Assembly: GCF_010731715.1 (NCBI RefSeq)
Contig: NZ_AP022587.1
Span: forward strand, 4,836,001 to 4,900,000
Origin: Mycobacterium stomatepiae
GTDB taxonomy: Bacteria; Actinomycetota; Actinomycetes; Mycobacteriales; Mycobacteriaceae
Direction of reading: 5' to 3'
Length of the DNA: 64,000 nucleotides
A program made the translations under genes and the position numbers. The first letter of the stretch is position 1; every line of letters starts with the position of its first letter. The notes under the pieces were generated by a model. That model was not told where the DNA came from and made no database searches. It saw only the letters and a program-made list of their open reading frames with translations. Positions 1-64,000 of the stretch are shown here, piece after piece.

Positions 1-485
1 TCTAGCCAATTGTTTTGCCCGCAGGCGCCGCTCGGGCCGACCGTCTTGTCCTTGCCCGAAAACACAGGCGACCCTAGATGATATCCACCATTCTCGTTCA
101 CCGGGTAGAAAAAGAAAGCCTGCATTCCGGAGAACGCGGTGCCGTCTGCGCACCGCTCCCAGTTCGGCACTTCGTGTTTCACCTTCCACATCTCCCCATC
201 GAGCATGTAGAGAGGCGCGCTCCATCCCTGGTCGCTCGTCACCGTGCCATGGCATTCCTGGGTCGAGACGCATGTCGAGGTGATAGTCCAGACTTGGTAG
301 ACCGTCGGCTCACCGAAGTACTGATCATTTCTCTGGGCGTAGTCACCGATGGACGTGGCGCGGAATGTTCCGTTGAGTTCCACGTCTTCCTTGGTTATTG
401 CGTGGGCCGTGGGTGCAGTCTCCAAACCACCGAATGCAATGGCGGCCATCAGCATTGCGGTGATGAGGGATTTAGTTGAACGCAT
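1..485 (-). CDS. Secreted hypothetical protein, C-terminus cut by window edge
   Basis: An open frame runs from ATG at 485 off the left edge (about 161 codons seen). A GAGGAGC ribosome-binding site lies just upstream. The N-terminus (MRSTKSLITAMLMAAIAFGG, then a TAHA cleavage-like site) is a classical signal peptide. The mature part holds four cysteines (TSTCVSTQEC, ERCADG, SGACGQ), suggesting disulfides in an exported protein. It resembles small secreted mycobacterial proteins of unknown function. No catalytic motif is visible, so I assign no function. Confidence 0.8.
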   Translation of the reverse strand, partial: MRSTKSLITAMLMAAIAFGGLETAPTAHAITKEDVELNGTFRATSIGDYAQRNDQYFGEPTVYQVWTITSTCVSTQECHGTVTSDQGWSAPLYMLDGEMWKVKHEVPNWERCADGTAFSGMQAFFFYPVNENGGYHLGSPVFSGKDKTVGPSGACGQNNWL

Positions 486-616
486 CAGGTGCTCCTCGAA
501 GCGCATAATCCGGCAGTGCCTCTGGCAACTATTCCGCCATCGGTTGCTGCGTTCTCGACCGATGACGTTACACCGCCTTGCCCGACCAGGTAATGGTTGG
601 ACAAGTTTTGCCACCC

Positions 617-1261
617 TTATCCCGCCGGATCGAATTTCGCGATCCGCCAAGAACCACTGACCTTGGTCAGTCTCACCAGGACCGCGCTCTGGGTCTTCGT
701 GGGATCTTTCTTTTCCATGCTTGCCGTGGTCTGGTCGACGAAAACCAGCACGCCGGCCGAATCGGCATGCAATTCCATAACCGCGGCCCGAATCACCCTG
801 GCGCTCGCCGTGAGATGTCCTTGCTTTGCCGTCGGCGCGACGACGTCGGCGGTGAATTTGTCGTAATACGCGAGGAACTCGCCGGTGAGATAGGGTCTCG
901 CTCTCGCGAAATCGCTATCCAGATGGTCGTAGGAATAGGACAGCACCGCGACGGCACCGTCTGACGCGAACTGGATGGCCCGGTGTGCGGCCGCGTCGTC
1001 GACCTGCTGGTCCGGCCGGTACAGCATCAAGTACACACCGGTAGCGACTCCGACGAAAGCAACGACAACCGTTGCCGCGAGTATCGAACGCCACCTTGCC
1101 AAATACCAACGGGCCCAGCGCCGATTCGCTGCCAACCGGCGCCAGCGTGCCGATTCCTCACCGGCCGGTGGCTGTGACCGATCCTCGTCGGCGGGTGGAA
1201 TCTGCGTGCCGTCAGTTGGTGTTTCGGCGCTGTCGAGCGACGAACCACGCTTGACAGTCAT
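617..1261 (-). CDS. Mce-associated membrane protein (Mam type)
   Basis: 214 residues with the Mce-associated membrane protein layout: a charged cytoplasmic N-terminus of about 55 residues, one membrane helix (about 60-80, ILAATVVVAFVGVATGVYLM), then an extracytoplasmic domain of alpha-beta type. Family members sit beside mce lipid-import operons and are thought to stabilise the Mce complex. Here it is translationally coupled (ATGA overlap) to a second member of the same family, and no mce gene is visible nearby, so the pair is an orphan. Its substrate or partner cannot be named. Confidence 0.75.
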   Translation of the reverse strand: MTVKRGSSLDSAETPTDGTQIPPADEDRSQPPAGEESARWRRLAANRRWARWYLARWRSILAATVVVAFVGVATGVYLMLYRPDQQVDDAAAHRAIQFASDGAVAVLSYSYDHLDSDFARARPYLTGEFLAYYDKFTADVVAPTAKQGHLTASARVIRAAVMELHADSAGVLVFVDQTTASMEKKDPTKTQSAVLVRLTKVSGSWRIAKFDPAG

Positions 1262-2055
1262 GACAGGAATTCAACTTTCGATATCTTGAGCTGACCGCCG
1301 TCTCGTTCCATGTTGACGCTGGCCCGGAACAAGGCCGGGGGCGGTTTGACGTCATCCGGTCCAGTGGCATCGGTTCTTGCCGCCACGAGCACGGCTCCCG
1401 AATCGTCGCTCACCGACTCGACGGCGACGGCTTCCACGTTGACCTTGCTGCCAACCTTGGTGTCCTCGGCCTTCTTGACTATGAGAACTGACAGGGCCGA
1501 AAGCATGTTCTTTTGGTCGCCCGTCGAGGCATCGATCATCCGCTGGACGCTGTCCTTCGCATGGTCGGGGTCAATCGTCATCAGCGCTGTGATCCCTTGC
1601 CGGGCGGCCGCGGTGAACTCCGCGGTGAGCTGCCGTTTGTGCAGCGCGATCCGGTGCTGCCACAGCATGTAACCGGTCGCGCCGAGGGAAGCGAAGGTGA
1701 GCACGATGCCGATGCCAACAGCTACTGTTTTCCGCCCTGGGTGGTGCAGCCACCGCGGACGTTTGGGACGCCAGGACAACCAGCGTCGTTTCCGGCTCGG
1801 CTTCGTGCCATTCGCCGCGTCGTCAACGTCGCCAGCTTCCCGGCGCAGCCGCGCGACGCGTGCCCGGGCCGCCTCAGCGCGCGCTTCAGCCTCGGCAACT
1901 TCGTCCTCTGCGTATGCAGCCAACGCGGGAGCCACATCGCCGGAATCGATCCCTGAGCGCGACCGCGGTTCGGTGGCATAGGCTATATCCGTCGAGTCAC
2001 CACAATCGTCGGCGTCGGGCCCGTCCGGATCGTGCACGGAGAAGCAGCTTATCAC
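1258..2055 (-). CDS. Mce-associated membrane protein, long N-terminus
   Basis: 265 residues from a GTG start at 2055 that has no clear ribosome-binding site, so the start is uncertain. An acidic and arginine-rich cytoplasmic region with a probable coiled segment (AEAEARAEAARARVARLRRE) precedes one membrane helix near residue 110 (TVAVGIGIVLTFASLGATGY) and a soluble C-terminal domain typical of Mce-associated proteins. It is first in a two-gene unit with the Mam gene at 617-1261. The two are probably ancient paralogues acting together at the inner membrane. Confidence 0.7.
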   Translation of the reverse strand: MISCFSVHDPDGPDADDCGDSTDIAYATEPRSRSGIDSGDVAPALAAYAEDEVAEAEARAEAARARVARLRREAGDVDDAANGTKPSRKRRWLSWRPKRPRWLHHPGRKTVAVGIGIVLTFASLGATGYMLWQHRIALHKRQLTAEFTAAARQGITALMTIDPDHAKDSVQRMIDASTGDQKNMLSALSVLIVKKAEDTKVGSKVNVEAVAVESVSDDSGAVLVAARTDATGPDDVKPPPALFRASVNMERDGGQLKISKVEFLS

Positions 2056-2267
2056 TTGGGCCTGGCTTCAATGCCGTTGTCGGGCAGCTGCCGCGCGGCT
2101 CTTACATGTGGAAATGTCCGCCTTGTGAAAAGGCGAACTAGCGGTCGGATGGTTTCGCGCGAATAACGACTAGCGCTCAGGCAATCGGCAGTGGCTCGGT
2201 TTGAAACCGAGTAGCGTGAGGCGAGCATATTCGGCATGACCCCAAGACGTTTCGGGAGAAGATCGTG

Positions 2268-2612
2268 ATGCAGATCCTTAATTTAAGCAACCGAGTTACT
2301 GCGTCGATCGGCATGGGCGTCGCCGTCTTGCTCATCGCCCCGGTCGTGCTGATGGGGGCATCGTTTGCTCACGCTGACACTGGCATCGATGGCTACATTC
2401 GTTGCGTAGGCGGCGACACGAAGCCGCCGCCGCCGGGGGTAGATGCAGAATATTGGTTTCCAAGCGTTCATGTGATCACAAACGATTTCGATGGTGGAGT
2501 TCCCTCTGCCCAAATAATTCAGAGATTAGTGGACATGGGAGTCAAGCCCAGCGATGCTGCCACCCGAGTGCAGTGTTTTCTGGCCAACCAGCCGCGGGGG
2601 ATGGGGCGGTGA
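2268..2612 (+). CDS. Small secreted hypothetical protein
   Basis: About 114 residues. The start is ATG 2268 (GGGAGAA at 2254-2260) or the in-frame GTG at 2265. A signal peptide (hydrophobic VAVLLIAPVVLMGASFAHAD) is followed by a mature domain of about 75 residues with two cysteines (YIRCVGG and VQCFLA), probably disulfide linked. The tail 'SAQIIQRLVDMGVKPSDAA' looks helical. It resembles the many small exported mycobacterial proteins of unknown function, and I do not recognise a named family. Confidence 0.65.
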   Translation: MQILNLSNRVTASIGMGVAVLLIAPVVLMGASFAHADTGIDGYIRCVGGDTKPPPPGVDAEYWFPSVHVITNDFDGGVPSAQIIQRLVDMGVKPSDAATRVQCFLANQPRGMGR

Positions 2613-2720
2613 CGCCGGCAAGGCATGAAGCCGGCTAAGCGTGGCGGGGAGGTCAAACTGACCCACAATCATCTTCTCCAAGCAGGAGAATTTTCTTTTC
2701 GGGTGTGACAAAGTAATCGG

Positions 2721-3122
2721 GTGCGATTAATCGTGGCCCTGTTTGCCGCGTTGCTCGGCGCCGGTGTGCTGGCGGCGCCGCCATCCTTCGCCGGGCCGAC
2801 CGTCTGCGACTACCCCGACTGCACGCCGGGCATCATGGCGCATCAGGTCCTCGGGGCGCCGTGTGACAACACGACGTACTACGCCTTCGGTGTCGCGGAT
2901 GGTTACGTCTCCTTCGCCTCGCAGCCCGGCCGGCTGATGTTCTGCGGTTCGCCGCGGAGATATCAGCCGCGCTGGTTCCGCTCACCTCCGATGGCGGGAG
3001 TCAAGGAGGAAGGCGCCAACTGCCAGAATTACCAGAACTACGTCGCGCAGGCGCCCGACGGCCTCTTCCTCATCTGTTTTGCCCACGACGGCATCCTGAG
3101 TTGGGTTCGCGCCGACACGTAG
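2721..3122 (+). CDS. Secreted cysteine-containing hypothetical protein
   Basis: 133 residues from GTG 2721. An in-frame stop at 2706-2708 leaves no other start. A signal peptide (MRLIVALFAALLGAGVLAAP) precedes a mature protein with six cysteines, starting VCDYPDCTPG, which suggests a small disulfide-stabilised exported protein. It ends 2 bp from the stop of the convergent tetR gene. No enzymatic motif is seen and its function is unknown. Confidence 0.65.
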   Translation: MRLIVALFAALLGAGVLAAPPSFAGPTVCDYPDCTPGIMAHQVLGAPCDNTTYYAFGVADGYVSFASQPGRLMFCGSPRRYQPRWFRSPPMAGVKEEGANCQNYQNYVAQAPDGLFLICFAHDGILSWVRADT

Positions 3123-3124
3123 CC

Positions 3125-3727
3125 TCACTCCGCGGCTTCTGGATGCAGACCGAGCAAACGCCGGATCATGGCGGTAAGACGCTCGAGCAGGGTGTCGTCG
3201 TCGATGTCGGCCAGCAGCGGGTGCATGACGGCGGTGCTGATCGCGCCGGAGAACATGGCCGCCTCGATCCGGCCGTCGAGGCCGGCATCGCTCAGCAGCC
3301 CGTCATACAACCGGTCCATAAAGCGTTGAAATGGCTTGTGTTCGGCGAGTAACCGAACCACCACGGGATCGAACTGCAGCGTGCGGACTAACCGACGGTC
3401 GCGGACCGCCATCTCAACGACGCCCTGCAGCAGCGCATCCCGGGCCTGCGGTCCGTTGCCGTGCGCCTCGGCTGCCTCCAGCGCCGGCAGCAGCCGTCCG
3501 AGCTCGCGCTCGGTAACCGCGATCACGATCTGATCCTTGGTCCGAAATTGGTGGTACACAGCCGCTTTCGTGATCCCGACGGCGTCGGCGATCATCTGCA
3601 GCGACGTACCACTGACACCATGCTGCGCGAACAGGTCGAGCGCGGCATCGAGTACCCGCGTTCGGGCAGGGCTGTAGTGAACAACTCTCAGCGTTTCATC
3701 GCTGACCGGCCGCTGCGCTGTTCCCAC
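3125..3727 (-). CDS. TetR family transcriptional regulator
   Basis: 200 residues from GTG 3727. The N-terminal TetR DNA-binding domain is clear at about residues 20-65, with the recognition helix GITKAAVYHQFRTKDQI. The C-terminal ligand domain is of the generic TetR_C kind. It is divergent from the membrane cassette at 3.8-6.3 kb and a perfect inverted repeat lies between them, so it most likely represses that cassette and itself. The ligand is unknown. Confidence 0.85.
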   Translation of the reverse strand: MGTAQRPVSDETLRVVHYSPARTRVLDAALDLFAQHGVSGTSLQMIADAVGITKAAVYHQFRTKDQIVIAVTERELGRLLPALEAAEAHGNGPQARDALLQGVVEMAVRDRRLVRTLQFDPVVVRLLAEHKPFQRFMDRLYDGLLSDAGLDGRIEAAMFSGAISTAVMHPLLADIDDDTLLERLTAMIRRLLGLHPEAAE

Positions 3728-3763
3728 GGAACGAGCCTAGACGACCGGCTATTGACCCGTGGC

Positions 3764-3777
3764 TAGCCGAACGGCTA
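3764..3777. promoter_or_regulatory. Candidate TetR operator (inverted repeat)
   Basis: Perfect 6-bp arms TAGCCG and CGGCTA separated by AA, 37 bp upstream of the tetR start and before the divergent membrane cassette. Position and symmetry suit a TetR dimer. Binding is inferred. Confidence 0.4.
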
Positions 3778-3928
3778 ACTTCGGTGGGGGCCGAAAGTAG
3801 CGCCGCGATTTTCGTGCTGAAGGGAGTCACCGATCACCGATATCGGCGGGGGAGATGCACCAGGTCGGCGGGCGACCCTGCGGACGACCGACGGTGAGGT
3901 CATCCTGCTGTGGACACTGCCCGTCACG

Positions 3929-4609
3929 GTGATCCTCTGGATCGCCGGCTTCCTGCTGTTCCCGGGCTTCAATCCGCCGATGTCACCCTCGATGCCGGCG
4001 GAACAAGTCGCCGCCTTCTACCGCGATCCGGCCCACGTCCCGCAGATCCGGTACAGCATGATCGTGTTCAACTGGTTCGGCGTGTGCCTCGTGCCGATCC
4101 TGGCCTTGATCGTGCTGCAGATCCGTCGCATGGCGCATCGGACGCCGATCTTCTCCTACGCGATGATGGGCTGCGTCGCCGGCGGTCCCACGTTGTTTCT
4201 CGTCGCCAACGTCTGCTGGCTGCTGGCTGCTTTTCGTCCCGAGCGGAGCCCGGAACTGACTCAGCTGCTCAACGATTTCGGCTGGATGACCTTTACCATC
4301 CTGGTTCCGTTTCTGATCGGGCAGAGGGTGATCCTTGCCGCTGCAATCTATTTCGATGATCAGCCGCGCCCCGTGTTCCCCCGCTGGGTCGCCCACTTCA
4401 ACCTTCTCGTCGCTGCCGCGCTGGTGCCCGCGGCCTTCGTCGGAGTGTCATTGACCGGACCGCTGGCATGGGACGGCTTCCTGTCGTTCTGGGTGAAGAA
4501 CATTGCGATCGCCGTCTGGATCGTCGTGATGGGTGTTGCGTTGGGACAAGCAATTTATCGGGAGCGTGCCGAAAACCGGGGGCGGCCAGACGAATTGGTC
4601 GACGCATGA
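3929..4609 (+). CDS. Multi-pass membrane protein of oxidase-like cassette; N-terminus uncertain
   Basis: 226 residues from GTG 3929, but this start cuts into the first membrane helix. The frame is open back to 3821 with no ATG, GTG or TTG. A good ribosome-binding site (AAGGGAG, 3820-3826) stands 6 nt before an in-frame ATC at 3833, which would add 32 residues and complete helix 1. About six membrane helices are predicted. It shares the pattern RPER-PE, then FPRWVAHFNL, then PLAWDGF with the next gene, so the two are paralogues. It is coupled to that gene by an ATGA overlap. Function is unknown; context suggests part of a redox membrane complex. Confidence 0.75.
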   Translation: MILWIAGFLLFPGFNPPMSPSMPAEQVAAFYRDPAHVPQIRYSMIVFNWFGVCLVPILALIVLQIRRMAHRTPIFSYAMMGCVAGGPTLFLVANVCWLLAAFRPERSPELTQLLNDFGWMTFTILVPFLIGQRVILAAAIYFDDQPRPVFPRWVAHFNLLVAAALVPAAFVGVSLTGPLAWDGFLSFWVKNIAIAVWIVVMGVALGQAIYRERAENRGRPDELVDA

Positions 4610-5421
4610 GTGCGGCGATCACCCCGCCGACCTCGTCGGCCACGCCCCCGTCCGGCCCACTGCCGCAACGGATCGCCTGGCACCTGCTGCGCGGCCCCAA
4701 GCGTGAACTCTGGCTGGCGTGGTGGGTACTCGTCGTGTTCTACAACTTGTTCTTCCCGGTGTTCTTCATCATCGCGCAAGTTCAACCCCCGCCGGAGCCC
4801 ACCTGGGACCTCGCCACGCAGGTGCACTGGTTCTCCGAGCGCCACCTCGGCATCCCTCTCGGGTTCGGCATCATCTTCGCGATCAGCGGCGCGATCGCGA
4901 CCAACAATGCGCTGATCGCGTATTCGATGCGGCGCATGTCGGTCAGCCGTGCATTCGGTTACTCGTATCTGATCATCTACTCGCTCAGTGCGGTTCCCGG
5001 CATGATCCTGCTCAACATCGCGCTGATCGTCGGGACGTTACGGCCCGAACGCAATCCGGAAGCGATCGGCTGGCTCTACGACTTCGCGTTCTTGTCTTTC
5101 GACGGAACGATGGGAGTCTTCCTGATCGGCTCGCTGATCTGGATGGTCGCGATTCTGCTCGACAAGAATCGGGTGTTCCCCAAGTGGTTCGGTTATCTCA
5201 ACCTCTGCAACGCGCTGACCGAGGTCGTCGTCGCCCCCTGCTGGATCTTCCGGCGTGGTGTGCTGGCCTGGGACGGTGAGATTGCCTGGTGGCTGGACAT
5301 GGTCGTTTTCGGCGTCTACCAAGTCACCTTCGTCGTCATGCTGTATCGGATGATCCGGCGCGAAGACTTCGGCACCGGGCGGTTGCCGGACTTTCCGCGG
5401 AAACAGGCTGTGGCGCAATGA
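4606..5421 (+). CDS. Multi-pass membrane protein, paralogue of preceding gene
   Basis: 271 residues from ATG 4606, overlapping the upstream stop (ATGA) and itself overlapping the next gene by ATGA. A proline-rich cytoplasmic start is followed by about six membrane helices. Shared signature with the upstream protein: TLRPERNPEAIGWLYDF, VFPKWFGYLNL, GVLAWDGEIAWW. No known catalytic family is recognisable. The tight coupling to subunit III- and IV-like oxidase proteins points to a single membrane assembly. Confidence 0.8.
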   Translation: MSAAITPPTSSATPPSGPLPQRIAWHLLRGPKRELWLAWWVLVVFYNLFFPVFFIIAQVQPPPEPTWDLATQVHWFSERHLGIPLGFGIIFAISGAIATNNALIAYSMRRMSVSRAFGYSYLIIYSLSAVPGMILLNIALIVGTLRPERNPEAIGWLYDFAFLSFDGTMGVFLIGSLIWMVAILLDKNRVFPKWFGYLNLCNALTEVVVAPCWIFRRGVLAWDGEIAWWLDMVVFGVYQVTFVVMLYRMIRREDFGTGRLPDFPRKQAVAQ

Positions 5422-6017
5422 CCGATCTGCAGGCCGTCCCGACCGACAAGCACGAACGCGCCCGGTTCATTCCGGGTCAGCCCGACATGTGGGCCTTCGT
5501 GTTGTTCGAAACATTAGTGTTCACCGGGTATTTCGGCTTCTATCTGTTCTTCCGTGCCCGCAACGACGACCTTTTCGTACACGCGCAGGCGCACCTGGAC
5601 CTTTGCGTCGGAGTTTTCAACACGCTCGTCTTGTTGCTGAGCTCGTGGTCGGTAGCACGGTGTGTTCAGTCGTCGCGAGCCGGCGAATACCGGGCGGCGC
5701 TGCGCGATGTGTTCCTCACTGCGGCATTCGCCGCGGTGTTCCTCTTCTTCAAGGTTGTCGAGTGGGTCCGGCTGGTCAACACCGGAAACGGGTTGGACAG
5801 CAACGACTTTTTCACCTACTACTTCTTTCTCACCGGGATCCACTTCGTTCATCTCCTGATCGGCTTCGTCGTTCTCGGCGTGATCGTGTACCAACTCCAA
5901 AGTGCGGCAACAAGACCACGGGAATCTCAAGAGATCGTCGAAACGTGTGCCACCTACTGGCACACCGTCGACTTCCTGTGGGTGCTCATCTTCGCACTGC
6001 TCTACGTGGTGAGGTGA
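5418..6017 (+). CDS. Cytochrome c oxidase subunit III-like protein (NorE type)
   Basis: 199 residues from ATG 5418. Five membrane helices fit the heme-copper oxidase subunit III fold, with family signatures: DMWAFVLFETLVFTGYF near the N-terminus, FFLTGIHFVHLLIGF in the middle and YWHTVDFLWVLIFALLYV at the end. Subunit III does no redox chemistry itself and stabilises subunit I. The short, NorE-like form is known beside nitric oxide reductases, but no subunit I, subunit II or NorB is present here. Confidence 0.85.
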   Translation: MTDLQAVPTDKHERARFIPGQPDMWAFVLFETLVFTGYFGFYLFFRARNDDLFVHAQAHLDLCVGVFNTLVLLLSSWSVARCVQSSRAGEYRAALRDVFLTAAFAAVFLFFKVVEWVRLVNTGNGLDSNDFFTYYFFLTGIHFVHLLIGFVVLGVIVYQLQSAATRPRESQEIVETCATYWHTVDFLWVLIFALLYVVR

Positions 6018-6020
6018 GGC

Positions 6021-6302
6021 GTGAGATTCAACAAACGGCTACTGGTGGTGTGGGTGATCCTGGCGTTGCTCACGCTCGGCTACCTGTGGATAGACCACTC
6101 GGTGGACGGGTCGCTGAAGTCCAGCGCGGTGGTGACGTCGAGCGTCATCGTGATCGCGCTCGTCAAGGTGCGCATCATTTTTCGCGAGTTCATGGAGGTG
6201 CGCAACGCGCCGGTCCTGCTGTGCCGACTGACCGACGCCTGGGTGGTGCTGATGGCCGTCGCGATGCTCAGCTGCTACTTCGTCGGGCTGCGGCTCGGGT
6301 AG
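6021..6302 (+). CDS. Cytochrome c oxidase subunit IV-like small membrane protein (NorF type)
   Basis: 93 residues from GTG 6021, 3 bp after the subunit III-like gene. Three membrane helices and the motif VKVRIIFREFMEVRNAP fit the prokaryotic COX4/NorF family, which pairs with subunit III-type proteins. Last gene of the four-gene cassette, and convergent with the P450 gene. Confidence 0.8.
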   Translation: MRFNKRLLVVWVILALLTLGYLWIDHSVDGSLKSSAVVTSSVIVIALVKVRIIFREFMEVRNAPVLLCRLTDAWVVLMAVAMLSCYFVGLRLG

Positions 6303-6320
6303 TCCGCGCGACGCGGTGGT

Positions 6321-7616
6321 TCAGGCGACGGGCACTACCGCGTCTGCGGTGGTGAACGACAGGTGCAGTTCGCTCAGGCCCCGCAAGATGTAGGTCGGCT
6401 CATAGGTGTAGCGACGCTCGGCGGCCGGCCCGTGGTGGGCTTCGTTGATCTCGATGTGCGGCATCCGGTCCAGGATCCGCTCGATCGAGACCCTGCCTTC
6501 CACGCGCGCGTGCGGCCCGCCCGGACACGAGTGGACGCCGCGGGCAAATGCCATGTGCTCGCGGACGTTCTTGCGCCGGACATCGAACTCGTGCGGGTTC
6601 TCGAACCGACGGGGGTCGCGGTTGGCCGCGCCCGGCAGGATCATCACCACGGTGCCGGCGGGGATGTCGACGCCACCGATGGTGGTGTCCCGGACGACAA
6701 GTCGCGAGTCGCTCTTGACCGGGCTCTCCATCCGCAGTGATTCCTCGATGAATCCGGGAATGAGGCTCCGGTCGTCGCGAATCTGTTGCTGGATTTCCGG
6801 CCGGTCGCCCAGGGCTTGCAAAGCGGCGCTAAGTAGTTTGGCCGTGGTCTCCTGGCCGGCGGCGAAAAGGAAGGTGGCCGAGCGGACGACCTCGATGACC
6901 TCGGGGGTGGATCCGTCTGGATACTTCGCCGTCGCCAGCGACGTCAACACGTCTTCGCCGGGATTGCTGCGGCGGTCCTCGATGTAGGAACAGAATTTGT
7001 CGTCGAGCCACTCGAGCGGATTGATGCCGACCGACTCGTGATCAAGCGCCCCCACCCGGGCGCCGGGCCGGTCGGCTCCCAGCACGGTGCGGAACTCCTT
7101 GTGATCTTCCTCGGGGACGCCGAGTAGGTCGGCGATCACCAATGTGGCGAACGGCTTGGAGTACTCGGCGATGAACTCGCACTCGCCGTTGTGCAGGAAC
7201 TCGTCGAGCTGGCGGTCTGCTAGGCGCCACATGAACTCCTCGTTCTGCTTCAACCGGCTCGGCGTCAACAGCTTGGCCAGCACCGAGCGGGCCTTGGTGT
7301 GGTCCGGGGGGTCCATCGTGACCATGTGCTCGTTCATTGGAAAGTAGCTGCGGTGCTCGTCGATCAGGGCGCTGATGTCACCGCCCTGGGGCGTGAAAGG
7401 CAGCGGAGGGAACGGCCCGCCGAGCGCGACGATGTTCGAGAATGTTTCCGGGTCTTTGTAGACCTCGGTGGCTTCGGCGTAGCCGGTGATCGCGACGACC
7501 CCATAGTGCGGCAGGCGCAACACCGGGTGCTGGCTGCGCAGGTAGTCGAAGTACGGGTGCGGATCGGGGACCAGCGACTGGTCGGTGAAAAAGTCGATCG
7601 ACTCGTAGCTACTCAT
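6321..7616 (-). CDS. Cytochrome P450
   Basis: 431 residues from ATG 7616, chosen for an AGGGAGA site about 9 nt upstream (the frame extends to 7703 without one). P450 landmarks are intact: I-helix AGQETT, K-helix EESLR (ExxR), and the heme-binding loop FARGVHSCPGG with the thiolate Cys near 364. It is a soluble bacterial monooxygenase needing a ferredoxin. No ferredoxin adjoins it; the Bfd-type protein at 13.5 kb is not a P450-type partner. It is divergent from a tetR gene with a double palindrome between. Substrate unknown. Confidence 0.93.
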   Translation of the reverse strand: MSSYESIDFFTDQSLVPDPHPYFDYLRSQHPVLRLPHYGVVAITGYAEATEVYKDPETFSNIVALGGPFPPLPFTPQGGDISALIDEHRSYFPMNEHMVTMDPPDHTKARSVLAKLLTPSRLKQNEEFMWRLADRQLDEFLHNGECEFIAEYSKPFATLVIADLLGVPEEDHKEFRTVLGADRPGARVGALDHESVGINPLEWLDDKFCSYIEDRRSNPGEDVLTSLATAKYPDGSTPEVIEVVRSATFLFAAGQETTAKLLSAALQALGDRPEIQQQIRDDRSLIPGFIEESLRMESPVKSDSRLVVRDTTIGGVDIPAGTVVMILPGAANRDPRRFENPHEFDVRRKNVREHMAFARGVHSCPGGPHARVEGRVSIERILDRMPHIEINEAHHGPAAERRYTYEPTYILRGLSELHLSFTTADAVVPVA

Positions 7617-7680
7617 CGGATTGTGTCTCCCTGGGCTGGGTCTACCGGTGGGGTCTCGGCGGCATGCGGATGCGCTGCCC

Positions 7681-7713
7681 GATTTCGGAAATCTGCTGAG
7701 CACCTGCTTAGCA
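7681..7713. promoter_or_regulatory. Palindrome cluster between P450 and tetR
   Basis: Two short palindromes stand 2 bp apart: TGCT-G-AGCA (7694-7702) and TGCT-T-AGCA (7705-7713). Just before them is GATTTC-G-GAAATC (7681-7693). They lie in the divergent promoter region and fit a TetR operator with two dimer sites. Inferred from symmetry and position only. Confidence 0.45.
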
Positions 7714-7804
7714 CGGCAGTAATGTCGTGGTCAAGGACACAACGCCGCGCCGCGCTACGATTCGGGTGGTCGGCAGGTGAGCGTGGACAGGACGGAGCAA
7801 CGGC

Positions 7805-8506
7805 ATGACATCGGCCCGCAGGATCGGGGCGCCGGACGCCAAGAACCGCGGCCTGCTACTCGACGCGGCCGAACACTTGATGATCGAAGAGGGCTACGCC
7901 GCCGTGACGTCGCGCCGCCTAGCGAACAAGGCCGGACTGAAACCTCAGCTGGTGCATTACTACTTCCGCACGATGGAGGAACTGTTCCTCGAAGTCTTCC
8001 GTCGTCGCGGTGAGGAAGCGCTCGAGGCGCACGCCCGGTTGATGCAGTCGCCGCAGCCGCTGTGGGCGGTGTGGCGATTCGGCACCGATCCTGCGTTCAC
8101 CCGTATCTCCATGGAATTCATGGCGCTGGCCAATCACCGCAAGGAGATGCGGGCCGAAATCGCTTACTACGCCGAACGTTTCCGCGAAGAACAGCGTCAA
8201 GCGCTGACGGCCGCGCTGGAGCGCTACGGCGTGGCCCGTGCAGAGATGCCGCCCGTGGTGGTGTCCGTGCTCATGTCCAGCCTGTCGAGATTCCTGGTGC
8301 TCGAGCAGGCGGTCGGCATTTCCGCTGGGCACGCCGAAACCGTTGAACTAGTCGAAAGTCACCTGCGTCGGCTCGAAGGCGAGCCACAGCCCTTTGCGGG
8401 GGTGCCGGAGACCTGGGTGGTTCACCAGCTGCGCAGCGAACAGAGCACGCCTTTGGGGCCGCCGTTGGATACGACGACGACTCCGTCCACCGCTAACACG
8501 CAGTGA
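7805..8506 (+). CDS. TetR family transcriptional regulator
   Basis: 233 residues from ATG 7805 (CGGAGC site upstream). The TetR HTH is at about residues 15-60 (AAVTSRRLANKAGLKPQLVHYYF). Its C-terminal tail is low in complexity and Thr-rich (PLDTTTTPSTANTQ) and overlaps the convergent gene at 8422-8868 by 85 bp. Divergent from the P450, which it probably controls. Confidence 0.85.
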   Translation: MTSARRIGAPDAKNRGLLLDAAEHLMIEEGYAAVTSRRLANKAGLKPQLVHYYFRTMEELFLEVFRRRGEEALEAHARLMQSPQPLWAVWRFGTDPAFTRISMEFMALANHRKEMRAEIAYYAERFREEQRQALTAALERYGVARAEMPPVVVSVLMSSLSRFLVLEQAVGISAGHAETVELVESHLRRLEGEPQPFAGVPETWVVHQLRSEQSTPLGPPLDTTTTPSTANTQ

Positions 8507-8868
8507 AGCCCTGGCGTGCCGGGCTCGGTGCCCGTGCTCGCCACGACCATCGCGTAGTGGTCGGGATCCGTCATGTCCAGATCGAAGGTCCACGGCGGCT
8601 TGCCCGGGCCGAGATCGACGTCGACGTGCGGGGTAAACAAGTACGGGTTGTGGCTGTAATCGGCGAATTTGGCCGGCTGGTGGTCCAAGTAATAAATGTC
8701 GGTGTAGATCGAGTTCTCCGCGGTGACGGCGTACTTGACGTGATGCATCACCGGCTCGGGGTCGGCGTGGGCCCTTGGAGCGCTCACGATTGCACCGGCA
8801 CCTGCCAACGGGCCGACCACTGCCATCGCAGACCCGATGCTCAGCAGTCTCTTCGCGTTCGTTCTCAT
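8422..8868 (-). CDS. Exported MmpS-like small protein
   Basis: 148 residues from ATG 8868, preceded by GGAGGAG and overlapping the upstream hydratase stop (ATGA). An N-terminal signal or anchor helix ends near APRAHA. The exported domain has an MmpS-like pattern: VKYAVTAENSIYTDIYY, PWTF, HCVLAVDGVVVVSNGGPKG and a final cysteine. MmpS proteins support MmpL lipid exporters, but no mmpL is nearby, so this is a resemblance only. Its 3' end overlaps the convergent tetR by 85 bp. Confidence 0.7.
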   Translation of the reverse strand: MRTNAKRLLSIGSAMAVVGPLAGAGAIVSAPRAHADPEPVMHHVKYAVTAENSIYTDIYYLDHQPAKFADYSHNPYLFTPHVDVDLGPGKPPWTFDLDMTDPDHYAMVVASTGTEPGTPGLHCVLAVDGVVVVSNGGPKGVLCSLRSW

Positions 8869-9611
8869 GACGCTCCTCCGCCCGCCGCCGGCGGCTTGGC
8901 GTTTCGATTCATTACCCGCTCTGCGGCCTGCCAGTGCGCCTCGGCAACCCACAACCGTGCAAAGGATGCTATCGCCTCATCAGGCGAAACACCGCTGATT
9001 ACGCGTTTTATCTCGGCGGCCGGCTGGTGGGCGAGCGAGGCGGCAATCGCGCGCCAGCCCTCTTCGAACGAGGCGCGCGGTAACACCACGTCCACCAACC
9101 CCATTCGCTCGGCCTCGGCGGCGTCCACGGTTTTTCCGCTGCCCGCCAACAGAAGTGCTCTGCCTTTTCCGACCAGCGCCGCCAGTCTCTCCGCACCGCC
9201 CCAGGCCGGCATGATTTCCAGTGTCGCCTGGTTGAACGCGATCTTGATATCGCTTGCGGCAACCCGGATGTCGGCGGCGACGGCCACCTCGGCTCCGCCG
9301 CCGAAGGCGTGGCCGTTGAGGGCGGCGATCACTGGTGCGGGAAAGTTCGCCAGCTGGTCGCAGATGGCCCGCATCCGCTTTGCCATCGCGGTTGCTTCCT
9401 CGAGGGTCCGCAGCGCGGCGAGCTCCTTGAGGTCACCGCCGGACACGAAGGCCTTGTCCCCGGCGCCCGTGATCACCAGGGCCTGAGCGCCCGCCGCCGT
9501 GTCGAGTGCCTTCTCCAACTGGTCCATGGTGTCGAGCGCGATGGCGTTGCGCGCGTGGGGGCGATCGATGGTGAGTACCGCCAACCCGTTGTCGAGCTCC
9601 AAATCCAGCAT
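8865..9611 (-). CDS. Enoyl-CoA hydratase/isomerase family protein
   Basis: 248 residues from ATG 9611 with GAGGAGC upstream. Crotonase fold signatures are present: the oxyanion-hole strand KAFVSGGDLKELAAL and the second motif ALNGHAFGGGAEVAVAADIRVA. The canonical acid/base Glu region reads NQATLEIMPAWGGAERL. It probably acts on an acyl-CoA in lipid or side-chain breakdown. It is coupled to the MmpS-like gene and divergent from the LpqH-like gene. Confidence 0.88.
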   Translation of the reverse strand: MLDLELDNGLAVLTIDRPHARNAIALDTMDQLEKALDTAAGAQALVITGAGDKAFVSGGDLKELAALRTLEEATAMAKRMRAICDQLANFPAPVIAALNGHAFGGGAEVAVAADIRVAASDIKIAFNQATLEIMPAWGGAERLAALVGKGRALLLAGSGKTVDAAEAERMGLVDVVLPRASFEEGWRAIAASLAHQPAAEIKRVISGVSPDEAIASFARLWVAEAHWQAAERVMNRNAKPPAAGGGAS

Positions 9612-9646
9612 TCGTATTTGCTCCTCGAAGAGCCGTCGATATTGGC

Positions 9647-9665
9647 ATTCTCGTGCAGCGAGAAT
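9647..9665. promoter_or_regulatory. Candidate operator, half-site GAGAAT
   Basis: Perfect 7-bp arms ATTCTCG and CGAGAAT around TGCAG, in the divergent region between the enoyl-CoA hydratase and the lipoprotein gene. The same half-site recurs at 10192-10206. Confidence 0.45.
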
Positions 9666-9718
9666 AGCATCATCGCTGCAGGCTGAATGGTTTGTCAGCA
9701 AGGATATGAGGTGGCCCA

Positions 9719-10141
9719 GTGCAGAATGGAATCGTCGTGGCGGCCGCCGCGGTGCTCGCAGTGGCCGGCCTCGGGGCCTGCACGTCGCGACCCCCCACAC
9801 AGATCTCCGGCTCGGCATCCGTGACGGTCAACGGTGACGACGCGAATTTCCACGTCGTGCAGTGCGGGCAAATTCAGTGGACGCGCACGATCGATATCGG
9901 CGGCAAGTTTGCCGGGGCCAAGATCATCATCGACCAGGGCGCGCATCCGCCGTCGGCCGAGTCGGTGCGCATCCAAAATCTGGGCGGGTTCACCGGGATG
10001 TACGCCCGGGGCGACGGTCCCGCTGCCGACATGAGCATGACCGGGGACAAGTTCACGATCACCGGCACCGCAAACGGTTTCAAGACCGACAAGCCCAACG
10101 TAGCGGCTTCGGCGACTTTCAAAATCATCGTCACCTGCTGA
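9719..10141 (+). CDS. LpqH-like (19-kDa antigen family) lipoprotein
   Basis: 140 residues from GTG 9719. The signal peptide ends in a lipobox LGAC with Cys21 as the lipidated residue. The mature sequence matches the mycobacterial 19-kDa lipoprotein family: SGSASVTVNGDDANFHVVQC, a second cysteine pair partner at the C-terminus, and TGDKFTITGTANGF. Family members are surface-exposed lipoproteins and TLR2 agonists. It probably is a paralogue rather than lpqH itself, so no symbol is given. Confidence 0.85.
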   Translation: MQNGIVVAAAAVLAVAGLGACTSRPPTQISGSASVTVNGDDANFHVVQCGQIQWTRTIDIGGKFAGAKIIIDQGAHPPSAESVRIQNLGGFTGMYARGDGPAADMSMTGDKFTITGTANGFKTDKPNVAASATFKIIVTC

Positions 10142-10191
10142 CCCGCGAGTCGCGATCACCCCTGGGTGCAGGTTTGCCTAGCGGACTTGTA

Positions 10192-10217
10192 GAGAATATT
10201 ATTCTCGCAAATTGCGA
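10192..10217. promoter_or_regulatory. Two overlapping palindromes before amidohydrolase
   Basis: GAGAATA-T-TATTCTC (10192-10206) overlaps TCGCAA-A-TTGCGA (10205-10217), directly upstream of the AAGGAGG site of the amidohydrolase. Both are perfect. The first shares half-site GAGAAT with 9647-9665. Confidence 0.5.
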
Positions 10218-10228
10218 AGGAGGATCTC

Positions 10229-11419
10229 ATGGGCCAATTGTCTCACCGGGTCGACGTCCCGTTTCCGATTTTTGATGCCGACAATCACCTCTACGAGCCG
10301 CCGGAGGCGCTGACCAAGTTCCTGCCCAAGGAGTACAAGGACTACGTCCAGTACGTGCAGATCAACGGGCGGACCAAGATCGCGATCCGCGGCCAGATCA
10401 GCAACTACATTCCCAACCCGACCTTCGAGGTCGTCGCTCGTCCGGGTGCCTGGGAGGAGTACTTCAAGTACGGCAACCCGGATGGCAAGACCAAGCGCGA
10501 GTTGTTCGGCGAGCCGATGCGCGCAATCCCCGCGTTCTTCGAACCGGGCCCACGCCTGGAGACGATGAACGAGCTGGGCCTGGACAAGACGCTGATGTTC
10601 CCGACCCTGGCCAGCCTCCTCGAGGAGCGGCTGCGTGACGACCCGCTCGCCATCCACGTACTTGTCCACGCGCTGAACGAGTGGCTCGATGAGGTCTGGG
10701 GCTTCAACTACCAGAACCGGATCTTCACCACCCCGGTCATCACCCTGCCGATCGTCGAGAAGGCGATCGAGGAGCTCGAGTGGGCGGTCAAGCGCGGTGC
10801 CCGTGCCATCCTGGTCCGCCCGGCGCCGGTTCCCGGCTTTCGTGGCCCGCGTTCGTTCGCGGTGCCCGAGTTCGACCCGTTCTGGGAGCGGGTCGTCGAG
10901 CACGACGTACTGGTCGGCATGCACTCGAGCGACAGCGGCTACTCCCGGTACACCTCCGAATGGGACGGTGCCGACCAGGAGATGCTGCCGTTCCAGACCA
11001 ACGCGATGGGCATCCTCAATGAGTGGCGGCCGATCCAGGACTCGGTGGGGTCGTGGGTGATTCACGGCGCGCTCTACCGCCACCCGAAGCTGAAGGTCGC
11101 GATCGTGGAGGCCGGTTCGAAGTGGATGACCCCGCTGTTGGACGGCCTGGCCGAGGTCTTCCGCAAGGCCCCGGAGGCTTTCCCGAGCGATCCGGTCGAG
11201 ATGGTCAAGAGCCGCATTCACGTCAGCCCGTTCTTCGAGGACGGCATCGACGATTTGGTCAACCTCGTCGGTGTGGATCAGGTGCTGTACGGCTCGGATT
11301 GGCCGCATCCCGAGGGGCTGGCTGAGCCGACCTATTACATCGAGGCGCTGTCGCACCTGTCGGCCGACGACCAGGCGAAGATCATGGGCGGCAACCTCGC
11401 TCGACTCGTCACGGTGTAG
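10229..11419 (+). CDS. Amidohydrolase family 2 (metal-dependent hydrolase/decarboxylase)
   Basis: 396 residues from ATG 10229 with a strong AAGGAGG site. The amidohydrolase_2 (TIM-barrel) landmarks are the N-terminal metal motif FDADNHLYEP, a mid-protein His (VGMHSSDSGYSRY) and the C-terminal GSDWPHPEG with the metal-binding Asp. Members catalyse hydrolysis or decarboxylation of carboxylates, often in degradation of aromatic or steroid-like compounds. It precedes a FadD-type ligase by about 50 bp, and an operon is likely. Confidence 0.9.
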   Translation: MGQLSHRVDVPFPIFDADNHLYEPPEALTKFLPKEYKDYVQYVQINGRTKIAIRGQISNYIPNPTFEVVARPGAWEEYFKYGNPDGKTKRELFGEPMRAIPAFFEPGPRLETMNELGLDKTLMFPTLASLLEERLRDDPLAIHVLVHALNEWLDEVWGFNYQNRIFTTPVITLPIVEKAIEELEWAVKRGARAILVRPAPVPGFRGPRSFAVPEFDPFWERVVEHDVLVGMHSSDSGYSRYTSEWDGADQEMLPFQTNAMGILNEWRPIQDSVGSWVIHGALYRHPKLKVAIVEAGSKWMTPLLDGLAEVFRKAPEAFPSDPVEMVKSRIHVSPFFEDGIDDLVNLVGVDQVLYGSDWPHPEGLAEPTYYIEALSHLSADDQAKIMGGNLARLVTV

Positions 11420-11504
11420 CGCCCGGTGACGATGCAGACCGCGCTGCGGTCTGAGGAGGAGGCGGGCAATCAGGCCTGAGCCAACCTGGCAGACCATCCC
11501 CGAG

Positions 11505-12908
11505 ATGGTCTTGAGCGCGGCGGACCGCTTTGGCGATGCCGAAGCCGTCGTAGACGGTCCGCTGCGCTTGACATTCGCTCAAGTTGTCGAGCGAATCCGT
11601 TGTGCCGCAGGTGCATTCGCTGAGTTCGGGGTTGGCAAGGGCGACCGAGTCGCCGTCTGGGCACCCAACTCGGCGGAGTGGATCGTCGCGGCGTTCGGGC
11701 TACTCACCGCCGGCGGTGTGCTGGTGCCGGTCAACACGCGGTTCAAGACGGAGGAAGCGGGCGACATCATCGCGCGCAGTGGCGTCAAAGCCGTCCTGGT
11801 GCAGAAGGGATTTCTGGGCCAGGACTACACCGCACCCGCGGGGACTCCTGTCATCGATCTGAAGTCCGATTTCCTTTCCAGCGGTGCGCCGTTCGAGCGT
11901 GACGTCAACGGCAGCGATATCTCGGACATCATCTTCACCTCGGGCACGACCGGGCGCCCGAAGGGTGCGATGATGAATCATCGCCAAACGCTGAGGATGT
12001 ACGAGGAGTGGGCGACGCTCGCGGATCTGCGCGAGGGTGACCGCTACTTGCAGATCAACCCGTACTTCCACACCTTCGGCCTGAAGGCGGGACTGGTCAC
12101 GTCCTTTCTGCGCGGCGCGACGATGCTGCCGGTCGCGGTGTTCGATGTCGACACCGTCGTGGATCTTATTGCACGCGAGCATATTACGATGCTTCCCGGG
12201 CCGCCGACGTTGTACCACTCGCTGCTGACGGTCGCCGACAAGTCGAAGCTGTCGACGTTGCGGGCCGGCGTCACCGGTGCCGCCGACATCCCGGTCGAGC
12301 TGGTCCGTCGCATCCATGACGAGCTGCCGTTCCAGACGCTGATGACCGGTTACGGGCTCACCGAGGCCGGCAACGTCACCCTGTCGCTGCCCGGCGATTC
12401 GTTCGAGCACGTCGCCACTACCGCGGGTGTGCCGTGCGACGGGGTCGAGGTGCGCATCGCCGACGACGGCGAGGTGCTGGTCCGCGGCTACGGTGTGATG
12501 CAGGGCTACCTGGACGACCCCGCCGCCACGGCGCAGGCGATCGACGGCGACGGCTGGCTGCACACCGGAGACCTGGGCAGCTTCACCGAGACCGGTCGAC
12601 TGCGCATCGTCGGGCGCAAGAAGGACATGTTCATCGTCGGCGGTTTCAACGCCTATCCCGCCGAGATCGAGGGTTTCCTGCTCAATCACCCGGCAGTCGC
12701 GCAGGCGGCGGTGATCGGCGTCCCCGACGACCGGATGGGCCAGGTGGGCAAAGCGTTTGTGGTCCGCAAAGGCGATGTCACCGCCGACGAGTTGATCGGC
12801 TGGTGCCGTGACCGCATGGCGGGATTCAAGGTCCCGCGCGGGGTACAGTTCCTTGATTCACTTCCACTCAACGCGACCGGGAAAGTGGTCAAGGACCAAC
12901 TTCGATGA
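11505..12908 (+). CDS. Acyl-CoA synthetase (FadD type); probable ATC start at 11469
   Basis: 467 residues from ATG 11505, the first standard start. That ATG has no ribosome-binding site. Upstream the frame is open, and AGGAGGAGG (11454-11462) precedes an in-frame ATC at 11469 that would add 12 residues (RPEPTWQTIPE). ANL-family motifs: P-loop TSGTTGRPKG, A5 TGYGLTEAGN, A7 LHTGD, and A10 LNATGKVVKDQL with the catalytic Lys. It activates a carboxylate to acyl-CoA and resembles FadD3-type ligases. It overlaps the next gene by ATGA. Confidence 0.88.
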   Translation: MVLSAADRFGDAEAVVDGPLRLTFAQVVERIRCAAGAFAEFGVGKGDRVAVWAPNSAEWIVAAFGLLTAGGVLVPVNTRFKTEEAGDIIARSGVKAVLVQKGFLGQDYTAPAGTPVIDLKSDFLSSGAPFERDVNGSDISDIIFTSGTTGRPKGAMMNHRQTLRMYEEWATLADLREGDRYLQINPYFHTFGLKAGLVTSFLRGATMLPVAVFDVDTVVDLIAREHITMLPGPPTLYHSLLTVADKSKLSTLRAGVTGAADIPVELVRRIHDELPFQTLMTGYGLTEAGNVTLSLPGDSFEHVATTAGVPCDGVEVRIADDGEVLVRGYGVMQGYLDDPAATAQAIDGDGWLHTGDLGSFTETGRLRIVGRKKDMFIVGGFNAYPAEIEGFLLNHPAVAQAAVIGVPDDRMGQVGKAFVVRKGDVTADELIGWCRDRMAGFKVPRGVQFLDSLPLNATGKVVKDQLR

Positions 12909-13527
12909 CTAACGGCGACATTCACTCGATGGTGATTGCGTCGGACTATCGCGTGCCCGATCCGAGCCGGGTGTGGCCACTGCTCGAACACAACAGAGCG
13001 GCGCTCTCCGACATCGGCGCGCATCACGTTCTGGTCATACCTCAACGCACGACTACGGCCGGGTCCTGGTGATGATCGGTGTGCACAGTCGTGAGCCGAT
13101 CGTGGAGTTGCTGCGATCGCGGGTCTTCTTCGACTGGTTCGACGAGGCGGGCGTCGAGGACATCCCCGCGGTCTTCGCCGGCGAGATCATCGACAGATTC
13201 ACTCCGGCGTCCGCGTCGACCCCAGAAGTCCCCGGGGTCGTGGTGGCCGCCATCGCGTCGGTCGACGATGTGTCGGCGCTGACCGCCGATGTCGGCTCGG
13301 CGATCGACAGGTTCGCTGCGGCCGGCATCCGAAAGACATGGATATTCCGGGCTTTTGACGACGACCACGAGGTATTGATCCTGCAGGAATTTCCCGATGA
13401 ACTAAGCGCGCGGCGGTGGATCGATCACCCCGACGCCGCCGCCCAATGGATGTCCGCCGCGGGCGAGGGTCCCTACCCACCGCTGTTCGTCGGCCAGTTC
13501 TCCAACATCATGCGTATCGAGGGATAA
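12905..13527 (+). pseudogene. Conserved FadD-coupled protein, frameshifted
   Basis: An ATG at 12905 overlaps the FadD stop (ATGA), so a coupled gene starts here. Its frame reads MTNGDIHSMVIASDYRVPD and on to GAHHVLV, then turns to an early stop. From about 13037 the neighbouring frame continues with TSTHDYGRVLVMIGVHSREP to a stop at 13527. Joining them with one missing base near 13037-13040 gives one coherent protein of about 207 residues. Without the repair, a shorter product might start at an internal codon. Function unknown; context suggests acyl-CoA metabolism. Confidence 0.7.
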
Positions 13528-13543
13528 GCGAGTCGACCGCGCG

Positions 13544-13774
13544 ATGTTCGTGTGCCTGTGTAACGGCGTCACCAGCCACACGGTGACCGACGTGGTCCGG
13601 GCCGGGGCATCGACGACCAAAGCCGTGGCCCACGCCTGCGGGGCCGGGGCGGACTGCGGTCGGTGTCGCCGCACCATTCAGGCGATACTCAAATCATCGA
13701 CGCCCGGGCCGGAGCCCGAGTCAGCGACGCCTACTGCCATCCGGCGACATGGGTTGCACGAGTTCGACCAGTAG
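13544..13774 (+). CDS. Bacterioferritin-associated-ferredoxin-like [2Fe-2S] protein
   Basis: 76 residues. The cysteines C4, C6, C38 and C41 give the exact Bfd spacing C-x-C-x31-C-x2-C for a [2Fe-2S] cluster. Bfd reduces bacterioferritin to release iron, but no bacterioferritin gene is in the window. The C-terminal 25 residues are Pro/Glu-rich and overlap the convergent kdc gene by 54 bp. Confidence 0.85.
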
Positions 13775-15436
13775 CGGCGGAATCTCCATGCGGGGCAAGA
13801 CAACCTCGACGAGCACCATGCGATCCTGATGGCCCGCGGCCGCGGTCAGCGCGTCGTCGAGCTCGCCGTAGGTTTGCGCGCGGTAGGCGAGGTGATTGGC
13901 TACACCCAGTGCGTTGGGGATGTCGGTCCAACTCCAGCTGGCGATGTCGTTGTAGGGCGCGGTCTCTCCGTGGATAGCCCGTTCGACCGTGTAGCCGTCG
14001 TTGTTGACGACCACGATCACCGGGGAGAGTCCTTCGCGAAAGAAAGACCCGAGTTCCTGGACGGTCAGTTGCGCGGCGCCGTCACCGATCAGCAGCACCG
14101 TCCTTCGGTCCGGATGGGCGACCGCCGCGCCAAGCGCCGCGGGCAGCGTGTAACCGATTGAGCCCCAAAGGGGTTGGCCGATGAACGTGACCCCCTTGGG
14201 CAACCGGTGGTCGGCCATCCCGTAGAAGGACGTCCCTTGGTCGGCGAGCACCACGTTTCCAGGCGTGAGCGCGTCGCACAGTCGGTCCCAAACCATCTCC
14301 TGGGTCAGAGGCTGATCGCGCGCGGGCGCTTGGGCCCCGACTGCGGGCTGTCGGTCCGCTGCCGAACTGACCGGTGGCGAACTGATTCCGCGCCCGGTCA
14401 GGATCTCGGCGAGCGCCCCGAGCGCGGCGCCCATTTCCAGCGGCGCGAACACCTCGCCGGCCACACTGCTCTGATACTGCCCGACGTCGATGGTCCGGGT
14501 CGCGTCGATGTGCTGGCTGAAGAAGCCGCTGACCATGTCGGTGAACACGACGCCGGCGGTGACCAACACCGGCGCGTCTTCGATCGCCGCACGCACCTGC
14601 GGCGCGCTGGCCGCACCCGCGTAGATCCCCAGGAAGTTCGGTGAGCTCTCGTCGAGCAGGCTCTTTCCCCACATCAGCGTGGCGTAGGGCACCACGTCGG
14701 CGGTCAGCAATGCCTCGAGCTCTTTGACCGCCTGCAGCCGATGCACCAGCAGGTCCGCCAGCACCGTCAACCGGTTGTCGCCGATAAGTTCGCGGGCCGC
14801 CTCGACGAACATTGACAGCGCACGCGGGCTGGTACCGCCGGTGTAGCGGGGCAGCGGCGCTTCGGGGGGTTCGGTGGGGAAGCGCGCCACATCGGTGGAC
14901 AGCAGTATGTAGCCTGGCCGCTTCTGCTCACGCACCTCGGACAGCACCCGATCGATCTCCCGGCGCGCCGTCGCCGGCATGAGATTGGCTTGCGCACAGG
15001 TGATTTCGCGGCTGATCCGGAAAAAATGCTCGAAGTCGCCGTCGCCGAGCGAATGGTGCAACGCCCGCCGGGTTCCCTGGGCGTCCTTGGAGGGGCCGCC
15101 GACGATATGCACGACTGGCACATGCTCGGCGAAGCTGCCGGCGATCGCATTGGTCGCCGAGAGCTCACCCACGCCGAATGTCGTTACCACAGCTGCCATT
15201 CCGCGCAGCCGTCCGTAGCCGTCGGCGGCATAGCCGGCGTTCAACTCGTTGGCGTTGCCCACCCAGCGAATTCTCGGGTGCGCGACGATGTGGTCAAGGA
15301 ATTCCAGGTTGTAGTCGCCGGGGACGCCGAAGATCTCGGAGACGCCAAGCTCGGCGAGACGGTCCAACAGAAAGTCACCGATGGTGTAGGCGGACTCCGC
15401 GGGGCTGGCCCCGGCGTCGGGCGTGGTAGCAGTCAC
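13721..15436 (-). CDS. kdc: Thiamine-diphosphate-dependent alpha-keto-acid decarboxylase
   Basis: 571 residues in the three-domain pyruvate-decarboxylase layout. The N-terminal Pyr domain has the cofactor-activating Glu ([17 protein letters not shown]). The C-terminal PP domain has the ThDP/Mg motif from GDGAAQ to NNDGYT. It decarboxylates branched-chain or aromatic 2-keto acids to aldehydes. Position beside the SRPBCC-far-SRPBCC set matches M. tuberculosis Rv0853c (kdc/pdc). A poorly conserved linker near residue 350 is Pro/Ala-rich. Confidence 0.9.
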
Positions 15437-15501
15437 GAAGTCGACGGTACGCTCGGTCGAATTCGCTCCCGGCCGGACGCCGCTTCGCTATCGTGCGGGC
15501 C

Positions 15502-15945
15502 ATGGCGATCAAGGAAACCCGCGAAGTTGTTATCGAAGCCAGCCCCGAAGAGATCATCGACGTCATCGCCGATCTCGAGTCGGCTCCCGAATGGTCACCG
15601 CCTCATCAGAGCGTTGAGATTCTCGAGCGGGACGCCGACGGACGGCCCGCCAAGGTCAAGATGAAAGTCAAAGCCGCGGGTATCACCGACGAGCAGGTGA
15701 TCGCTTACACCTGGGGCGATAACGAGGTGAGCTGGACGCTGGTCAGCTCCGGTCAGCAGCGCTCACAGGATGCGTCCTACACCCTGATACCCGACGGCGA
15801 CGCCACGAAAGTCAAGTTCCAGCTCAGCGTCGATCCGGTGGTGCCACTACCCGGGTTCGTATTGAAGCGCGCCATCAAGGGCACGGTCGACACCGGGACC
15901 GAGGGCCTGCGCAAGCGGGTGCTGCAGGTGAAGAAGGGTAGGTAG
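15502..15945 (+). CDS. SRPBCC (START-like) protein, Rv0854 type
   Basis: 147 residues from ATG 15502 (an in-frame GTG at 15493 is less likely). Polyketide-cyclase/SRPBCC fold: IEASPEEIIDVIADLESAPEWSP at the start and a C-terminal helix (FVLKRAIKGTVDTGTEGLRK). The fold forms a hydrophobic pocket for lipids or polyketides. It is one of three relatives at 15.5-18.1 kb surrounding the racemase gene, and matches Rv0854 in order and length. Confidence 0.85.
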   Translation: MAIKETREVVIEASPEEIIDVIADLESAPEWSPPHQSVEILERDADGRPAKVKMKVKAAGITDEQVIAYTWGDNEVSWTLVSSGQQRSQDASYTLIPDGDATKVKFQLSVDPVVPLPGFVLKRAIKGTVDTGTEGLRKRVLQVKKGR

Positions 15946-15949
15946 CCCT

Positions 15950-17083
15950 GTGACCGGCGCAGGGCCGTTGGCCGGGGTCAAAGTCATCGAACTCGGCGGC
16001 ATCGGACCCGGGCCGCACGCGGGGATGGTGCTCGCCGACCTGGGTGCCGACGTGGTGCGGGTGCGCCGACCCGGCGGCGTGGCGATCGCAAGCGCGGCGA
16101 AGCCGGGCGAGGCGGGTCGCCACGAAGCAGTTCCGACGATGCCGGCCGAGGACCGCGACCTGTTGCACCGGGGCAAGCGGATCGTGGACCTGGACGTCAA
16201 GACGCGGCCGGGGGCGCTGCTGGAGCTGGCCGCCAAAGCCGATGTGCTGCTCGACTGCTTCCGGCCGGGCACCTGCGAGCGACTCGGCATCGGACCCGAC
16301 GACTGTGCGGCGGTCAACCCGCGGCTGATCTACGCCCGGATCACCGGCTGGGGGCAAGACGGACCGCTGGCCCCGACCGCGGGGCACGACATCAACTACC
16401 TGTCGCGGACCGGCGCGTTGTCGGCGTTGGGCTACGCCGACCGGCCGCCGATGCCGCCGCTGAACCTGGTCGCCGATTTCGGCGGCGGTTCGATGCTGGT
16501 GCTTCTCGGCATCGCCGCCGCGCTCTACGAGCGGGAACGGTCGGGCCGGGGACAGGTGATCGACGCGGCGATGGTCGACGGGGTCAGTGTGCTCGCGCAA
16601 ATGATGTGGACCATGAAGGGAATTGGCAGCCTGCGCGACAAGCGCGAATCGTTTCTGCTCGACGGCGGCGCCCCGTTCTACCGGTGCTATGAGACCTCCG
16701 ACGGCGGGTACATGGCGGTCGGCGCGATCGAGCCGCAGTTCTTCGCGGCATTGTTGCGCGGGCTCGGTCTGTCGCCCGACGACGTACCGGGTCAGCTGGA
16801 AGCCGGTTCCTACCAACAGATGTACGAGGTCTTCGCGCAGCGGTTCGCCAGCCGGACGCGCGACGAGTGGACCCAGGTTTTCGCCGGCACCGACGCCTGT
16901 GTCACGCCGGTGCTCACCTGGAGCGAGGCTGCCACCGATGACCATCTGAACGCGCGGTCGACGGTTATCACCGCCCACGGCGTCGAGCAGGCCGCGCCCG
17001 CTCCGCGTTTCTCCCGCACACCGGCCGGGCCGGTCGGGCCGCCACCGGCCGCCACCACGCCGTTCGACGAAATCAACTGGTAG
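15950..17083 (+). CDS. far: CoA-transferase family III / alpha-methylacyl-CoA racemase-like
   Basis: 377 residues from GTG 15950, 4 bp after the SRPBCC gene. The CaiB/BaiF fold start is GVKVIELGGIGPGPHAGMVLADLGADVVRV. Residues aligned with the racemase active site are visible: His in TAGHDINYLSRTG, Asp in LVADFGGG, and Glu in GAIEPQF. Alpha-methylacyl-CoA racemases prepare 2-methyl-branched acyl-CoAs for beta-oxidation. Position matches Rv0855 (far). Confidence 0.88.
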   Translation: MTGAGPLAGVKVIELGGIGPGPHAGMVLADLGADVVRVRRPGGVAIASAAKPGEAGRHEAVPTMPAEDRDLLHRGKRIVDLDVKTRPGALLELAAKADVLLDCFRPGTCERLGIGPDDCAAVNPRLIYARITGWGQDGPLAPTAGHDINYLSRTGALSALGYADRPPMPPLNLVADFGGGSMLVLLGIAAALYERERSGRGQVIDAAMVDGVSVLAQMMWTMKGIGSLRDKRESFLLDGGAPFYRCYETSDGGYMAVGAIEPQFFAALLRGLGLSPDDVPGQLEAGSYQQMYEVFAQRFASRTRDEWTQVFAGTDACVTPVLTWSEAATDDHLNARSTVITAHGVEQAAPAPRFSRTPAGPVGPPPAATTPFDEINW

Positions 17084-17141
17084 CAAATTACTTATTCCGA
17101 ACACGTCCCGCGCCCGGGACGGGGTTGCTAGGTTGAGTTCA

Positions 17142-17594
17142 GTGGCTGTAAAGGCATCGCGTGAATTCATTGTTGATGCGCCGCTCGACGTGGTCATGGG
17201 GGCGCTCGAGGATGTCAACGTGCTGGAATCCTGGTCGCCGCTGCATAAGCGGATAGAAGTAATCGACCGCTATGCGGACGGCCGCGCCCACCATGTGAAG
17301 ACCACGATTCGGATTTTTGGCCTCGTGGACAAGGAGGTCCTGGAATATCACTGGGGCCCGGACTGGGTGGTGTACGACGTGAAAGGAACCGCACAGCAGC
17401 ACGGCCAGCATGTCGAGTACAACCTGAAACCCGAAGGCGTCGACAAGACCCGGGTGCGCTTCGATATCACCGTCGAACCGGCGGGGCCCTTTCCCGGATT
17501 CGTCGTCCGGCGTGCAATGGAGAAAATTCTCGACGCCTCGGAGAAGGGGCTGCGGAATCTGGTTACGCGCGGCGGTTCGCATACGGCAACGTAA
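17142..17594 (+). CDS. SRPBCC protein, Rv0856 type
   Basis: 150 residues from GTG 17142 (a TTG at 17133 is in frame and less likely). SRPBCC fold with FIVDAPLDVVMGALEDVNVLESWSP... split here as FIVDAPLDVVMGALEDVN and LESWSPLHKR, and a closing helix VVRRAMEKILDASEKGLR. It is about half identical by eye to the next gene, so the pair is a tandem duplication. A hydrophobic ligand is expected but unknown. Confidence 0.83.
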   Translation: MAVKASREFIVDAPLDVVMGALEDVNVLESWSPLHKRIEVIDRYADGRAHHVKTTIRIFGLVDKEVLEYHWGPDWVVYDVKGTAQQHGQHVEYNLKPEGVDKTRVRFDITVEPAGPFPGFVVRRAMEKILDASEKGLRNLVTRGGSHTAT

Positions 17595-17623
17595 TTCTGC
17601 GTCTATTGCTAATTTGGTAGGCA

Positions 17624-18076
17624 GTGGCCATACGCGCATCGTCGCAAATTGTCATTGAGGCGCCTCCGGACGTGATCATGGAGGCGCTGGCGGACGTGGA
17701 CGCCGTGCCCTCGTGGTCTCCGTTGCACAAGCGGGTCGACGTCATCGACAGATATCCTGACGGCCGGCCACACCACGTGCGGATGACGATCAGAGTCAGT
17801 GGCATCGCCGACACCGAAATGGTCGAATATTACTGGGGCCCAGATTGGATGGTCTGGGATGCGCAGAAGACCTCTCAGCAGCATGCCCAGCATGGCGAGT
17901 ACAACCTGGAACGTGGGGGCGACGACAAGACCCGGGTACGGTTCAGCCTCACGATCGAACTCAGGGTCCCGCTGCCGGGTTTCTGGGTGCGCTCGGCCGG
18001 CAACAAGATCCTCAACGCCGCGCTGGAGGGCCTGCGAAAGCGCGTGATGGGCGACGAGGACGCTACCCAGATTTGA
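17624..18076 (+). CDS. SRPBCC protein, Rv0857 type (tandem paralogue)
   Basis: 150 residues from GTG 17624. Strong similarity to the preceding gene: VIMEALADVDAVPSWSPLHK, DRYPDGRPHHV, YYWGPDWMVWD, and helix VRSAGNKILNAALEGLRK. It overlaps the convergent aminotransferase gene by 14 bp. Order matches Rv0857. Confidence 0.83.
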   Translation: MAIRASSQIVIEAPPDVIMEALADVDAVPSWSPLHKRVDVIDRYPDGRPHHVRMTIRVSGIADTEMVEYYWGPDWMVWDAQKTSQQHAQHGEYNLERGGDDKTRVRFSLTIELRVPLPGFWVRSAGNKILNAALEGLRKRVMGDEDATQI

Positions 18077-19235
18077 GCGCGGACAGCCTTCTGATCGCCT
18101 CGTCAAGAGTGTCGTCCCGCTTGCAAAAGGTGAAGCGCACCAAGTGATTCCACAGATCGGCATGTGGTGCGGCCGGGTCGCAGAAGGCTGACATCGGAAT
18201 AGCCGCTACGCCAACCTTTTCCGGTAATGCCGCGCAGAACGTCGTGCTGTCGTCGAAGCCTAATGGGCGCGGGTCGGCGCACAGGAAATAGCTGCCGTTG
18301 CTGTCGTGGACCGCGAAGCCGATGTCGGCGAGGCCCGCGGCCAGGCGGTCGCGTCTGGCCTGCAGCGAGCGCCGCAGCTCGTCCACCCAGGCGTCCTCGG
18401 TGTCCAGCGCCAGCGCGACCGCCGGCTGGAACGGCGCACCGCCGACGTAGGTCAGATACTGCTTCGCGGCACGCAACCCGGCGATGAGTTTCGCTGGGCC
18501 GCAGGCCCATCCGATCTTCCAGCCGGTGCAGTTGAACATCTTGGCCGCACTGGAGATCGTGACGGTGCGTTCGGCCATGCCGTCGAAACCGGCTAGCGGC
18601 AGGTGTCGATGCTCGTCGAACACCAGATGTTCGTACACCTCGTCGGTGATCACCAAAAGATCCGCCGCGACCGCGATCTCGGCGATGGCCTCCAGTTCGG
18701 CCGTGCTCAGCACGGCGCCGGTCGGGTTGTGCGGCGAGTTGACGATGAGCGCTCGGGTCGCCGGCGTCACCGCCCGGCGTAGTGCGTCGATGTCCAGCGC
18801 GAAGCCGCGGCCGTCGGCGACCAGCGGCACCGCGGCGCGCCGCGCGCCGGCCATCGCGACCACCGGTGAGTAGGAGTCGTAGAAGGGCTCGATCAGCAGC
18901 ACTTCCGAGCCGGGCTCGACCAGGCCGATGACTGCCGACGCGATGGCCTCGGTGGCGCCGACCGTCACCAGCACCTCGGTGTCGGGGTCGTACTCGATGC
19001 CGAAATGCCGCTTGCGCTGTGCGGCGACCGCGTGGCGCAGCGGCGCGATGCCGATCCCCGGCGGGTACTGGTTGACGCCGTCGGCGATCGCGTCCTGCGC
19101 GGCCTTCAGCAGCGCCGGGGGACCGTCTTCGTCGGGAAAGCCCTGACCCAGGTTCACCGCGCCGATCCGCGCGGCCTGTGCCGACATTTCGGCGAACACC
19201 GTGGTTGCGTAGGGCCGCAATCGCGACACCGTCAT
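18063..19235 (-). CDS. dapC: Pyridoxal-phosphate aminotransferase (N-succinyldiaminopimelate aminotransferase type)
   Basis: 390 residues from ATG 19235; the longer open frame upstream has no conserved sequence. Class I/II aminotransferase: NSPHNPTGAVLS, ITDEVYEHL, and the PLP-lysine segment SSAAKMFNCTGWKIGW. Ends with the substrate Arg region NHLVRFTFCKRDDTL. In M. tuberculosis the matching gene Rv0858c is assigned to lysine/meso-DAP synthesis. Similarity to kynurenine-oxoglutarate type transaminases leaves some doubt on substrate. Confidence 0.85.
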   Translation of the reverse strand: MTVSRLRPYATTVFAEMSAQAARIGAVNLGQGFPDEDGPPALLKAAQDAIADGVNQYPPGIGIAPLRHAVAAQRKRHFGIEYDPDTEVLVTVGATEAIASAVIGLVEPGSEVLLIEPFYDSYSPVVAMAGARRAAVPLVADGRGFALDIDALRRAVTPATRALIVNSPHNPTGAVLSTAELEAIAEIAVAADLLVITDEVYEHLVFDEHRHLPLAGFDGMAERTVTISSAAKMFNCTGWKIGWACGPAKLIAGLRAAKQYLTYVGGAPFQPAVALALDTEDAWVDELRRSLQARRDRLAAGLADIGFAVHDSNGSYFLCADPRPLGFDDSTTFCAALPEKVGVAAIPMSAFCDPAAPHADLWNHLVRFTFCKRDDTLDEAIRRLSALKSG

Positions 19236-19450
19236 GGTCGTCGAGCTTAGGCGGGGTGGGTCATCCCTCTCGCCGCGAGTGCGCGGCGAGACGCACGTTC
19301 GGCAGCCAGTGTGCGGCTGGACGTTCACTCGGGCGGATCCGGACCAGTGTTGCCGACCAGCACCAGCTGGCCAACCAACAGGTTGGCCGGGAGCCCCTGT
19401 TAGGGTGCACATAGACGGACCGAAACCCCATTTGTGAACAGGAAGTCGAC

Positions 19451-20662
19451 ATGTCCGAAGAAGCTTTTGTCTATGAAGCCATCCGCACACCACGCGGGAA
19501 GCAACGCAATGGATCGCTGAACGAGGTCAAGCCGCTGAACCTGGTGGTCGGCCTGGTCGAAGAGCTGCGCAGGCGCTTCCCCGACCTGGACGAAAATCTG
19601 ATCAGCGACGTTGTGCTGGGCGTGGTGTCGCCCGTTGGTGACCAGGGTGCCGACATCGCTCGTACCGCGGTGCTGGCGGCGGGCCTGCCCGACACCGTCG
19701 GTGGCGTGCAGCTCAACCGGTTTTGCGCGTCGGGCCTCGAGGCCGTCAACACCGCCGCGCAGAAGGTACGGTCCGGCTGGGATGACCTGGTCTTGGCCGG
19801 TGGCGTTGAGTCCATGAGCCGGGTGCCCATGGGGTCTGACGGCGGTGCCATGCTCACCGACGTCCCGTTCACCTATGACAACTACATCGCACCGCAGGGC
19901 ATCGGCGCGGATCTGATCGCCACCATTGAGGGCTTCAGCCGCGACGACGTCGACGCCTACGCGCTGCGCAGCCAGGAGCGTGCGGCCGCGGCGTGGTCGG
20001 GCGGTTACTTCGCCAAGTCCGTGATCCCGGTTAGGGACCAGAACGGGCTGGTCATCCTGGACCACGACGAGCACATGCGGCCCGACTCCACCATCGAGGG
20101 TCTGGGCAAGCTCAAGACCGCGTTCGACGGCATCGGCGAGATGGGTGGCTTCGACGACGTGGCGCTGCAGAGGTACCACTGGATCGAGAAGATCAACCAC
20201 GTCCACACGGGCGGCAACAGCTCCGGCATCGTCGACGGCGCCGCGCTGGTGCTCGTCGGCTCCGAGGCCGCCGGCAAGTCGCAGGGCTTGACCCCGCGGG
20301 CGCGTATCGTGGCCACCGCCACCAGCGGCGCTGACGCGACGATCATGCTGACCGGCCCGACCCCGGCCACTCGGAAGGTGCTGGACCGCGCGGGTCTGAG
20401 GGTTGAGGACATCGACCTGTTCGAGCTCAACGAGGCGTTCGCCTCGGTGGTGCTGAAATTCCAGAAGGATCTCAACATTCCCGACGAGATTCTCAACGTC
20501 AACGGTGGCGCTATCGCGATGGGCCACCCGTTGGGCGCCACCGGCGCCATGATCCTGGGCACCATGGTCGACGAACTGGAGCGCCGCAACGCGCGCCGTG
20601 CGCTCGTCACATTGTGCATCGGCGGCGGCATGGGCGTCGCGACCATCATCGAGCGAGTCTGA
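19451..20662 (+). CDS. fadA: Acetyl-CoA acyltransferase, beta subunit of trifunctional beta-oxidation complex
   Basis: 403 residues from ATG 19451. Thiolase catalytic residues are intact: nucleophile Cys92 (NRFCASGLE), His359 (GHPLGATG) and Cys389 (LCIGGGMG), with NEAF. It cleaves 3-ketoacyl-CoA to acetyl-CoA and a shortened acyl-CoA, and forms an alpha2-beta2 complex with FadB. The two genes are 9 bp apart. Matches Rv0859. Confidence 0.96.
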
Positions 20663-20671
20663 GGAAAGAGC

Positions 20672-22816
20672 ATGGCAGAGAACACCATTCAGTGGGACAA
20701 GGACGCCGACGGCATCGTCACCCTGACGCTGGACGACCCCACTGGGTCGGCCAACGTGATGAACGAGCACTACGCCGAGTCGATGCACAACGCGGTGGAA
20801 AAGCTTGTCGCTGAAAAGGATTCGATCACCGGTGTGGTGATCACCAGCGCCAAGAAAACCTTCTTCGCCGGCGGTGACCTCAAGGGCATGATCAAACTCG
20901 GGCCCGAGGATGCCGGCGAGGCATTCGACACCGTCGAGGCGGTCAAGCGCGACCTGCGGGCCCTGGAGACCCTCGGCAAGCCGGTGGTGGCCGCCATCAA
21001 CGGCGCCGCACTCGGCGGCGGCCTGGAGATCGCGCTCGCGTGTCATCACCGGATCGCCGCCGATGTCAAGGGAAGTCAGCTCGGATTGCCCGAAGTGACG
21101 CTGGGGCTGCTGCCCGGTGGCGGCGGGGTGACCCGCACCGTGCGGATGTTCGGCATCCAGAACGCGTTCATGAACATCCTGTCGCAGGGCACCCGGTTCA
21201 AGCCGGCGCAAGCCAAGGAGAACGGACTCGTCGACGAGCTGGTCGGCTCGGTCGAGGAGCTGGTGCCCGCGGCCAAGGCATGGATCAAGGCCAACCCGGA
21301 TTCGCACACCCAGCCGTGGGATGTCAAGGGCTACAAGATGCCCGGCGGCACCCCGTCCAGCCCGGCGCTGGCCGCGATCTTGCCGTCTTTCCCGGCGCTG
21401 TTGCGCAAGCAGCTCAAGGGCGCGCCGATGCCGGCGCCCCGGGCGATTCTGGCCGCTGCGGTCGAAGGCGCCCAGGTCGACTTCGACACGGCCAGCCGCA
21501 TCGAGAGCCGCTACTTCGCTTCTCTGGTCACCGGTCAGGTCGCCAAGAACATGATCCAGGCGTTCTTCTTCGACCTGCAGTACATCAATTCCGGGGGCTC
21601 CCGTCCCGACGGCATCGAGCCGGTCAAGATCAACAAGATCGGTGTGCTCGGTGCGGGCATGATGGGCGCGGGCATCGCCTACGTGTCGGCCAAGGCCGGC
21701 TACGACGTGGTACTCAAAGACGTCACCATCGAGGCCGCCGCGAAGGGCAAGAACTACTCGGAAAAGCTTGAGGCCAAGGCACTTCAGCGTGGCAAGACCA
21801 CCGAAGAGAAGAGCAAGGCGCTGCTGGCCCGGATCACGCCGTCCGCCGACCCTGCCGATTTCAAGGGCGTCGACTTCGTGATCGAGGCCGTCTTCGAGAA
21901 CCAGGACCTCAAGCACAAGGTATTCCAGGAGATCGAGGACATCGTCGAGCCCAACGCGCTGCTCGGGTCGAACACCTCGACCCTGCCGATCACCGGTCTG
22001 GCGACCGGCGTGAAGCGGCAAGAGGACTTCATCGGGATCCACTTCTTCTCGCCGGTCGACAAGATGCCGCTGGTCGAAATCATCAAGGGCGAGAAGACTT
22101 CTGACGAGGCGCTGGCCCGGGTGTTCGACTACACACTGGCGATCGGCAAGACCCCGATCGTCGTCAACGACAGCCGCGGCTTCTTTACCAGCCGGGTGAT
22201 CGGCACGTTCGTGAACGAAGCCCTCGCGATGCTCGGTGAGGGCGTGGAGCCCGCCAGCATCGAGCACGCCGGTTCGCAGGCCGGCTACCCGGCGCCGCCG
22301 CTGCAGCTGTCCGACGAGCTCAACCTGGAGCTGATGCACAAGATCGCCGTCGCCAGCCGCAAGGGCGTCGAGGACGCGGGCGGCAAGTACGAGCCGCACC
22401 CCGCCGAGGCGGTGGTCGAGAAGATGATCGAACTCGGCCGGCCGTCGCGGTTGAAGGGCGCGGGCTTCTACGAGTACGAGGATGGCAAGCGCACCCGCCT
22501 GTGGCCGGGCCTGCGCGAGACGTTCAAGTCCGGCTCGTCGCAGCCGCCGCTGCAGGACATGATCGACCGGATGTTGTTCGCCGAGGCGCTGGAAACCCAG
22601 AAGTGCCTCGACGAGAACGTGCTGACGTCGACCGCCGACGCCAACATCGGCTCGATCATGGGCATCGGGTTCCCGCCGTACACCGGTGGTAGCGCGCAGT
22701 TCATCGTCGGCTACTCCGGCGCGGGCGGTACGGGCAAGGAAGCCTTCGTGGCTCGAGCGCGTGAGCTGGCGGCTAAGTACGCCGACCGCTTCCTGCCGCC
22801 GGATTCATTGACCTAG
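20672..22816 (+). CDS. fadB: Fatty oxidation complex alpha subunit (hydratase + 3-hydroxyacyl-CoA dehydrogenase)
   Basis: 714 residues. The N-terminal half is a crotonase domain (FFAGGDLKGMIKL, NGAALGGGLEIALACHH). From about residue 325 comes the NAD-binding Rossmann start IGVLGAGMMGAGIAYVSAK, followed by the dehydrogenase motif HFFSPVDKMPLVEII and a C-terminal dehydrogenase domain. It hydrates enoyl-CoA and oxidises 3-hydroxyacyl-CoA for FadA. Matches Rv0860, the last core gene before the accessory region. Confidence 0.96.
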   Translation: MAENTIQWDKDADGIVTLTLDDPTGSANVMNEHYAESMHNAVEKLVAEKDSITGVVITSAKKTFFAGGDLKGMIKLGPEDAGEAFDTVEAVKRDLRALETLGKPVVAAINGAALGGGLEIALACHHRIAADVKGSQLGLPEVTLGLLPGGGGVTRTVRMFGIQNAFMNILSQGTRFKPAQAKENGLVDELVGSVEELVPAAKAWIKANPDSHTQPWDVKGYKMPGGTPSSPALAAILPSFPALLRKQLKGAPMPAPRAILAAAVEGAQVDFDTASRIESRYFASLVTGQVAKNMIQAFFFDLQYINSGGSRPDGIEPVKINKIGVLGAGMMGAGIAYVSAKAGYDVVLKDVTIEAAAKGKNYSEKLEAKALQRGKTTEEKSKALLARITPSADPADFKGVDFVIEAVFENQDLKHKVFQEIEDIVEPNALLGSNTSTLPITGLATGVKRQEDFIGIHFFSPVDKMPLVEIIKGEKTSDEALARVFDYTLAIGKTPIVVNDSRGFFTSRVIGTFVNEALAMLGEGVEPASIEHAGSQAGYPAPPLQLSDELNLELMHKIAVASRKGVEDAGGKYEPHPAEAVVEKMIELGRPSRLKGAGFYEYEDGKRTRLWPGLRETFKSGSSQPPLQDMIDRMLFAEALETQKCLDENVLTSTADANIGSIMGIGFPPYTGGSAQFIVGYSGAGGTGKEAFVARARELAAKYADRFLPPDSLT

Positions 22817-22849
22817 CCCGGTTTTCTGCTTTAGCGCGTGATCTCAGCT

Positions 22850-22888
22850 ACTCTCCGGTCGGGGGTTCGGCACCACCGACCGGAGAGT
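22850..22888 (+). terminator. Hairpin downstream of fadB
   Basis: Perfect 13-bp inverted repeat (ACTCTCCGGTCGG and its complement CCGACCGGAGAGT) with a 13-nt loop, starting 34 bp after the fadB stop. No T-tract follows, which is common for mycobacterial terminators. It probably ends the fadA-fadB transcript. Confidence 0.6.
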
Positions 22889-23234
22889 ATGCAGATGCTC
22901 GACGTCCCCGACGGCAACGAAGCAGCGCCGGCTCGCGTTCAAGCGCACCAACCGGGTGCTGACCCTGGTCTGGCGTTTGACGTTCGCGGCCAATTCCGCG
23001 TTGGCGTTACCCGGAACGGGTGCGGGCACAGCAGGCGGCCGGCGGCTGGGCCTAGCGTCTGGGCGATCCGCACCGAGGCTTAAACCGTTGCGATGCGATA
23101 TGGCGGGTCGTCGCAATGGATTAGGTGTCGCGGCGCTGAAAGCAGCAGTACCGCGCCGGGGCTTGCTCGCCGTCCATCTCGCGCTCGTTCCGGCGGACAC
23201 CAGAGTTCAAGGCCGGGGGCGGTAGCCTGCCTCC
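22889..23234. other. Intergenic stretch, no gene recognised
   Basis: About 345 bp at the left edge of the accessory region. Short open frames on both strands show no ribosome-binding site, no domain and no protein-like composition. I see no repeat or regulatory signal that I can support. Confidence 0.4.
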
Positions 23235-23663
23235 ATGTCCCAGCCGCCGCCGTTCAGCCCGACCGTTGCGCTGCTCACGGTGGGCCGGGTCTGGGAAGCC
23301 GCGTTTGGGGAGGCCCTCAAGCCGCTCGGGCTGACCACCCGGAAGTACGGCCTGCTGGGGCATATCCGCGGAACCCCGGGCATCTCGTTCAGTGAGCTGG
23401 CGAGGCGGTCTCGCATCACCGTGCAGAGCGCACATGCCGCGGTGGCTACGTTCGTCGCTGCGGGACTTGTCGATGACAGGACCGCGCACGCGGGATCCGC
23501 GTCGCAGCTATCGGTGACTGCCGAGGGCGAGGCGCTGCTCGCGCGCGCCGCCGAGGTCGTGACGCGGCTTGACGCGGAGTTCACTGCCCAGCATCCCGAG
23601 TTGACCGACGCGTTGCGCGTGTACGTGGCCCGGGCTGTGTCGAGATCCACAACCTTCAGTTAA
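23235..23663 (+). CDS. MarR family transcriptional regulator
   Basis: 142 residues from ATG 23235. Winged-helix MarR core: [33 protein letters not shown], then the wing DDRTAHAGSASQLSVTAEG. Its stop codon lies inside a perfect palindrome that precedes the next gene, so self-contained control of the four-gene unit is likely. The ligand is unknown. Confidence 0.85.
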   Translation: MSQPPPFSPTVALLTVGRVWEAAFGEALKPLGLTTRKYGLLGHIRGTPGISFSELARRSRITVQSAHAAVATFVAAGLVDDRTAHAGSASQLSVTAEGEALLARAAEVVTRLDAEFTAQHPELTDALRVYVARAVSRSTTFS

Positions 23664-23672
23664 ACTGAAGGT
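23652..23672. promoter_or_regulatory. Candidate MarR operator
   Basis: Perfect 9-bp arms ACCTTCAGT and ACTGAAGGT with a TAA spacer that is the stop codon of marR. The repeat ends 1 bp before the GTG start of the next gene. The size and symmetry fit a MarR dimer site. Confidence 0.5.
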
Positions 23673-24128
23673 GTGAAATCCCTGTTGCTCTCCGTCCACG
23701 TCGTGGCGGGCATCTTATTTGTGGGCCCGGTGGCCGTGGCTACCAGCCTGTTTCCCCGGTACGCGCCAGTGGCGGACTTACCGGTGGGCGGTCAACCAGC
23801 GAAGCGGGGCTTCGAGACCGCCCAACTGCTGCACCGCATCACCCGCGTATACGGAACGCTGGCGCTCCTAGTCCCAATCGTCGGCCTCACACTCGCCATC
23901 GTTCAGGGGCGCGTGACCGAGGTCTGGATCATCGTCGCGATGGTGCTCACCGCGTTCGCGGGAGGCCTGCTCGCCCTCCAGATCTCGCCGCGGCAACGGG
24001 ATGTGTTGGCGCACCCGGACTCGGGCGCCCAGTTGCGCGGCCTCGGCATGCTGACCGGGATCTTCAACCTGCTGTGGGCTGCCGTGGTGGTGTTGATGAT
24101 CGTGCGGCCCGGATCGAGGTACGCATGA
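23673..24128 (+). CDS. DUF2269-like integral membrane protein
   Basis: 151 residues from GTG 23673. Four membrane helices: MKSLLLSVHVVAGILFVGPV, LALLVPIVGLTLAIV, IIVAMVLTAFAGGLLALQI and a final LLWAAVVVLMIV. The pattern fits the DUF2269 family of unknown function. It overlaps the next gene by ATGA. Confidence 0.75.
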   Translation: MKSLLLSVHVVAGILFVGPVAVATSLFPRYAPVADLPVGGQPAKRGFETAQLLHRITRVYGTLALLVPIVGLTLAIVQGRVTEVWIIVAMVLTAFAGGLLALQISPRQRDVLAHPDSGAQLRGLGMLTGIFNLLWAAVVVLMIVRPGSRYA

Positions 24129-24391
24129 GAGCGTTACTGCGGACGCTCGCGGCCCTCTCGGCACTCGAACTGGTCAGCGTCATCGTCCTTTTCGGCAACC
24201 TCGCAACCGTGCACGACCACACGATCACTACCGTCGTGGGGCCGGTGCACGGCGCGATCTACCTTACGGTGGCCGTCACCGCGCTGCTCGGTCGCAACCT
24301 TGCGGCGCGGACCAGGATCGGCGCGCTCATCCCGGTGCTGAGCGGTCCCTTGACGATGGTCAACGTGCGGCGAGAGGCGCGCGCGACATGA
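24125..24391 (+). CDS. Small membrane protein, DUF3817-like
   Basis: 88 residues from ATG 24125, overlapping its neighbours at both ends. Three hydrophobic segments with the pattern VGPVHGAIYLTVAVTALLG, typical of DUF3817. Function unknown. It is the third gene of the marR operon. Confidence 0.7.
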   Translation: MRALLRTLAALSALELVSVIVLFGNLATVHDHTITTVVGPVHGAIYLTVAVTALLGRNLAARTRIGALIPVLSGPLTMVNVRREARAT

Positions 24392-24714
24392 GCCTGCGGC
24401 ACTATCTGCGGAGACCACCCGCCGTGTCCGCGGCCGAGGCTATTCGCCTGGTCGAAGAGGGCGCGCTAATCGTCGATGTTCGCCGAGAATTCGAATGGAA
24501 CCGGGTGCACATCCCTTCGGCGGTGCATATGCCTCTCGAAAAATTGGGCGATCGCTGCCTCGAGCTTCCCGACGATCGGCTGATCATCACCTTCTGTACC
24601 GGCGGCATCAGGTCTGGCGGAGCGGCGAACGTATTGGTGGAGAACGGTTTTGACGCAGTCAACATGAGCGGTGGCCTCATCCACTGGCGCGCCGCGGGTG
24701 GATCGCTGACGTAG
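24388..24714 (+). CDS. Rhodanese-like sulfurtransferase
   Basis: 108 residues, single rhodanese domain: IVDVRREFEWNRVHIPSAVH and the active loop FCTGGIRSGGAA with Cys70. It may carry persulfide sulfur. It overlaps the DUF3817 gene by ATGA and is last in the marR operon. Confidence 0.88.
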   Translation: MSLRHYLRRPPAVSAAEAIRLVEEGALIVDVRREFEWNRVHIPSAVHMPLEKLGDRCLELPDDRLIITFCTGGIRSGGAANVLVENGFDAVNMSGGLIHWRAAGGSLT

Positions 24715-24784
24715 CCGCGGGCTCGCGCCAAGTCGCTCGGCGCGCGAAGAGGTAGTACCACGCGCCGGGGATTCGCCGCTACGT

Positions 24785-24961
24785 TTAGTCGGCGCAAGCG
24801 CTGCTCTCGCGCGCCGATCGGCTGCGGCGGGGCAATGACGCGATGAAATCGGCTAGCAGCCTGGCAAAATCGTCCGGACACTCGACTTGCGGCATGTGGC
24901 CAATGCCCTGGAATACGCGAGTCTGCGCATGCGGAAGAACCCGTCGCGGCGAAAAGCTTGC
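24785..24961 (-). pseudogene. C-terminal fragment of an alpha/beta hydrolase
   Basis: On the minus strand the text LPHAQTRVFQGIGHMPQVE, followed by PDDFARLLADFIASLP and a stop, is the typical end of an alpha/beta-hydrolase, with the catalytic His in GIGHMPQVE. No N-terminal part exists: the GMC oxidoreductase stop lies immediately upstream at 24972. It is a truncated remnant marking a DNA junction. Confidence 0.6.
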
Positions 24962-24971
24962 GGGTAGACGG

Positions 24972-26579
24972 TCAGCATTTGGATTTGATGATGTCGGCGG
25001 CGCGCTCACCGATCACCACGCAGGGCGCCATGGTGTTACCGGTTGTCACCCGTGGCAGTATCGAGGCGTCGGCGACCCGCAAGCCTTCGACCCCATAGAC
25101 CGCGAGATCTGCGTCTACCACCGACATCTGGTCGCGGCCCATCTTGGCGGTTCCGCTGCGGTGCCAATATGTCATCGCCGCGTCGCGTAGGAAGTGATTC
25201 ATGTCGGAGTCAGTCAAACTGCCCGGCAATGCTTCCCGCTTGACGAAGGGCCGCATTTCCGGTGCACTACCGACTTCCCTCAACGCACGTATACAACGCC
25301 TAGCCGCGGCCATGTCATCGGGATGCGACAGGACATTGGCATCCAGGCGAACGGGGTCGCTGCGCTTGGGCCCCGTCAACTGCACAGTGCCGCGGCTCAC
25401 CGGTCGGGCCAGGGCGCCGAACAGATTCCATCCCGCCTGGGGCAGGCTATAGCGAAGAGCTACTTCGGGACTCGCCAGGGGTGCCACGCCAAACGTCGCG
25501 AACAAGTCGGGGTGTTCGATAGTCGGCTCACTCCTCCAGTACATGCTGGCCTCCGGCAAGAAGGTGACGGGTCGTGGTTCGGGTAACTCCCACACGCAGG
25601 TGAAACCGATGTGGTCCTGAAAGTTCATCCCCACCCCGGGAAGGTGCTGTGCTATGGGAATCCCAAAGCATCGCAATTGTCTCTCGTCACCAACACCGGA
25701 ATGCATCAAAACCTTCGGGGTATTGATCGCACCCATCGACAGCACGGCCTCAGCGTTGACGGCGACCCGTTGCACTCCTTCCCGGAAGGAAAACTCGACG
25801 CCGACGGCGCGCTGTCGATTGATGATCACCCTGTGCACTGTCGCACCGGTCAGCACGGTGAGGTTCGGGCGGTCCAGGTACGGATACAGGTAGGAGTCGA
25901 AAACAGATTGGCGCCGACCCTGTTTGATACGCATATCATTCAGTGCCGCACCAACATTGGCCTCCATCATCAAGCCGTTCAGGCTAGCGAATGACGGTGC
26001 GCCGATGCGGCTTGCCGCTTCGACTGCCGCTGCGGCACAAGGGCTGGGGTCTGGTATGGGGGCAACATGGACAAGGCCACCACGTCCGCGATGATCCGGG
26101 TCGGCAACGCCCTGCCAGTCCTCGATGCGGCGAAAGATTGCCAACACGGCTGCATGGCCCCAAGCCGGGTCTCCCGACTCGGATGCATAGAAATCCCAGT
26201 CACTTCGGTGTCCGTGCACCCACATCATGGCATTGATGGAAGACGCACCGCCCAGGCCTCGACCCATCGACATCGGTAGTTGTCGGCCGTTGACATGCGG
26301 GCTGGGTTCGGCGGTAAAAGCCCAATCGCGCTCGGTGCCGAAATTGGTGATCCACAGGCTTGGCTCGCTGACACTGGCCGCGTCCGCGGGTGGTCCCGCT
26401 TCCAACAGAAGTACTGTGGCCGAGGGATTCTCGGCGATGCGACGGGCGACAACCGATCCGGAGCTGCCGGCGCCGCAAACGACGAAGTCGTATCCGGACT
26501 GAAGCTCCGTGGCCAAACGTCTCTGGTTCTCCTGTGCTCGCACCTCAAAGTCAACGTCGAGCGAATCGCATGTACTCAT
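24972..26579 (-). CDS. GMC family FAD-dependent oxidoreductase (choline-dehydrogenase-like)
   Basis: 535 residues from ATG 26579; a longer TTG start at 26648 would overlap the upstream gene. FAD dinucleotide fold VVCGAGSSGSVVARRIAE, GMC signatures MSMGRGLGGASSINAMMW and MGAINTPKVLMHSGVG, and the C-terminal active site YWHRSGTAKMG and TTGNTMAPCVVIGERAADI (His/Asn pair). It oxidises an alcohol. A small membrane protein is encoded 4 bp upstream in the same direction, and an araC gene further up. Confidence 0.9.
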   Translation of the reverse strand: MSTCDSLDVDFEVRAQENQRRLATELQSGYDFVVCGAGSSGSVVARRIAENPSATVLLLEAGPPADAASVSEPSLWITNFGTERDWAFTAEPSPHVNGRQLPMSMGRGLGGASSINAMMWVHGHRSDWDFYASESGDPAWGHAAVLAIFRRIEDWQGVADPDHRGRGGLVHVAPIPDPSPCAAAAVEAASRIGAPSFASLNGLMMEANVGAALNDMRIKQGRRQSVFDSYLYPYLDRPNLTVLTGATVHRVIINRQRAVGVEFSFREGVQRVAVNAEAVLSMGAINTPKVLMHSGVGDERQLRCFGIPIAQHLPGVGMNFQDHIGFTCVWELPEPRPVTFLPEASMYWRSEPTIEHPDLFATFGVAPLASPEVALRYSLPQAGWNLFGALARPVSRGTVQLTGPKRSDPVRLDANVLSHPDDMAAARRCIRALREVGSAPEMRPFVKREALPGSLTDSDMNHFLRDAAMTYWHRSGTAKMGRDQMSVVDADLAVYGVEGLRVADASILPRVTTGNTMAPCVVIGERAADIIKSKC

Positions 26580-26583
26580 GCGC

Positions 26584-26826
26584 TTAGCCAATCCTCGTGT
26601 GTCGCTCAGTGATGTCCGGGCGTTCTTCGATGAACTCGCGTCGTCCAACTGACCGGTGCGCGGCGACTGCGATGAGCAGCAACGGCAAAATAGCCAGTGC
26701 CATAGAGAGATTCGCAGAGAAGGCGATACCTATCAGAGCTGGGGTTGTCAGCAGTACCAGCATGAATTCCGACAGCCTGCTAACCAGGGGAGTCCACTGT
26801 AAGAGCGTCAGGCGCAATACGTTCAC
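26584..26826 (-). CDS. Small two-helix membrane protein
   Basis: 80 residues from GTG 26826, which has GAGGGAAGG upstream (a TTG start at 26850 is possible). Two membrane segments (FMLVLLTTPALIGIAFSA and MALAILPLLLIAVAAH) and a charged tail. It ends 4 bp before the GMC oxidoreductase start, so the two are probably co-transcribed. Function unknown; membrane recruitment of the oxidoreductase is speculation. Confidence 0.6.
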   Translation of the reverse strand: MNVLRLTLLQWTPLVSRLSEFMLVLLTTPALIGIAFSANLSMALAILPLLLIAVAAHRSVGRREFIEERPDITERHTRIG

Positions 26827-27014
26827 GTCACGACACCTTCCCTCAATCAACGATTTCGTGGCGAGGTCCGCTGGCGCTGGGGATCTCGACGTCCGCCGAA
26901 TCTGGCTGGGAGAACTTCCACGACGACCAAGGTATGGCTCCCCGGACCTGCCGGCTGTACAGCGCGTGCCATTTTCTTGACATTTCGCGCCACCGCCGCG
27001 ACGCCCTCAGAGGG

Positions 27015-27052
27015 CTCGAAGATGAAGAGCGAACTCGAAGATGAAGAGCGAA
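27015..27052. repeat. Tandem 19-bp direct repeat
   Basis: Two perfect, adjacent copies of CTCGAAGATGAAGAGCGAA (27015-27033 and 27034-27052) in the intergenic region downstream of the araC gene. Confidence 0.8.
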
Positions 27053-27104
27053 AACGGTTCGGCTGGCTCGCAACCTTGTTGTCAGCACGCGGTCGGGTGC
27101 GAGC

Positions 27105-28112
27105 CTATCCCGCGGCGAGTCCGGCGCGACGGAACTCGCGCGGCGAAGTGCCGAACCAGCGTCGCACCGAACGCGCCAAACAACTTTGTTGCGAATAGCC
27201 CAGCGTGGCAGCGATTTCGCCTAACGACAGCGCGGTGTTCGAGAGGTAGTGCTGGGCCCGCTCGCGCCGTACCTCATCGAGCAGCGCTTCAAAGGAGGTG
27301 CCCTCGGCGGCGAGGCGGCGCTGCAGTGTTCGCCCGCTGTACCCGAGGTGTGTAGAGACATTTATCCAGGTCGCTTGACCAACCGGCAGCATTCTTGAGA
27401 TCAGCAAACGGACTTGAGGTACGAGCCCTTCGTCGGCGTCTGACGTCGTATCTTCCAAGTAGCGGGCGATAATTCGTCGCAATTCGCGATCGGTGTTGGG
27501 ACGCGGCCGCCGTAGGTCGTCGGTTCGCAGGTCAAGACCGCAGAAGTCCGCATCCAGCCGCACGGGACACCCGAAATATGCTCGATAGGTCGCCGGAGCT
27601 GCCTGCGCCGCATGGGGAAACGCAACTTCGACGGGACGGAAGTCGGAGCCGGCCAGAAGCTTGAAATTCGAATAGGAGATACCCATCCCAAGTTCGAGTA
27701 TCTGCGCTGATCGCGTCATTGCTAGCTGGATCGACAGGCGATATCGACTGAGCCCACCACCGATATCGGTGAGGTCGATCTTCAGTGCCGGCGCGTACGA
27801 GGGCATGTAATACGCAAGGTCATGCATCGCGGCCAATGCGCTGGCGGAGTGGCGGGCGATCAGCGCGAGCGGACCGAGAATCTCGACCCGTTGCCTGCTG
27901 GCCAATAGCAGCCCGAAGTCGGGACGGTCGAGCTTGCGGGCGGTGAGCTCGAGAAGCTCGGACAAGCTGGGTAGGGGAATGAACGAATCGGGATCGTCCG
28001 GCCGCGCGTCGTGCAGGCTAACGGCACGCAAGAGGGCTGCTGGGGATCCGCCGAGTTCCTCGACGAGGGCCTCAAAGTTTGTGAGCGCCGACGCTCGTAC
28101 GAGTTCGTGCAT
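27105..28112 (-). CDS. AraC family transcriptional regulator with arabinose-binding-like N-terminal domain
   Basis: 335 residues from ATG 28112. The N-terminal two thirds match the AraC 'arabinose-binding' domain type found in OruR/ArgR-like regulators (EELGGSPAALLRAVSLHD, LARKL-type helix TARKLDRPDFGLLLA). The C-terminal AraC HTH pair is clear: VSTHLGYSGRTLQRRLAAEG and IAATLGYSQQSCLARSVRRW. It lies upstream of the GMC gene in the same direction and probably controls it. Confidence 0.88.
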   Translation of the reverse strand: MHELVRASALTNFEALVEELGGSPAALLRAVSLHDARPDDPDSFIPLPSLSELLELTARKLDRPDFGLLLASRQRVEILGPLALIARHSASALAAMHDLAYYMPSYAPALKIDLTDIGGGLSRYRLSIQLAMTRSAQILELGMGISYSNFKLLAGSDFRPVEVAFPHAAQAAPATYRAYFGCPVRLDADFCGLDLRTDDLRRPRPNTDRELRRIIARYLEDTTSDADEGLVPQVRLLISRMLPVGQATWINVSTHLGYSGRTLQRRLAAEGTSFEALLDEVRRERAQHYLSNTALSLGEIAATLGYSQQSCLARSVRRWFGTSPREFRRAGLAAG

Positions 28113-28212
28113 GCTGCCGGACCTACACCCCCTGCGACGGTCAAAACCAATGCGCTCTTACACCAGGCTACGGACTAACCGTGGGCACCGGGGTTCGCTG
28201 TCGTCACCGACG

Positions 28213-29415
28213 TCAAACGACGGCATACTCCTTGTACTCCATCGAGTCGTACAGACGGGCACCGTTGGTGTTCATCTTCGCGATGGCCCTGCTGACACCG
28301 GCGGGCAGCATCGAGATCAGCTGTGCGGCACGAGTCAGCCCCCACACACCGGCGCGGGAAGTGGGCACGATCGACTTGGCGGCAGTGCGGGCAAAGGCAC
28401 GACTGTGCCGGACGGCGTCGGCCATCGCTTTTTCGTAGGACGCGAACGCGTGCGGGTAATCGCCTTTGGCTTGCGCCAATTCACCCGCCAGCACGTAGGC
28501 GCCTATCACCGCAAGGCTGGTGCTGCCCCCGACCGCCGGCCCGGGGCAGTACCCGGCGTCGCCCACCAGGGCGACCCGTCCGCGTGACCAAGTGTTCAAC
28601 TCCAGCTGGATGATCGAGTCGAAGTAGAACGTCGGTGTGTGGTCGAGCTCCGCGACCCAACAGTCCACCGCCGCATCCATCCCGGCGAATCTGCGTCGCA
28701 ATAACTCCTTCTGTCCCAGGGCATCTCGGTAGTGAATCTGGAATTCTTCCTTGCTGCGGAACATGAACAGCGCACGTGCGTCGTCAAGGGGATGCGCGGT
28801 GTAGATCCCCGCCATCCGTCCGGCGCCCATGTGCACCGCCATTTCTCCATTGCGGGCAAGGGATTTCGGCACCGACTCCACCGCCAGGTAGCCACCGAGG
28901 AACCTGGTGCGTCCCGCATCCTCGCCGAAGGCCAGACGGTGCACGTTGGAGTGCAGACCGTCGGCGCCGATGACGACGTCGAACGAACGTGGCTCGTTGT
29001 GCTCGAAGGTGACGTCACCGTCCACCGAGATGGACGTGATCGAGTCGCCGAAGAGGTATTCGACGTCATCGCAGCCGGCGCGGTAATAGGCCTCGCTGAG
29101 GTCGTCGCGCATGATCTCGACGTGCCGATCGGATGACGCGCCGAAGACCTTGCTCAGGTCGACGCGTGCCGGCCGCTTGACGCCCTCGCGATACATGCTC
29201 AGCTCGTTCGTGCCGGTGGCGAGCGCCTCGATCTGCGGCAGCACGCCCATCTTTGCCGAGATCTCCATGGCCGGGCGGAACAGATCGACGGCGTGGCCAC
29301 CGGTCTTACGTAATTGCGTCGCGCGCTCGACGATCGTGACGTCGAATCCGTGGCGAGTCAGCCAGTACGCAAGTACGGGGCCAGAGATGCTCGCCCCCGA
29401 GATCAAAATGCGCAT
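28213..29415 (-). CDS. FAD-dependent aromatic-ring-type monooxygenase
   Basis: 400 residues from ATG 29415, with AAGGAGG upstream. Class A flavoprotein monooxygenase: RILISGASISGPVLAYWL (GxGxxG-like with Ser), the FAD/NADPH motif VVIGADGLHSNVHRLAF and the second FAD motif VALVGDAGYCPGPAVGGS. It probably hydroxylates an aromatic or polycyclic substrate using NAD(P)H. Divergent from a tetR with two palindromes between, an arrangement typical of drug or xenobiotic inactivation genes. Confidence 0.9.
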   Translation of the reverse strand: MRILISGASISGPVLAYWLTRHGFDVTIVERATQLRKTGGHAVDLFRPAMEISAKMGVLPQIEALATGTNELSMYREGVKRPARVDLSKVFGASSDRHVEIMRDDLSEAYYRAGCDDVEYLFGDSITSISVDGDVTFEHNEPRSFDVVIGADGLHSNVHRLAFGEDAGRTRFLGGYLAVESVPKSLARNGEMAVHMGAGRMAGIYTAHPLDDARALFMFRSKEEFQIHYRDALGQKELLRRRFAGMDAAVDCWVAELDHTPTFYFDSIIQLELNTWSRGRVALVGDAGYCPGPAVGGSTSLAVIGAYVLAGELAQAKGDYPHAFASYEKAMADAVRHSRAFARTAAKSIVPTSRAGVWGLTRAAQLISMLPAGVSRAIAKMNTNGARLYDSMEYKEYAVV

Positions 29416-29430
29416 GTCGACCTCCTTGAA

Positions 29431-29469
29431 GTTAGGCGACCCTAACATAGCACTTACCTATCGATAAGT
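29431..29469. promoter_or_regulatory. Candidate TetR operators
   Basis: GTTAGG-CGAC-CCTAAC (29431-29446) is a perfect inverted repeat just before the ribosome-binding site of the monooxygenase. ACTTA and TAAGT arms (29452-29456, 29465-29469) form a second, imperfect palindrome nearer the tetR start. Both lie in the divergent promoter region. Confidence 0.45.
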
Positions 29470-29485
29470 CAGCTAAAATTCTCCG

Positions 29486-30022
29486 GTGACGAGACCGCGG
29501 TCAGATACCCGCCAGCGCATCCAAGAGGTCGCCCGGGATTTGTTCCTCCAGCTGGGCGTGCAGCGGACCAGCCTGCAGGACATCGCTGACCGGTTGGGCA
29601 TCACCAAACCCGCGCTGTATTACCACTTCACCTCGCGCGAAGAGCTGGTGCGCAGCATCGTGATGCCGTTGATCGAAGACGGCGAGCGGTTCGTCGCCGA
29701 GCAGGAAGGCCGTCGCGACATCCATGCCCGCGACTTACTGGAGGGCTACTTCGATTTCCACTATCGGCACCGTCAGTACATCGTGTTGGTACTCACCGAA
29801 TTGACGATGCTGGCCGACCTCGGACTGATCGACAAGGTACTGGCCTGGCGGGATCGGTTGGGCAAGTTAGTCTTTGGCCGCCGACCCACACTCGCACAGT
29901 CCACCCGCGCGGTGGTGGCCTTCGGTGGCCTCCAGGACTGCTGCCTACAGCTTCCGGACACGCCGTACGACGCGCTGCGCGCTAGCGCTGTCGACGCCGC
30001 GCTGGCCGCGCTGGGCGTGTGA
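29486..30022 (+). CDS. TetR family transcriptional regulator
   Basis: 178 residues from GTG 29486. TetR HTH at residues 12-55: TSLQDIADRLGITKPALYYH. The C-terminal domain is short. Divergent from the FAD monooxygenase, which it most likely represses until a substrate binds. Confidence 0.87.
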   Translation: MTRPRSDTRQRIQEVARDLFLQLGVQRTSLQDIADRLGITKPALYYHFTSREELVRSIVMPLIEDGERFVAEQEGRRDIHARDLLEGYFDFHYRHRQYIVLVLTELTMLADLGLIDKVLAWRDRLGKLVFGRRPTLAQSTRAVVAFGGLQDCCLQLPDTPYDALRASAVDAALAALGV

Positions 30023-30029
30023 CGCCGGG

Positions 30030-30212
30030 CTACGTTCCCGCGCCGCTCGCGGTGCTTTGGTCCTGGGCGTTCTGCTGGAAGATGTCGCCCGATGTCTGGC
30101 CGTTGTCGTTGACGAAGTTCTCGTCATCATTGTCGACGTTGACAATGCGGGGGCCATCCGCGTCGGTCGCCGCCCCGCCAATGTCAGGTGAACGATCTTG
30201 TTTGCGATGCAT
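30030..30212 (-). CDS. Small acidic Asn/Asp/Gln-rich hypothetical protein
   Basis: 60 residues from ATG 30212 with GGAGCGG 5 nt upstream. Composition is far from chance high-GC frames: VNVDNDDENFVNDNGQTSGD followed by IFQQNAQDQSTASGAG. The third codon position is mostly G or C, as in real genes here. Convergent with the preceding tetR. No family recognised, and it may be a disordered or secreted peptide. Confidence 0.45.
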   Translation of the reverse strand: MHRKQDRSPDIGGAATDADGPRIVNVDNDDENFVNDNGQTSGDIFQQNAQDQSTASGAGT

Positions 30213-30328
30213 TCATTTACCGCTCCGTTGCCAGCTGCGGGCTGGGTGCTCTATCGCGATCCGCTGTGAGCGAACGAAGCTTCCCAAGCCGTTCCGGCCT
30301 GTTCCGCCGGCGGCTAGAGTCCTCGACT

Positions 30329-31312
30329 ATGCGCTTTGGTCTTTTCATTCCGCAGGGCTGGCGGATGGACCTCGTCGACATCGAACCGGAAAAACACTGG
30401 GCGGTGATGCGCGACCTGGCCACCTACGCCGACAACGGCGCGTGGGACTCGCTGTGGGTCTACGATCACTTCCACACCGTGCCGATGCCGACGGGTGAGG
30501 CCACGCATGAGGCCTGGTCACTGATGGCGGCCTATGCGGCGACGACGTCACGCATCAAGCTCGGCCAAATGTGCACGGCCATGAGCTATCGCAATCCGGT
30601 CTACCTGGCCAAGGTGGCGGCGACCGCCGACATCATTTCCGGTGGCCGCATCCAGATGGGGATCGGTGGCGGCTGGTACGAACACGAGTGGCGGGCCTAC
30701 GGATACGGATTCCCGTCGGCGGGGGCGCGGCTGGGCCGGCTGGATGAAGGCGTGCAGATCATGCGGGACGCCTGGCGCGACGGCAAGGTCAGCTTCAACG
30801 GCAAGCATTACCAGGTTGATGGCGCGATCGTCGAGCCGAAACCATTACAGGACAACGGCATTCCGCTATGGATCGCCGGCGGTGGCGAGAAGGTGACGCT
30901 GCGCATCGCGGCGCAGTACGCGCAGTACACCAATTTCACACCGGAGCTCGAGGCCTTCAGGCACAAGTCGCAGGTGCTTGCCGAGCACTGCCGCAACCTC
31001 GGCACTGACTTCGACGCGATCGTGCGCTCGGCCAACTTCAGCGCGATCGTCGGCACCTCCGAGGCTGACATCAACGACCGCAAGCAACGGATACGCGAGC
31101 GCATTTCCCGCTATGTCCCCGAGACGGCCGCCGATGCGATGCTCTCCGGCGGTTCAGAGGGGGCAACGGGCACGACCGAACAAGTGATCGAGCGGATCGC
31201 CAAGGTCCGTGACCTCGGTTGCGAATACGCGATCTGCTACTTCCCCGAGGCCGCGTATGACCGCTCCGGTATCGAGTTGTTCGAGCGCGAAGTCATCCCC
31301 GCCCTGAGCTAA
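30329..31312 (+). CDS. LLM-class (F420-dependent type) oxidoreductase
   Basis: 327 residues from ATG 30329; the longer frame to 30188 lacks conserved sequence. Luciferase-like TIM barrel: MRFGLFIPQGW, SLWVYDHFHTVP, KLGQMCTAMSYRNPVYLAKV and IQMGIGGGWYEHEWRAYGY. In mycobacteria this subgroup generally uses F420 or FMN. It is convergent with the ABC transporter operon. SsuD alkanesulfonate monooxygenases are distant relatives, so a link to sulfonate use is possible but unproven. Confidence 0.88.
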   Translation: MRFGLFIPQGWRMDLVDIEPEKHWAVMRDLATYADNGAWDSLWVYDHFHTVPMPTGEATHEAWSLMAAYAATTSRIKLGQMCTAMSYRNPVYLAKVAATADIISGGRIQMGIGGGWYEHEWRAYGYGFPSAGARLGRLDEGVQIMRDAWRDGKVSFNGKHYQVDGAIVEPKPLQDNGIPLWIAGGGEKVTLRIAAQYAQYTNFTPELEAFRHKSQVLAEHCRNLGTDFDAIVRSANFSAIVGTSEADINDRKQRIRERISRYVPETAADAMLSGGSEGATGTTEQVIERIAKVRDLGCEYAICYFPEAAYDRSGIELFEREVIPALS

Positions 31313-31315
31313 CCC

Positions 31316-31609
31316 TCACACGTCGGTGGTGGTGTACCGCGTCTTGACCGGCGGCGCGGCCAGCAGGGGAGGAAGCTGCGTCACTTTGCCTTCGCCGGCG
31401 CGAAACGCGCGGTAGGCCTCGTCCGCCTCGACGGACTCCCACTCTTCGTAAATGATCCAGTGGGCTTCGTCGTCCGCGTCCTCCCAGACGTCGGTGCGGA
31501 GATTTCCCTCGAATGCCCGGGTGGTTTCCAGCGTCCGGCCCATCAATTCACGACCAGCGCCGACCTGGTCGGGTTTGAACTTCAGTTCCAGCAGCACGAT
31601 GACCGCCAC
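31316..31609 (-). CDS. Antibiotic-biosynthesis-monooxygenase (ABM) domain protein
   Basis: 97 residues from GTG 31609 with AGGAGA upstream. ABM/quinol-monooxygenase fold: IVLLELKFKPDQVGAGRELM, TRAFEGNLRTDVWED, HWIIYEEWESVEADEAYRA. Such dimeric ferredoxin-like enzymes oxidise small aromatics or heme-like substrates without cofactors. It ends the ABC transporter operon (18 bp after the binding-protein gene). Confidence 0.82.
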   Translation of the reverse strand: MAVIVLLELKFKPDQVGAGRELMGRTLETTRAFEGNLRTDVWEDADDEAHWIIYEEWESVEADEAYRAFRAGEGKVTQLPPLLAAPPVKTRYTTTDV

Positions 31610-31627
31610 AGTCGTCTCCTCGCATCG

Positions 31628-32644
31628 TCATTGTGTGCCGCTCGCCGCGAGCACACCGTTGAACCTACGGTCGACCCATTTGACGAAATCGGGCGCCTCC
31701 GGAATTTGGTCGGCAGCGGCGAAAAGATCGGCGAGGCGTTGTTCGGCGGTGACCACCTTGTCGTCGAGGGGGACCGGCAACCGCAGCAGGTGACTCTGGG
31801 CGAGCTCGGCGATCTTGATGTCCAGGCCCACGGCCTTCGCGTACTTTTTCGCCCACTCCGACGGATTCTCGCGGGCCCACTGCGCCGCTCGCTGGAGGCG
31901 GACCAACAGGTCGGCCAGCGCGGCATTGCGCTTCGGATCGGTCAGCGCCCGGATGGAGGCGCTGCCGAACTGGTAGCCGTTTTCGGCCGTCCCGATATTG
32001 CGCACCTTCAGCGTGAGTGTGGCCTGTGACGTGTAGGGCTCCCAGATCACCCACGCATCGCCCTGCCCGTTGGCGAACGCCGACAGCGCATCGGCGGGCT
32101 GCAAGAAGACCAACTTCACGTCCTTGGGCTTTCGTCCCGTATCTGCCAGGTGTTCAAGCACATTGGCGTGCGCCGCGCTGCCCTTGGCCACCAGGATCGT
32201 CTTGCCCTTCAGGTCGGGAACCGAGGCGATCGAGGAATTGGCGCGCACCAGGATCTGCTCGCCGCTCTCGGCGCCGTCCCACACCGAGACCACGCGGGTC
32301 TTCGAGTTGGCCGCGGCGCCGAACACCGGTGGGGTGTTGCCGGTGAGGGCGAAATCGATTTTGCCCGCGGTCAGTGCCTCGATCTGCGGGGGGCCGGACG
32401 TGAACGTCGAGAACGCGATCTTGTACGGCAGATTGGCGAGTGCGCCGGCGGCGCGCAGCAAGGCTTCGGTGCCGCCCTTTTGGTCGCCGACTTGCAGGGT
32501 GACCCCGGAAAGCTCGGATACCGGAACCGGCGCCGGAACCGCGATCAATTGCGGTCCCAACGACCGCGACACGCAGCCGGGCGTGCCGACCACCAGAGCC
32601 AGCACCAGTGCGGCGCGAAACGTGATGCGACGCTTGGCCGTCAA
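31628..32644 (-). CDS. Sulfonate/nitrate/taurine-type ABC substrate-binding lipoprotein
   Basis: 338 residues. The signal peptide ends with a lipobox (VGTPGC, Cys24). The periplasmic-binding fold is of the SsuA/TauA type: LTGNTPPVFGAAAN, GKTILVAKGSAAHANVLEHL, GQGDAWVIWEPYTSQA. It overlaps ssuB-like by ATGA. The ligand is probably an alkanesulfonate or other sulfur compound by family. Confidence 0.88.
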   Translation of the reverse strand: MTAKRRITFRAALVLALVVGTPGCVSRSLGPQLIAVPAPVPVSELSGVTLQVGDQKGGTEALLRAAGALANLPYKIAFSTFTSGPPQIEALTAGKIDFALTGNTPPVFGAAANSKTRVVSVWDGAESGEQILVRANSSIASVPDLKGKTILVAKGSAAHANVLEHLADTGRKPKDVKLVFLQPADALSAFANGQGDAWVIWEPYTSQATLTLKVRNIGTAENGYQFGSASIRALTDPKRNAALADLLVRLQRAAQWARENPSEWAKKYAKAVGLDIKIAELAQSHLLRLPVPLDDKVVTAEQRLADLFAAADQIPEAPDFVKWVDRRFNGVLAASGTQ

Positions 32645-33378
32645 AGCCGGACGCCAAGTTTGTCGAGAAGTTCGGCTCGGTAGTGGTCATGCTGCGCGGT
32701 GCGCTCCGACGGCGTGGGCCGCGGGGCTTGGATCTCGATGGAGTGTGCGACGCGGCCGTCTTCGAGGACCAACACCCGATCGGCCAGCTCGATCGCCTCA
32801 TCGACGTCGTGCGTGACGAGCAGCACGCCGAATCCGTGCCGGCGCCACAGGTCGAGCAGCAGCGCGCGCATGGAAAGCCGGGTGAGTGCGTCCAGCGCGC
32901 CGAATGGTTCGTCGAGCAGTAGCAGCTGCGGTTCGGCGACCAGTGCCCGTGCCAGCGAAACCCGTTGTGCCTGACCGCCGGACAACGTCAGCGGCCACGC
33001 CGACGCGTGGTCGGCAAGCCCAATTTCGCCCAGCGCTCGCTGCGACCGATCCCGCGCTGCATCGGGGGCCAGGCCGGCCCGATTGAGGCCGTAGCGCACA
33101 TTGGTCAACACGTCGCGCCACGGGAAGAGGCGCGGCTCCTGGAAGGCAACCGCCGGCGCGCCGGCGACCTCGCGATCACCGGTGTGGTCGGGGGAAAGCC
33201 CTGCCAGCGAACGTAATACGGTCGACTTACCGCAGCCGCTGCGCCCCACCAGTGCGACGATCTCGTGCGTGCGGATCTCGAGGGAGATGCCGTCGAGGAC
33301 CTTGCGGTTCCCATACCACTTGTCGATGTTGTTGAGCCTGCCGACGACGGCGGTCTGTCGCTCGGATGTCACGGTCAT
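32641..33378 (-). CDS. ABC transporter ATP-binding protein (SsuB type)
   Basis: 245 residues. Walker A GRSGCGKST (45-53), signature LSGGQAQRVSLARAL, Walker B LLLDEPFGALD, and the switch His in LLVTHDVDEAIELADRV. SsuB/TauB subgroup. It overlaps both neighbours by ATGA, giving one transport operon. Confidence 0.92.
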   Translation of the reverse strand: MTVTSERQTAVVGRLNNIDKWYGNRKVLDGISLEIRTHEIVALVGRSGCGKSTVLRSLAGLSPDHTGDREVAGAPAVAFQEPRLFPWRDVLTNVRYGLNRAGLAPDAARDRSQRALGEIGLADHASAWPLTLSGGQAQRVSLARALVAEPQLLLLDEPFGALDALTRLSMRALLLDLWRRHGFGVLLVTHDVDEAIELADRVLVLEDGRVAHSIEIQAPRPTPSERTAQHDHYRAELLDKLGVRL

Positions 33379-34193
33379 GTGCGGTACCTCAGGGCTCGAT
33401 GTTCAAGCGCTCGAACGATCGCATCGGTCCCGATACCGAGCAGCGCGTAGATGACGAGGCAGAAGATGATGATGTCGATGCGCAGGAAGTCGCGGGCGTT
33501 GTTGATCAGGAACCCAATGCCCTTGTCCGCGTTGATCTGTTCGGCGACGATCAGGGTCAGCCACGCGATCGCCAGCGACTGCCGCAGCCCGACCAGCACC
33601 TGTGGCGCCGCACTCGGCAAGATGATGGTGCGCAGTCGCTGCCAGAGCGAAAAGCCAAGCACATCAGCGGTTTCCAGCAGTTTCGGGTCGACCTGCTTGA
33701 TCGCCGAAACGGTATTGAGGTACAGCGGGAAACTGACGCCGAGCGCGACCAGCAATACCTTCGGCAGCTCGCCGATGCCGAACCACAGGATGAACAATGG
33801 AATCAAACCCAGGTGCGGCAGTGCGCGCACCATCTGTAGTGGTGGGTCGACGGTGGCCTCGAACCACCGCGACAGCCCGACAATCACGCCTAGGGCCGCA
33901 CCGATCACGCCACCGAGCAGCAGGCCGTCGGCCACGCGCAGCCCGGATACCTGCAGGGCCTCGACGAGCTTGCCGTTGCGGATCAGTTGTAGGCCGGCAT
34001 CGAAGATCAGCTGCGGGGCCGGCAACACGTCCTGAGGGATCAGGCCGGTGGCGCTGAAAAGTTGCCACAAGCCCAACAGCCCCAGCGGTGACGAGAGTCG
34101 GATGACCGCCCAGCGGCGCTGTTTGCGCGGTCTGGTGACGGCGGCCGCCGGCGCGGCAGAGCCGACGGTCGTCTGGGCGGGAGTGCTGACCAT
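33375..34193 (-). CDS. ABC transporter permease (SsuC type)
   Basis: 272 residues from ATG 34193. Six membrane helices of the BPD_transp_1 family with the EAA-like loop (ETADVLGFSLWQRLRTIILP). The end reads IIIFCLVIYALLGIGTDAIV. It is first in the operon permease-ATPase-binding protein-ABM, an arrangement typical of sulfonate uptake. Confidence 0.9.
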   Translation of the reverse strand: MVSTPAQTTVGSAAPAAAVTRPRKQRRWAVIRLSSPLGLLGLWQLFSATGLIPQDVLPAPQLIFDAGLQLIRNGKLVEALQVSGLRVADGLLLGGVIGAALGVIVGLSRWFEATVDPPLQMVRALPHLGLIPLFILWFGIGELPKVLLVALGVSFPLYLNTVSAIKQVDPKLLETADVLGFSLWQRLRTIILPSAAPQVLVGLRQSLAIAWLTLIVAEQINADKGIGFLINNARDFLRIDIIIFCLVIYALLGIGTDAIVRALEHRALRYRT

Positions 34194-34418
34194 TGTTGGT
34201 GAAACCTCTGGGGGGAGTGGGCAAGCGCCAATGGGTTACCGGCGGCATTGCCCGGTGTAAACGCTAGGTGGGCTTGGCCAGGCCATGAAGGGTTTGGCTC
34301 CCGGTGACGGGAATGGGAAGACGGCCCGCGTGGGGTGTAGGAGAATACCGTTTCCACTTTTCGGAAGGCTGTTATACGGTTCAGTGAGCACTGTTTCCCG
34401 ACGACGGAGGATCCCTCG

Positions 34419-34832
34419 ATGCAGAAGGCACTCGCTCCTGAGATCTCGACGTGGCCCGACGAGAACCCGCAGCTGATCGGCAGCCGGTGCGGTGATTGCA
34501 GTGCCACCACCTTCCCGGTACAGCAGCGGTGCCCGCGGTGCAGCGGCGGCGCGATGAGCGACGTGTTGTTGCCGCGGACCGGAACCGTGGTCGCGTGGAC
34601 CACCCAGGGTTTCCCGCCCGGCGCCCCTTATGCCGGCCCGACCGGCAACGACTTCGTGCCGTTCGGCGTGGGTTTGGTCCAGCTGGGTGACGTGATCCGC
34701 GTCGAGGGCCGGCTGACCGAGAACGACCCGGCCAAACTCCAGTTCGGCCAGGAGGTCGAGCTCACCATGGTGCCGTTCACCACCGACGCGGACGGCAACG
34801 AGATCATCACGTTCGCTTTCCAGCCGGTCTAG
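34419..34832 (+). CDS. DUF35 (zinc-ribbon plus OB-fold) acyl-CoA-associated protein
   Basis: 137 residues with GGAGGAT upstream. The N-terminal rubredoxin-like zinc ribbon CGDC...CPRC (residues about 25-42) is followed by an OB-fold with PFGVGLVQLGDVIRVEGRL. DUF35 proteins pair with thiolase-like proteins, as in the ChsH2-Ltp2 cholesterol side-chain aldolase. The thiolase gene follows by 69 bp, supporting such a complex. Confidence 0.88.
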   Translation: MQKALAPEISTWPDENPQLIGSRCGDCSATTFPVQQRCPRCSGGAMSDVLLPRTGTVVAWTTQGFPPGAPYAGPTGNDFVPFGVGLVQLGDVIRVEGRLTENDPAKLQFGQEVELTMVPFTTDADGNEIITFAFQPV

Positions 34833-34901
34833 TGGCGATCGCGAGCACGGCGATGCCGGGTGAAGCGGGTCGGCACCATCTATCCGATAGAGGAGCCTGA
34901 G

Positions 34902-36047
34902 ATGACGAACGACGTTGCCATCATCGGCGTGGGCCTGCATCCCTTCGGCCGCTTCGATAAGACCGCGATGGAGATGGGCGCCGAGGCCATTGACGCGGCG
35001 TTGACCGATGCCGGTGTGCAGTGGAAAGACATCCAGTTCGGCTTCGGCGGCAGCCACGAAGTGTCCAACCCGGACGCGGTGACCCGCCTGGTCGGACTAA
35101 CCGGCATCACCTTCACCAACGTCTTCAACGCCTGCGCCACCGCGGCCAGCGCGATTCAGCAAACGGCCGACACGATCCGGTTGGGCAAGTACGACATCGG
35201 CATCGCCATCGGCCTGGACAAACACCCCCGCGGGGCGTTCACCGACGACCCCGGCAAGCTGGCGCTGCCGCAGTGGTACGCCCAGAACGGGCAGTTCGTC
35301 ACCACCAAGTTCTTCGGGATGAAGGCCAACAAGTACCTGCACGACCACAACATCTCGCAGGAGACGCTGGCGCGGGTGGCCAACAAGAATTTCCGCAATG
35401 GCGCATTGAACCCGAATGCCTTCCGGCGCGAGGAGATCTCCATCGACGAGATCCTCAACTCCACCGTGCTCAACTACCCGCTGACCCAGTACATGTTCTG
35501 CGCACCCGACGAGGGTGCCGCGGCCGTCATCATGTGTCGCGCCGACATCGCGCACAAGCACACCGACAAACCGGTGTATGTGCGCGCCTGCGAGATTCGC
35601 ACCCGGACCTTCGGAGCGTATGAGGTGCATGCCACGTTCGCGCCGCCGGATGAAGACGTCTCGCCGACGGTGTACGCAGCCAAGGCGGCCTACGAAGCCG
35701 CGGGTATCGGGCCCGAGGACGTCGATATTGCCCAGCTGCAGGACACCGACGCCGGCAACGAGGTCATCCACATGGCCGAGACAGGTCTGTGCGCCGACGG
35801 TGAGCAGGAGAAACTGCTGGCCGACGGCGCCACCGAGATTCACGGCTCGATGCCGGTGAACACCGACGGCGGGCTGATCGCCAACGGCGAGCCGATCGGC
35901 GCCTCGGGGTTGCGGCAAATGCACGAACTGGTGCGTCAGCTGCGCGGCGAGGCGGGCGAGCGTCAGGTGCCCGGCAACCCGCGGGTCGGCCTGGCGCAGG
36001 TGTACGGCGCTCCCGGCACCGCATCGGCGACGATCCTGTCGCTCTAA
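34902..36047 (+). CDS. Thiolase-like (SCP2-type lipid-transfer) protein
   Basis: 381 residues from ATG 34902 with GAGGAGCC upstream. Thiolase fold of the SCP2/Ltp group: VAIIGVGLHPFGRFDKTAME, NACATAASAIQQTADTIRLG (nucleophile-region Cys) and the C-terminal VNTDGGLIANGEPIGASGLRQ with a final GAPGTASATIL. The last region lacks the GHP and C-x-G motifs of true thiolases, as in retro-aldolases such as Ltp2. With the DUF35 partner it could cleave a hydroxyacyl-CoA. Its stop overlaps the stop of the ercc3 relic. Confidence 0.87.
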   Translation: MTNDVAIIGVGLHPFGRFDKTAMEMGAEAIDAALTDAGVQWKDIQFGFGGSHEVSNPDAVTRLVGLTGITFTNVFNACATAASAIQQTADTIRLGKYDIGIAIGLDKHPRGAFTDDPGKLALPQWYAQNGQFVTTKFFGMKANKYLHDHNISQETLARVANKNFRNGALNPNAFRREEISIDEILNSTVLNYPLTQYMFCAPDEGAAAVIMCRADIAHKHTDKPVYVRACEIRTRTFGAYEVHATFAPPDEDVSPTVYAAKAAYEAAGIGPEDVDIAQLQDTDAGNEVIHMAETGLCADGEQEKLLADGATEIHGSMPVNTDGGLIANGEPIGASGLRQMHELVRQLRGEAGERQVPGNPRVGLAQVYGAPGTASATILSL

Positions 36048-36130
36048 AGCGCCGGTCCCAGAAGGTCATCCGCGTCGCGAACGATGTAGCCATAGCCCTG
36101 CACGGTCAGGAAGTCCTGTCGGTGTTCAGC
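36044..36130 (-). pseudogene. Relic of the 3' end of an ercc3 (XPB helicase) gene
   Basis: 28 codons plus a TAG stop on the minus strand. They end in QGYGYIVRDADDLLGPAL, against QGYGYIIRDADDLLGPAI at the end of intact ercc3 (43489). Over 68 aligned bases I count 57 identities. The stop overlaps the thiolase stop, so the thiolase gene once abutted an ercc3 3' end here. No ercc3 sequence lies further upstream. Confidence 0.85.
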
Positions 36131-36192
36131 GACTGAGATCGAATAGATCGGGTGTCAGCGGATCTCGAAATCTTTGATGTCGAGTTGGGTCG

Positions 36193-36612
36193 TTAGTTAT
36201 CCAGTCCGGAGCCGATGTAGGCAACCGCGACGAGTTCGATGCGGCCATGCGGGAGCGCTACTACCTGGTACGTCGACCGCGGCGGAAACGGCGCCGCGAA
36301 GAGCTCGGCTTGTACCGCGTTGAGGGTTCGGAGGTCGCTCAAGTCTGTCAGCATGGCAGTGAGCATCACGATGTCCTTGAGGCTGGCACCAGCCTCGAGG
36401 CAAATCGCCTCAAGGTTGCGGAAGGCTTGTCGGATTGCCGCTTCGGGGCTCTCGTCGACGACACGTTGCTCGTGCTGATTGGTGGCGAGTGTGCCCCCGA
36501 TGTAAACGATGTGGCCGATTCGCACCACCTGCGAGAAATTGCCGATGTTGATGCCCGCGTTGTCGGGCGCATCCGCGGCGTGGACGAAACGCTGTGTCGG
36601 AACGTTATTCAT
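36193..36612 (-). CDS. RidA (YjgF/UK114) family protein
   Basis: 139 residues from ATG 36612. RidA fold: GINIGNFSQVVRIGHIVYIG, AIRQAFRNLEAICLEAGASL, and the substrate-Arg segment FPPRSTYQVVALPHGRIELV. RidA enzymes hydrolyse reactive enamine/imine intermediates, and some relatives are 2-aminomuconate deaminases. It has its own promoter-like TTGACA with a palindrome over the -10, and the ATG lies at or near the predicted transcript start. Last gene of the island. Confidence 0.87.
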   Translation of the reverse strand: MNNVPTQRFVHAADAPDNAGINIGNFSQVVRIGHIVYIGGTLATNQHEQRVVDESPEAAIRQAFRNLEAICLEAGASLKDIVMLTAMLTDLSDLRTLNAVQAELFAAPFPPRSTYQVVALPHGRIELVAVAYIGSGLDN

Positions 36613-36618
36613 AGCATC

Positions 36619-36648
36619 ATTGGTACCAATGCCGTTGTCCTCTGTCAA
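36619..36648 (-). promoter_or_regulatory. Promoter with operator before ridA
   Basis: On the minus strand, a perfect -35 TTGACA (36648-36643), a 17-nt spacer and TACCAAT as -10 (from 36626). The -10 lies within the perfect 12-bp palindrome ATTGGTACCAAT (36619-36630). A start point near 36613 would make the ridA mRNA leaderless. The palindrome would suit the GntR regulator of the island. Confidence 0.5.
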
Positions 36649-36665
36649 TTGATGCTGTCTGTGAA

Positions 36666-36681
36666 TTATGTTGCGACATAA
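36666..36681. promoter_or_regulatory. Palindrome upstream of ridA promoter
   Basis: Perfect arms TTATGT and ACATAA around TGCG. The rest of 36613-36918 (306 bp between ridA and the hydrolase gene) shows no gene that I can support. Confidence 0.35.
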
Positions 36682-36918
36682 CATCTTTCGTACTCTCCTT
36701 ACAAATTCATGTTTACGAGAACACTTCTCAGATCTAGCTGTCCCATCGGAACACGTTTTGTGCAACGGTTTATGCCGCTACGAAAGTGGCTAGAACTCGC
36801 AGCGGCGCCGATGGTTTCTGCGTTTCCGCTCACTGGACTACTCAGCAGCGGCCAAGGTTCGGACTAAGAGGCCGGGCTGCTGTCCTTGAAAGTCGCGATA
36901 ACGGACGGCTACGCGCAG

Positions 36919-37629
36919 CTATATCAGTCCGTGAATAAAAGTGCTTATGGCAGAGGCTACTTCGTTCTTGTCATAGTCGATGGTCGCGAGATGCCCTCCT
37001 TTTTCGAGAAGGACGGTCGACGTGTCAGGCATCGTCGCGGAAAGATGGTCTGCTGCAGCAGTCGCGTCGAGAACGTCGTCGTTGCGGCTTGCCAGGATGA
37101 GAGTGGGGATCTTGATGGCGGATAGGGAGGGCTGAACTTCGTCGACAGCGTCGAGCGCTGAGAGGAAGGATGCAATGGGAACGGCTCCGTAGTCCGCGGC
37201 GGAGACTTGGGGGTCCTTGATATCTCCGCCGAAAGGCGTAAGCAGCGTCTCGCCCCTGGCAACCGCCTCTCGAAGCTGCCGTTTTAAATCTGGTGTGGGG
37301 CAAATAAGTGGGTTGATCAGTACGAGGCCGCGGATGTGTTCTTGCAACGGCGTGGCGAGTGTTAGAGCGAGAGTGGCGCCCATCGAGAGACCGATCACAA
37401 CCAGCGAGTTTGATCTGTCAAGCGTCTCTGTTGCAGCACTTTGAGCTTTGGCGAGCCAGTCGTCCCACGTGGTGCCGTACATATCGGCAAGGACCGTGCC
37501 GTGGCCGGGCAGTGTTGGTGTCGAGCAAAGATAGCCGAGCTCCGATAGGTGTTCGGGCAGCTCACCGAATATCTTGGGGTTTCCGGTGAGTCCGTGTAGG
37601 AGGAGGATTGCCGGTTTTGAGGGGGTCAT
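36919..37629 (-). CDS. Alpha/beta hydrolase (carboxylesterase/monoacylglycerol-lipase type)
   Basis: 236 residues from ATG 37629 with AAAAGGAG upstream. Catalytic triad: Ser in GLSMG, Asp in SRNDDVLD, His in KGGHLATIDYD; oxyanion loop LLLHGLTGNP. The size and motifs fit Est30-like esterases. A gap of 213 bp separates it from the RraA gene. In the island it could open an ester, lactone or amide. Confidence 0.88.
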   Translation of the reverse strand: MTPSKPAILLLHGLTGNPKIFGELPEHLSELGYLCSTPTLPGHGTVLADMYGTTWDDWLAKAQSAATETLDRSNSLVVIGLSMGATLALTLATPLQEHIRGLVLINPLICPTPDLKRQLREAVARGETLLTPFGGDIKDPQVSAADYGAVPIASFLSALDAVDEVQPSLSAIKIPTLILASRNDDVLDATAAADHLSATMPDTSTVLLEKGGHLATIDYDKNEVASAISTFIHGLI

Positions 37630-37842
37630 GGTTGTACTCCTTTTGAGGTTCCGACCGTCGGTTGTTGACGGTCTGCTGGCGATGTGACTCGTACTACGTG
37701 AGCCGGGGTGGGCGAAGGCATAGGCGATCGCCCTCGTTGCGACGGGCAGTACGCCGCTTTCGGGTAACTCCTACCGATGCTGGTTAGTCGGGGTGACCGA
37801 TTATGAGACGCCACAGCGCTTTAAGGCCGGACGCGATAAGCA

Positions 37843-38520
37843 TCAAACATGTCCGAATCTGGCAAGGCACTCCTGCAGAGAGAAGCCTTCGGCGATTGCT
37901 TGCCGCACAAGCACTTCGGCGCTGGTGAGCGCCTCAGCACGGACAAGTACGCGGTCGATCAGCTTTGCCGGGATGACTAAGGCGCCGTCGGCGTCAGCGT
38001 GAATGAAGTCACCAGGGTTCACAGTGACGTGATGGGTGGTCGCCCCGGGCAGGTAGACGGGTTGGTTGTAGTGGGTGACTTTCCATCGTCGGATGGACTG
38101 AATGGGCGATCGGTAGCGACCAAACACGGGAAAGCCATGTTTGCGTAGCCATTTGAGATCACGTACGCCTCCGTCGACGATTGCTCCGACAGCACCGCGT
38201 TCTGCCATTCCGAGGGCAATGAGTTCTCCGAAGTAGCAGATACCAACGCCTGCTCCCGACCATACGGTGATGTCACCCGGAGATATGTCGGCACATGCCG
38301 CCATTTTGGTGGGGTCGCCATCGCCGGTGTAGGGCAACATCGCACCGGAAATGGTGAATGCCCATCCGGCAAGAGAGTCTCCAGCCAGCGCGCCTAGCGC
38401 CGGGTCGAGACCTTGGTCGTGGTAACCGAGTTCGTCGAGGACATCACCCACGTTCGACGTATCGATTGCCAAGAACCGTGTTCGGATGGTTTCGCGTTGT
38501 TCAGCGGTGGTGGTGTTCAT
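37843..38520 (-). CDS. RraA-like / 4-hydroxy-4-methyl-2-oxoglutarate aldolase family protein
   Basis: 225 residues from ATG 38520. RraA/HMG-aldolase fold with the motif GAVGAIVDGGVRDLKWL (metal and substrate Arg-Asp) and PGDFIHADADGALVIP. Family members cleave 4-hydroxy-2-oxo acids to pyruvate or decarboxylate oxaloacetate. In this cluster a role late in a ring-degradation path is plausible. N-terminus DTSNVGDVLDELGYHDQ is typical. Confidence 0.85.
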   Translation of the reverse strand: MNTTTAEQRETIRTRFLAIDTSNVGDVLDELGYHDQGLDPALGALAGDSLAGWAFTISGAMLPYTGDGDPTKMAACADISPGDITVWSGAGVGICYFGELIALGMAERGAVGAIVDGGVRDLKWLRKHGFPVFGRYRSPIQSIRRWKVTHYNQPVYLPGATTHHVTVNPGDFIHADADGALVIPAKLIDRVLVRAEALTSAEVLVRQAIAEGFSLQECLARFGHV

Positions 38521-38557
38521 CGATGAGTAGGTCCTTCCATGCTTCGGGAATGGTCGG

Positions 38558-39343
38558 TCAGATACTGGGAATGAGTCCGTCGTCGACGCGGAGGATGGAT
38601 CCTGTGATGTAAGAGGCGCGAGCGCTGGCCAAAAAGGCTACGGCAGCACCGTATTCGGCGGGATTCCCATAACGACCGAGGGGAATGGCAGCGGTACTTG
38701 CCGCAGCCACGTCTTCGACCGTGGTGCCGTCACGTTCCGCTTTGGCTTCGTCAAGTGCGGTGATTCGGCCGGTAGCGATACGACCCGGGACAACAATATT
38801 GCTGTTGACGCCGTCGCGACCAATCTCTGCGGCAAGAGTCTTTGACCACCCTGCCAGGGATGCGCGCAAGGAGTTCGATAGTGCGAGGTTGGGAATTGGG
38901 CAGGTGATTCCTGACGACGTGCTGGTGATGATGCGGCCCCACCGGCGGCGGCGCATCGCAGGTAGTACGGCGGCGGTGGCGGTAACGACCGGGATGACCA
39001 GAGCATTGAACCAGGTGTTCCAGTCGGCGCCGGCGATCTCAGTGGCCGCTATTGGCGGAGGACCGCCGGTGTTGTTGACCAGAATGTCTACATCGCCGTA
39101 CCGATGCGGCAGGTCAGCGAGCATCTCGGACAAGCTTGTAGCATCAGTGAAGTCAACAACTAGGGGAGTGAAGTCGAGCTTCTCATCGCTTATCGACGCC
39201 GAAACTGCGGTAAGAGATTCAGCGTTGCGATCGGCGCCGAGCACGCGGACACCTTCACGCGCTAGCGCCAATGCGATGGCTCCGCCGAGTCCGCCCCCGG
39301 CGCCGGTGACAAGGGCGACCTTATCGATTATTCCGAAATCCAT
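38558..39343 (-). CDS. Short-chain dehydrogenase family protein lacking the usual Tyr/Lys
   Basis: 261 residues. SDR Rossmann start VALVTGAGGGLGGAIALALA, NNTGG in place of NNAG, and the Ser region IITSTSSGI. The expected YxxxK is replaced: the segment reads ALSNSLRASLAGWSKTLA, so the catalytic Tyr is Leu and the Lys is absent. A known SDR subgroup has such LSNxLR sequences, but the mechanism is unclear. Same strand, 24 bp after the aspartate-dehydrogenase-like gene. Confidence 0.85.
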   Translation of the reverse strand: MDFGIIDKVALVTGAGGGLGGAIALALAREGVRVLGADRNAESLTAVSASISDEKLDFTPLVVDFTDATSLSEMLADLPHRYGDVDILVNNTGGPPPIAATEIAGADWNTWFNALVIPVVTATAAVLPAMRRRRWGRIITSTSSGITCPIPNLALSNSLRASLAGWSKTLAAEIGRDGVNSNIVVPGRIATGRITALDEAKAERDGTTVEDVAAASTAAIPLGRYGNPAEYGAAVAFLASARASYITGSILRVDDGLIPSI

Positions 39344-39367
39344 AATATGCCTTCAATAATCGGAGAA

Positions 39368-40195
39368 TTAGGTTGCCAGGCGCAGCGTGGCCGCTGTTTT
39401 GGCGAGGTGGGCTACCACGCTTTGAGCGGTGATTCGGCCTGTTTTGGGGTTCTCGGTGGGGATGTTTGCAATGCGGATGTGTAGATCAGCGGAATCCGAG
39501 CGCATGTCCACGATATGGGTATTGCGGTCAACTGTGGGGTCGGCCCACACCCGCAAGGTGGTCTTGTCCGGTCCGATCCCGGCGAGGGAAAGTGCCACGG
39601 CGACATTGAGATTGGCCGGGAATCCGGTGGCCGCTTGGCGAGCGTTTCCCTCGAAAAGCAGCATCGGTTCACGCAATGAGCGCAGCTCGTCGTCGCGACC
39701 GCGCAGGTAGGGGGCGCCGATCAAGCTTGCGATCGGTTTGCGCGTGGTCATCGTGACTTCGAAGATGGTGCCGTGAGCTGCCGCCTGGACTGCGTCCAAT
39801 CCCGCGATCGCTCCGGAGGGCACGCTGATAACGGCTCCGGTTTGGTGAGCGCGCTCAACCAGGCTCCAATGTTCCAGCAGTGCACTCGAACTCAGGACGA
39901 CAAGACGCTTTCCTGCCTCGATAGTTGGTGTGGCGATCGTGGTGAACAGGGATGCCGGCGCGCATTCGATCACGAGGTCAGAGCAGGGTTCGATCTGGTC
40001 GGCATCCACCACGGGGACTGGTGAGGTAAGCGTTCGGGAGAAGTCTTCAGCGAGCTTGGTGCGCCGGGCGCTGATCGCGGATAGACGGTAGCCGGCGATG
40101 CCTTTGTCGATAGCTCGGGCCACAACGCTTCCGACAGGTCCGAGCCCGACGATTCCGACGCGGAGGGGATTCGGGGTGGTGACGGAGGCAGTCAT
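39368..40195 (-). CDS. L-aspartate dehydrogenase-like NAD(P)-dependent oxidoreductase
   Basis: 275 residues from ATG 40195, overlapping the amidase stop. NAD fold VGIVGLGPVGSVVARAI; NadX-type active region SGAIAGLDAVQAA, ANLNVAVALSLAG and DRNTHIVDM with the conserved His. NadX oxidises L-aspartate to iminoaspartate, or runs in reverse to aminate an oxo-acid. In a catabolic island it may remove or handle amino nitrogen. Substrate unproven. Confidence 0.82.
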   Translation of the reverse strand: MTASVTTPNPLRVGIVGLGPVGSVVARAIDKGIAGYRLSAISARRTKLAEDFSRTLTSPVPVVDADQIEPCSDLVIECAPASLFTTIATPTIEAGKRLVVLSSSALLEHWSLVERAHQTGAVISVPSGAIAGLDAVQAAAHGTIFEVTMTTRKPIASLIGAPYLRGRDDELRSLREPMLLFEGNARQAATGFPANLNVAVALSLAGIGPDKTTLRVWADPTVDRNTHIVDMRSDSADLHIRIANIPTENPKTGRITAQSVVAHLAKTAATLRLAT

Positions 40196-41608
40196 TGGTT
40201 GCTTTCGAGTGCAGGGGCAGGGATGGGAAGGATTGACGTCGAACACTTTTGGAAGGCAGCTGCCACGGTGAGGACTGTTTGGTCGGCAAATGGTCTTCCG
40301 GCAAGTTGCAGGCCTACGGGCAAGCCATCGGCGTCGGTGCCCGCTGGGACGGTGATGGCCGGAAGGCCGAGGAAACTAAACGGGCGTGTCGTGCGCAGCA
40401 GGCGTGACGTCGTCTGCGCGGCATCTTCGGTCGCGGCGACGATGGTAGGGGCGGTGTCCGACGTCGTATTGGTTGCGAGGACATCACGCTCGTCAAAGAC
40501 CGTGTTGAGGAACCGTGCAAGCGAAACGCCCTGGGCGCACAACGCCCGTACGTGATCCGCGCTGCTGGTGACGAACGCGTGATGCAGTCGCGATCGTATT
40601 GCCGCGGGATAGTCGTTGGCGGCATTACCGAAATGGTCTCCGTGAACCGCTGCTGCTTCACACCAGGTCAGTAGTGATCCGGCTCGGTCATAGTCTCGAA
40701 GCGGTCTCAGATCCACTTCGACGAGTTGTGCACCCATGGATTCCAAGAGCTCCCAGGACGCTTCGATGTTGGTGGCTATGTCTGGGCTTGACTTCTCACG
40801 CAGGTAGGCAGAATCGATGCCGATTCTTGTGTTGTGCAAGTTGGCATCTACTTGTGCCAGCGGCTGGATTGGTCGGCACTTGATGGATGCCGGGTCTGCC
40901 GGATCGTGCTCGGCCATCACCGCTAGCGCGAGGGCTACATCCTGCACCGTCCGAGCGATGATGCCGATGGTGTCTTGGGACTGAGACAACGAGATTGCAC
41001 CCCGCCGCGATATGCGCCCAAATGTGGGTTTGAAACCGACCACGCCACACAGAGCAGCGGGAATTCTGACTGAGCCCCCCGGTGTCGCTGCCGATCGCGA
41101 TGGGTACCGCACCGCTTGCGACGACTGCGGCCGACCCGCTCGATGATCCACCGGCAATGCGAAGTGGGTCGAAAGGATTGCGCACGTGGCCGTGGTGGGT
41201 GTTGAGTCCCGTTGCCAAGTAACCGTAGGGGTCGAGGTTGAGCCGGCCCAGCGTGATTGCGCCTGGACTATCGAGCTGGTCGAGGCATGGTGTGTCATCG
41301 TCTGCGGTTCGTAGCGATGAACGGCTCACTCCTAGCCCGGCTGGTTGTCCGTTACGCGTGAACATGTCCTTATACGCATAGGGGACACCGGCTAGCGGTA
41401 ATGATTGCGGGATAGGCGTTTTCATAACCTGATCTATCCGCGCTGCCACATGACGCGCTCCTCGCTCGTCGAGACTAACGAAACAGTTCGTCGACGCCTG
41501 TGCTAGCTGGCTGGCTTCTATCGCGGACTCGACCACCTCGGTGGCGCTTAGGGTTTGGGAGCGCACGCCGGCGCAGATCTCGACGGCAGTCAATGGTTGT
41601 CGGCTCAC
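40192..41608 (-). pseudogene. Amidase (GatA/AtzE type), frameshifted
   Basis: From GTG 41608 the amidase-signature protein is intact through Lys (PYAYKDMFTR), GGSSSGSAAVVASG and SDTGG. There the run of six C on the plus strand (41075-41080) shifts the frame. One base fewer gives SDTGGSVRIPAALCGVVGFK and continues to the natural end at 40192 (GLPVGLQLAGRPFADQT). All Ser-cisSer-Lys residues are present. Coupled by GTGA to the AtzG-like gene and by ATGA to the next. Either a pseudogene, a slippage-controlled gene or a sequence error. Confidence 0.85.
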
Positions 41609-41811
41609 GCGCTCGCCTCACGTCTGAGGAGTTCCCGGAATTGCCCGATCTCCAGCAGGGCTGTTTCGTCTTTGATCATCGAATTCACGGTTGAGCGAAC
41701 GGATCGGATTGTCGAGCTGATTCGGGCAGCTTCAGAGTCATCGACGATCACGCCATGCTCTTGCAGTATCGGGCGGATGCTGGCGGATCCTGATGCGTCG
41801 TAGTCAGTCAT
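41605..41811 (-). CDS. AtzG/GatC-like small subunit of the amidase
   Basis: 68 residues from ATG 41811, overlapping genes on both sides. A short helical protein with ILQEHGVIVDDSEAARISS and NSMIKDETALLEIGQFREL. Small GatC-like proteins (AtzG, DUF4089 type) are encoded just before AtzE-type amidases and bind them. The position and helix pattern fit this, but similarity is weak. Confidence 0.5.
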   Translation of the reverse strand: MTDYDASGSASIRPILQEHGVIVDDSEAARISSTIRSVRSTVNSMIKDETALLEIGQFRELLRREASA

Positions 41812-42716
41812 GAACGCGCCGCATCCGGAGGCGGACAGAGGTGGGTGCGGTAGTAATCGGCGATTCCGCCGGGTGTGGTGAACCACACGGATTCTCGTTG
41901 GCGTTGTATATGTTCCAAGGCCCGTCGGAAGTGGTGCAACCGGAACGGCTGGCCGACGATGAAAGTATGTATCGAGATACCAAGTACGAGGGGCTGTTCC
42001 AACGATTGTTGCCGCATCTCGTCGAATGATGCGACGACCATATCGGCAAATTTGTCCGCGCTGCCATGATGCAGGACGACCATCGGTACGTCGTTGACTT
42101 CATGGGGGTAGGGAACGCTGAGAAGTGGGCCGGTACGGGTGTTGAGCCAAACTGGTTGGTCGTCCATCGGCCAATCCAACGTGTATCGAAACCCACGCTC
42201 TGCCAAGAGGTCCTCGGTGATTGCGCTCGGATTGGCGCCGGGACTCATCCACCCTTGGGGTGGGTGCCCCTCGTAATGTGTGATCTTTGCAAAGGTTTCA
42301 TCGATGATGGCTCTTTCGGCATCTTCATCCAGCCCGTTTGGATGGATTGAGTTCGTTCGGCCATGCGCAACAAATTCCGCCCCTTGTCCGCGGAACCGGT
42401 CCATTAGTGCTGGGGCATGCTCGTAGGCGGCGGTGTTCAGGAGCACGGTCGGTGCGATCCCGTACTGATCGAGAAGATCTGCGATTCGGAAGCCGCCTAC
42501 TCTGTTCCCGTAGTCCCGCCATGCCCAGTTGTAGGTATTGGGGTGATCGAGCCCGGGCGAGTAAGACAAACCCAACCCATCCTCGTTGTACGAGAAGTGT
42601 TCCGCATTAACGGCCACATATAGGGCCAGGCGTTTGCCGTCCGGCCAGCAGAAGTCCGGCCGATCAACTATTGCCGAGTACTTGAAGCGGCCGTGGGTGG
42701 GCAGCGCAGGCATCAT
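41808..42716 (-). CDS. Polysaccharide deacetylase family (PuuE/allantoinase-like) hydrolase
   Basis: 302 residues from ATG 42716. NodB-like fold: DFCWPDGKRLALYVAVNAEHF at the start (as in PuuE allantoinases), GVRTN-type region HGRTNSIHPNGL, GWMSPGANPSAITEDLL, and the later His in GISIHTFIVGQP. PuuE-type members open cyclic amides such as allantoin rather than chitin. Overlaps both neighbours by ATGA. It is likely an early hydrolytic step of the island pathway. Confidence 0.85.
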   Translation of the reverse strand: MMPALPTHGRFKYSAIVDRPDFCWPDGKRLALYVAVNAEHFSYNEDGLGLSYSPGLDHPNTYNWAWRDYGNRVGGFRIADLLDQYGIAPTVLLNTAAYEHAPALMDRFRGQGAEFVAHGRTNSIHPNGLDEDAERAIIDETFAKITHYEGHPPQGWMSPGANPSAITEDLLAERGFRYTLDWPMDDQPVWLNTRTGPLLSVPYPHEVNDVPMVVLHHGSADKFADMVVASFDEMRQQSLEQPLVLGISIHTFIVGQPFRLHHFRRALEHIQRQRESVWFTTPGGIADYYRTHLCPPPDAARS

Positions 42717-43399
42717 CGTTCTCCGTATGCTTGGGCGATTTGAGCGCGTTCTTGGATCGCGCGTAAATGTGCGGCCATTGCCGTCTTGGCCCCTTCGGCG
42801 TCCGCCGCGGCGATCGCGTCAACGATCGCCCCGTGCTCAGCGATAGGCGCGCCCAGCCCGCCCAGCCGTCTGGCTGTCTTGACTGTCTGCTCGAACTGAA
42901 GCTCGCGAAGCTGACTGATCAATCGCACGTGCAGTGAATTCCCGGTCATCTCGGCGATCGCCGTGTGAAAGCGGAGGTCGTTGCGCACCCACGTCACGAC
43001 GTCGGCGTCCTCGCTGTTGGTTGCCGCTAATTCGAGCAGCTGATCCAGCTGCTTAGTGCTCCTGCGCTGTGCTGCCAGACCGGCGCCAGGGACCTCCAGC
43101 ATCGATCGCACCTCAAAGAACTCGGTAGAGGTTGTTCTACCAAGTAGGGACAACCCTGCGTCGGTACCGGTCGCACTGGTAACGAATGTCCCTGCTCCCG
43201 AACGGCTCTCGATCATTCCTGCCGCACGCAGCCCGCCGAGGGCTTCGCGGAGCACCGGGCGAGACACGCCGAACGACCGAGCCAAGGCGATCTCCCCCGG
43301 CAGCCGATTTCCCACCGCGAAGTGCCCCGACCGAATCAGCGTGACCAGCTCGTCTCGTACCGCGGTCGCCGACGTCGTCCGCCGGATGGGCGCCGGCAT
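42713..43399 (-). CDS. GntR family (FadR subgroup) transcriptional regulator
   Basis: 228 residues from ATG 43399. GntR winged helix: NRLPGEIALARSFGVSRPVLREALGGLRAAGMIESR. The FCD ligand domain follows with metal-binding His (LRFHTAIAEMTGN, then EHGAIVDAIAA). First gene of the island operon and probably its ligand-responsive repressor. Confidence 0.9.
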   Translation of the reverse strand: MPAPIRRTTSATAVRDELVTLIRSGHFAVGNRLPGEIALARSFGVSRPVLREALGGLRAAGMIESRSGAGTFVTSATGTDAGLSLLGRTTSTEFFEVRSMLEVPGAGLAAQRRSTKQLDQLLELAATNSEDADVVTWVRNDLRFHTAIAEMTGNSLHVRLISQLRELQFEQTVKTARRLGGLGAPIAEHGAIVDAIAAADAEGAKTAMAAHLRAIQERAQIAQAYGER

Positions 43400-43428
43400 G
43401 GTGGGCGATTGGTCCTGGATCTGTCAAA

Positions 43429-43439
43429 CTGTAATACAG
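43429..43439. promoter_or_regulatory. Candidate GntR operator
   Basis: CTGTA-A-TACAG, perfect arms, 30 bp upstream of gntR, containing the GT-N3-AC core common for FadR-type regulators. A half-site ATTGGT at 43408-43413 recalls the palindrome before ridA. Confidence 0.4.
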
Positions 43440-43488
43440 CGTTACCGGAATCGCAAAACTAACCGCTGCCGAAGTATCGTTTCGCTCC

Positions 43489-45138
43489 CTAAATCGCGGG
43501 GCCCAGAAGGTCGTCCGCGTCCCGGATGATGTAGCCGTAGCCCTGCTCGGCCAGGAAGCGTTGTCGATGGGCGGCATATTCGGCATCCAGGCTGTCGCGG
43601 GCCACCACGGAGTAGAAGATGGCGCCACCGCCGTCGGCCTTGGGTCGCAGCAGCCGGCCCAGCCGTTGCGCCTCCTCCTGACGCGAGCCGAAGGTACCCG
43701 AAACCTGAACCGCCACTGAGGCTTCCGGCAAGTCGATGGAGAAGTTGGCGACCTTGGACACCACCAGCGTCCTTATCTCGCCGGTGCGGAAGGCGTCGAA
43801 CAACGCCTCGCGTTCCTTGGTCTTGGTGGAGCCCTGGATCACCGGGGCATTCAGCTCGGTGCCGAGCTCGTCGAGCTGGTCGAGATAGGCGCCGATCACC
43901 AGGGTCTGCTCGTCCGGATGCTTGGCCAGAATCGACTTGACCACAGCGATTTTCGTGTGCACCGTCGAGCACAGCTTGTAACGCTCTTCGGGTTCGGAGG
44001 TGGCGTAGATCATTCGCTCGTTGTCGGTCATCGTGACCCGGACTTCGACACACTCCGCCGGGGCGATCCAGCCCTGCGCCTCGATGTCCTTCCATGGCGC
44101 GTCGTATCGCTTCGGGCCGATCAGCGAGAACACGTCTCCCTCGCGGCCGTCTTCGCGGATCAGCGTGGCGGTCAGGCCGAGCCGCCGCTTGGACTGCAAG
44201 TCGGCCGTCATCCGGAACACCGGCGCCGGCAGCAGGTGCACCTCGTCGTAGACGATCAGCCCCCAGTCGCGGCTGTCGAAGAGTTCCAGATGCGTGTATT
44301 CGCCCTTACTGCGGCGGGTGATCATCTGGTACGTCGAGATGGTGACGGGCCGAATCTCCTTGCGTTCGCCCGAGTATTCGCCGATTTCGTCTTCGGTCAG
44401 CGAGGTGCGCGCGATGAGTTCGCGTTTCCATTGCCGGGCGGCGACGATGTTGGTGACCAAGATCAGCGTCGTCGCACTGGCTTTCGCCATCGCGGCCGCG
44501 CCTACCAACGTCTTGCCGGCACCACACGGAAGCACCACCACCCCGGAGCCACCGGCCCAGAACGAGTCGGTGGCCAGCCGCTGGTAATCGCGTAGCTCCC
44601 AGCCGTCGGGCTCCAGGCTGATCGGATGCGCCTCGCCGTCGACGTAACCGGCGAGATCCTCTGCGGGCCAACCGATCTTGAGCAGCATCTGCTTGACCCG
44701 GCCGCGCTCGCTGCCGTGCACGATGACGGTGTCGTCGTCGATCCGGGCGCCGAGCATCGGTGCGATCTTCTTGTTGCGCAGCACCTCCTCGAGCACCGCA
44801 CGATCCAGGCTCACCAGGGTCAGGCCGTGCGCCGGGTTTTTGACCAGCTGCAGCCGGCCATACCGGGCGATCGTGTCGACGATGTCGACCAGCAATGGCT
44901 GCGGCACCGCGTAGCGCGAGAAACTGACCAGCGCGTCGACGACCTGCTCGGCGTCATGGCCCGCGGCGCGCGCGTTCCACAGCGCCAGGGGAGTGATGCG
45001 GTAGGTGTGCACGTGTTCGGGTGCGCGCTCGAGCTCCGCGAATGGCGCAATGGCGGCGCGTGCCGCGTCGGCCAGTTCGTGGTCCACTTCCAGCAGCACC
45101 GTCTTATCGGACTGCACGATCAACGGTCCGTCGGTCAT
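43489..45138 (-). CDS. ercc3: XPB-type DNA helicase
   Basis: 549 residues from ATG 45138 (the Rv0861c type is about this long). SF2 motifs: Walker A LPCGAGKTLVGAAA, DEVH box (LIVYDEVHLL), motif III GLTATLIREDG, and motif VI QEEAQRLGRLLRPKADG. A 3'-5' helicase of nucleotide-excision-repair type. It lies next to the gene for a helicase-domain protein, probably its partner. Its 3' end borders the catabolic island and has a relic copy at 36044. Confidence 0.94.
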   Translation of the reverse strand: MTDGPLIVQSDKTVLLEVDHELADAARAAIAPFAELERAPEHVHTYRITPLALWNARAAGHDAEQVVDALVSFSRYAVPQPLLVDIVDTIARYGRLQLVKNPAHGLTLVSLDRAVLEEVLRNKKIAPMLGARIDDDTVIVHGSERGRVKQMLLKIGWPAEDLAGYVDGEAHPISLEPDGWELRDYQRLATDSFWAGGSGVVVLPCGAGKTLVGAAAMAKASATTLILVTNIVAARQWKRELIARTSLTEDEIGEYSGERKEIRPVTISTYQMITRRSKGEYTHLELFDSRDWGLIVYDEVHLLPAPVFRMTADLQSKRRLGLTATLIREDGREGDVFSLIGPKRYDAPWKDIEAQGWIAPAECVEVRVTMTDNERMIYATSEPEERYKLCSTVHTKIAVVKSILAKHPDEQTLVIGAYLDQLDELGTELNAPVIQGSTKTKEREALFDAFRTGEIRTLVVSKVANFSIDLPEASVAVQVSGTFGSRQEEAQRLGRLLRPKADGGGAIFYSVVARDSLDAEYAAHRQRFLAEQGYGYIIRDADDLLGPAI

Positions 45139-45145
45139 GCGTCCA

Positions 45146-47398
45146 TTATCCGTTCTCCGCCGACACCACCGACGTGATGCGGTGGATCGCGAAGTCGCGC
45201 AGCCGTCCCGACGCCGAATCGAAGGCCACCAGCTGTCCGCCACGTACGGCGATCGGCGACACCATCCGCTGGCTCGCGACGCCCGCCGCGTCGAGGTAAC
45301 CGATCACCAGCGTGTCCTGATTCCTGGCCGCGTCGGCCAGCAGCGATATCGCGATCGCCGGGTCGACACGGCTACTGCCGAACGGCGCCGTGGTCACCTT
45401 GCGCAGCACCGACACCACCGCGTTGAGCGTCTCGGTGTTGGGCCGCGGGGCCCCGCGGTAGGGCCGACGTTGCTTCGGCGTGGGCACCCGCGCCCGCCGC
45501 GGGCGGACGTCGACGATGGCGCCGGTGGAATCCTCGGCGGCCGGAGCGAAACCCGCTGCCCGCAGCGCGGCGAGCACTTCGGCGATCGGCGCGGGGGACA
45601 CGGCCACCGTCGGCGCCAGCGCCCGCAGCTGCAGGTCCTCACCGGCCGCCACCGCCTGGGCCAGCAGCGCCGGGTCCTCGCAACGCACGAACGACGCGGC
45701 CATGCCGATGCGAAGTTGGCCGTGTCGGCGCGCCACGTCGTCGATCAGGTAGGTGAGTCCTTGTGGCACAGGCGTTTTCGAGTGGTTGGCGAAAAAGGCG
45801 TGCATCCAGTCGCGAGTCTTGCCGATGTCGAGCGCGTGGCGGATCGACTGCTCGCTGATCCGGTACACCATCGCCGCCCCGGCGGACTCGACGTTGGCCA
45901 CCGTCGCCAATTCGTCGGCGAGATCGCGTTGCAGGGGCCCGGGCACGACGACGGTCAGGTCGGCCTGCATCAGGAAGTGGTCGACCGGTTTGGGCAGTGC
46001 TCGCGCCATCACGTCGACCGCGGCGGAGAAGTCGATGGTTTCGGCCAGCAGTTCGCGCCCGGGCGTGCTGATCGCCCCGCGGCCCACCAAGCCCAGCGCG
46101 TGACTTTCGGCCAGCAGGTCGCCCATCGGCCCCGGCTGCAGGCGCCGGGTCCACCGTGGGCGGCGCCAGATCAGTGCCGCCGACGCCGTCGTCGCGTCGA
46201 CGCCGGCGCCCGGCGGCAGGTCGGCAAGCATGTCCAGCAGCAACCGCCGGTCCAGCGGGGCCGCCGTCGAGTACAACGAATCCGATAGGGCCGCATACGG
46301 TTTGCCATCGGGGCCGCGGCCACCGATCAGCGCCGGGCGGCTCGAAAGATCAAGCCAGGCGGTGGCCAGCAGGTGCCAGCGCTCGGCGGCGGACATCGCG
46401 CCGAAGCGGTCGGCGGCCACCGTCGGCGCCCAATATAGGCCGTCGGCATGCTCCGGTTCCGGATCGGGCGTGCCGTTGGCGATCAGCCCGGCCGCCGCCG
46501 CTACCTCGAGTACCAGGCCCAGTCGCGGCTCGTCGATGCCGGTCGCTTTGGCGAGCCGCTTGACTTCGCGCACCCCCAGACCGCCGCTACGCAATTCGGA
46601 AACTGTTGTGGTACCGAGGTTTTCGAGCAGCACGTCGAATTCGCGCAACAGGTCGATGACGGCTCCGGCCGCCGCGGCGTCGACGTCGCCGGGTGTGGTC
46701 GTCGACACCACCGGGTCGGGTGCTGTGAGCTGCATCGGGCCGGGCTGCTCGCCGCGCAGCACCTGTGCGACGTGGCGGGGCAAGATCACTGTCTCTGCGT
46801 CGACCCGTCGCAGCAGCCCGATCGCGAGCAGCTGCGGCACCGGCCGCTCCGCGGGCGCGCCGGGCGCAGCGTCGCGGGTGCGCCCCATCGGGGATCCTTC
46901 GAGCAGCTTGTCGAGCACTTCCCGCTGCGCCTGGTTCAGCCCGTCGATCAGCTCCGAAATCTGTGCCCCGGTGCGCGACGCGTCCTCGAGCGTCACCTGT
47001 CCCGGGTGCCACGGCAACGCCATGCCGGTGTCGGCAGCCAGCCGCGTCGCGGCATCTCCCCACACCAGGGCACGTCGGCGCAGGTCGTCCAGCGCGTCGA
47101 TCACGTCGGCCTCGGGAGCGCGGTCGCCGATGAGCGCCAGCAGCTTCGCCGTCGGCACCGGCGCGGTGTCCGCGTGCAATACCAGCAGCGCGTCGAGCAC
47201 CGCCAGCCGCAGGAAGTCGAGCTCGTCGGTGGCAGCCTTGACCGACTGACGGGCCTCAGCGCGCGCGGCCAGGGCCGCGATGCTGCCGGGTGGCGGCTGG
47301 GCAAGGTCCGGCCGCAGTTCCAGCAGTTGGATCAGCCGCTCGTCGGGCAAGTCGGCCAGCCAGGACCCCAGCGGGATATCCGGGGTGTTGTCGGTCAT
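45146..47398 (-). CDS. Helicase-associated (XPB/Ssl2-like) domain protein
   Basis: 750 residues from ATG 47398, 7 bp upstream of ercc3. Matches Rv0862c in order and size. The C-terminal third contains a helicase conserved C-terminal-like domain ('Helicase_C_3': ADLTVVVPGPLQRDLADELA, EQSIRHALDIGKTRDWMHAF, LTYLIDDVARRHGQLRIG). No Walker motifs. Probably the partner of the XPB helicase in repair. Confidence 0.88.
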   Translation of the reverse strand: MTDNTPDIPLGSWLADLPDERLIQLLELRPDLAQPPPGSIAALAARAEARQSVKAATDELDFLRLAVLDALLVLHADTAPVPTAKLLALIGDRAPEADVIDALDDLRRRALVWGDAATRLAADTGMALPWHPGQVTLEDASRTGAQISELIDGLNQAQREVLDKLLEGSPMGRTRDAAPGAPAERPVPQLLAIGLLRRVDAETVILPRHVAQVLRGEQPGPMQLTAPDPVVSTTTPGDVDAAAAGAVIDLLREFDVLLENLGTTTVSELRSGGLGVREVKRLAKATGIDEPRLGLVLEVAAAAGLIANGTPDPEPEHADGLYWAPTVAADRFGAMSAAERWHLLATAWLDLSSRPALIGGRGPDGKPYAALSDSLYSTAAPLDRRLLLDMLADLPPGAGVDATTASAALIWRRPRWTRRLQPGPMGDLLAESHALGLVGRGAISTPGRELLAETIDFSAAVDVMARALPKPVDHFLMQADLTVVVPGPLQRDLADELATVANVESAGAAMVYRISEQSIRHALDIGKTRDWMHAFFANHSKTPVPQGLTYLIDDVARRHGQLRIGMAASFVRCEDPALLAQAVAAGEDLQLRALAPTVAVSPAPIAEVLAALRAAGFAPAAEDSTGAIVDVRPRRARVPTPKQRRPYRGAPRPNTETLNAVVSVLRKVTTAPFGSSRVDPAIAISLLADAARNQDTLVIGYLDAAGVASQRMVSPIAVRGGQLVAFDSASGRLRDFAIHRITSVVSAENG

Positions 47399-47527
47399 TG
47401 CTGACCAGCGTAAAGCAGCTGGCGGATCCGCCGGCGGCGGCGAGTGGGCCCCGGCCTCGGCCACGGGTTGTGGGGAAGAACTCGTCCGTGGCGACTAGCG
47501 TCACGCGCGCGTGCGCGACCTGTCAGA

Positions 47528-47737
47528 ATGGACGACGTGGCTGACATTGCTGAGGGCAAGGCGGGCAAAACCAGGTACGTCGACAACGGCTGGCCGACGA
47601 CGGACCCCGACGACCATGCGGTAAGCGAGCTGGTGACCGATCGCACCGGGGCGCTCTCGCCGTTCGGTGACCTGGTGTTCCCGGTGGAATCCGACCACCT
47701 GCCCTACCTCCACCCGGTCACGGTCATCAACCGGTAG
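47528..47737 (+). CDS. Small conserved mycobacterial protein (Rv0863 type)
   Basis: 69 residues from ATG 47528. Sequence [20 protein letters not shown] and [20 protein letters not shown] has no recognised domain. It precedes moaC2 by 11 bp and keeps the Rv0863 position. Function unknown. Confidence 0.7.
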
Positions 47738-47748
47738 GTATTGCCGGG

Positions 47749-48234
47749 ATGACTGGGGCATCCCGCCCGGACGCGCTTTCGCACCTCGACGAGCGGGGCG
47801 CGGCACACATGGTCGATGTCACCGAAAAGGGAGCCACCAAGCGCACCGCCGTCGCCGCGGGCACCTTGAGAACCTCCGCTGACGTCGTCGCGCTGATCTC
47901 CAGCGGTGGGTTGCCCAAGGGTGATGCATTGGCCACGGCCCGGGTGGCGGGCATTCTGGCGGCCAAGCGCACCAGTGACCTGATCCCGCTGTGCCATCAG
48001 CTCGCGCTCACCGGAGTGGACGTCGATTTCACCGTGGGCGAGTCGGATATCGAGGTCATCGCGACGGTGCGCAGCACCGACCGTACGGGGGTGGAGATGG
48101 AGGCGCTGACCGCGGTCAGCGTGGCCGCGCTTACGCTTTACGACATGATCAAGGCGGTTGACCCGGCGGCCCGTATCGATGACATCCGCGTGCTCCGCAA
48201 GGAGGGCGGCAAGACCGGAAGCTGGGTGCGCTGA
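47749..48234 (+). CDS. moaC2: Cyclic pyranopterin monophosphate synthase
   Basis: 161 residues from ATG 47749. MoaC signatures: [53 protein letters not shown] and [20 protein letters not shown]. It converts the MoaA product to cPMP in molybdenum cofactor synthesis. Overlaps mog by TGATG. Confidence 0.94.
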
Positions 48235-48716
48235 TGGGCGCCCGCTCCGCACGCATCATTGTCGCCTCGACGCGGGCTTCGGACGGCGTCTATACCGACG
48301 AATGCGGTCCAATCATCGCGGAGTGGCTTGAACAGCATGGGTTTTCGACTGCGGCCCCGGCAGTGGTCGCCGACGGGAGTCCGGTCGGCGAGGCACTGCG
48401 CGGTGCGCTCGACGACGATGTCGACGTCATCCTCACCACGGGCGGCACCGGTATCTCGCCCACCGACAGCACGCCCGATCAGACCGTCGCGGTGGTCGAC
48501 TACATGATTCCCGGCCTGGCCGACGCCATTCGCCACTCGGGGTTGCCCAAGGTGCCAACCTCGGTGCTCTCGCGCGGCGTGTGCGGAGTCGCCGGCCGGA
48601 CCCTGATCGTCAACCTGCCGGGTTCACCCGGTGGCGTCCGTGACGGGCTGGGAGTGCTTGCCGACGTGCTCGACCATGCCCTCGACCAGATCGCGGGCAA
48701 AGACCACCAGCGATGA
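48234..48716 (+). CDS. mog: Molybdopterin adenylyltransferase family protein
   Basis: 160 residues from ATG 48234. MogA/MoaB fold with [18 protein letters not shown] and [20 protein letters not shown]. It activates molybdopterin by adenylation. Coupled to moaC2 and moaE2 in one operon. Confidence 0.92.
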
Positions 48717-49138
48717 CGGTCGTCCTGCGTGCGGCGATCACCGAGCAGCCGATCTCGCTGGCCGAGCATGAAGAACTGGTAGACCACCAGGCGGCCGGGG
48801 CCGTCGTCGGGTTCGTCGGGGTGATTCGCAATCACGACGGCGGCCGCCCGGTGACGCGGCTGGAATACTCCGCGCATCCGTCGGCCGCGCAGGTGATGGC
48901 GGAGGTGGTCGCCGAGGTCTCCGAGGCCGCCACCGGTGTGCGCGCGGTCGCGGCCAGCCACCGGATCGGGGCGCTGCACATCGGCGAGGCGGCACTGGTG
49001 GCCGCGGTTGCCGCGGATCACCGACAGGAGGCGTTCGCCACCTGCGCCAAGCTGGTCGACACCATCAAGGCGCGGCTACCGGTCTGGAAGCACCAATTTT
49101 TCGACGACGGAACCGACGAATGGGTGGGTTCGGCCTAG
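48713..49138 (+). CDS. moaE2: Molybdopterin synthase catalytic subunit
   Basis: 141 residues from ATG 48713, ATGA overlap with mog. MoaE features: [20 protein letters not shown], the dimer/MoaD-binding region [19 protein letters not shown], and the lysines of [20 protein letters not shown]. Works with MoaD2, encoded on the opposite strand 1.2 kb away. Confidence 0.93.
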
Positions 49139-49166
49139 CGCGTACGACTAGGCGCCAGCCCGCCCG

Positions 49167-50125
<959 letters not shown>

Positions 50126-50337
50126 GTAAGGGAGGAACGCCAATCCGTGTTCTTGGCGAGCCTGCGCAGACGGTAACCGGTTCTGTCGGCCGCGTCACCT
50201 TCTACGTAACTCGGCGTTTTCCGCACGGACGTCTTCGAAAGACGCAGGAATACCTAGAATTTGCGCAGGTCACCACAACCCGATATCGCGCTGTGTCCGT
50301 GCCGTTATCATTCCGTTACGTGAGCTATCTCACAAAA

Positions 50338-50625
50338 TTAACCACCGGCGAAGGGTGGTAACACATCAATCGTGTTACCCGAGCGCAACGCTTTGGTTTC
50401 GTCGCGGACCGCGATGCCGTCGCAGAGATAGGAGCAGCGGTCCAACACGGTTGCCAGACGAGTACCCGGAACGGCGAGTGTTTCAACCAGCTCGGCCACC
50501 GTGGCGCCCTGGCGCAGCACCACCGTTTCGGACTCGGCTCCGGCCGCCGCGCGCGCGGCCGCGAAGTACCGGATCGTCACCTGGATGCCGTCGGTGTCGA
50601 CGGAAAGCTCAGCCACCGATAGCAC
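50338..50625 (-). CDS. moaD2: Molybdopterin synthase sulfur-carrier subunit
   Basis: 95 residues from GTG 50625; GTG 50616 gives 92 residues and is equally likely. Ubiquitin-like fold with GATVAELVETLAVPGTRL and the C-terminal double glycine of PPFAGG that carries the sulfur. Its start overlaps the moaA2 3' end by 17 bp. Confidence 0.92.
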   Translation of the reverse strand: MLSVAELSVDTDGIQVTIRYFAAARAAAGAESETVVLRQGATVAELVETLAVPGTRLATVLDRCSYLCDGIAVRDETKALRSGNTIDVLPPFAGG

Positions 50626-51691
50626 TCATCGGGCGATCGGGCTGGACGAAGTTCGGGTCGTTGATGCCGTGGCCGGCGGGCTTGGCCCACATCGCGGTGC
50701 GCCAGGCGGCCTCGATCGCATCGTCGGTCGCGCCGCCGCGCAGCAGGCCACGCAGGTCGGTCTCGGCGGCGGAGAACAGGCAGCTGCGGATCTGGCCGTC
50801 GGCCGTCAGCCGGGTGCGGTCGCAGGTCCCGCAGAAGGCGTGCGACACCGAGGCGATGACGCCGAACTTTCCGGCCGGCGTATCCGGGCCGGTGTCGACC
50901 AGCCACAGCTCGGCGGGAGCGGAACCGCGGGGCGTCGGATCGGGCCGGAACCGGAAGTGCGGACGCAGCGCCGCCAGCACATCGTCGGCGGTCAGCGCGG
51001 CGTCCCGGCGCCACTGGTGCCCGGCGTCCAGCGGCATCTGCTCGATGATGCGCAACTGATAGCCGTGGTCGAGGCAGAAGCCCAGCAGCTCAACGACATC
51101 CTGGCGACCGGTAGCGGGATCGAGCACCGCGTTCACTTTGACCGGCGCCAGCCCGGCGGCCTTGGCCGCGGTCAGGCCGGCCACCACCTCGGCCAGCCGG
51201 TCGCGGCGGGTGATGGCCGCGAAGCGCTCCCGGTCCACGCTGTCCAGTGAGATGTTGACCCGGTCCAGCCCGGCCGCGGCCAGCTTGGCTGCCCGCCGCG
51301 CCAACCCCACGGCGTTGGTGGTCAGTGAGATCTCCGGGCGGGGACGCAATGCGGCGGCCGCCGTGACCACCTCTTCGAGATGGCGGGACAACAGCGGCTC
51401 ACCGCCGGTGAACCGCACGCTGGTGACGCCGAGCCGGGTGACGGCGATATGCATCAGCCTGGCCAGCTCCTCGCGCCGCAGCAGCTGCTCTCCGGGCAGC
51501 CAGTCCAGGCCCTCGGCCGGCATGCAGTAACTGCACCGCAGGTTGCACCGATCGGTCAGCGAGACGCGCAGATCGGTCGCGGCCCTGCCGTAGGTGTCGA
51601 GCAGCGGGCCGTCCGTTGGCATTCCGACGCCGACGGCCCCGCCGCTCGACAGGCTGGGCACTGTCGGCACACCGAGTGCGGTCAGCGTCAT
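50609..51691 (-). CDS. moaA2: GTP 3',8-cyclase
   Basis: 360 residues from ATG 51691. Radical-SAM motif RCNLRCSYCMP, SAM site FTGGEPLLSRHL, C-terminal second-cluster cysteines FCGTCDRTRLTADGQIRSC, and a terminal GG (SAIGG). It starts molybdenum cofactor synthesis from GTP. Overlaps moaD2 and the YccF-type gene. Confidence 0.95.
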   Translation of the reverse strand: MTLTALGVPTVPSLSSGGAVGVGMPTDGPLLDTYGRAATDLRVSLTDRCNLRCSYCMPAEGLDWLPGEQLLRREELARLMHIAVTRLGVTSVRFTGGEPLLSRHLEEVVTAAAALRPRPEISLTTNAVGLARRAAKLAAAGLDRVNISLDSVDRERFAAITRRDRLAEVVAGLTAAKAAGLAPVKVNAVLDPATGRQDVVELLGFCLDHGYQLRIIEQMPLDAGHQWRRDAALTADDVLAALRPHFRFRPDPTPRGSAPAELWLVDTGPDTPAGKFGVIASVSHAFCGTCDRTRLTADGQIRSCLFSAAETDLRGLLRGGATDDAIEAAWRTAMWAKPAGHGINDPNFVQPDRPMSAIGG

Positions 51692-52086
51692 GCGGGCACC
51701 CGCGCGGGAGTGGAAACGATCGCAACGATGTCTTTGCCGAGCGGCATCAGCGACACCGGGATCAGTTTGAGGTTGGCCAGTGCCAGCGGGATGCCGATAA
51801 TCGTCACGGCCATGGCGGCCGCGCTCACCACATGCCCGATCGCCAGCCAGATACCGAACAGCAGCACCCAGATGACATTCCCGATCAGGGCGCCGGCGCC
51901 GGCGGTCGGCTTGTCGACGATCGTCCGGCCGAACGGCCACAGCGTGTACAGCGCGATGCGCATCGCCGCGAACCCGAACGGAATCGTAATGATGAGCAAA
52001 AAGCTGATGAGTGCCGCAGCGAGGTACCCGACGGCCATCCAGAGGCCGCCGAATACAAGCCAGATGACGTTCAGAATCAGGCGCAT
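51688..52086 (-). CDS. YccF-like inner-membrane protein
   Basis: 132 residues from ATG 52086 with GGAGGAG upstream. Two repeats of the YccF unit: NVIWLVFGGLWMAVGYLAAA, ITIPFGFAAMRIALYTLWPFG, then NVIWVLLFGIWLAIGHVVSA and IIGIPLALANLKLIPVSLMP. Function unknown. First gene of the moaA2-moaD2 unit, matching Rv0870c. Confidence 0.88.
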   Translation of the reverse strand: MRLILNVIWLVFGGLWMAVGYLAAALISFLLIITIPFGFAAMRIALYTLWPFGRTIVDKPTAGAGALIGNVIWVLLFGIWLAIGHVVSAAAMAVTIIGIPLALANLKLIPVSLMPLGKDIVAIVSTPARVPA

Positions 52087-52251
52087 ATCTCCTCCAGCAG
52101 TACTGCCAGCGTAGCGAGTCACGCGGAAACGGGGGTGCTGGCCGGGCAATCACCCGAGTAGGATCTGGAGCCGCATCGCGTCCTGCACAGGCGGGACGCT
52201 TCTTATGTTGTCCATTCCTAGTTATTTCCTTCAGACAAGCAGGTGAGACCA

Positions 52252-52659
52252 GTGCCGACCGGCAAGGTTAAGTGGTACGACGCCGAAAAGGGGTTCGGCT
52301 TCCTATCGCAGGAAGACGGCGAGGACGCCTACGTCCGATCGTCGGCGTTGCCCGAGGGCGTTGAGGGGCTGAAGACGGGGCATAAGGTGGAGTTCGGCTT
52401 GGCTTCTGGCCGGCGCGGACCTCAGGCGTTGAGTCTCAAGCTGATCGACCCGCCCCCGACCCTTGCCAAGACGCGGCGCGAGGCACCTGTCGAGCACAAG
52501 CACAACCCCGATGAGCTCCACGGCATGGTCGAGGACATGGTCACTCTGCTGGAGAGCACCGTGCAGCCCGAGCTGCGTAAGGGGCGTTACCCCGACCGCA
52601 AGGTGGCCCGTCGCGTCTCCGAGGTCGTCAAGGCCGTGGCCCGGGAGCTCGACGCCTAA
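52252..52659 (+). CDS. cspB: Cold-shock domain protein
   Basis: 135 residues from GTG 52252 (AGGTGAG upstream; an earlier GTG at 52243 is in frame). Cold-shock domain with [19 protein letters not shown] (RNP1) and AYVRSSAL (RNP2), then a charged, helical C-terminal extension of about 65 residues. Matches Rv0871. Binds single-stranded nucleic acids. The PE_PGRS gene that follows in M. tuberculosis is absent here. Confidence 0.92.
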
Positions 52660-52734
52660 CGCCCTGACGGGGGAGTACCGCGTCCCAGTTTGGGTACTCA
52701 CTCCTCGCGACAGTCGTGTAGCGAGGAGGCTGCG

Positions 52735-54690
52735 ATGGCACAGCAGGCGCAGGTCACCGAGGAACAAGCGAGAGCTCTCGCTGAAGAGTCCCGCGAAAGT
52801 GGTTGGGATAAACCGTCCTTCGCCAAGGAGTTGTTTCTCGGTCATTTCCCGTTGGAGCTGATACGCCCGCTCCCCAAACCGTCCGACGCCGACGAAGCGC
52901 GCACCCGCGAGTTTCTCGCGAAACTGCGGGAATTCCTGGACACCGTCGACGGCAGTGTCATCGAACGCGATGCGCAGATTCCCGACGAATACGTCAAGGG
53001 CTTAGCCGCACTGGGCTGTTTCGGCATGAAGATTCCGTCCGAATTCGGCGGGCTGAACATGTCGCAAGTCGCCTATAACCGGGCATTGATGATGATTTCG
53101 TCGGTTCACCCGAGCCTGGGCGCGCTGTTGTCGGCGCATCAATCGATCGGGGTCCCCGAGCCGCTGAAGCTTGCCGGCACCGACGAGCAGAAGCGAAAGT
53201 TCTTGCCGCGGTGTGCCGCCGGTGCGATATCGGCCTTTCTGCTCACCGAGCCGGACGTGGGCTCTGACCCCGCGCGGCTGGCCTGCACGGCGACACCGGT
53301 CGACGACGGGCAGGCCTACGAACTCGAGGGCGTGAAGTTGTGGACCACCAACGGCGTGGTCGCCGAACTGCTGGTGGTGATGGCCCGAGTGCCCAAGAGC
53401 GACGGGCACCGCGGCGGCATCAGCGCCTTCGTCGTCGAAGCGGATTCGCCCGGGATCACCGTGGAGCGGCGGAACAAGTTCATGGGACTGCGCGGCATCG
53501 AGAACGGTGTGACCCGGCTGCACGCCGTCCGGGTGCCCAGCGAGAACCTGGTCGGCCGGGAAGGCGACGGCCTGAAGATCGCGCTGACCACGCTCAACGC
53601 CGGGCGGTTGTCGATTCCCGCGAACGCGACGGGATCGTCGAAGTGGGCGCTGAAGATCGCCCGCGAATGGTCCGGTGAGCGGGTGCAATGGGGCAAGCCG
53701 TTGGCCAAACATGAAGCGGTGGCTCACAAGATCTCGTTCATCGCCGCCACCAACTACGCGCTGGATGCCGTGCTCGAACTGTCTGCCCAGATGGCCGACG
53801 AAGGGCGCAACGACATCCGCATCGAGGCGGCGCTGGCCAAGTTGTGGTCCAGCGAAATGGCTTGCGTCATCGCCGATGAGCTCGTACAGATCCGCGGTGG
53901 TCGTGGCTATGAAACCGCGGAGTCGCTGGCTGCGCGCGGAGAGCGCGCGGTACCTGCCGAACAGGCGGTGCGTGATCTGCGCATCAATCGCATCTTCGAA
54001 GGGTCCAGTGAGATCATGCGGCTGCTCATCGTCCGTGAAGCCGTCGATGCTCACTTGAGTGCCGCGGGTGACCTCGCGAAATCTGACACGGGGTTGCGGG
54101 AAAAGGCCGCCGCGGCGGTCGGTGCCAGCGGCTTCTATGCAAAGTGGTTGCCACAGCTTGTTTTTGGTGAGGGACAGCGCCCGCGTGCCTACAGCGAATT
54201 CGGTCCGCTGGCGTCACATCTGCGGTTCATCGAGCGCTCCACCCGCAAGCTGGCCCGCAACACCTTCTACGGGATGGCGCGCTGGCAGGCCAAGCTCGAG
54301 CAAAAACAGGGGTTCCTGGGGCGCATCGTCGACATCGGCGCCGAGCTGTTCGCGATGTCGGCGGCGTGCGTGCGCGCCGAAGGGCAGCGCGTCGCGGATC
54401 CGCAACTGGGACAACAGGCTTACGAGCTGGCCGAGGCATTCTGCCAGCAAGCGAGCTTGCGGGTCGAGGCTCTGTTCGACGCCCTGTGGGCCAACACCGA
54501 CAGCAGCGATGTGCAGCTCACCCACGAGGTGTTGCAAGGACGGTACCGCTGGCTGGAGGACGGGATCGTCGATCAGTCCGATGGCACCGGGCCGTGGATC
54601 GCGCACTGGGAAGCGGGCGAGACCACGGAGACCAACCTAGCTCGACGGTTCCTGACGGTGTCTGCGTCGACGGGCTCAAACGCCAAGTAG
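52735..54690 (+). CDS. fadE10: Acyl-CoA dehydrogenase
   Basis: 651 residues from ATG 52735 with GAGGAGG upstream. Acyl-CoA dehydrogenase domains: SAFLLTEPDVGSDPARLACT, KLWTTNGVVAELLVVMARV, VQIRGGRGYETAESLAARGE and INRIFEGSSEIMRLLIVREA. The long C-terminal helical extension (about 190 residues) is typical of the VLCAD-like FadE10 type. It oxidises acyl-CoA with FAD. Matches Rv0873. Confidence 0.94.
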   Translation: MAQQAQVTEEQARALAEESRESGWDKPSFAKELFLGHFPLELIRPLPKPSDADEARTREFLAKLREFLDTVDGSVIERDAQIPDEYVKGLAALGCFGMKIPSEFGGLNMSQVAYNRALMMISSVHPSLGALLSAHQSIGVPEPLKLAGTDEQKRKFLPRCAAGAISAFLLTEPDVGSDPARLACTATPVDDGQAYELEGVKLWTTNGVVAELLVVMARVPKSDGHRGGISAFVVEADSPGITVERRNKFMGLRGIENGVTRLHAVRVPSENLVGREGDGLKIALTTLNAGRLSIPANATGSSKWALKIAREWSGERVQWGKPLAKHEAVAHKISFIAATNYALDAVLELSAQMADEGRNDIRIEAALAKLWSSEMACVIADELVQIRGGRGYETAESLAARGERAVPAEQAVRDLRINRIFEGSSEIMRLLIVREAVDAHLSAAGDLAKSDTGLREKAAAAVGASGFYAKWLPQLVFGEGQRPRAYSEFGPLASHLRFIERSTRKLARNTFYGMARWQAKLEQKQGFLGRIVDIGAELFAMSAACVRAEGQRVADPQLGQQAYELAEAFCQQASLRVEALFDALWANTDSSDVQLTHEVLQGRYRWLEDGIVDQSDGTGPWIAHWEAGETTETNLARRFLTVSASTGSNAK

Positions 54691-54704
54691 CAGAATCATC
54701 TCCC

Positions 54705-55703
54705 ATGGCCACCTACGTTGCCGGTGCAGGGGAATTCACCCGCGACACCAACTACATCACCACCCGCATCACCGCCGACGGACGCGACGGCTATCCCGTC
54801 GAGCCGGGGCGGTATCGACTCGTCGTCGCACGCGCCTGTCCCTGGGCGAACCGCGCGATCATCGTCCGGCGGTTGTTGGGCCTGGAAGACGCCCTCTCCA
54901 TTGGATTTTGCGGTCCCACCCACGACCAGCGCAGCTGGACGTTCGACCTTGACCCTGGTGGTGTGGACCCAGTCCTGAAAATCCCGCGGCTGCAGGATGC
55001 CTATTTCAGACGCTTCCCCGACTATCCCAAGGGGATCACCGTTCCGGCGATCGTCGACGTCCCGACCGGCGGCGTCGTCACCAACGATTTCGCGCAGATG
55101 ACGCTGGACCTGTCCACCGAGTGGACCGCCTATCACCGCGACGGCGCGCCCGAGCTATACCCCGAGCGGCTGCGCGCCGAGATCGACGAAGTCAGCAGAC
55201 GGGTCTACACCGAGATCAACAACGGCGTGTACCGGTGCGGTTTCGCCGGCTCGCAAGACGCCTACGACGCCGCCTATGACCGGCTGTTCACCGCGCTGGA
55301 CTGGGTGAGCGATCGGCTGACCAACCAGCGATACTTGGTGGGCGACACCATCACCGAGGCCGATGTGCGACTGTTCACCACGCTGGCCCGCTTTGACCCG
55401 GTTTATCACGGGCACTTCAAATGCAACCGGAGCAAACTCTCCGAGATGCCGGTGTTGTGGGCCTACGCGCGTGACCTGTTCCAGACGCCGGGGTTCGGGG
55501 ACACCGTCGACTTCATGCAGATCAAGCAGCACTACTACATCGTGCACGCCGACATCAATCCGACCCGGATCGTGCCCAAGGGGCCGGACCTGACCAACTG
55601 GCTTAGCACACACGGACGGGAGGCGTTGGGCGGCAGGCCTTTCGGTGATGGAACACCGCCCGGGCCACCGGTCGACAGCGAGCGGGTGCCGGCACTTCCT
55701 TGA
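54705..55703 (+). CDS. Glutathionyl-hydroquinone reductase-like (xi/omega GST)
   Basis: 332 residues from ATG 54705. The xi-class motif ACPWANRAI contains the catalytic Cys45. Typical features follow: GPTHDQRSWTFDLDPGG, YPKGITVPAIVD, and C-terminal helical domain ADVRLFTTLARFDPVYHGHF. Such enzymes reduce thiol-hydroquinone conjugates. Mycobacteria lack glutathione and make mycothiol, so the natural thiol is uncertain. Confidence 0.9.
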   Translation: MATYVAGAGEFTRDTNYITTRITADGRDGYPVEPGRYRLVVARACPWANRAIIVRRLLGLEDALSIGFCGPTHDQRSWTFDLDPGGVDPVLKIPRLQDAYFRRFPDYPKGITVPAIVDVPTGGVVTNDFAQMTLDLSTEWTAYHRDGAPELYPERLRAEIDEVSRRVYTEINNGVYRCGFAGSQDAYDAAYDRLFTALDWVSDRLTNQRYLVGDTITEADVRLFTTLARFDPVYHGHFKCNRSKLSEMPVLWAYARDLFQTPGFGDTVDFMQIKQHYYIVHADINPTRIVPKGPDLTNWLSTHGREALGGRPFGDGTPPGPPVDSERVPALP

Positions 55704-55705
55704 GT

Positions 55706-55766
55706 GCCGAACGTCGACTTGTTGGGAGAAATAGCCCCCTTCGGGCCCAACAAGTCGACGTTCCGC
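55706..55766. repeat. 60-bp palindromic repeat, left copy
   Basis: Hairpin with 17-bp arms (AACGTCGACTTGTTGGG and its complement) around a loop containing GAAATAGCCCC. A near-identical copy in the same orientation lies at 56671-56731, the other side of the DUF559 gene. It starts just after the GST stop and could also act as a terminator. Confidence 0.85.
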
Positions 55767-55770
55767 TTAT

Positions 55771-56636
55771 TCAGAGCGGACAACCGGCGGCAAGCAGGGC
55801 GGCACGGGTACGAGCGACTACGACCTGGGGTCGGTATCGCAGCATCTCGGCACTTACCGGATGATCGTCCAGCCCCTGTCCTGAAGCTCTGCCAGTCGAT
55901 CGATGTCCCTAGCCCGCTGTGTGGGGTCGGTCCAGTGATGTGCGCCGTCGAATTCCACTCCGACGCACCATTCTTCCCAGCCCATGTCGATGCGCGCGAC
56001 AACCGCGCCCCACTCGTTGAGCACCTCGATCTGGGTATGCGGCCTAGGCAATCCGCCACCTAAAAGGGCCAGACGGGTCTTTGTCTCGCAGGGTGATTCC
56101 GCGCCACCGTCAGACATCAGCAAGGCCTGTCGCAGTTGGACTAATCCACGTGCACCCTGATGCCGGTCCGCTAATAGTCCGACGTCGGCCGACTTCAACT
56201 CGGTTGCGCGCATCAGCGCGTCCAGCCGAATTACCGCTGTAAATAAGCCTTTTCGCCTACCCAAGTCGAAAGCCGTCCGTGCTGGCGTCGTTAGGCTGAT
56301 CCCGTCTCGGACGCACGTTTGGTCCTCGTCGAGTGAGTCGCTATGCAAGACGATGCCGCGTGCTTTGTCCCGGCTGCGTCGGTTCAAATCGGCGGGCAGC
56401 CAATCGTCGATCCACGCCGTCCGGTGTACTGCCGCCGCGGACAGCCCAGCCAGTGCCGCGGAACGGTCCGACCAAAGCCACGCGGCGATCGCCCGTGTCA
56501 CGGGTGTCAGCCTCTTCCCGCGCGGGATGTACACGTTGCGGTGGACCGGTTCGAAGTCCGTCCGTAATCGATGCGGTGTGACGAGTCCGGCGGCCATTGC
56601 TTCAGTCCCTCTGAACGGCCACTCCAGGGCTTTCAT
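55771..56636 (-). pseudogene. AbiEi-antitoxin-like/DUF559 (endonuclease-fold) protein, frameshifted near its end
   Basis: From ATG 56636 the protein reads 260 residues to a stop at 55854. The next bases in another frame continue the family's usual end: SAEMLRYRPQVVVARTRAAL, then LAAGCPL and a stop at 55771. One missing G in the codons after GWTIIR explains it. The N-terminus is a winged-helix AbiEi-like part (GLVTPHRLRTDFEPVHRNVY). The C-terminus is the PD-(D/E)xK-like DUF559 domain (EVLNEWGAVVARIDMGW, GVEFDGAHHW). Only about 28 residues are lost, so activity might survive. Confidence 0.8.
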
Positions 56637-56670
56637 GCCGACACCATGCTCCGCCGCACCGACACCTTCG

Positions 56671-56731
56671 GCCCAACGTCGACTTGTTGGGGGAAATAGC
56701 CCCGTTACGGCCCAACGAGTCGACGTTCGGC
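56671..56731. repeat. 60-bp palindromic repeat, right copy
   Basis: Same hairpin as at 55706-55766 with few differences by eye (for example AACGAGTCGACGTT in the right arm). It lies between the DUF559 start and the DUF2771 gene. The pair brackets the DUF559 gene exactly. Confidence 0.85.
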
Positions 56732-56741
56732 GGTGAGAGGC

Positions 56742-57230
56742 TCAGTGGGTGAGCCGCACCGACCACTCCGCGTGCGGTGCTTCGCGCAGTTCGCCCGCGG
56801 GATCGATCACCAAAGTCAGTAGCTGCACGACGATTCCGGTCAGCCGGCCGCGCTGCGGGTCGATCGACGGGATAGTGACCGCAAGCCGCGTGTTGGGACG
56901 GTACATAGTGGCCGCGGTGTTGGCCGGGTCCTCGTATACCTGTAGCAGTCGCCACGGTGCCCGCGAAATCGCCTCGGGGACCGAGAGTTGCACCGGATAG
57001 TTGCCGGTGACCCGCAGCTCGCCCTGAGCTCCCGGTCGCTGGCAGTCGTCGAGGTTGAGCACATTGCAATACAGGTAGGGCCCCACCCGGATCGAGCGGC
57101 CGTGCGAATACGCACTAATCTCTGGTCGCTGCGGGCCGGAGTCGCGCAGCAGCCACCACGTGCCGACTCCGGCGCCCACGGCAAGCAGCGTGACCACGAC
57201 CGCAAGCGCAACGGCCACACCACGTTTCAC
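56742..57230 (-). CDS. DUF2771-like exported membrane-anchored protein (Rv0875c type)
   Basis: 162 residues from GTG 57230, overlapping the transporter stop (GTGA). An N-terminal helix (VAVALAVVVTLLAVGAGVGT) anchors an external domain with one cysteine pair (YLYCNVLNLDDCQ). Length equals Rv0875c. Function unknown, probably linked to the MFS protein. Confidence 0.82.
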   Translation of the reverse strand: MKRGVAVALAVVVTLLAVGAGVGTWWLLRDSGPQRPEISAYSHGRSIRVGPYLYCNVLNLDDCQRPGAQGELRVTGNYPVQLSVPEAISRAPWRLLQVYEDPANTAATMYRPNTRLAVTIPSIDPQRGRLTGIVVQLLTLVIDPAGELREAPHAEWSVRLTH

Positions 57231-58813
57231 TTCGGCACCGCCGCGGTCATGCCGCCTCGCGGCATGCCTTCCTGCTCGACCATCACCGGCCGGTTGCCGC
57301 CTAGGCCCGGGATCAACGAGTTGCCGCGGAAGCTGACGATGGTCTGCGCCAGACCCAGAATCAATATCGCACTGATGGCCGTGAAGCCTACCCACAGCTC
57401 GGTGTAGACCATCACACCCACCGCGCCGCCCAACACCCAAGCCAGCTGCAGCGTCGACTCCGAGCGCCCGAACGCCGACGCCCGGGATTCTTCGGGCAGG
57501 TCGTCTTGCAGCGATGCGTCCAGCGACGCCTTGCCGATCGCGGCGGCGGCGGAGGTGATCAGGGTGGCGATCGCGGCCGACACCAGAGTCCCGCCGATCG
57601 CCGCGGCCAACGCGACCGCGCACACCGCCACGGTGCAGCGCACCACCAGCACGGCGGGCCTGCCCAGTTTCAGCCGTGCGGTGGTGAAATTGCCGACGAA
57701 GTTACCGATCCCGGCCGCGGCGCCGATGACACCCAGCATCGCGAGCTGCTCCCACCCGCTGGCTTGGTGCGACTTCGCGACGAAGGCGGGATACAGAAAC
57801 AGGAAGCCGACCATCACCTTGATCGTGCAGTTACCCCACAGCGAAGTAATGATGTTGCGGCCCAACGGCTGTCGAAGGGCCCCGCTGACTTCCTTATGCC
57901 AGCTGCGGCGCAGCGGCTCGCTGTCCTGCCGATAGCTCAGGGTGGTAGGGACCTCGCCTGCCGTCACCTCGACCCAACGCGGTATCCGCATCGACAGCAT
58001 CGCGCCGGCGATCGTCACCGCGACCACGACGAACAACGCTCCGGGCAGCTTCAACAAGTTTGTCCCGGCGTACTCGACGCCGCCAGCGATCGCACCGCCG
58101 GCGATCGTGCCGCCGAGCAGACCGAACATGGTCAGCCGGGCGTTGACCCGCACCAGGTCGATGGTCGGCGGCATCACCCGAGGTGTCACCGCGCTGCGCA
58201 GCACGCTGAACGACTTCGAGAACACCATCATCCCGAGCGCGCACGGGTAGAGCACCCAGGACGGAAAGCTGCCGCTGGTGCCGTCGTAGTTCATGATCAG
58301 CAGCACTGCCAACGCGGTGCGCAGTCCGAAGGACAGGGCGAGCGCGACGCGGCGGCCATGCTGGAGTCGGTCCAGCGCTGGACCGATCAACGGTGCGACC
58401 ACCGCGAACGGTGCGATGGTAATCAGCAGATAAAGGGCAACTTTGGACTTGCTCTCCCCGCTGGCCGCGGCAAAGAACAACGTGTTCGCCAGCGCGACTG
58501 CCATCGCGGAGTCGGCCGCGGAGTTGGCCACCACCGGCCACGTCAGCGCCGTGAGGCCGGACTTGTCGGCACCGTCGGCGGTGGCCGCCCGCTGGACCAT
58601 CCAGTACATCCGGGAGCCCATCTCGCGGCTACGCATCGCGGCCGCGCGGGTGACGGTGATCCGTTCACCGGGAGTGGGGCGGCGCGGGGGTGGGGTGTCG
58701 CGGGGCGGTTCTTTCTGCCGTCCCAGCGGCGGCAGATAGCGGTTGGCGCTGGGCGGCGCGGGCGGGCGGCGCGTGCGCCGATGGTCCGCGTCGTCGGTCG
58801 GGTAATTGGCCAT
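57227..58813 (-). CDS. MFS-type transporter (Rv0876c type)
   Basis: 528 residues from ATG 58813; an upstream start at 58903 would add 30 residues and neither has a good ribosome-binding site. A long Pro/Arg-rich cytoplasmic N-terminus of about 75 residues precedes about twelve membrane helices. MFS loop residues appear at GPALDRLQHGRRVALALSFG. Substrate unknown. Confidence 0.87.
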   Translation of the reverse strand: MANYPTDDADHRRTRRPPAPPSANRYLPPLGRQKEPPRDTPPPRRPTPGERITVTRAAAMRSREMGSRMYWMVQRAATADGADKSGLTALTWPVVANSAADSAMAVALANTLFFAAASGESKSKVALYLLITIAPFAVVAPLIGPALDRLQHGRRVALALSFGLRTALAVLLIMNYDGTSGSFPSWVLYPCALGMMVFSKSFSVLRSAVTPRVMPPTIDLVRVNARLTMFGLLGGTIAGGAIAGGVEYAGTNLLKLPGALFVVVAVTIAGAMLSMRIPRWVEVTAGEVPTTLSYRQDSEPLRRSWHKEVSGALRQPLGRNIITSLWGNCTIKVMVGFLFLYPAFVAKSHQASGWEQLAMLGVIGAAAGIGNFVGNFTTARLKLGRPAVLVVRCTVAVCAVALAAAIGGTLVSAAIATLITSAAAAIGKASLDASLQDDLPEESRASAFGRSESTLQLAWVLGGAVGVMVYTELWVGFTAISAILILGLAQTIVSFRGNSLIPGLGGNRPVMVEQEGMPRGGMTAAVPK

Positions 58814-58968
58814 GCCCGGGTGCTGATTCGTCGATCCAGTGCGGGTCCGGCGGCCCGGGTTGGGGGCCACGCGGCCCGGATCATCACGCCGCCGTCCAGC
58901 CACGAATCAATTCTGTCTTATACCGAGGGGCAACCGGGCGTGGCTCGCCAACCTAGTATTGAGACGCG

Positions 58969-60006
58969 ATGCGTGGAGAAGAAAGCGTGAACGGACCCAC
59001 CGAGGAATCCGCCGTGGCAACCGTGGCCGAGTGGCCCGAAGGGTTGGCGGCGGTGCTTCGGGGTGCGGTCGACCAGGCCAGGGCGGCCGTCGAGGAGTTC
59101 AGCGGACCCGAGGCGGTCGGGGATTACCTCGGCGTCAGTTACGAAGACGCGACCGCAGCCACCCACCGATTCTTGGCTCACCTGCCCGGTTACAGCGGGT
59201 GGCAGTGGGCCGCCGTGGTAGCCGCTTACCCCGGCGCCGACCATGCCACGATCAGCGAGGTCGTGCTGGTCCCCGGGCCGACGTCGCTGCTCGCGCCCGA
59301 TTGGGTGCCGTGGGACCAGCGGGTGCGACAAGGGGACCTGAGCCCCGGTGATCTGCTGCCCCCGGCGGCCAACGACGAGCGGTTGGTTCCCGGGTTCACC
59401 TCGAGCGGCGACCCGCAGGTCGACGAGACAGCCGCCGAAGTCGGGCTGGGCCGGCGCTGGGTGATGGGCCTGTGGGGCCGCGCCGACGCGGCCGAGCGCT
59501 GGCACGCCGGGGAGTACGGACCCGATTCGGCGATGGCGCGATCCACCAAGCGGGTGTGCCGCGACTGCGGCTTCTTCCTGCCGCTGGCGGGTTCGTTGGG
59601 CGCGATGTTCGGGGTATGCGGCAACGAACTGTCCGCCGACGGACACGTCGTCGACAAGCAGTACGGCTGTGGCGCCCATTCCGACACACCGGCTCCGGCG
59701 GGCAGCGGTTCACCGGTGTACGAGCCCTACGACGACGGTGTCCTCGATGTCATGGCGGCGCCCGAGCCTCCGGCGTCGGATCCGCCGGCGGCGCCAGCCG
59801 AGGTGTCCGGACCGGACGAAGAATCGCCCGAGGCGTCGGCGGTTTCGACGGAGGAGCCCCCGGCGGTGCCCGACGTCCCGACCGAGACAGCCGAGGCCTC
59901 GCAGGCTGCAGAGCCTTCCGAAACACCTTCCGAAACCTCGCAGGCCTCGGCGGAGCCGGAAGCCGCTCCGGACGCACCGGAATCGGCGACGGACTCGCCC
60001 GACTAG
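58969..60006 (+). CDS. DUF3027 protein (Rv0877 type) with acidic repeat tail
   Basis: 345 residues from ATG 58969 (GTG 58987 is possible). DUF3027 domain with TGYSGWQWAAVVAAYPGA-type text and the cysteine cluster RVCRDCGFFLPL, FGVCGNE and YGCG, probably zinc-binding. The last 95 residues are Pro/Glu/Ala low-complexity (ETPSETSQASAEPEAAPDAP), likely disordered. Divergent from the MFS gene, and overlaps the next gene's end by 4 bp. Confidence 0.83.
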   Translation: MRGEESVNGPTEESAVATVAEWPEGLAAVLRGAVDQARAAVEEFSGPEAVGDYLGVSYEDATAATHRFLAHLPGYSGWQWAAVVAAYPGADHATISEVVLVPGPTSLLAPDWVPWDQRVRQGDLSPGDLLPPAANDERLVPGFTSSGDPQVDETAAEVGLGRRWVMGLWGRADAAERWHAGEYGPDSAMARSTKRVCRDCGFFLPLAGSLGAMFGVCGNELSADGHVVDKQYGCGAHSDTPAPAGSGSPVYEPYDDGVLDVMAAPEPPASDPPAAPAEVSGPDEESPEASAVSTEEPPAVPDVPTETAEASQAAEPSETPSETSQASAEPEAAPDAPESATDSPD

Positions 60007-60458
60007 CCTTTCTCGGCGGCGGCTTTGATCCTGGCCAGCGAGGCGTTCATCCCCTCGACCAATTCGCGTTCGAAGTTCGCGGTCCCACCGAACAACGCGT
60101 TGACCGACAAACTCGAATACGCGCTGACGCCGTTCTCGGCGTGTCTGCTCTCGACTACCCGGGTGCCTTTGCCGTTGGGCTCGAGTTCGTAGCTCCACAT
60201 CGTCCGGTTGGTGTCGACACGAAACGCCAGCTTCTGCTCCGGAATGACCTCGATGACGGTGGCAGTAGTCGGCCAAAGCACGTGGAAGCGCCGGTTGAGG
60301 TTCAGCGTGCGGGTGCCCGGTCGCAGCGGTCCGAACGCCTTCATCAAGCGGCACTGTGGACTCCACTGCGGCATGCGCCGGAAGTCGGAAATCAGCGCCC
60401 AGACTTTCCGGGGCGGTGCATCGATGTCGATTTGCGCCTGCAGTAGTGGGGCTACCAT
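60003..60458 (-). CDS. SRPBCC family protein
   Basis: 151 residues from ATG 60458, with GGGAGGA upstream. START-like fold: DIDAPPRKVWALISDFRRMP, PEQKLAFRVDTNRTMWSYEL, and C-terminal helix FERELVEGMNASLARIK. Probably binds a lipid-like ligand. Overlaps the convergent DUF3027 gene by 4 bp. Confidence 0.83.
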   Translation of the reverse strand: MVAPLLQAQIDIDAPPRKVWALISDFRRMPQWSPQCRLMKAFGPLRPGTRTLNLNRRFHVLWPTTATVIEVIPEQKLAFRVDTNRTMWSYELEPNGKGTRVVESRHAENGVSAYSSLSVNALFGGTANFERELVEGMNASLARIKAAAEKG

Positions 60459-60477
60459 TGCGTCCTCCCGGCCGAAG

Positions 60478-60753
60478 CTACTTGGGGTCGAGGAAGGGTT
60501 CCAGACCCGTCTGCGCGCCGCGCTCGCCACGGCGGGCACCGGCGAGTTGTAGCAAGAAGATCGACGTACCGACGACGCCCGTGCCCAACCCGGCCAGCGC
60601 GATCGGACGCCAACTCGCAAGGGCGGGAACAAGAAACGCCGCGACCACGGCGAGCAGCCAGCCCACGGCGCCAATTGCGATGAACGGCCACACCTGCAGC
60701 AGCACGGGTGGCAGCGGAGGGGGCTCGGGGCTGGGGCCAGGTTCGGCGCTCAT
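60478..60753 (-). CDS. DUF2530-like small membrane protein (Rv0879c type)
   Basis: 91 residues from ATG 60753. A proline-rich start is followed by two membrane helices (WPFIAIGAVGWLLAVVAAFL and AGLGTGVVGTSIFLLQLAG) and a charged tail (RRGERGAQTGLEPFLDPK). Family of unknown function. Confidence 0.82.
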   Translation of the reverse strand: MSAEPGPSPEPPPLPPVLLQVWPFIAIGAVGWLLAVVAAFLVPALASWRPIALAGLGTGVVGTSIFLLQLAGARRGERGAQTGLEPFLDPK

Positions 60754-60875
60754 CGCGATCAATTTAACCCGCGGTCGTCAACGCATGCCGCGTCGGTTGT
60801 CCCAGCGGGTGCGTCCTCGGCCACCCTTCGACGTTTCTAGGCCCGAATTCTTGCGTTCCGATGTAACCTCGCGCC

Positions 60876-61307
60876 ATGCCTGACAGCGATGCGCGGCTGG
60901 CGGCCGACCTGTCGTTGGCGGTCATGCGGCTGGCGCGACAACTGCGGTTTCGGAATCCGTCCGCTCCGGCGTCGCTTTCGCAGCTGTCGGCATTGACGAC
61001 CCTGGCCAATGAAGGCGCGATGACGCCCGGCGCCTTGGCGATTCGCGAACGCGTCCGGCCCCCGTCGATGACTCGGGTGATCGCGTCGCTCGCGGACGAA
61101 GGCTTCGTCGACCGCACTCCGCACCCCGTCGACGGCCGGCAGGTGCTGGTATCGGTCTCCGAATCCGGAGCCGAATTGGTCAAAGCGGCGCGCCGTGCCC
61201 GCCAGGAGTGGCTGGCCGAACAGCTCGCGACGATGGACAGCGATAAGCGCGCCACCCTTCGCGAGGCGGCCGACCTGATGTTGGCGCTGGTCGACGAAAG
61301 CCCGTGA
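60876..61307 (+). CDS. MarR family transcriptional regulator (Rv0880 type)
   Basis: 143 residues from ATG 60876. Winged helix: [40 protein letters not shown], wing [19 protein letters not shown]. Coupled by GTGA to the methyltransferase gene. Confidence 0.9.
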
Positions 61308-62128
61308 GCCCGCGCCTGGATGTCCAGGACGTCAACGATCCCGACGACCCGCGGCTCGATGATTTCCGCGACCTGAACAGCATCGACCGGCGCCCCGACC
61401 TGCCCACCGGCAAAGGACTGGTGATCGCCGAGGGTGTGCTGGTCGTGCAGCGGATGCTGGCGTCCCGGTTCACGCCGCACGCCCTGCTCGGCACCGAGCG
61501 CAGGCTCGACGAGCTCAAAGACGACCTGATCGGCGCCGGGGCCCCGTTCTACCGGACATCCGCCGACGTCATGGCGCAGGTGGTCGGCTTCCACCTCAAC
61601 CGTGGGGTGTTGGCCGCCGCGCGACGGGTGGCGGAGCCGAGCGTTGCCCAGCTGATCGAGGGCGCGCGAACGATCGCCGTACTCGAAGGTGTCAACGACC
61701 ACGAGAACCTGGGCTCCATCTTCCGCAACGCGGCGGGCCTGGGCGTGGACGCGGTGGTGTTCGGCAGCGGCTGCGCCGACCCGCTCTACCGTCGGGCCGT
61801 TCGGGTCTCGATGGGGCATGCGCTGCTGGTGCCCTACGCCCGCTCTCCGAACTGGCCCGCCGATCTCGGGATGCTGAAAGAAAGCGGATTCCGGCTGCTG
61901 GCTATGACCCCGGACGGCGAGGCGTGCGCACTGGCCGACGCGATGGCCGCCGCGCGCGATGATCGGATCGCGGTGCTGGTCGGCGCCGAAGGCCCGGGCC
62001 TGACCCCCGCCACCCTGAGGATGAGCGACGTGCGAGTGCGCATCCCGATGTCGCGCGGCACCGACTCGCTCAACGTCGCGACCGCTGCGGCGTTGGCGTT
62101 CTACGAGCGGGTTAGGCTCGGCGGGTGA
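61304..62128 (+). CDS. TrmH/SpoU-family RNA methyltransferase (Rv0881 type)
   Basis: 274 residues from GTG 61304. SpoU signatures: the N-terminal substrate-binding part ([20 protein letters not shown]) and the knotted catalytic domain [32 protein letters not shown] and [20 protein letters not shown]. 2'-O-methylates rRNA or tRNA using SAM. Overlaps both neighbours. Confidence 0.9.
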
Positions 62129-62412
62129 GCGACAAACTCGGCCAGCACACCCAGTCTGTGCCCTGGGCAACGGGTTTGACGGTCGCGGGGTTTGTCGCCG
62201 CGGTCACCGGCGCCGCGATCGTGGTGCTCAGTCTCGGTCTGGTCCGGGTGCATCCACTGTTGGCCGTCGGGCTCAATGTGGTGGCCGCGGGCGGACTGGC
62301 GCCGACGCTGTGGGGGTGGCGGCGCACTCCAGTGCTGCGCTGGTTTGTGCTGGGCGCGGGAGTGGGCGTGACGATCGCGTGGCTGGCGCTGCTCGCGATG
62401 ACGTTGTCGTAG
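62125..62412 (+). CDS. Small membrane protein, DUF2537-like (Rv0882 type)
   Basis: 95 residues from GTG 62125 (GTGA overlap). Three hydrophobic segments, including GFVAAVTGAAIVVLSLGLV and a final VGVTIAWLALLAMTL. Conserved position after the methyltransferase gene. Function unknown. Confidence 0.78.
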   Translation: MSDKLGQHTQSVPWATGLTVAGFVAAVTGAAIVVLSLGLVRVHPLLAVGLNVVAAGGLAPTLWGWRRTPVLRWFVLGAGVGVTIAWLALLAMTLS

Positions 62413-63201
62413 CTAGCGCTGTCCGCCCGAGCGCACGCCGAGCAGCACGTCCTCCCAAGCCGGAATGACGGGCTTGCCGCGACGGCTGTGCACCGGCTGC
62501 TCCGGCGGCGGGGCGGCAGCGGCCGGCTCCACCGGCTCGGTGACGGCCACCGGCTCGGCCGCGGGCGCTTCGAACGCGACGTGAGCCACCCGGGCCAGCG
62601 GGCGCAGCGGACGCTCGAAGTCCGGGTCGATCAGCTCACTGGCCGCATCGTCGATCGCGGTGACGGTGCCACCGTGCGCGCCCGGAACAAAGCAGAAATG
62701 CGCCAGATTGTCGGAACGGCCGACCTTCCAAGCCAGCTGCACGGTCCAGCGGTTGTCCTCGTTGCGCCAGGCGTCCCAGCTGAGTCCACTGTGATCCAGG
62801 CCGCGGGTGACCATCGCGGCGCTGACGGTCTCCAGCAGGGTCATCACCGCGGGCCGATCGGCGAGCATGGGGTGTGCGGCGGTTGCCAGCTCGGCAGCGC
62901 GGAAGCGCTCCAGCAACACCGGGTGGGCGAATCGGCGGACGCGGGAGAGGTCTGAGCCCGACGCCGCTGCCACCTGCTCCACGGAGGCGCCGGCCCGGAT
63001 CTTGGCCTGAATCTCCCTGGGGCTCAGCATGTTGGTGACTTCCATGTCGAGGTGCGGCTGGTCGGGCGGCGCCACTTGCTTGCGTACCAGGTCCCGCACT
63101 CGATCGTCGACCGCCAGCTTGAATTGCTCCGCGGGGCCATCACCCTCACAGATGATGTATTTGCTGTCGGCGTCGAGCCCAACCACTTTGAGTTCCCGCA
63201 T
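62413..63201 (-). CDS. sepH: Septation protein SepH
   Basis: 262 residues from ATG 63201 with GAGGAGA upstream. DUF3071 start MRELKVVGLDADSKYIICEG, then a helix-turn-helix (SPREIQAKIRAGASVEQVAA) and RRFAHPVLLERF. SepH binds FtsZ and helps cell division in actinobacteria. The C-terminal Pro/Ala tail is variable. Matches Rv0883c. Confidence 0.88.
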   Translation of the reverse strand: MRELKVVGLDADSKYIICEGDGPAEQFKLAVDDRVRDLVRKQVAPPDQPHLDMEVTNMLSPREIQAKIRAGASVEQVAAASGSDLSRVRRFAHPVLLERFRAAELATAAHPMLADRPAVMTLLETVSAAMVTRGLDHSGLSWDAWRNEDNRWTVQLAWKVGRSDNLAHFCFVPGAHGGTVTAIDDAASELIDPDFERPLRPLARVAHVAFEAPAAEPVAVTEPVEPAAAAPPPEQPVHSRRGKPVIPAWEDVLLGVRSGGQR

Positions 63202-63334
63202 GGCTTCTCCTCGCAGGCTTTGTGCAGGTCAGCTTCAATTTCTCCGGACCCGTCACTGTGCCGCACTCTAGTCCAGCTAACGCCCACAACCTGTGCTGAC
63301 ACGCTGGGCGGTTTGCGCGTCGATGGCCGGCGGG

Positions 63335-64000
<666 letters not shown>

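Follow-up and report, generated by a model that had tools for sequence, protein, structure and literature searches.

A foreign-composition operon between two ercc3 3' ends in Mycobacterium stomatepiae: a probable single insertion not driven by an integrase, with later spread by homologous recombination

Genomic islands of the integrase type settle at the 3' end of a gene, which is kept whole while a second copy of its end is left behind. The locus described here lies in a window of 64,000 nucleotides of the M. stomatepiae genome (the whole stretch of DNA analysed, contig NZ_AP022587.1) and shares with such islands the location at a gene 3' end, the whole gene and the second copy of the end; unlike them, it shows no recombinase, no fixed core and no tRNA target, and no tRNA gene occurs within the window. 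For the T6SS loci of Vibrio, displaced gene 3' ends were proposed to arise by homology-facilitated illegitimate recombination (accessible part of PMC5361080). In both cases the old 3' end of the gene is found downstream of the insert; however, compared with what that part of the paper describes, the two ends are here nearly identical at the start, the gene encodes a repair helicase, its stop overlaps that of its neighbour and no donor arrangement was found among 396 genomes. Distributive conjugal transfer of mycobacteria is a cell-contact process that generates mosaic donor tracts of about 0.05-250 kb and can carry non-homologous DNA (accessible part of PMC3706393). Both the tract of about 10 kb and the 96-bp patch reported below fall in this size range, whereas transfer is seen here as a between-species sequence footprint. 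Our searches retrieved no description of the island locus in the literature, and the accessible part of PMC6015043 does not mention the island.

The island and the orphan ercc3 end

The features of the locus are collected in Table 1. The sequence-only reading had recognized a second ercc3 (XPB) C-terminus of 28 residues plus stop next to a thiolase gene, and this relic is real. It forms with the intact end a direct repeat of 81 bp (36044-36124 and 43489-43569, 83%), in which 67 of 81 bases matched without gaps on the same strand, against 40/81 for the best other ungapped 81-base match that the intact end has on that strand across some 15 kb of the window nearby. The relic translates as AEHRQDFLTVQGYGYIVRDADDLLGPAL and the intact end as AAHRQRFLAEQGYGYIIRDADDLLGPAI, each followed by the stop. 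On recounting, the 57 equal bases of 68 given earlier became 58 of 68, while the longest exact match of 11 bp stood. Also as first read, the stops of the relic (CTA, 36044-36046) and of thiolase (TAA, 36045-36047) overlap, and the island occupies the space between the relic and the intact ercc3 end. The border of the relic was judged by eye to lie near position 36131; its aligned length is 81 bp in the window, 88 in G273 and 64 in G166, the two further carriers presented below.

Table 1. Coordinates of the features in the window
Feature	Position	Strand	Remark
Tract highly identical to G166, unlike the G166 flanks	34600..44830		approximate; ends from 500-base and 48-base bins
Thiolase-like (lipid-transfer) gene	34860..36047	+	stop overlaps the relic stop in the 4-bp register of empty sites
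Orphan ercc3 3' end (relic)	36044..36131	-	about 88 bp
Island	36132..43488		GC 59.5% vs 64.8% left, 68.8% right
RidA family (PF01042)	36193..36612	-	
Alpha/beta hydrolase	36919..37629	-	
RraA-like (aldolase/oxaloacetate decarboxylase family)	37843..38520	-	
Short-chain dehydrogenase (SDR)	38558..39343	-	
L-aspartate dehydrogenase	39368..40195	-	start 40246 used for its annotation matches
Amidase	40192..41608	-	two frames in the window; single 471-aa frame in G166 and G273
PuuE/allantoinase-like hydrolase (polysaccharide deacetylase family)	41808..42716	-	
GntR/FCD regulator	42713..43399	-	
ercc3 (XPB helicase), intact	43489..45138	-	
Last 96 bp of intact ercc3	43489..43584	-	unusually divergent in the window and G166

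In its GC and GC3 the island is an operon of foreign composition, and its genes are predicted to form a set for the breakdown of nitrogen compounds. A six-gene operon of another Mycobacterium, G401 (L144), comprises GntR, PuuE-like, amidase, aspartate dehydrogenase, SDR and RraA genes in the order seen in the island, with protein identities of 43-62%; it is located on a different contig from the ercc3 gene of G401, and a purine/allantoin-type permease comes next. The annotated genes of the window's island include no recombinase or transposase, no Rfam match was obtained across 34000-46000, and promoter- and terminator-like sites in 35900-43700 were fewer than in shuffled sequences. A reading of the island as a defence system was rejected, as RidA alone matched part of one PADLOC model.

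Carriers, empty sites and the origin of the two ends

A near-whole island was found in three of the 396 genomes of the genus that were searched, which are a sample from a larger group (one scan left 166 unscored, all but 6 of which, 160 genomes, were searched separately). In G166 and G273, as in the window, the island lies at this same locus with both ercc3 ends present. The three carriers have in common the left island end, GAGATCGAATA, and the right junction, AGTATCG(T/C)TTCGCTCC, ahead of the intact ercc3 stop. The islands of the carriers showed a single mobile-element gene, for an IS3-like transposase, which G166 has at some distance from the island ends.

The surroundings of ercc3 were read in the loci listed by each search (30 at most), in fetched regions and in the best 80 of at least 579 named matches; the resulting counts of 205 and 84 refer to rows, and one genome may appear twice. 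Among the 205 rows a long second ercc3 end was confined to the three carriers, with many rows extending only about 1.5 kb past ercc3, so that a more distant second end would escape notice. Four distinct empty sites were identified among the 84 rows, where the stops of thiolase and ercc3 overlap by 4 bp with no insert. Because these four relatives show the overlap uninterrupted, the island appears to have entered such a junction and left the orphan end there, as the sequence-only reading had proposed on the view that ercc3 once ended beside thiolase; that reading had called for a search for the island elsewhere and for thiolase directly adjoining ercc3, and had made the insertion depend on the existence of empty sites, all of which were found. 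The closest relatives of the window carry at the junction a FAD-monooxygenase insert or a spacer and not the exact overlap. A second cargo, an SDR gene, occupies the same junction in G139 and G250 together with an exact copy of 14-15 bp of the ercc3 end; since these genomes are close kin, they count as one event.

Relic and intact ends were compared by base distances alone. The majority sequence of the three relics differs at 1/63 bases from that of the three intact ends, and likewise at 1/63 from the intact end of G273; both majorities are of the local-clade type, and seven ercc3 ends from outside the genus showed 13-23 differences over 63 bases. The earlier suggestion of a foreign ercc3 3' end brought in by the island thus finds no support as far as a distant source is concerned. 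The relic of the window differs from its own intact end at 10/70 bases and from that of G273 at 5, and it is thus not the recent in-genome copy that had been named as an outcome fatal to the insertion model. As judged from the bases, an end taken from close kin would be indistinguishable from one duplicated in place, and the duplicated ercc3 end could indeed have such an origin.

The divergence of the last 96 bp of ercc3 is seen in the window and in G166 but not in G273. Since the intact end of the window is so unusual over this length, another mycobacterium may have been the source of these bases as a short imported patch; with 10/70 differences, no recent gene conversion from the relic is seen. 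A copy of the thiolase tail ahead of the intact ercc3 stop (9, 8 and 9 of 11 bases in the carriers) is not claimed, as other loci reach 9.

How the island may have been inserted

We favor, with a probability of roughly 0.6, a single insertion of a foreign operon that duplicated the ercc3 end, was not driven by an integrase and was followed by spread through homologous recombination. An operon of foreign composition would have entered once, in a mycobacterium of the M. simiae complex, at the thiolase-ercc3 junction, where the stop codons overlap by 4 bp. At insertion the ercc3 3' end would have been duplicated over about 88 bp, one end being kept by ercc3 and the other orphaned next to thiolase, and because of this duplication both genes would have remained whole. 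The joining was probably illegitimate, through end joining or a comparable process, and the island would then have spread through homologous recombination in the flanking core genes. As a stop-stop overlap would be harmful to open unless duplicated, only duplicating insertions would survive, and this filter would explain the copy of the ercc3 end beside the unrelated second cargo. We infer a single event in which cargo was joined without a recombinase and its target duplicated, the requirement that the two overlapping genes stay intact acting as the filter. This proposal does not predict that the divergent 96-bp patch has its border near the relic length.

Under this proposal, the locus would show, traced through neighbouring species, that a metabolic operon can enter the junction of two core genes with no recombinase in evidence and then move among slow-growing mycobacteria by ordinary recombination; orphan gene ends would serve as markers of such events in genome sets of any kind, and the survival of duplicating insertions would have a testable reason in the stop-stop overlap. 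A broader and tentative idea, which we hold to be rather doubtful, is that overlapping convergent stops act as a filter exposing recombinase-free insertions: cargo would land repeatedly at the thiolase-ercc3 overlap, each with a duplication of 14-88 bp of the ercc3 end, the alleles of the locus (empty, FAD-monooxygenase, SDR, catabolic island) would move between species by recombination in flanking genes, and a dedicated long-duplication process may underlie them.

Homology-facilitated illegitimate recombination is an unlikely route to the same anatomy, with which it agrees. DNA of a close relative carrying the island downstream of ercc3 would have recombined within ercc3, with a non-homologous join 88 bp ahead of the recipient stop, displacing the old 3' end, as proposed for the Vibrio loci in the accessible part of PMC5361080; the divergent last 96 bp of the window's intact ercc3, with their border near 96 bp, also fit. 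However, the donor arrangement is absent among the 396 genus genomes, the intact end of G273 is of the local type, and the first insertion would merely be relocated and left unexplained. We consider it improbable that the ercc3 end was duplicated without the island, which entered the duplicated stretch afterwards: the sequence gives no order for the two events, but a long second end is missing from every non-carrier among the 205 rows, as far as these extend.

An integrative element whose attachment site was the ercc3 3' end, and whose recombinase brought a replacement end and was later lost, would account for the orientation, for the location at a gene 3' end and for the use of the same junction by another cargo, but we regard it as very improbable. 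The absence of an integrase noted from the letters extends to a wider region: no recombinase is among the annotated island genes, and profile searches placed the nearest PF00589 and PF00239 matches about 472 kb and 478 kb away, respectively, so that some 470 kb around are free of both families; the transposase of G166 is distant from the island ends. The repeat length changes with the cargo (88 versus 14-15 bp), and terminal inverted repeats did not exceed the shuffle level (best score 7; shuffles mean 6.4, maximum 12). An identical core at both island ends is absent as well, the longest exact match being 11-13 bp in the three carriers and at different places, where decay after insertion is possible. 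Together these results speak against the integrase-type element that had been considered at first. Nor is a transposon or insertion sequence supported, as terminal inverted repeats above the shuffle level and a transposase gene are lacking in the window's island.

Spread of the island among lineages

The tract of about 10 kb common to the lineages of the window and G166 comprises thiolase, the relic, the island and most of ercc3. Within it, the identity between the two is 90.6-97.4% in 20 of 21 bins and 85.4% in one bin, against 72.7-85.8% outside, and differences at fourfold sites are 0.08-0.11 versus 0.41 outside. Trees and AU tests place the tract in conflict with the flanks for this pair (the left-flank tree was built without G166). 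The tree conflict and the sharp drop in divergence from flanks to tract are the criteria of a homologous-recombination tract, and these comparisons show its transfer between the two lineages by homologous recombination. Homologous recombination, one of the two routes offered by the sequence-only reading, is thus shown for the later spread between these lineages.

It is possible, though we lean against it, that the window and G273 both descend from an ancestor that already had the island, with loss or replacement in the intervening relatives and acquisition by recombination in G166 alone. AU tests did not reject a clade of the three carriers in ercc3 (p 0.196) or in thiolase (p 0.137), and the confidence intervals of the window-G273 differences overlap between the island and thiolase/ercc3. 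On the other hand, the island differences of this pair (0.201) are lower than those of the outer flanks (0.322), with intervals apart, and the right flank rejects a clade of the window and G273 (p 1.8e-4), so that inheritance would need several losses. The island may also have passed between the lineages of G273 and the window.

A second ercc3 3' end beside the thiolase gene

The complete 6.2-Mb genome harboring the window contains, besides the intact ercc3 gene encoding the XPB helicase, an orphan 3' end of this gene (the relic; see the table), with 83% identity to the intact end across 81 bp. The relic reads openly for 28 residues to a stop codon that overlaps the thiolase stop, confirming the second ercc3 end described in the sequence-only reading. 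Chance would be an unfair explanation of its origin, given that 67 of the 81 bases matched the intact end and the next-best 81-base match (same strand, ~15 kb) reached 40.

Coordinates of the features (window positions unless a fetched locus, L, is named)
Feature	Position	Strand	Remark
Thiolase	34860-36047	+	stop overlaps that of the relic by 4 bp
Relic	36044-36131	-	orphan ercc3 3' end
Island	36132-43488	-	strand is that of its genes: GntR/FCD regulator, PuuE-like hydrolase, amidase, L-aspartate dehydrogenase, SDR, RraA-like, alpha/beta hydrolase, RidA
Amidase	40192-41608	-	two frames
Intact ercc3	43489-45138	-	
Extra DNA, G166	L141 12822-13862 (~window 36637)		near RidA, off the island ends
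Extra DNA, G273	L142 ~12947-13079		between regulator and ercc3 stop

The majority letters of the relic in the three carriers of the island (the window and the genus genomes G166 and G273) differed from the intact end of G273 at 1 of 63 decided sites and from those of G133, G187, G384 and locus L190 at 2, with a median of 9 differences from 168 distinct ercc3 ends. The seven non-mycobacterial ends showed 13-23 differences, which is evidence against the foreign ercc3 3' end that had been proposed earlier. As the relic and intact-end majorities of the carriers were one base apart and near to local ends, both ends began as the same local sequence. The pair arose either through duplication or by import from close kin.

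Cargoes at the thiolase/ercc3 junction and entry of the island

Tail-to-tail placement of thiolase and ercc3 was found in 84 rows, including two from carriers, and these represented 75 distinct junctions. Four distinct junctions (G240, G081, G097 and G265) had the 4-bp stop overlap seen at the left end of the island; of the other rows, 51 had a gap of 0-100 bp and the remainder one of at least 104 bp. Many junctions were occupied by an FAD-dependent monooxygenase gene, at times with a second small gene (L242, L244, L245, L247, L248, L249, L253, L146 and others), including that of G387, the sister of the window in the right-flank tree. The junction behaves as a variable cassette site. In G300 and G384 (L247 and L248), similar short repeats with CACGTTCGGCG were seen by eye on both sides of the monooxygenase insert.

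An SDR gene occupied the junction in G139 and G250 (L163 and L161; inserts of ~0.9 kb), where the thiolase stop was followed by an exact copy of the ercc3 end (15 and 14 bp, respectively), the SDR insert and ercc3; this copy keeps the register of the 4-bp overlap. The right flanks of these genomes were 94.6% identical (next, ~84%), and as close kin they count as one event; the empty sites sampled include no close relative of either. Weaker copies, judged by eye, lay beside the monooxygenase gene in G187 and G099 (with a one-base shift, 13/14 and 12/14, respectively), and none of the 51 short-gap rows had a copy run of at least 8.

We infer that the island entered by illegitimate insertion with target duplication. 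A stop-stop overlap would open without loss solely when duplicated, so that insertions surviving there must duplicate it, and additional duplicated length would ride along. The main rival is one-sided-homology recombination from close kin. Repeat length was unequal between cargoes, no inverted repeats were found at the island ends, and no tyrosine- or serine-recombinase family match (PF00589, PF00239) lay within 470 kb of the island.

Distribution and spread between lineages

Some match to island DNA was present in 287 of 396 genus genomes, almost all short or gene-level, and only the three carriers held the near-whole island; its longest piece was 94% (G166) and 91% (G273) identical to the window. 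Locus and orientation were the same in all three, with both ercc3 ends present. Among 205 ercc3 rows, many reaching only ~1.5 kb beyond ercc3, no long second end was found outside the carriers (alignment scores 83-92; next best, 37). In a protein search, full-length matches of at least 91% to the PuuE-like hydrolase were the window's own, M. shigaense (95%) and M. montefiorense (91%); entry P0009 was 100% identical across 67% of the query, and the next match was 74%. The extra DNA of G166 (~1.27 kb) holds an integrase-core (rve) transposase frame; G273 has ~0.13 kb extra and lacks short stretches of the island at other places.

The window and G166 shared 90.6-97.4% identity in 20 of 21 500-base bins between 34500 and 44999 (85.4% in the other), whereas identity outside was 72.7-85.8%; fourfold-site differences were 0.41 in the flanks against 0.08 (thiolase), 0.11 (island) and 0.11 (ercc3). 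In the right-flank tree, G265 was the partner of G166 (100/100) and G387 that of the window (94/96), whereas the thiolase and ercc3 trees each joined the window with G166 (100/100). AU tests rejected G166 plus G265 in ercc3 (p 1.2e-4) and thiolase (p 8.4e-7), and window plus G166 in the right flank (p 6e-38). Together, these results show that homologous recombination carried the ~10-kb tract between lineages. The window's clade was most likely the donor and the lineage of G166 the recipient, because both tract genes group within the former. The ercc3 5' end of G166 was narrowly closest to G265 (24/306 differences; runner-up, 26).

Between the window and G273, fourfold-site differences were 0.201 (0.178-0.225) in the island and 0.322 (0.294-0.352) in the outer flanks; the intervals of thiolase, 0.269 (0.202-0.337), and ercc3, 0.271 (0.215-0.336), overlap that of the island. 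A three-carrier clade was not rejected in ercc3 (p 0.196) or thiolase (p 0.137).

The last 96 bp of ercc3 differed between the window and G166 at 14 positions, against 36 in the adjoining 1204 bp (p 5.8e-6), an excess matched by 0 of 43 control pairs of like background. These 96 bp have therefore undergone exchange at least once, in the lineage of the window or in that of G166. The corresponding counts for the window were 13 vs 76 against G387 (p 0.011) and 11 vs 77 against G133 (p 0.053), and ercc3 of G273 showed no excess over these 96 bp. The patch border approximates the length of the relic, a correspondence without firm explanation. Distributive conjugal transfer, for which one account gives tracts of ~0.05 to 250 kb (PMC3706393), has a size range taking in both the 10-kb tract and the patch.

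Gene content and composition of the island

The eight island genes lie in DNA of 59.5% GC, between flanks of 64.8% and 68.8%; GC3 was 62-76% in the seven measured and 86-88% in ercc3, the next helicase gene and thiolase. The split amidase frame of the window reflects either gene breakage or an error in sequencing; in G166 and G273 the amidase is a single 471-aa frame. As a guess from gene content, the operon might catabolize a cyclic or ureido nitrogen compound via aspartate, iminosuccinate, oxaloacetate and pyruvate. Another Mycobacterium, G401, has six of the genes in the same order (L144 181-14794; 43-62% protein identity), with a purine/allantoin-type permease downstream. The genes upstream of that operon encode ethanolamine ammonia-lyase and an amino-acid permease.
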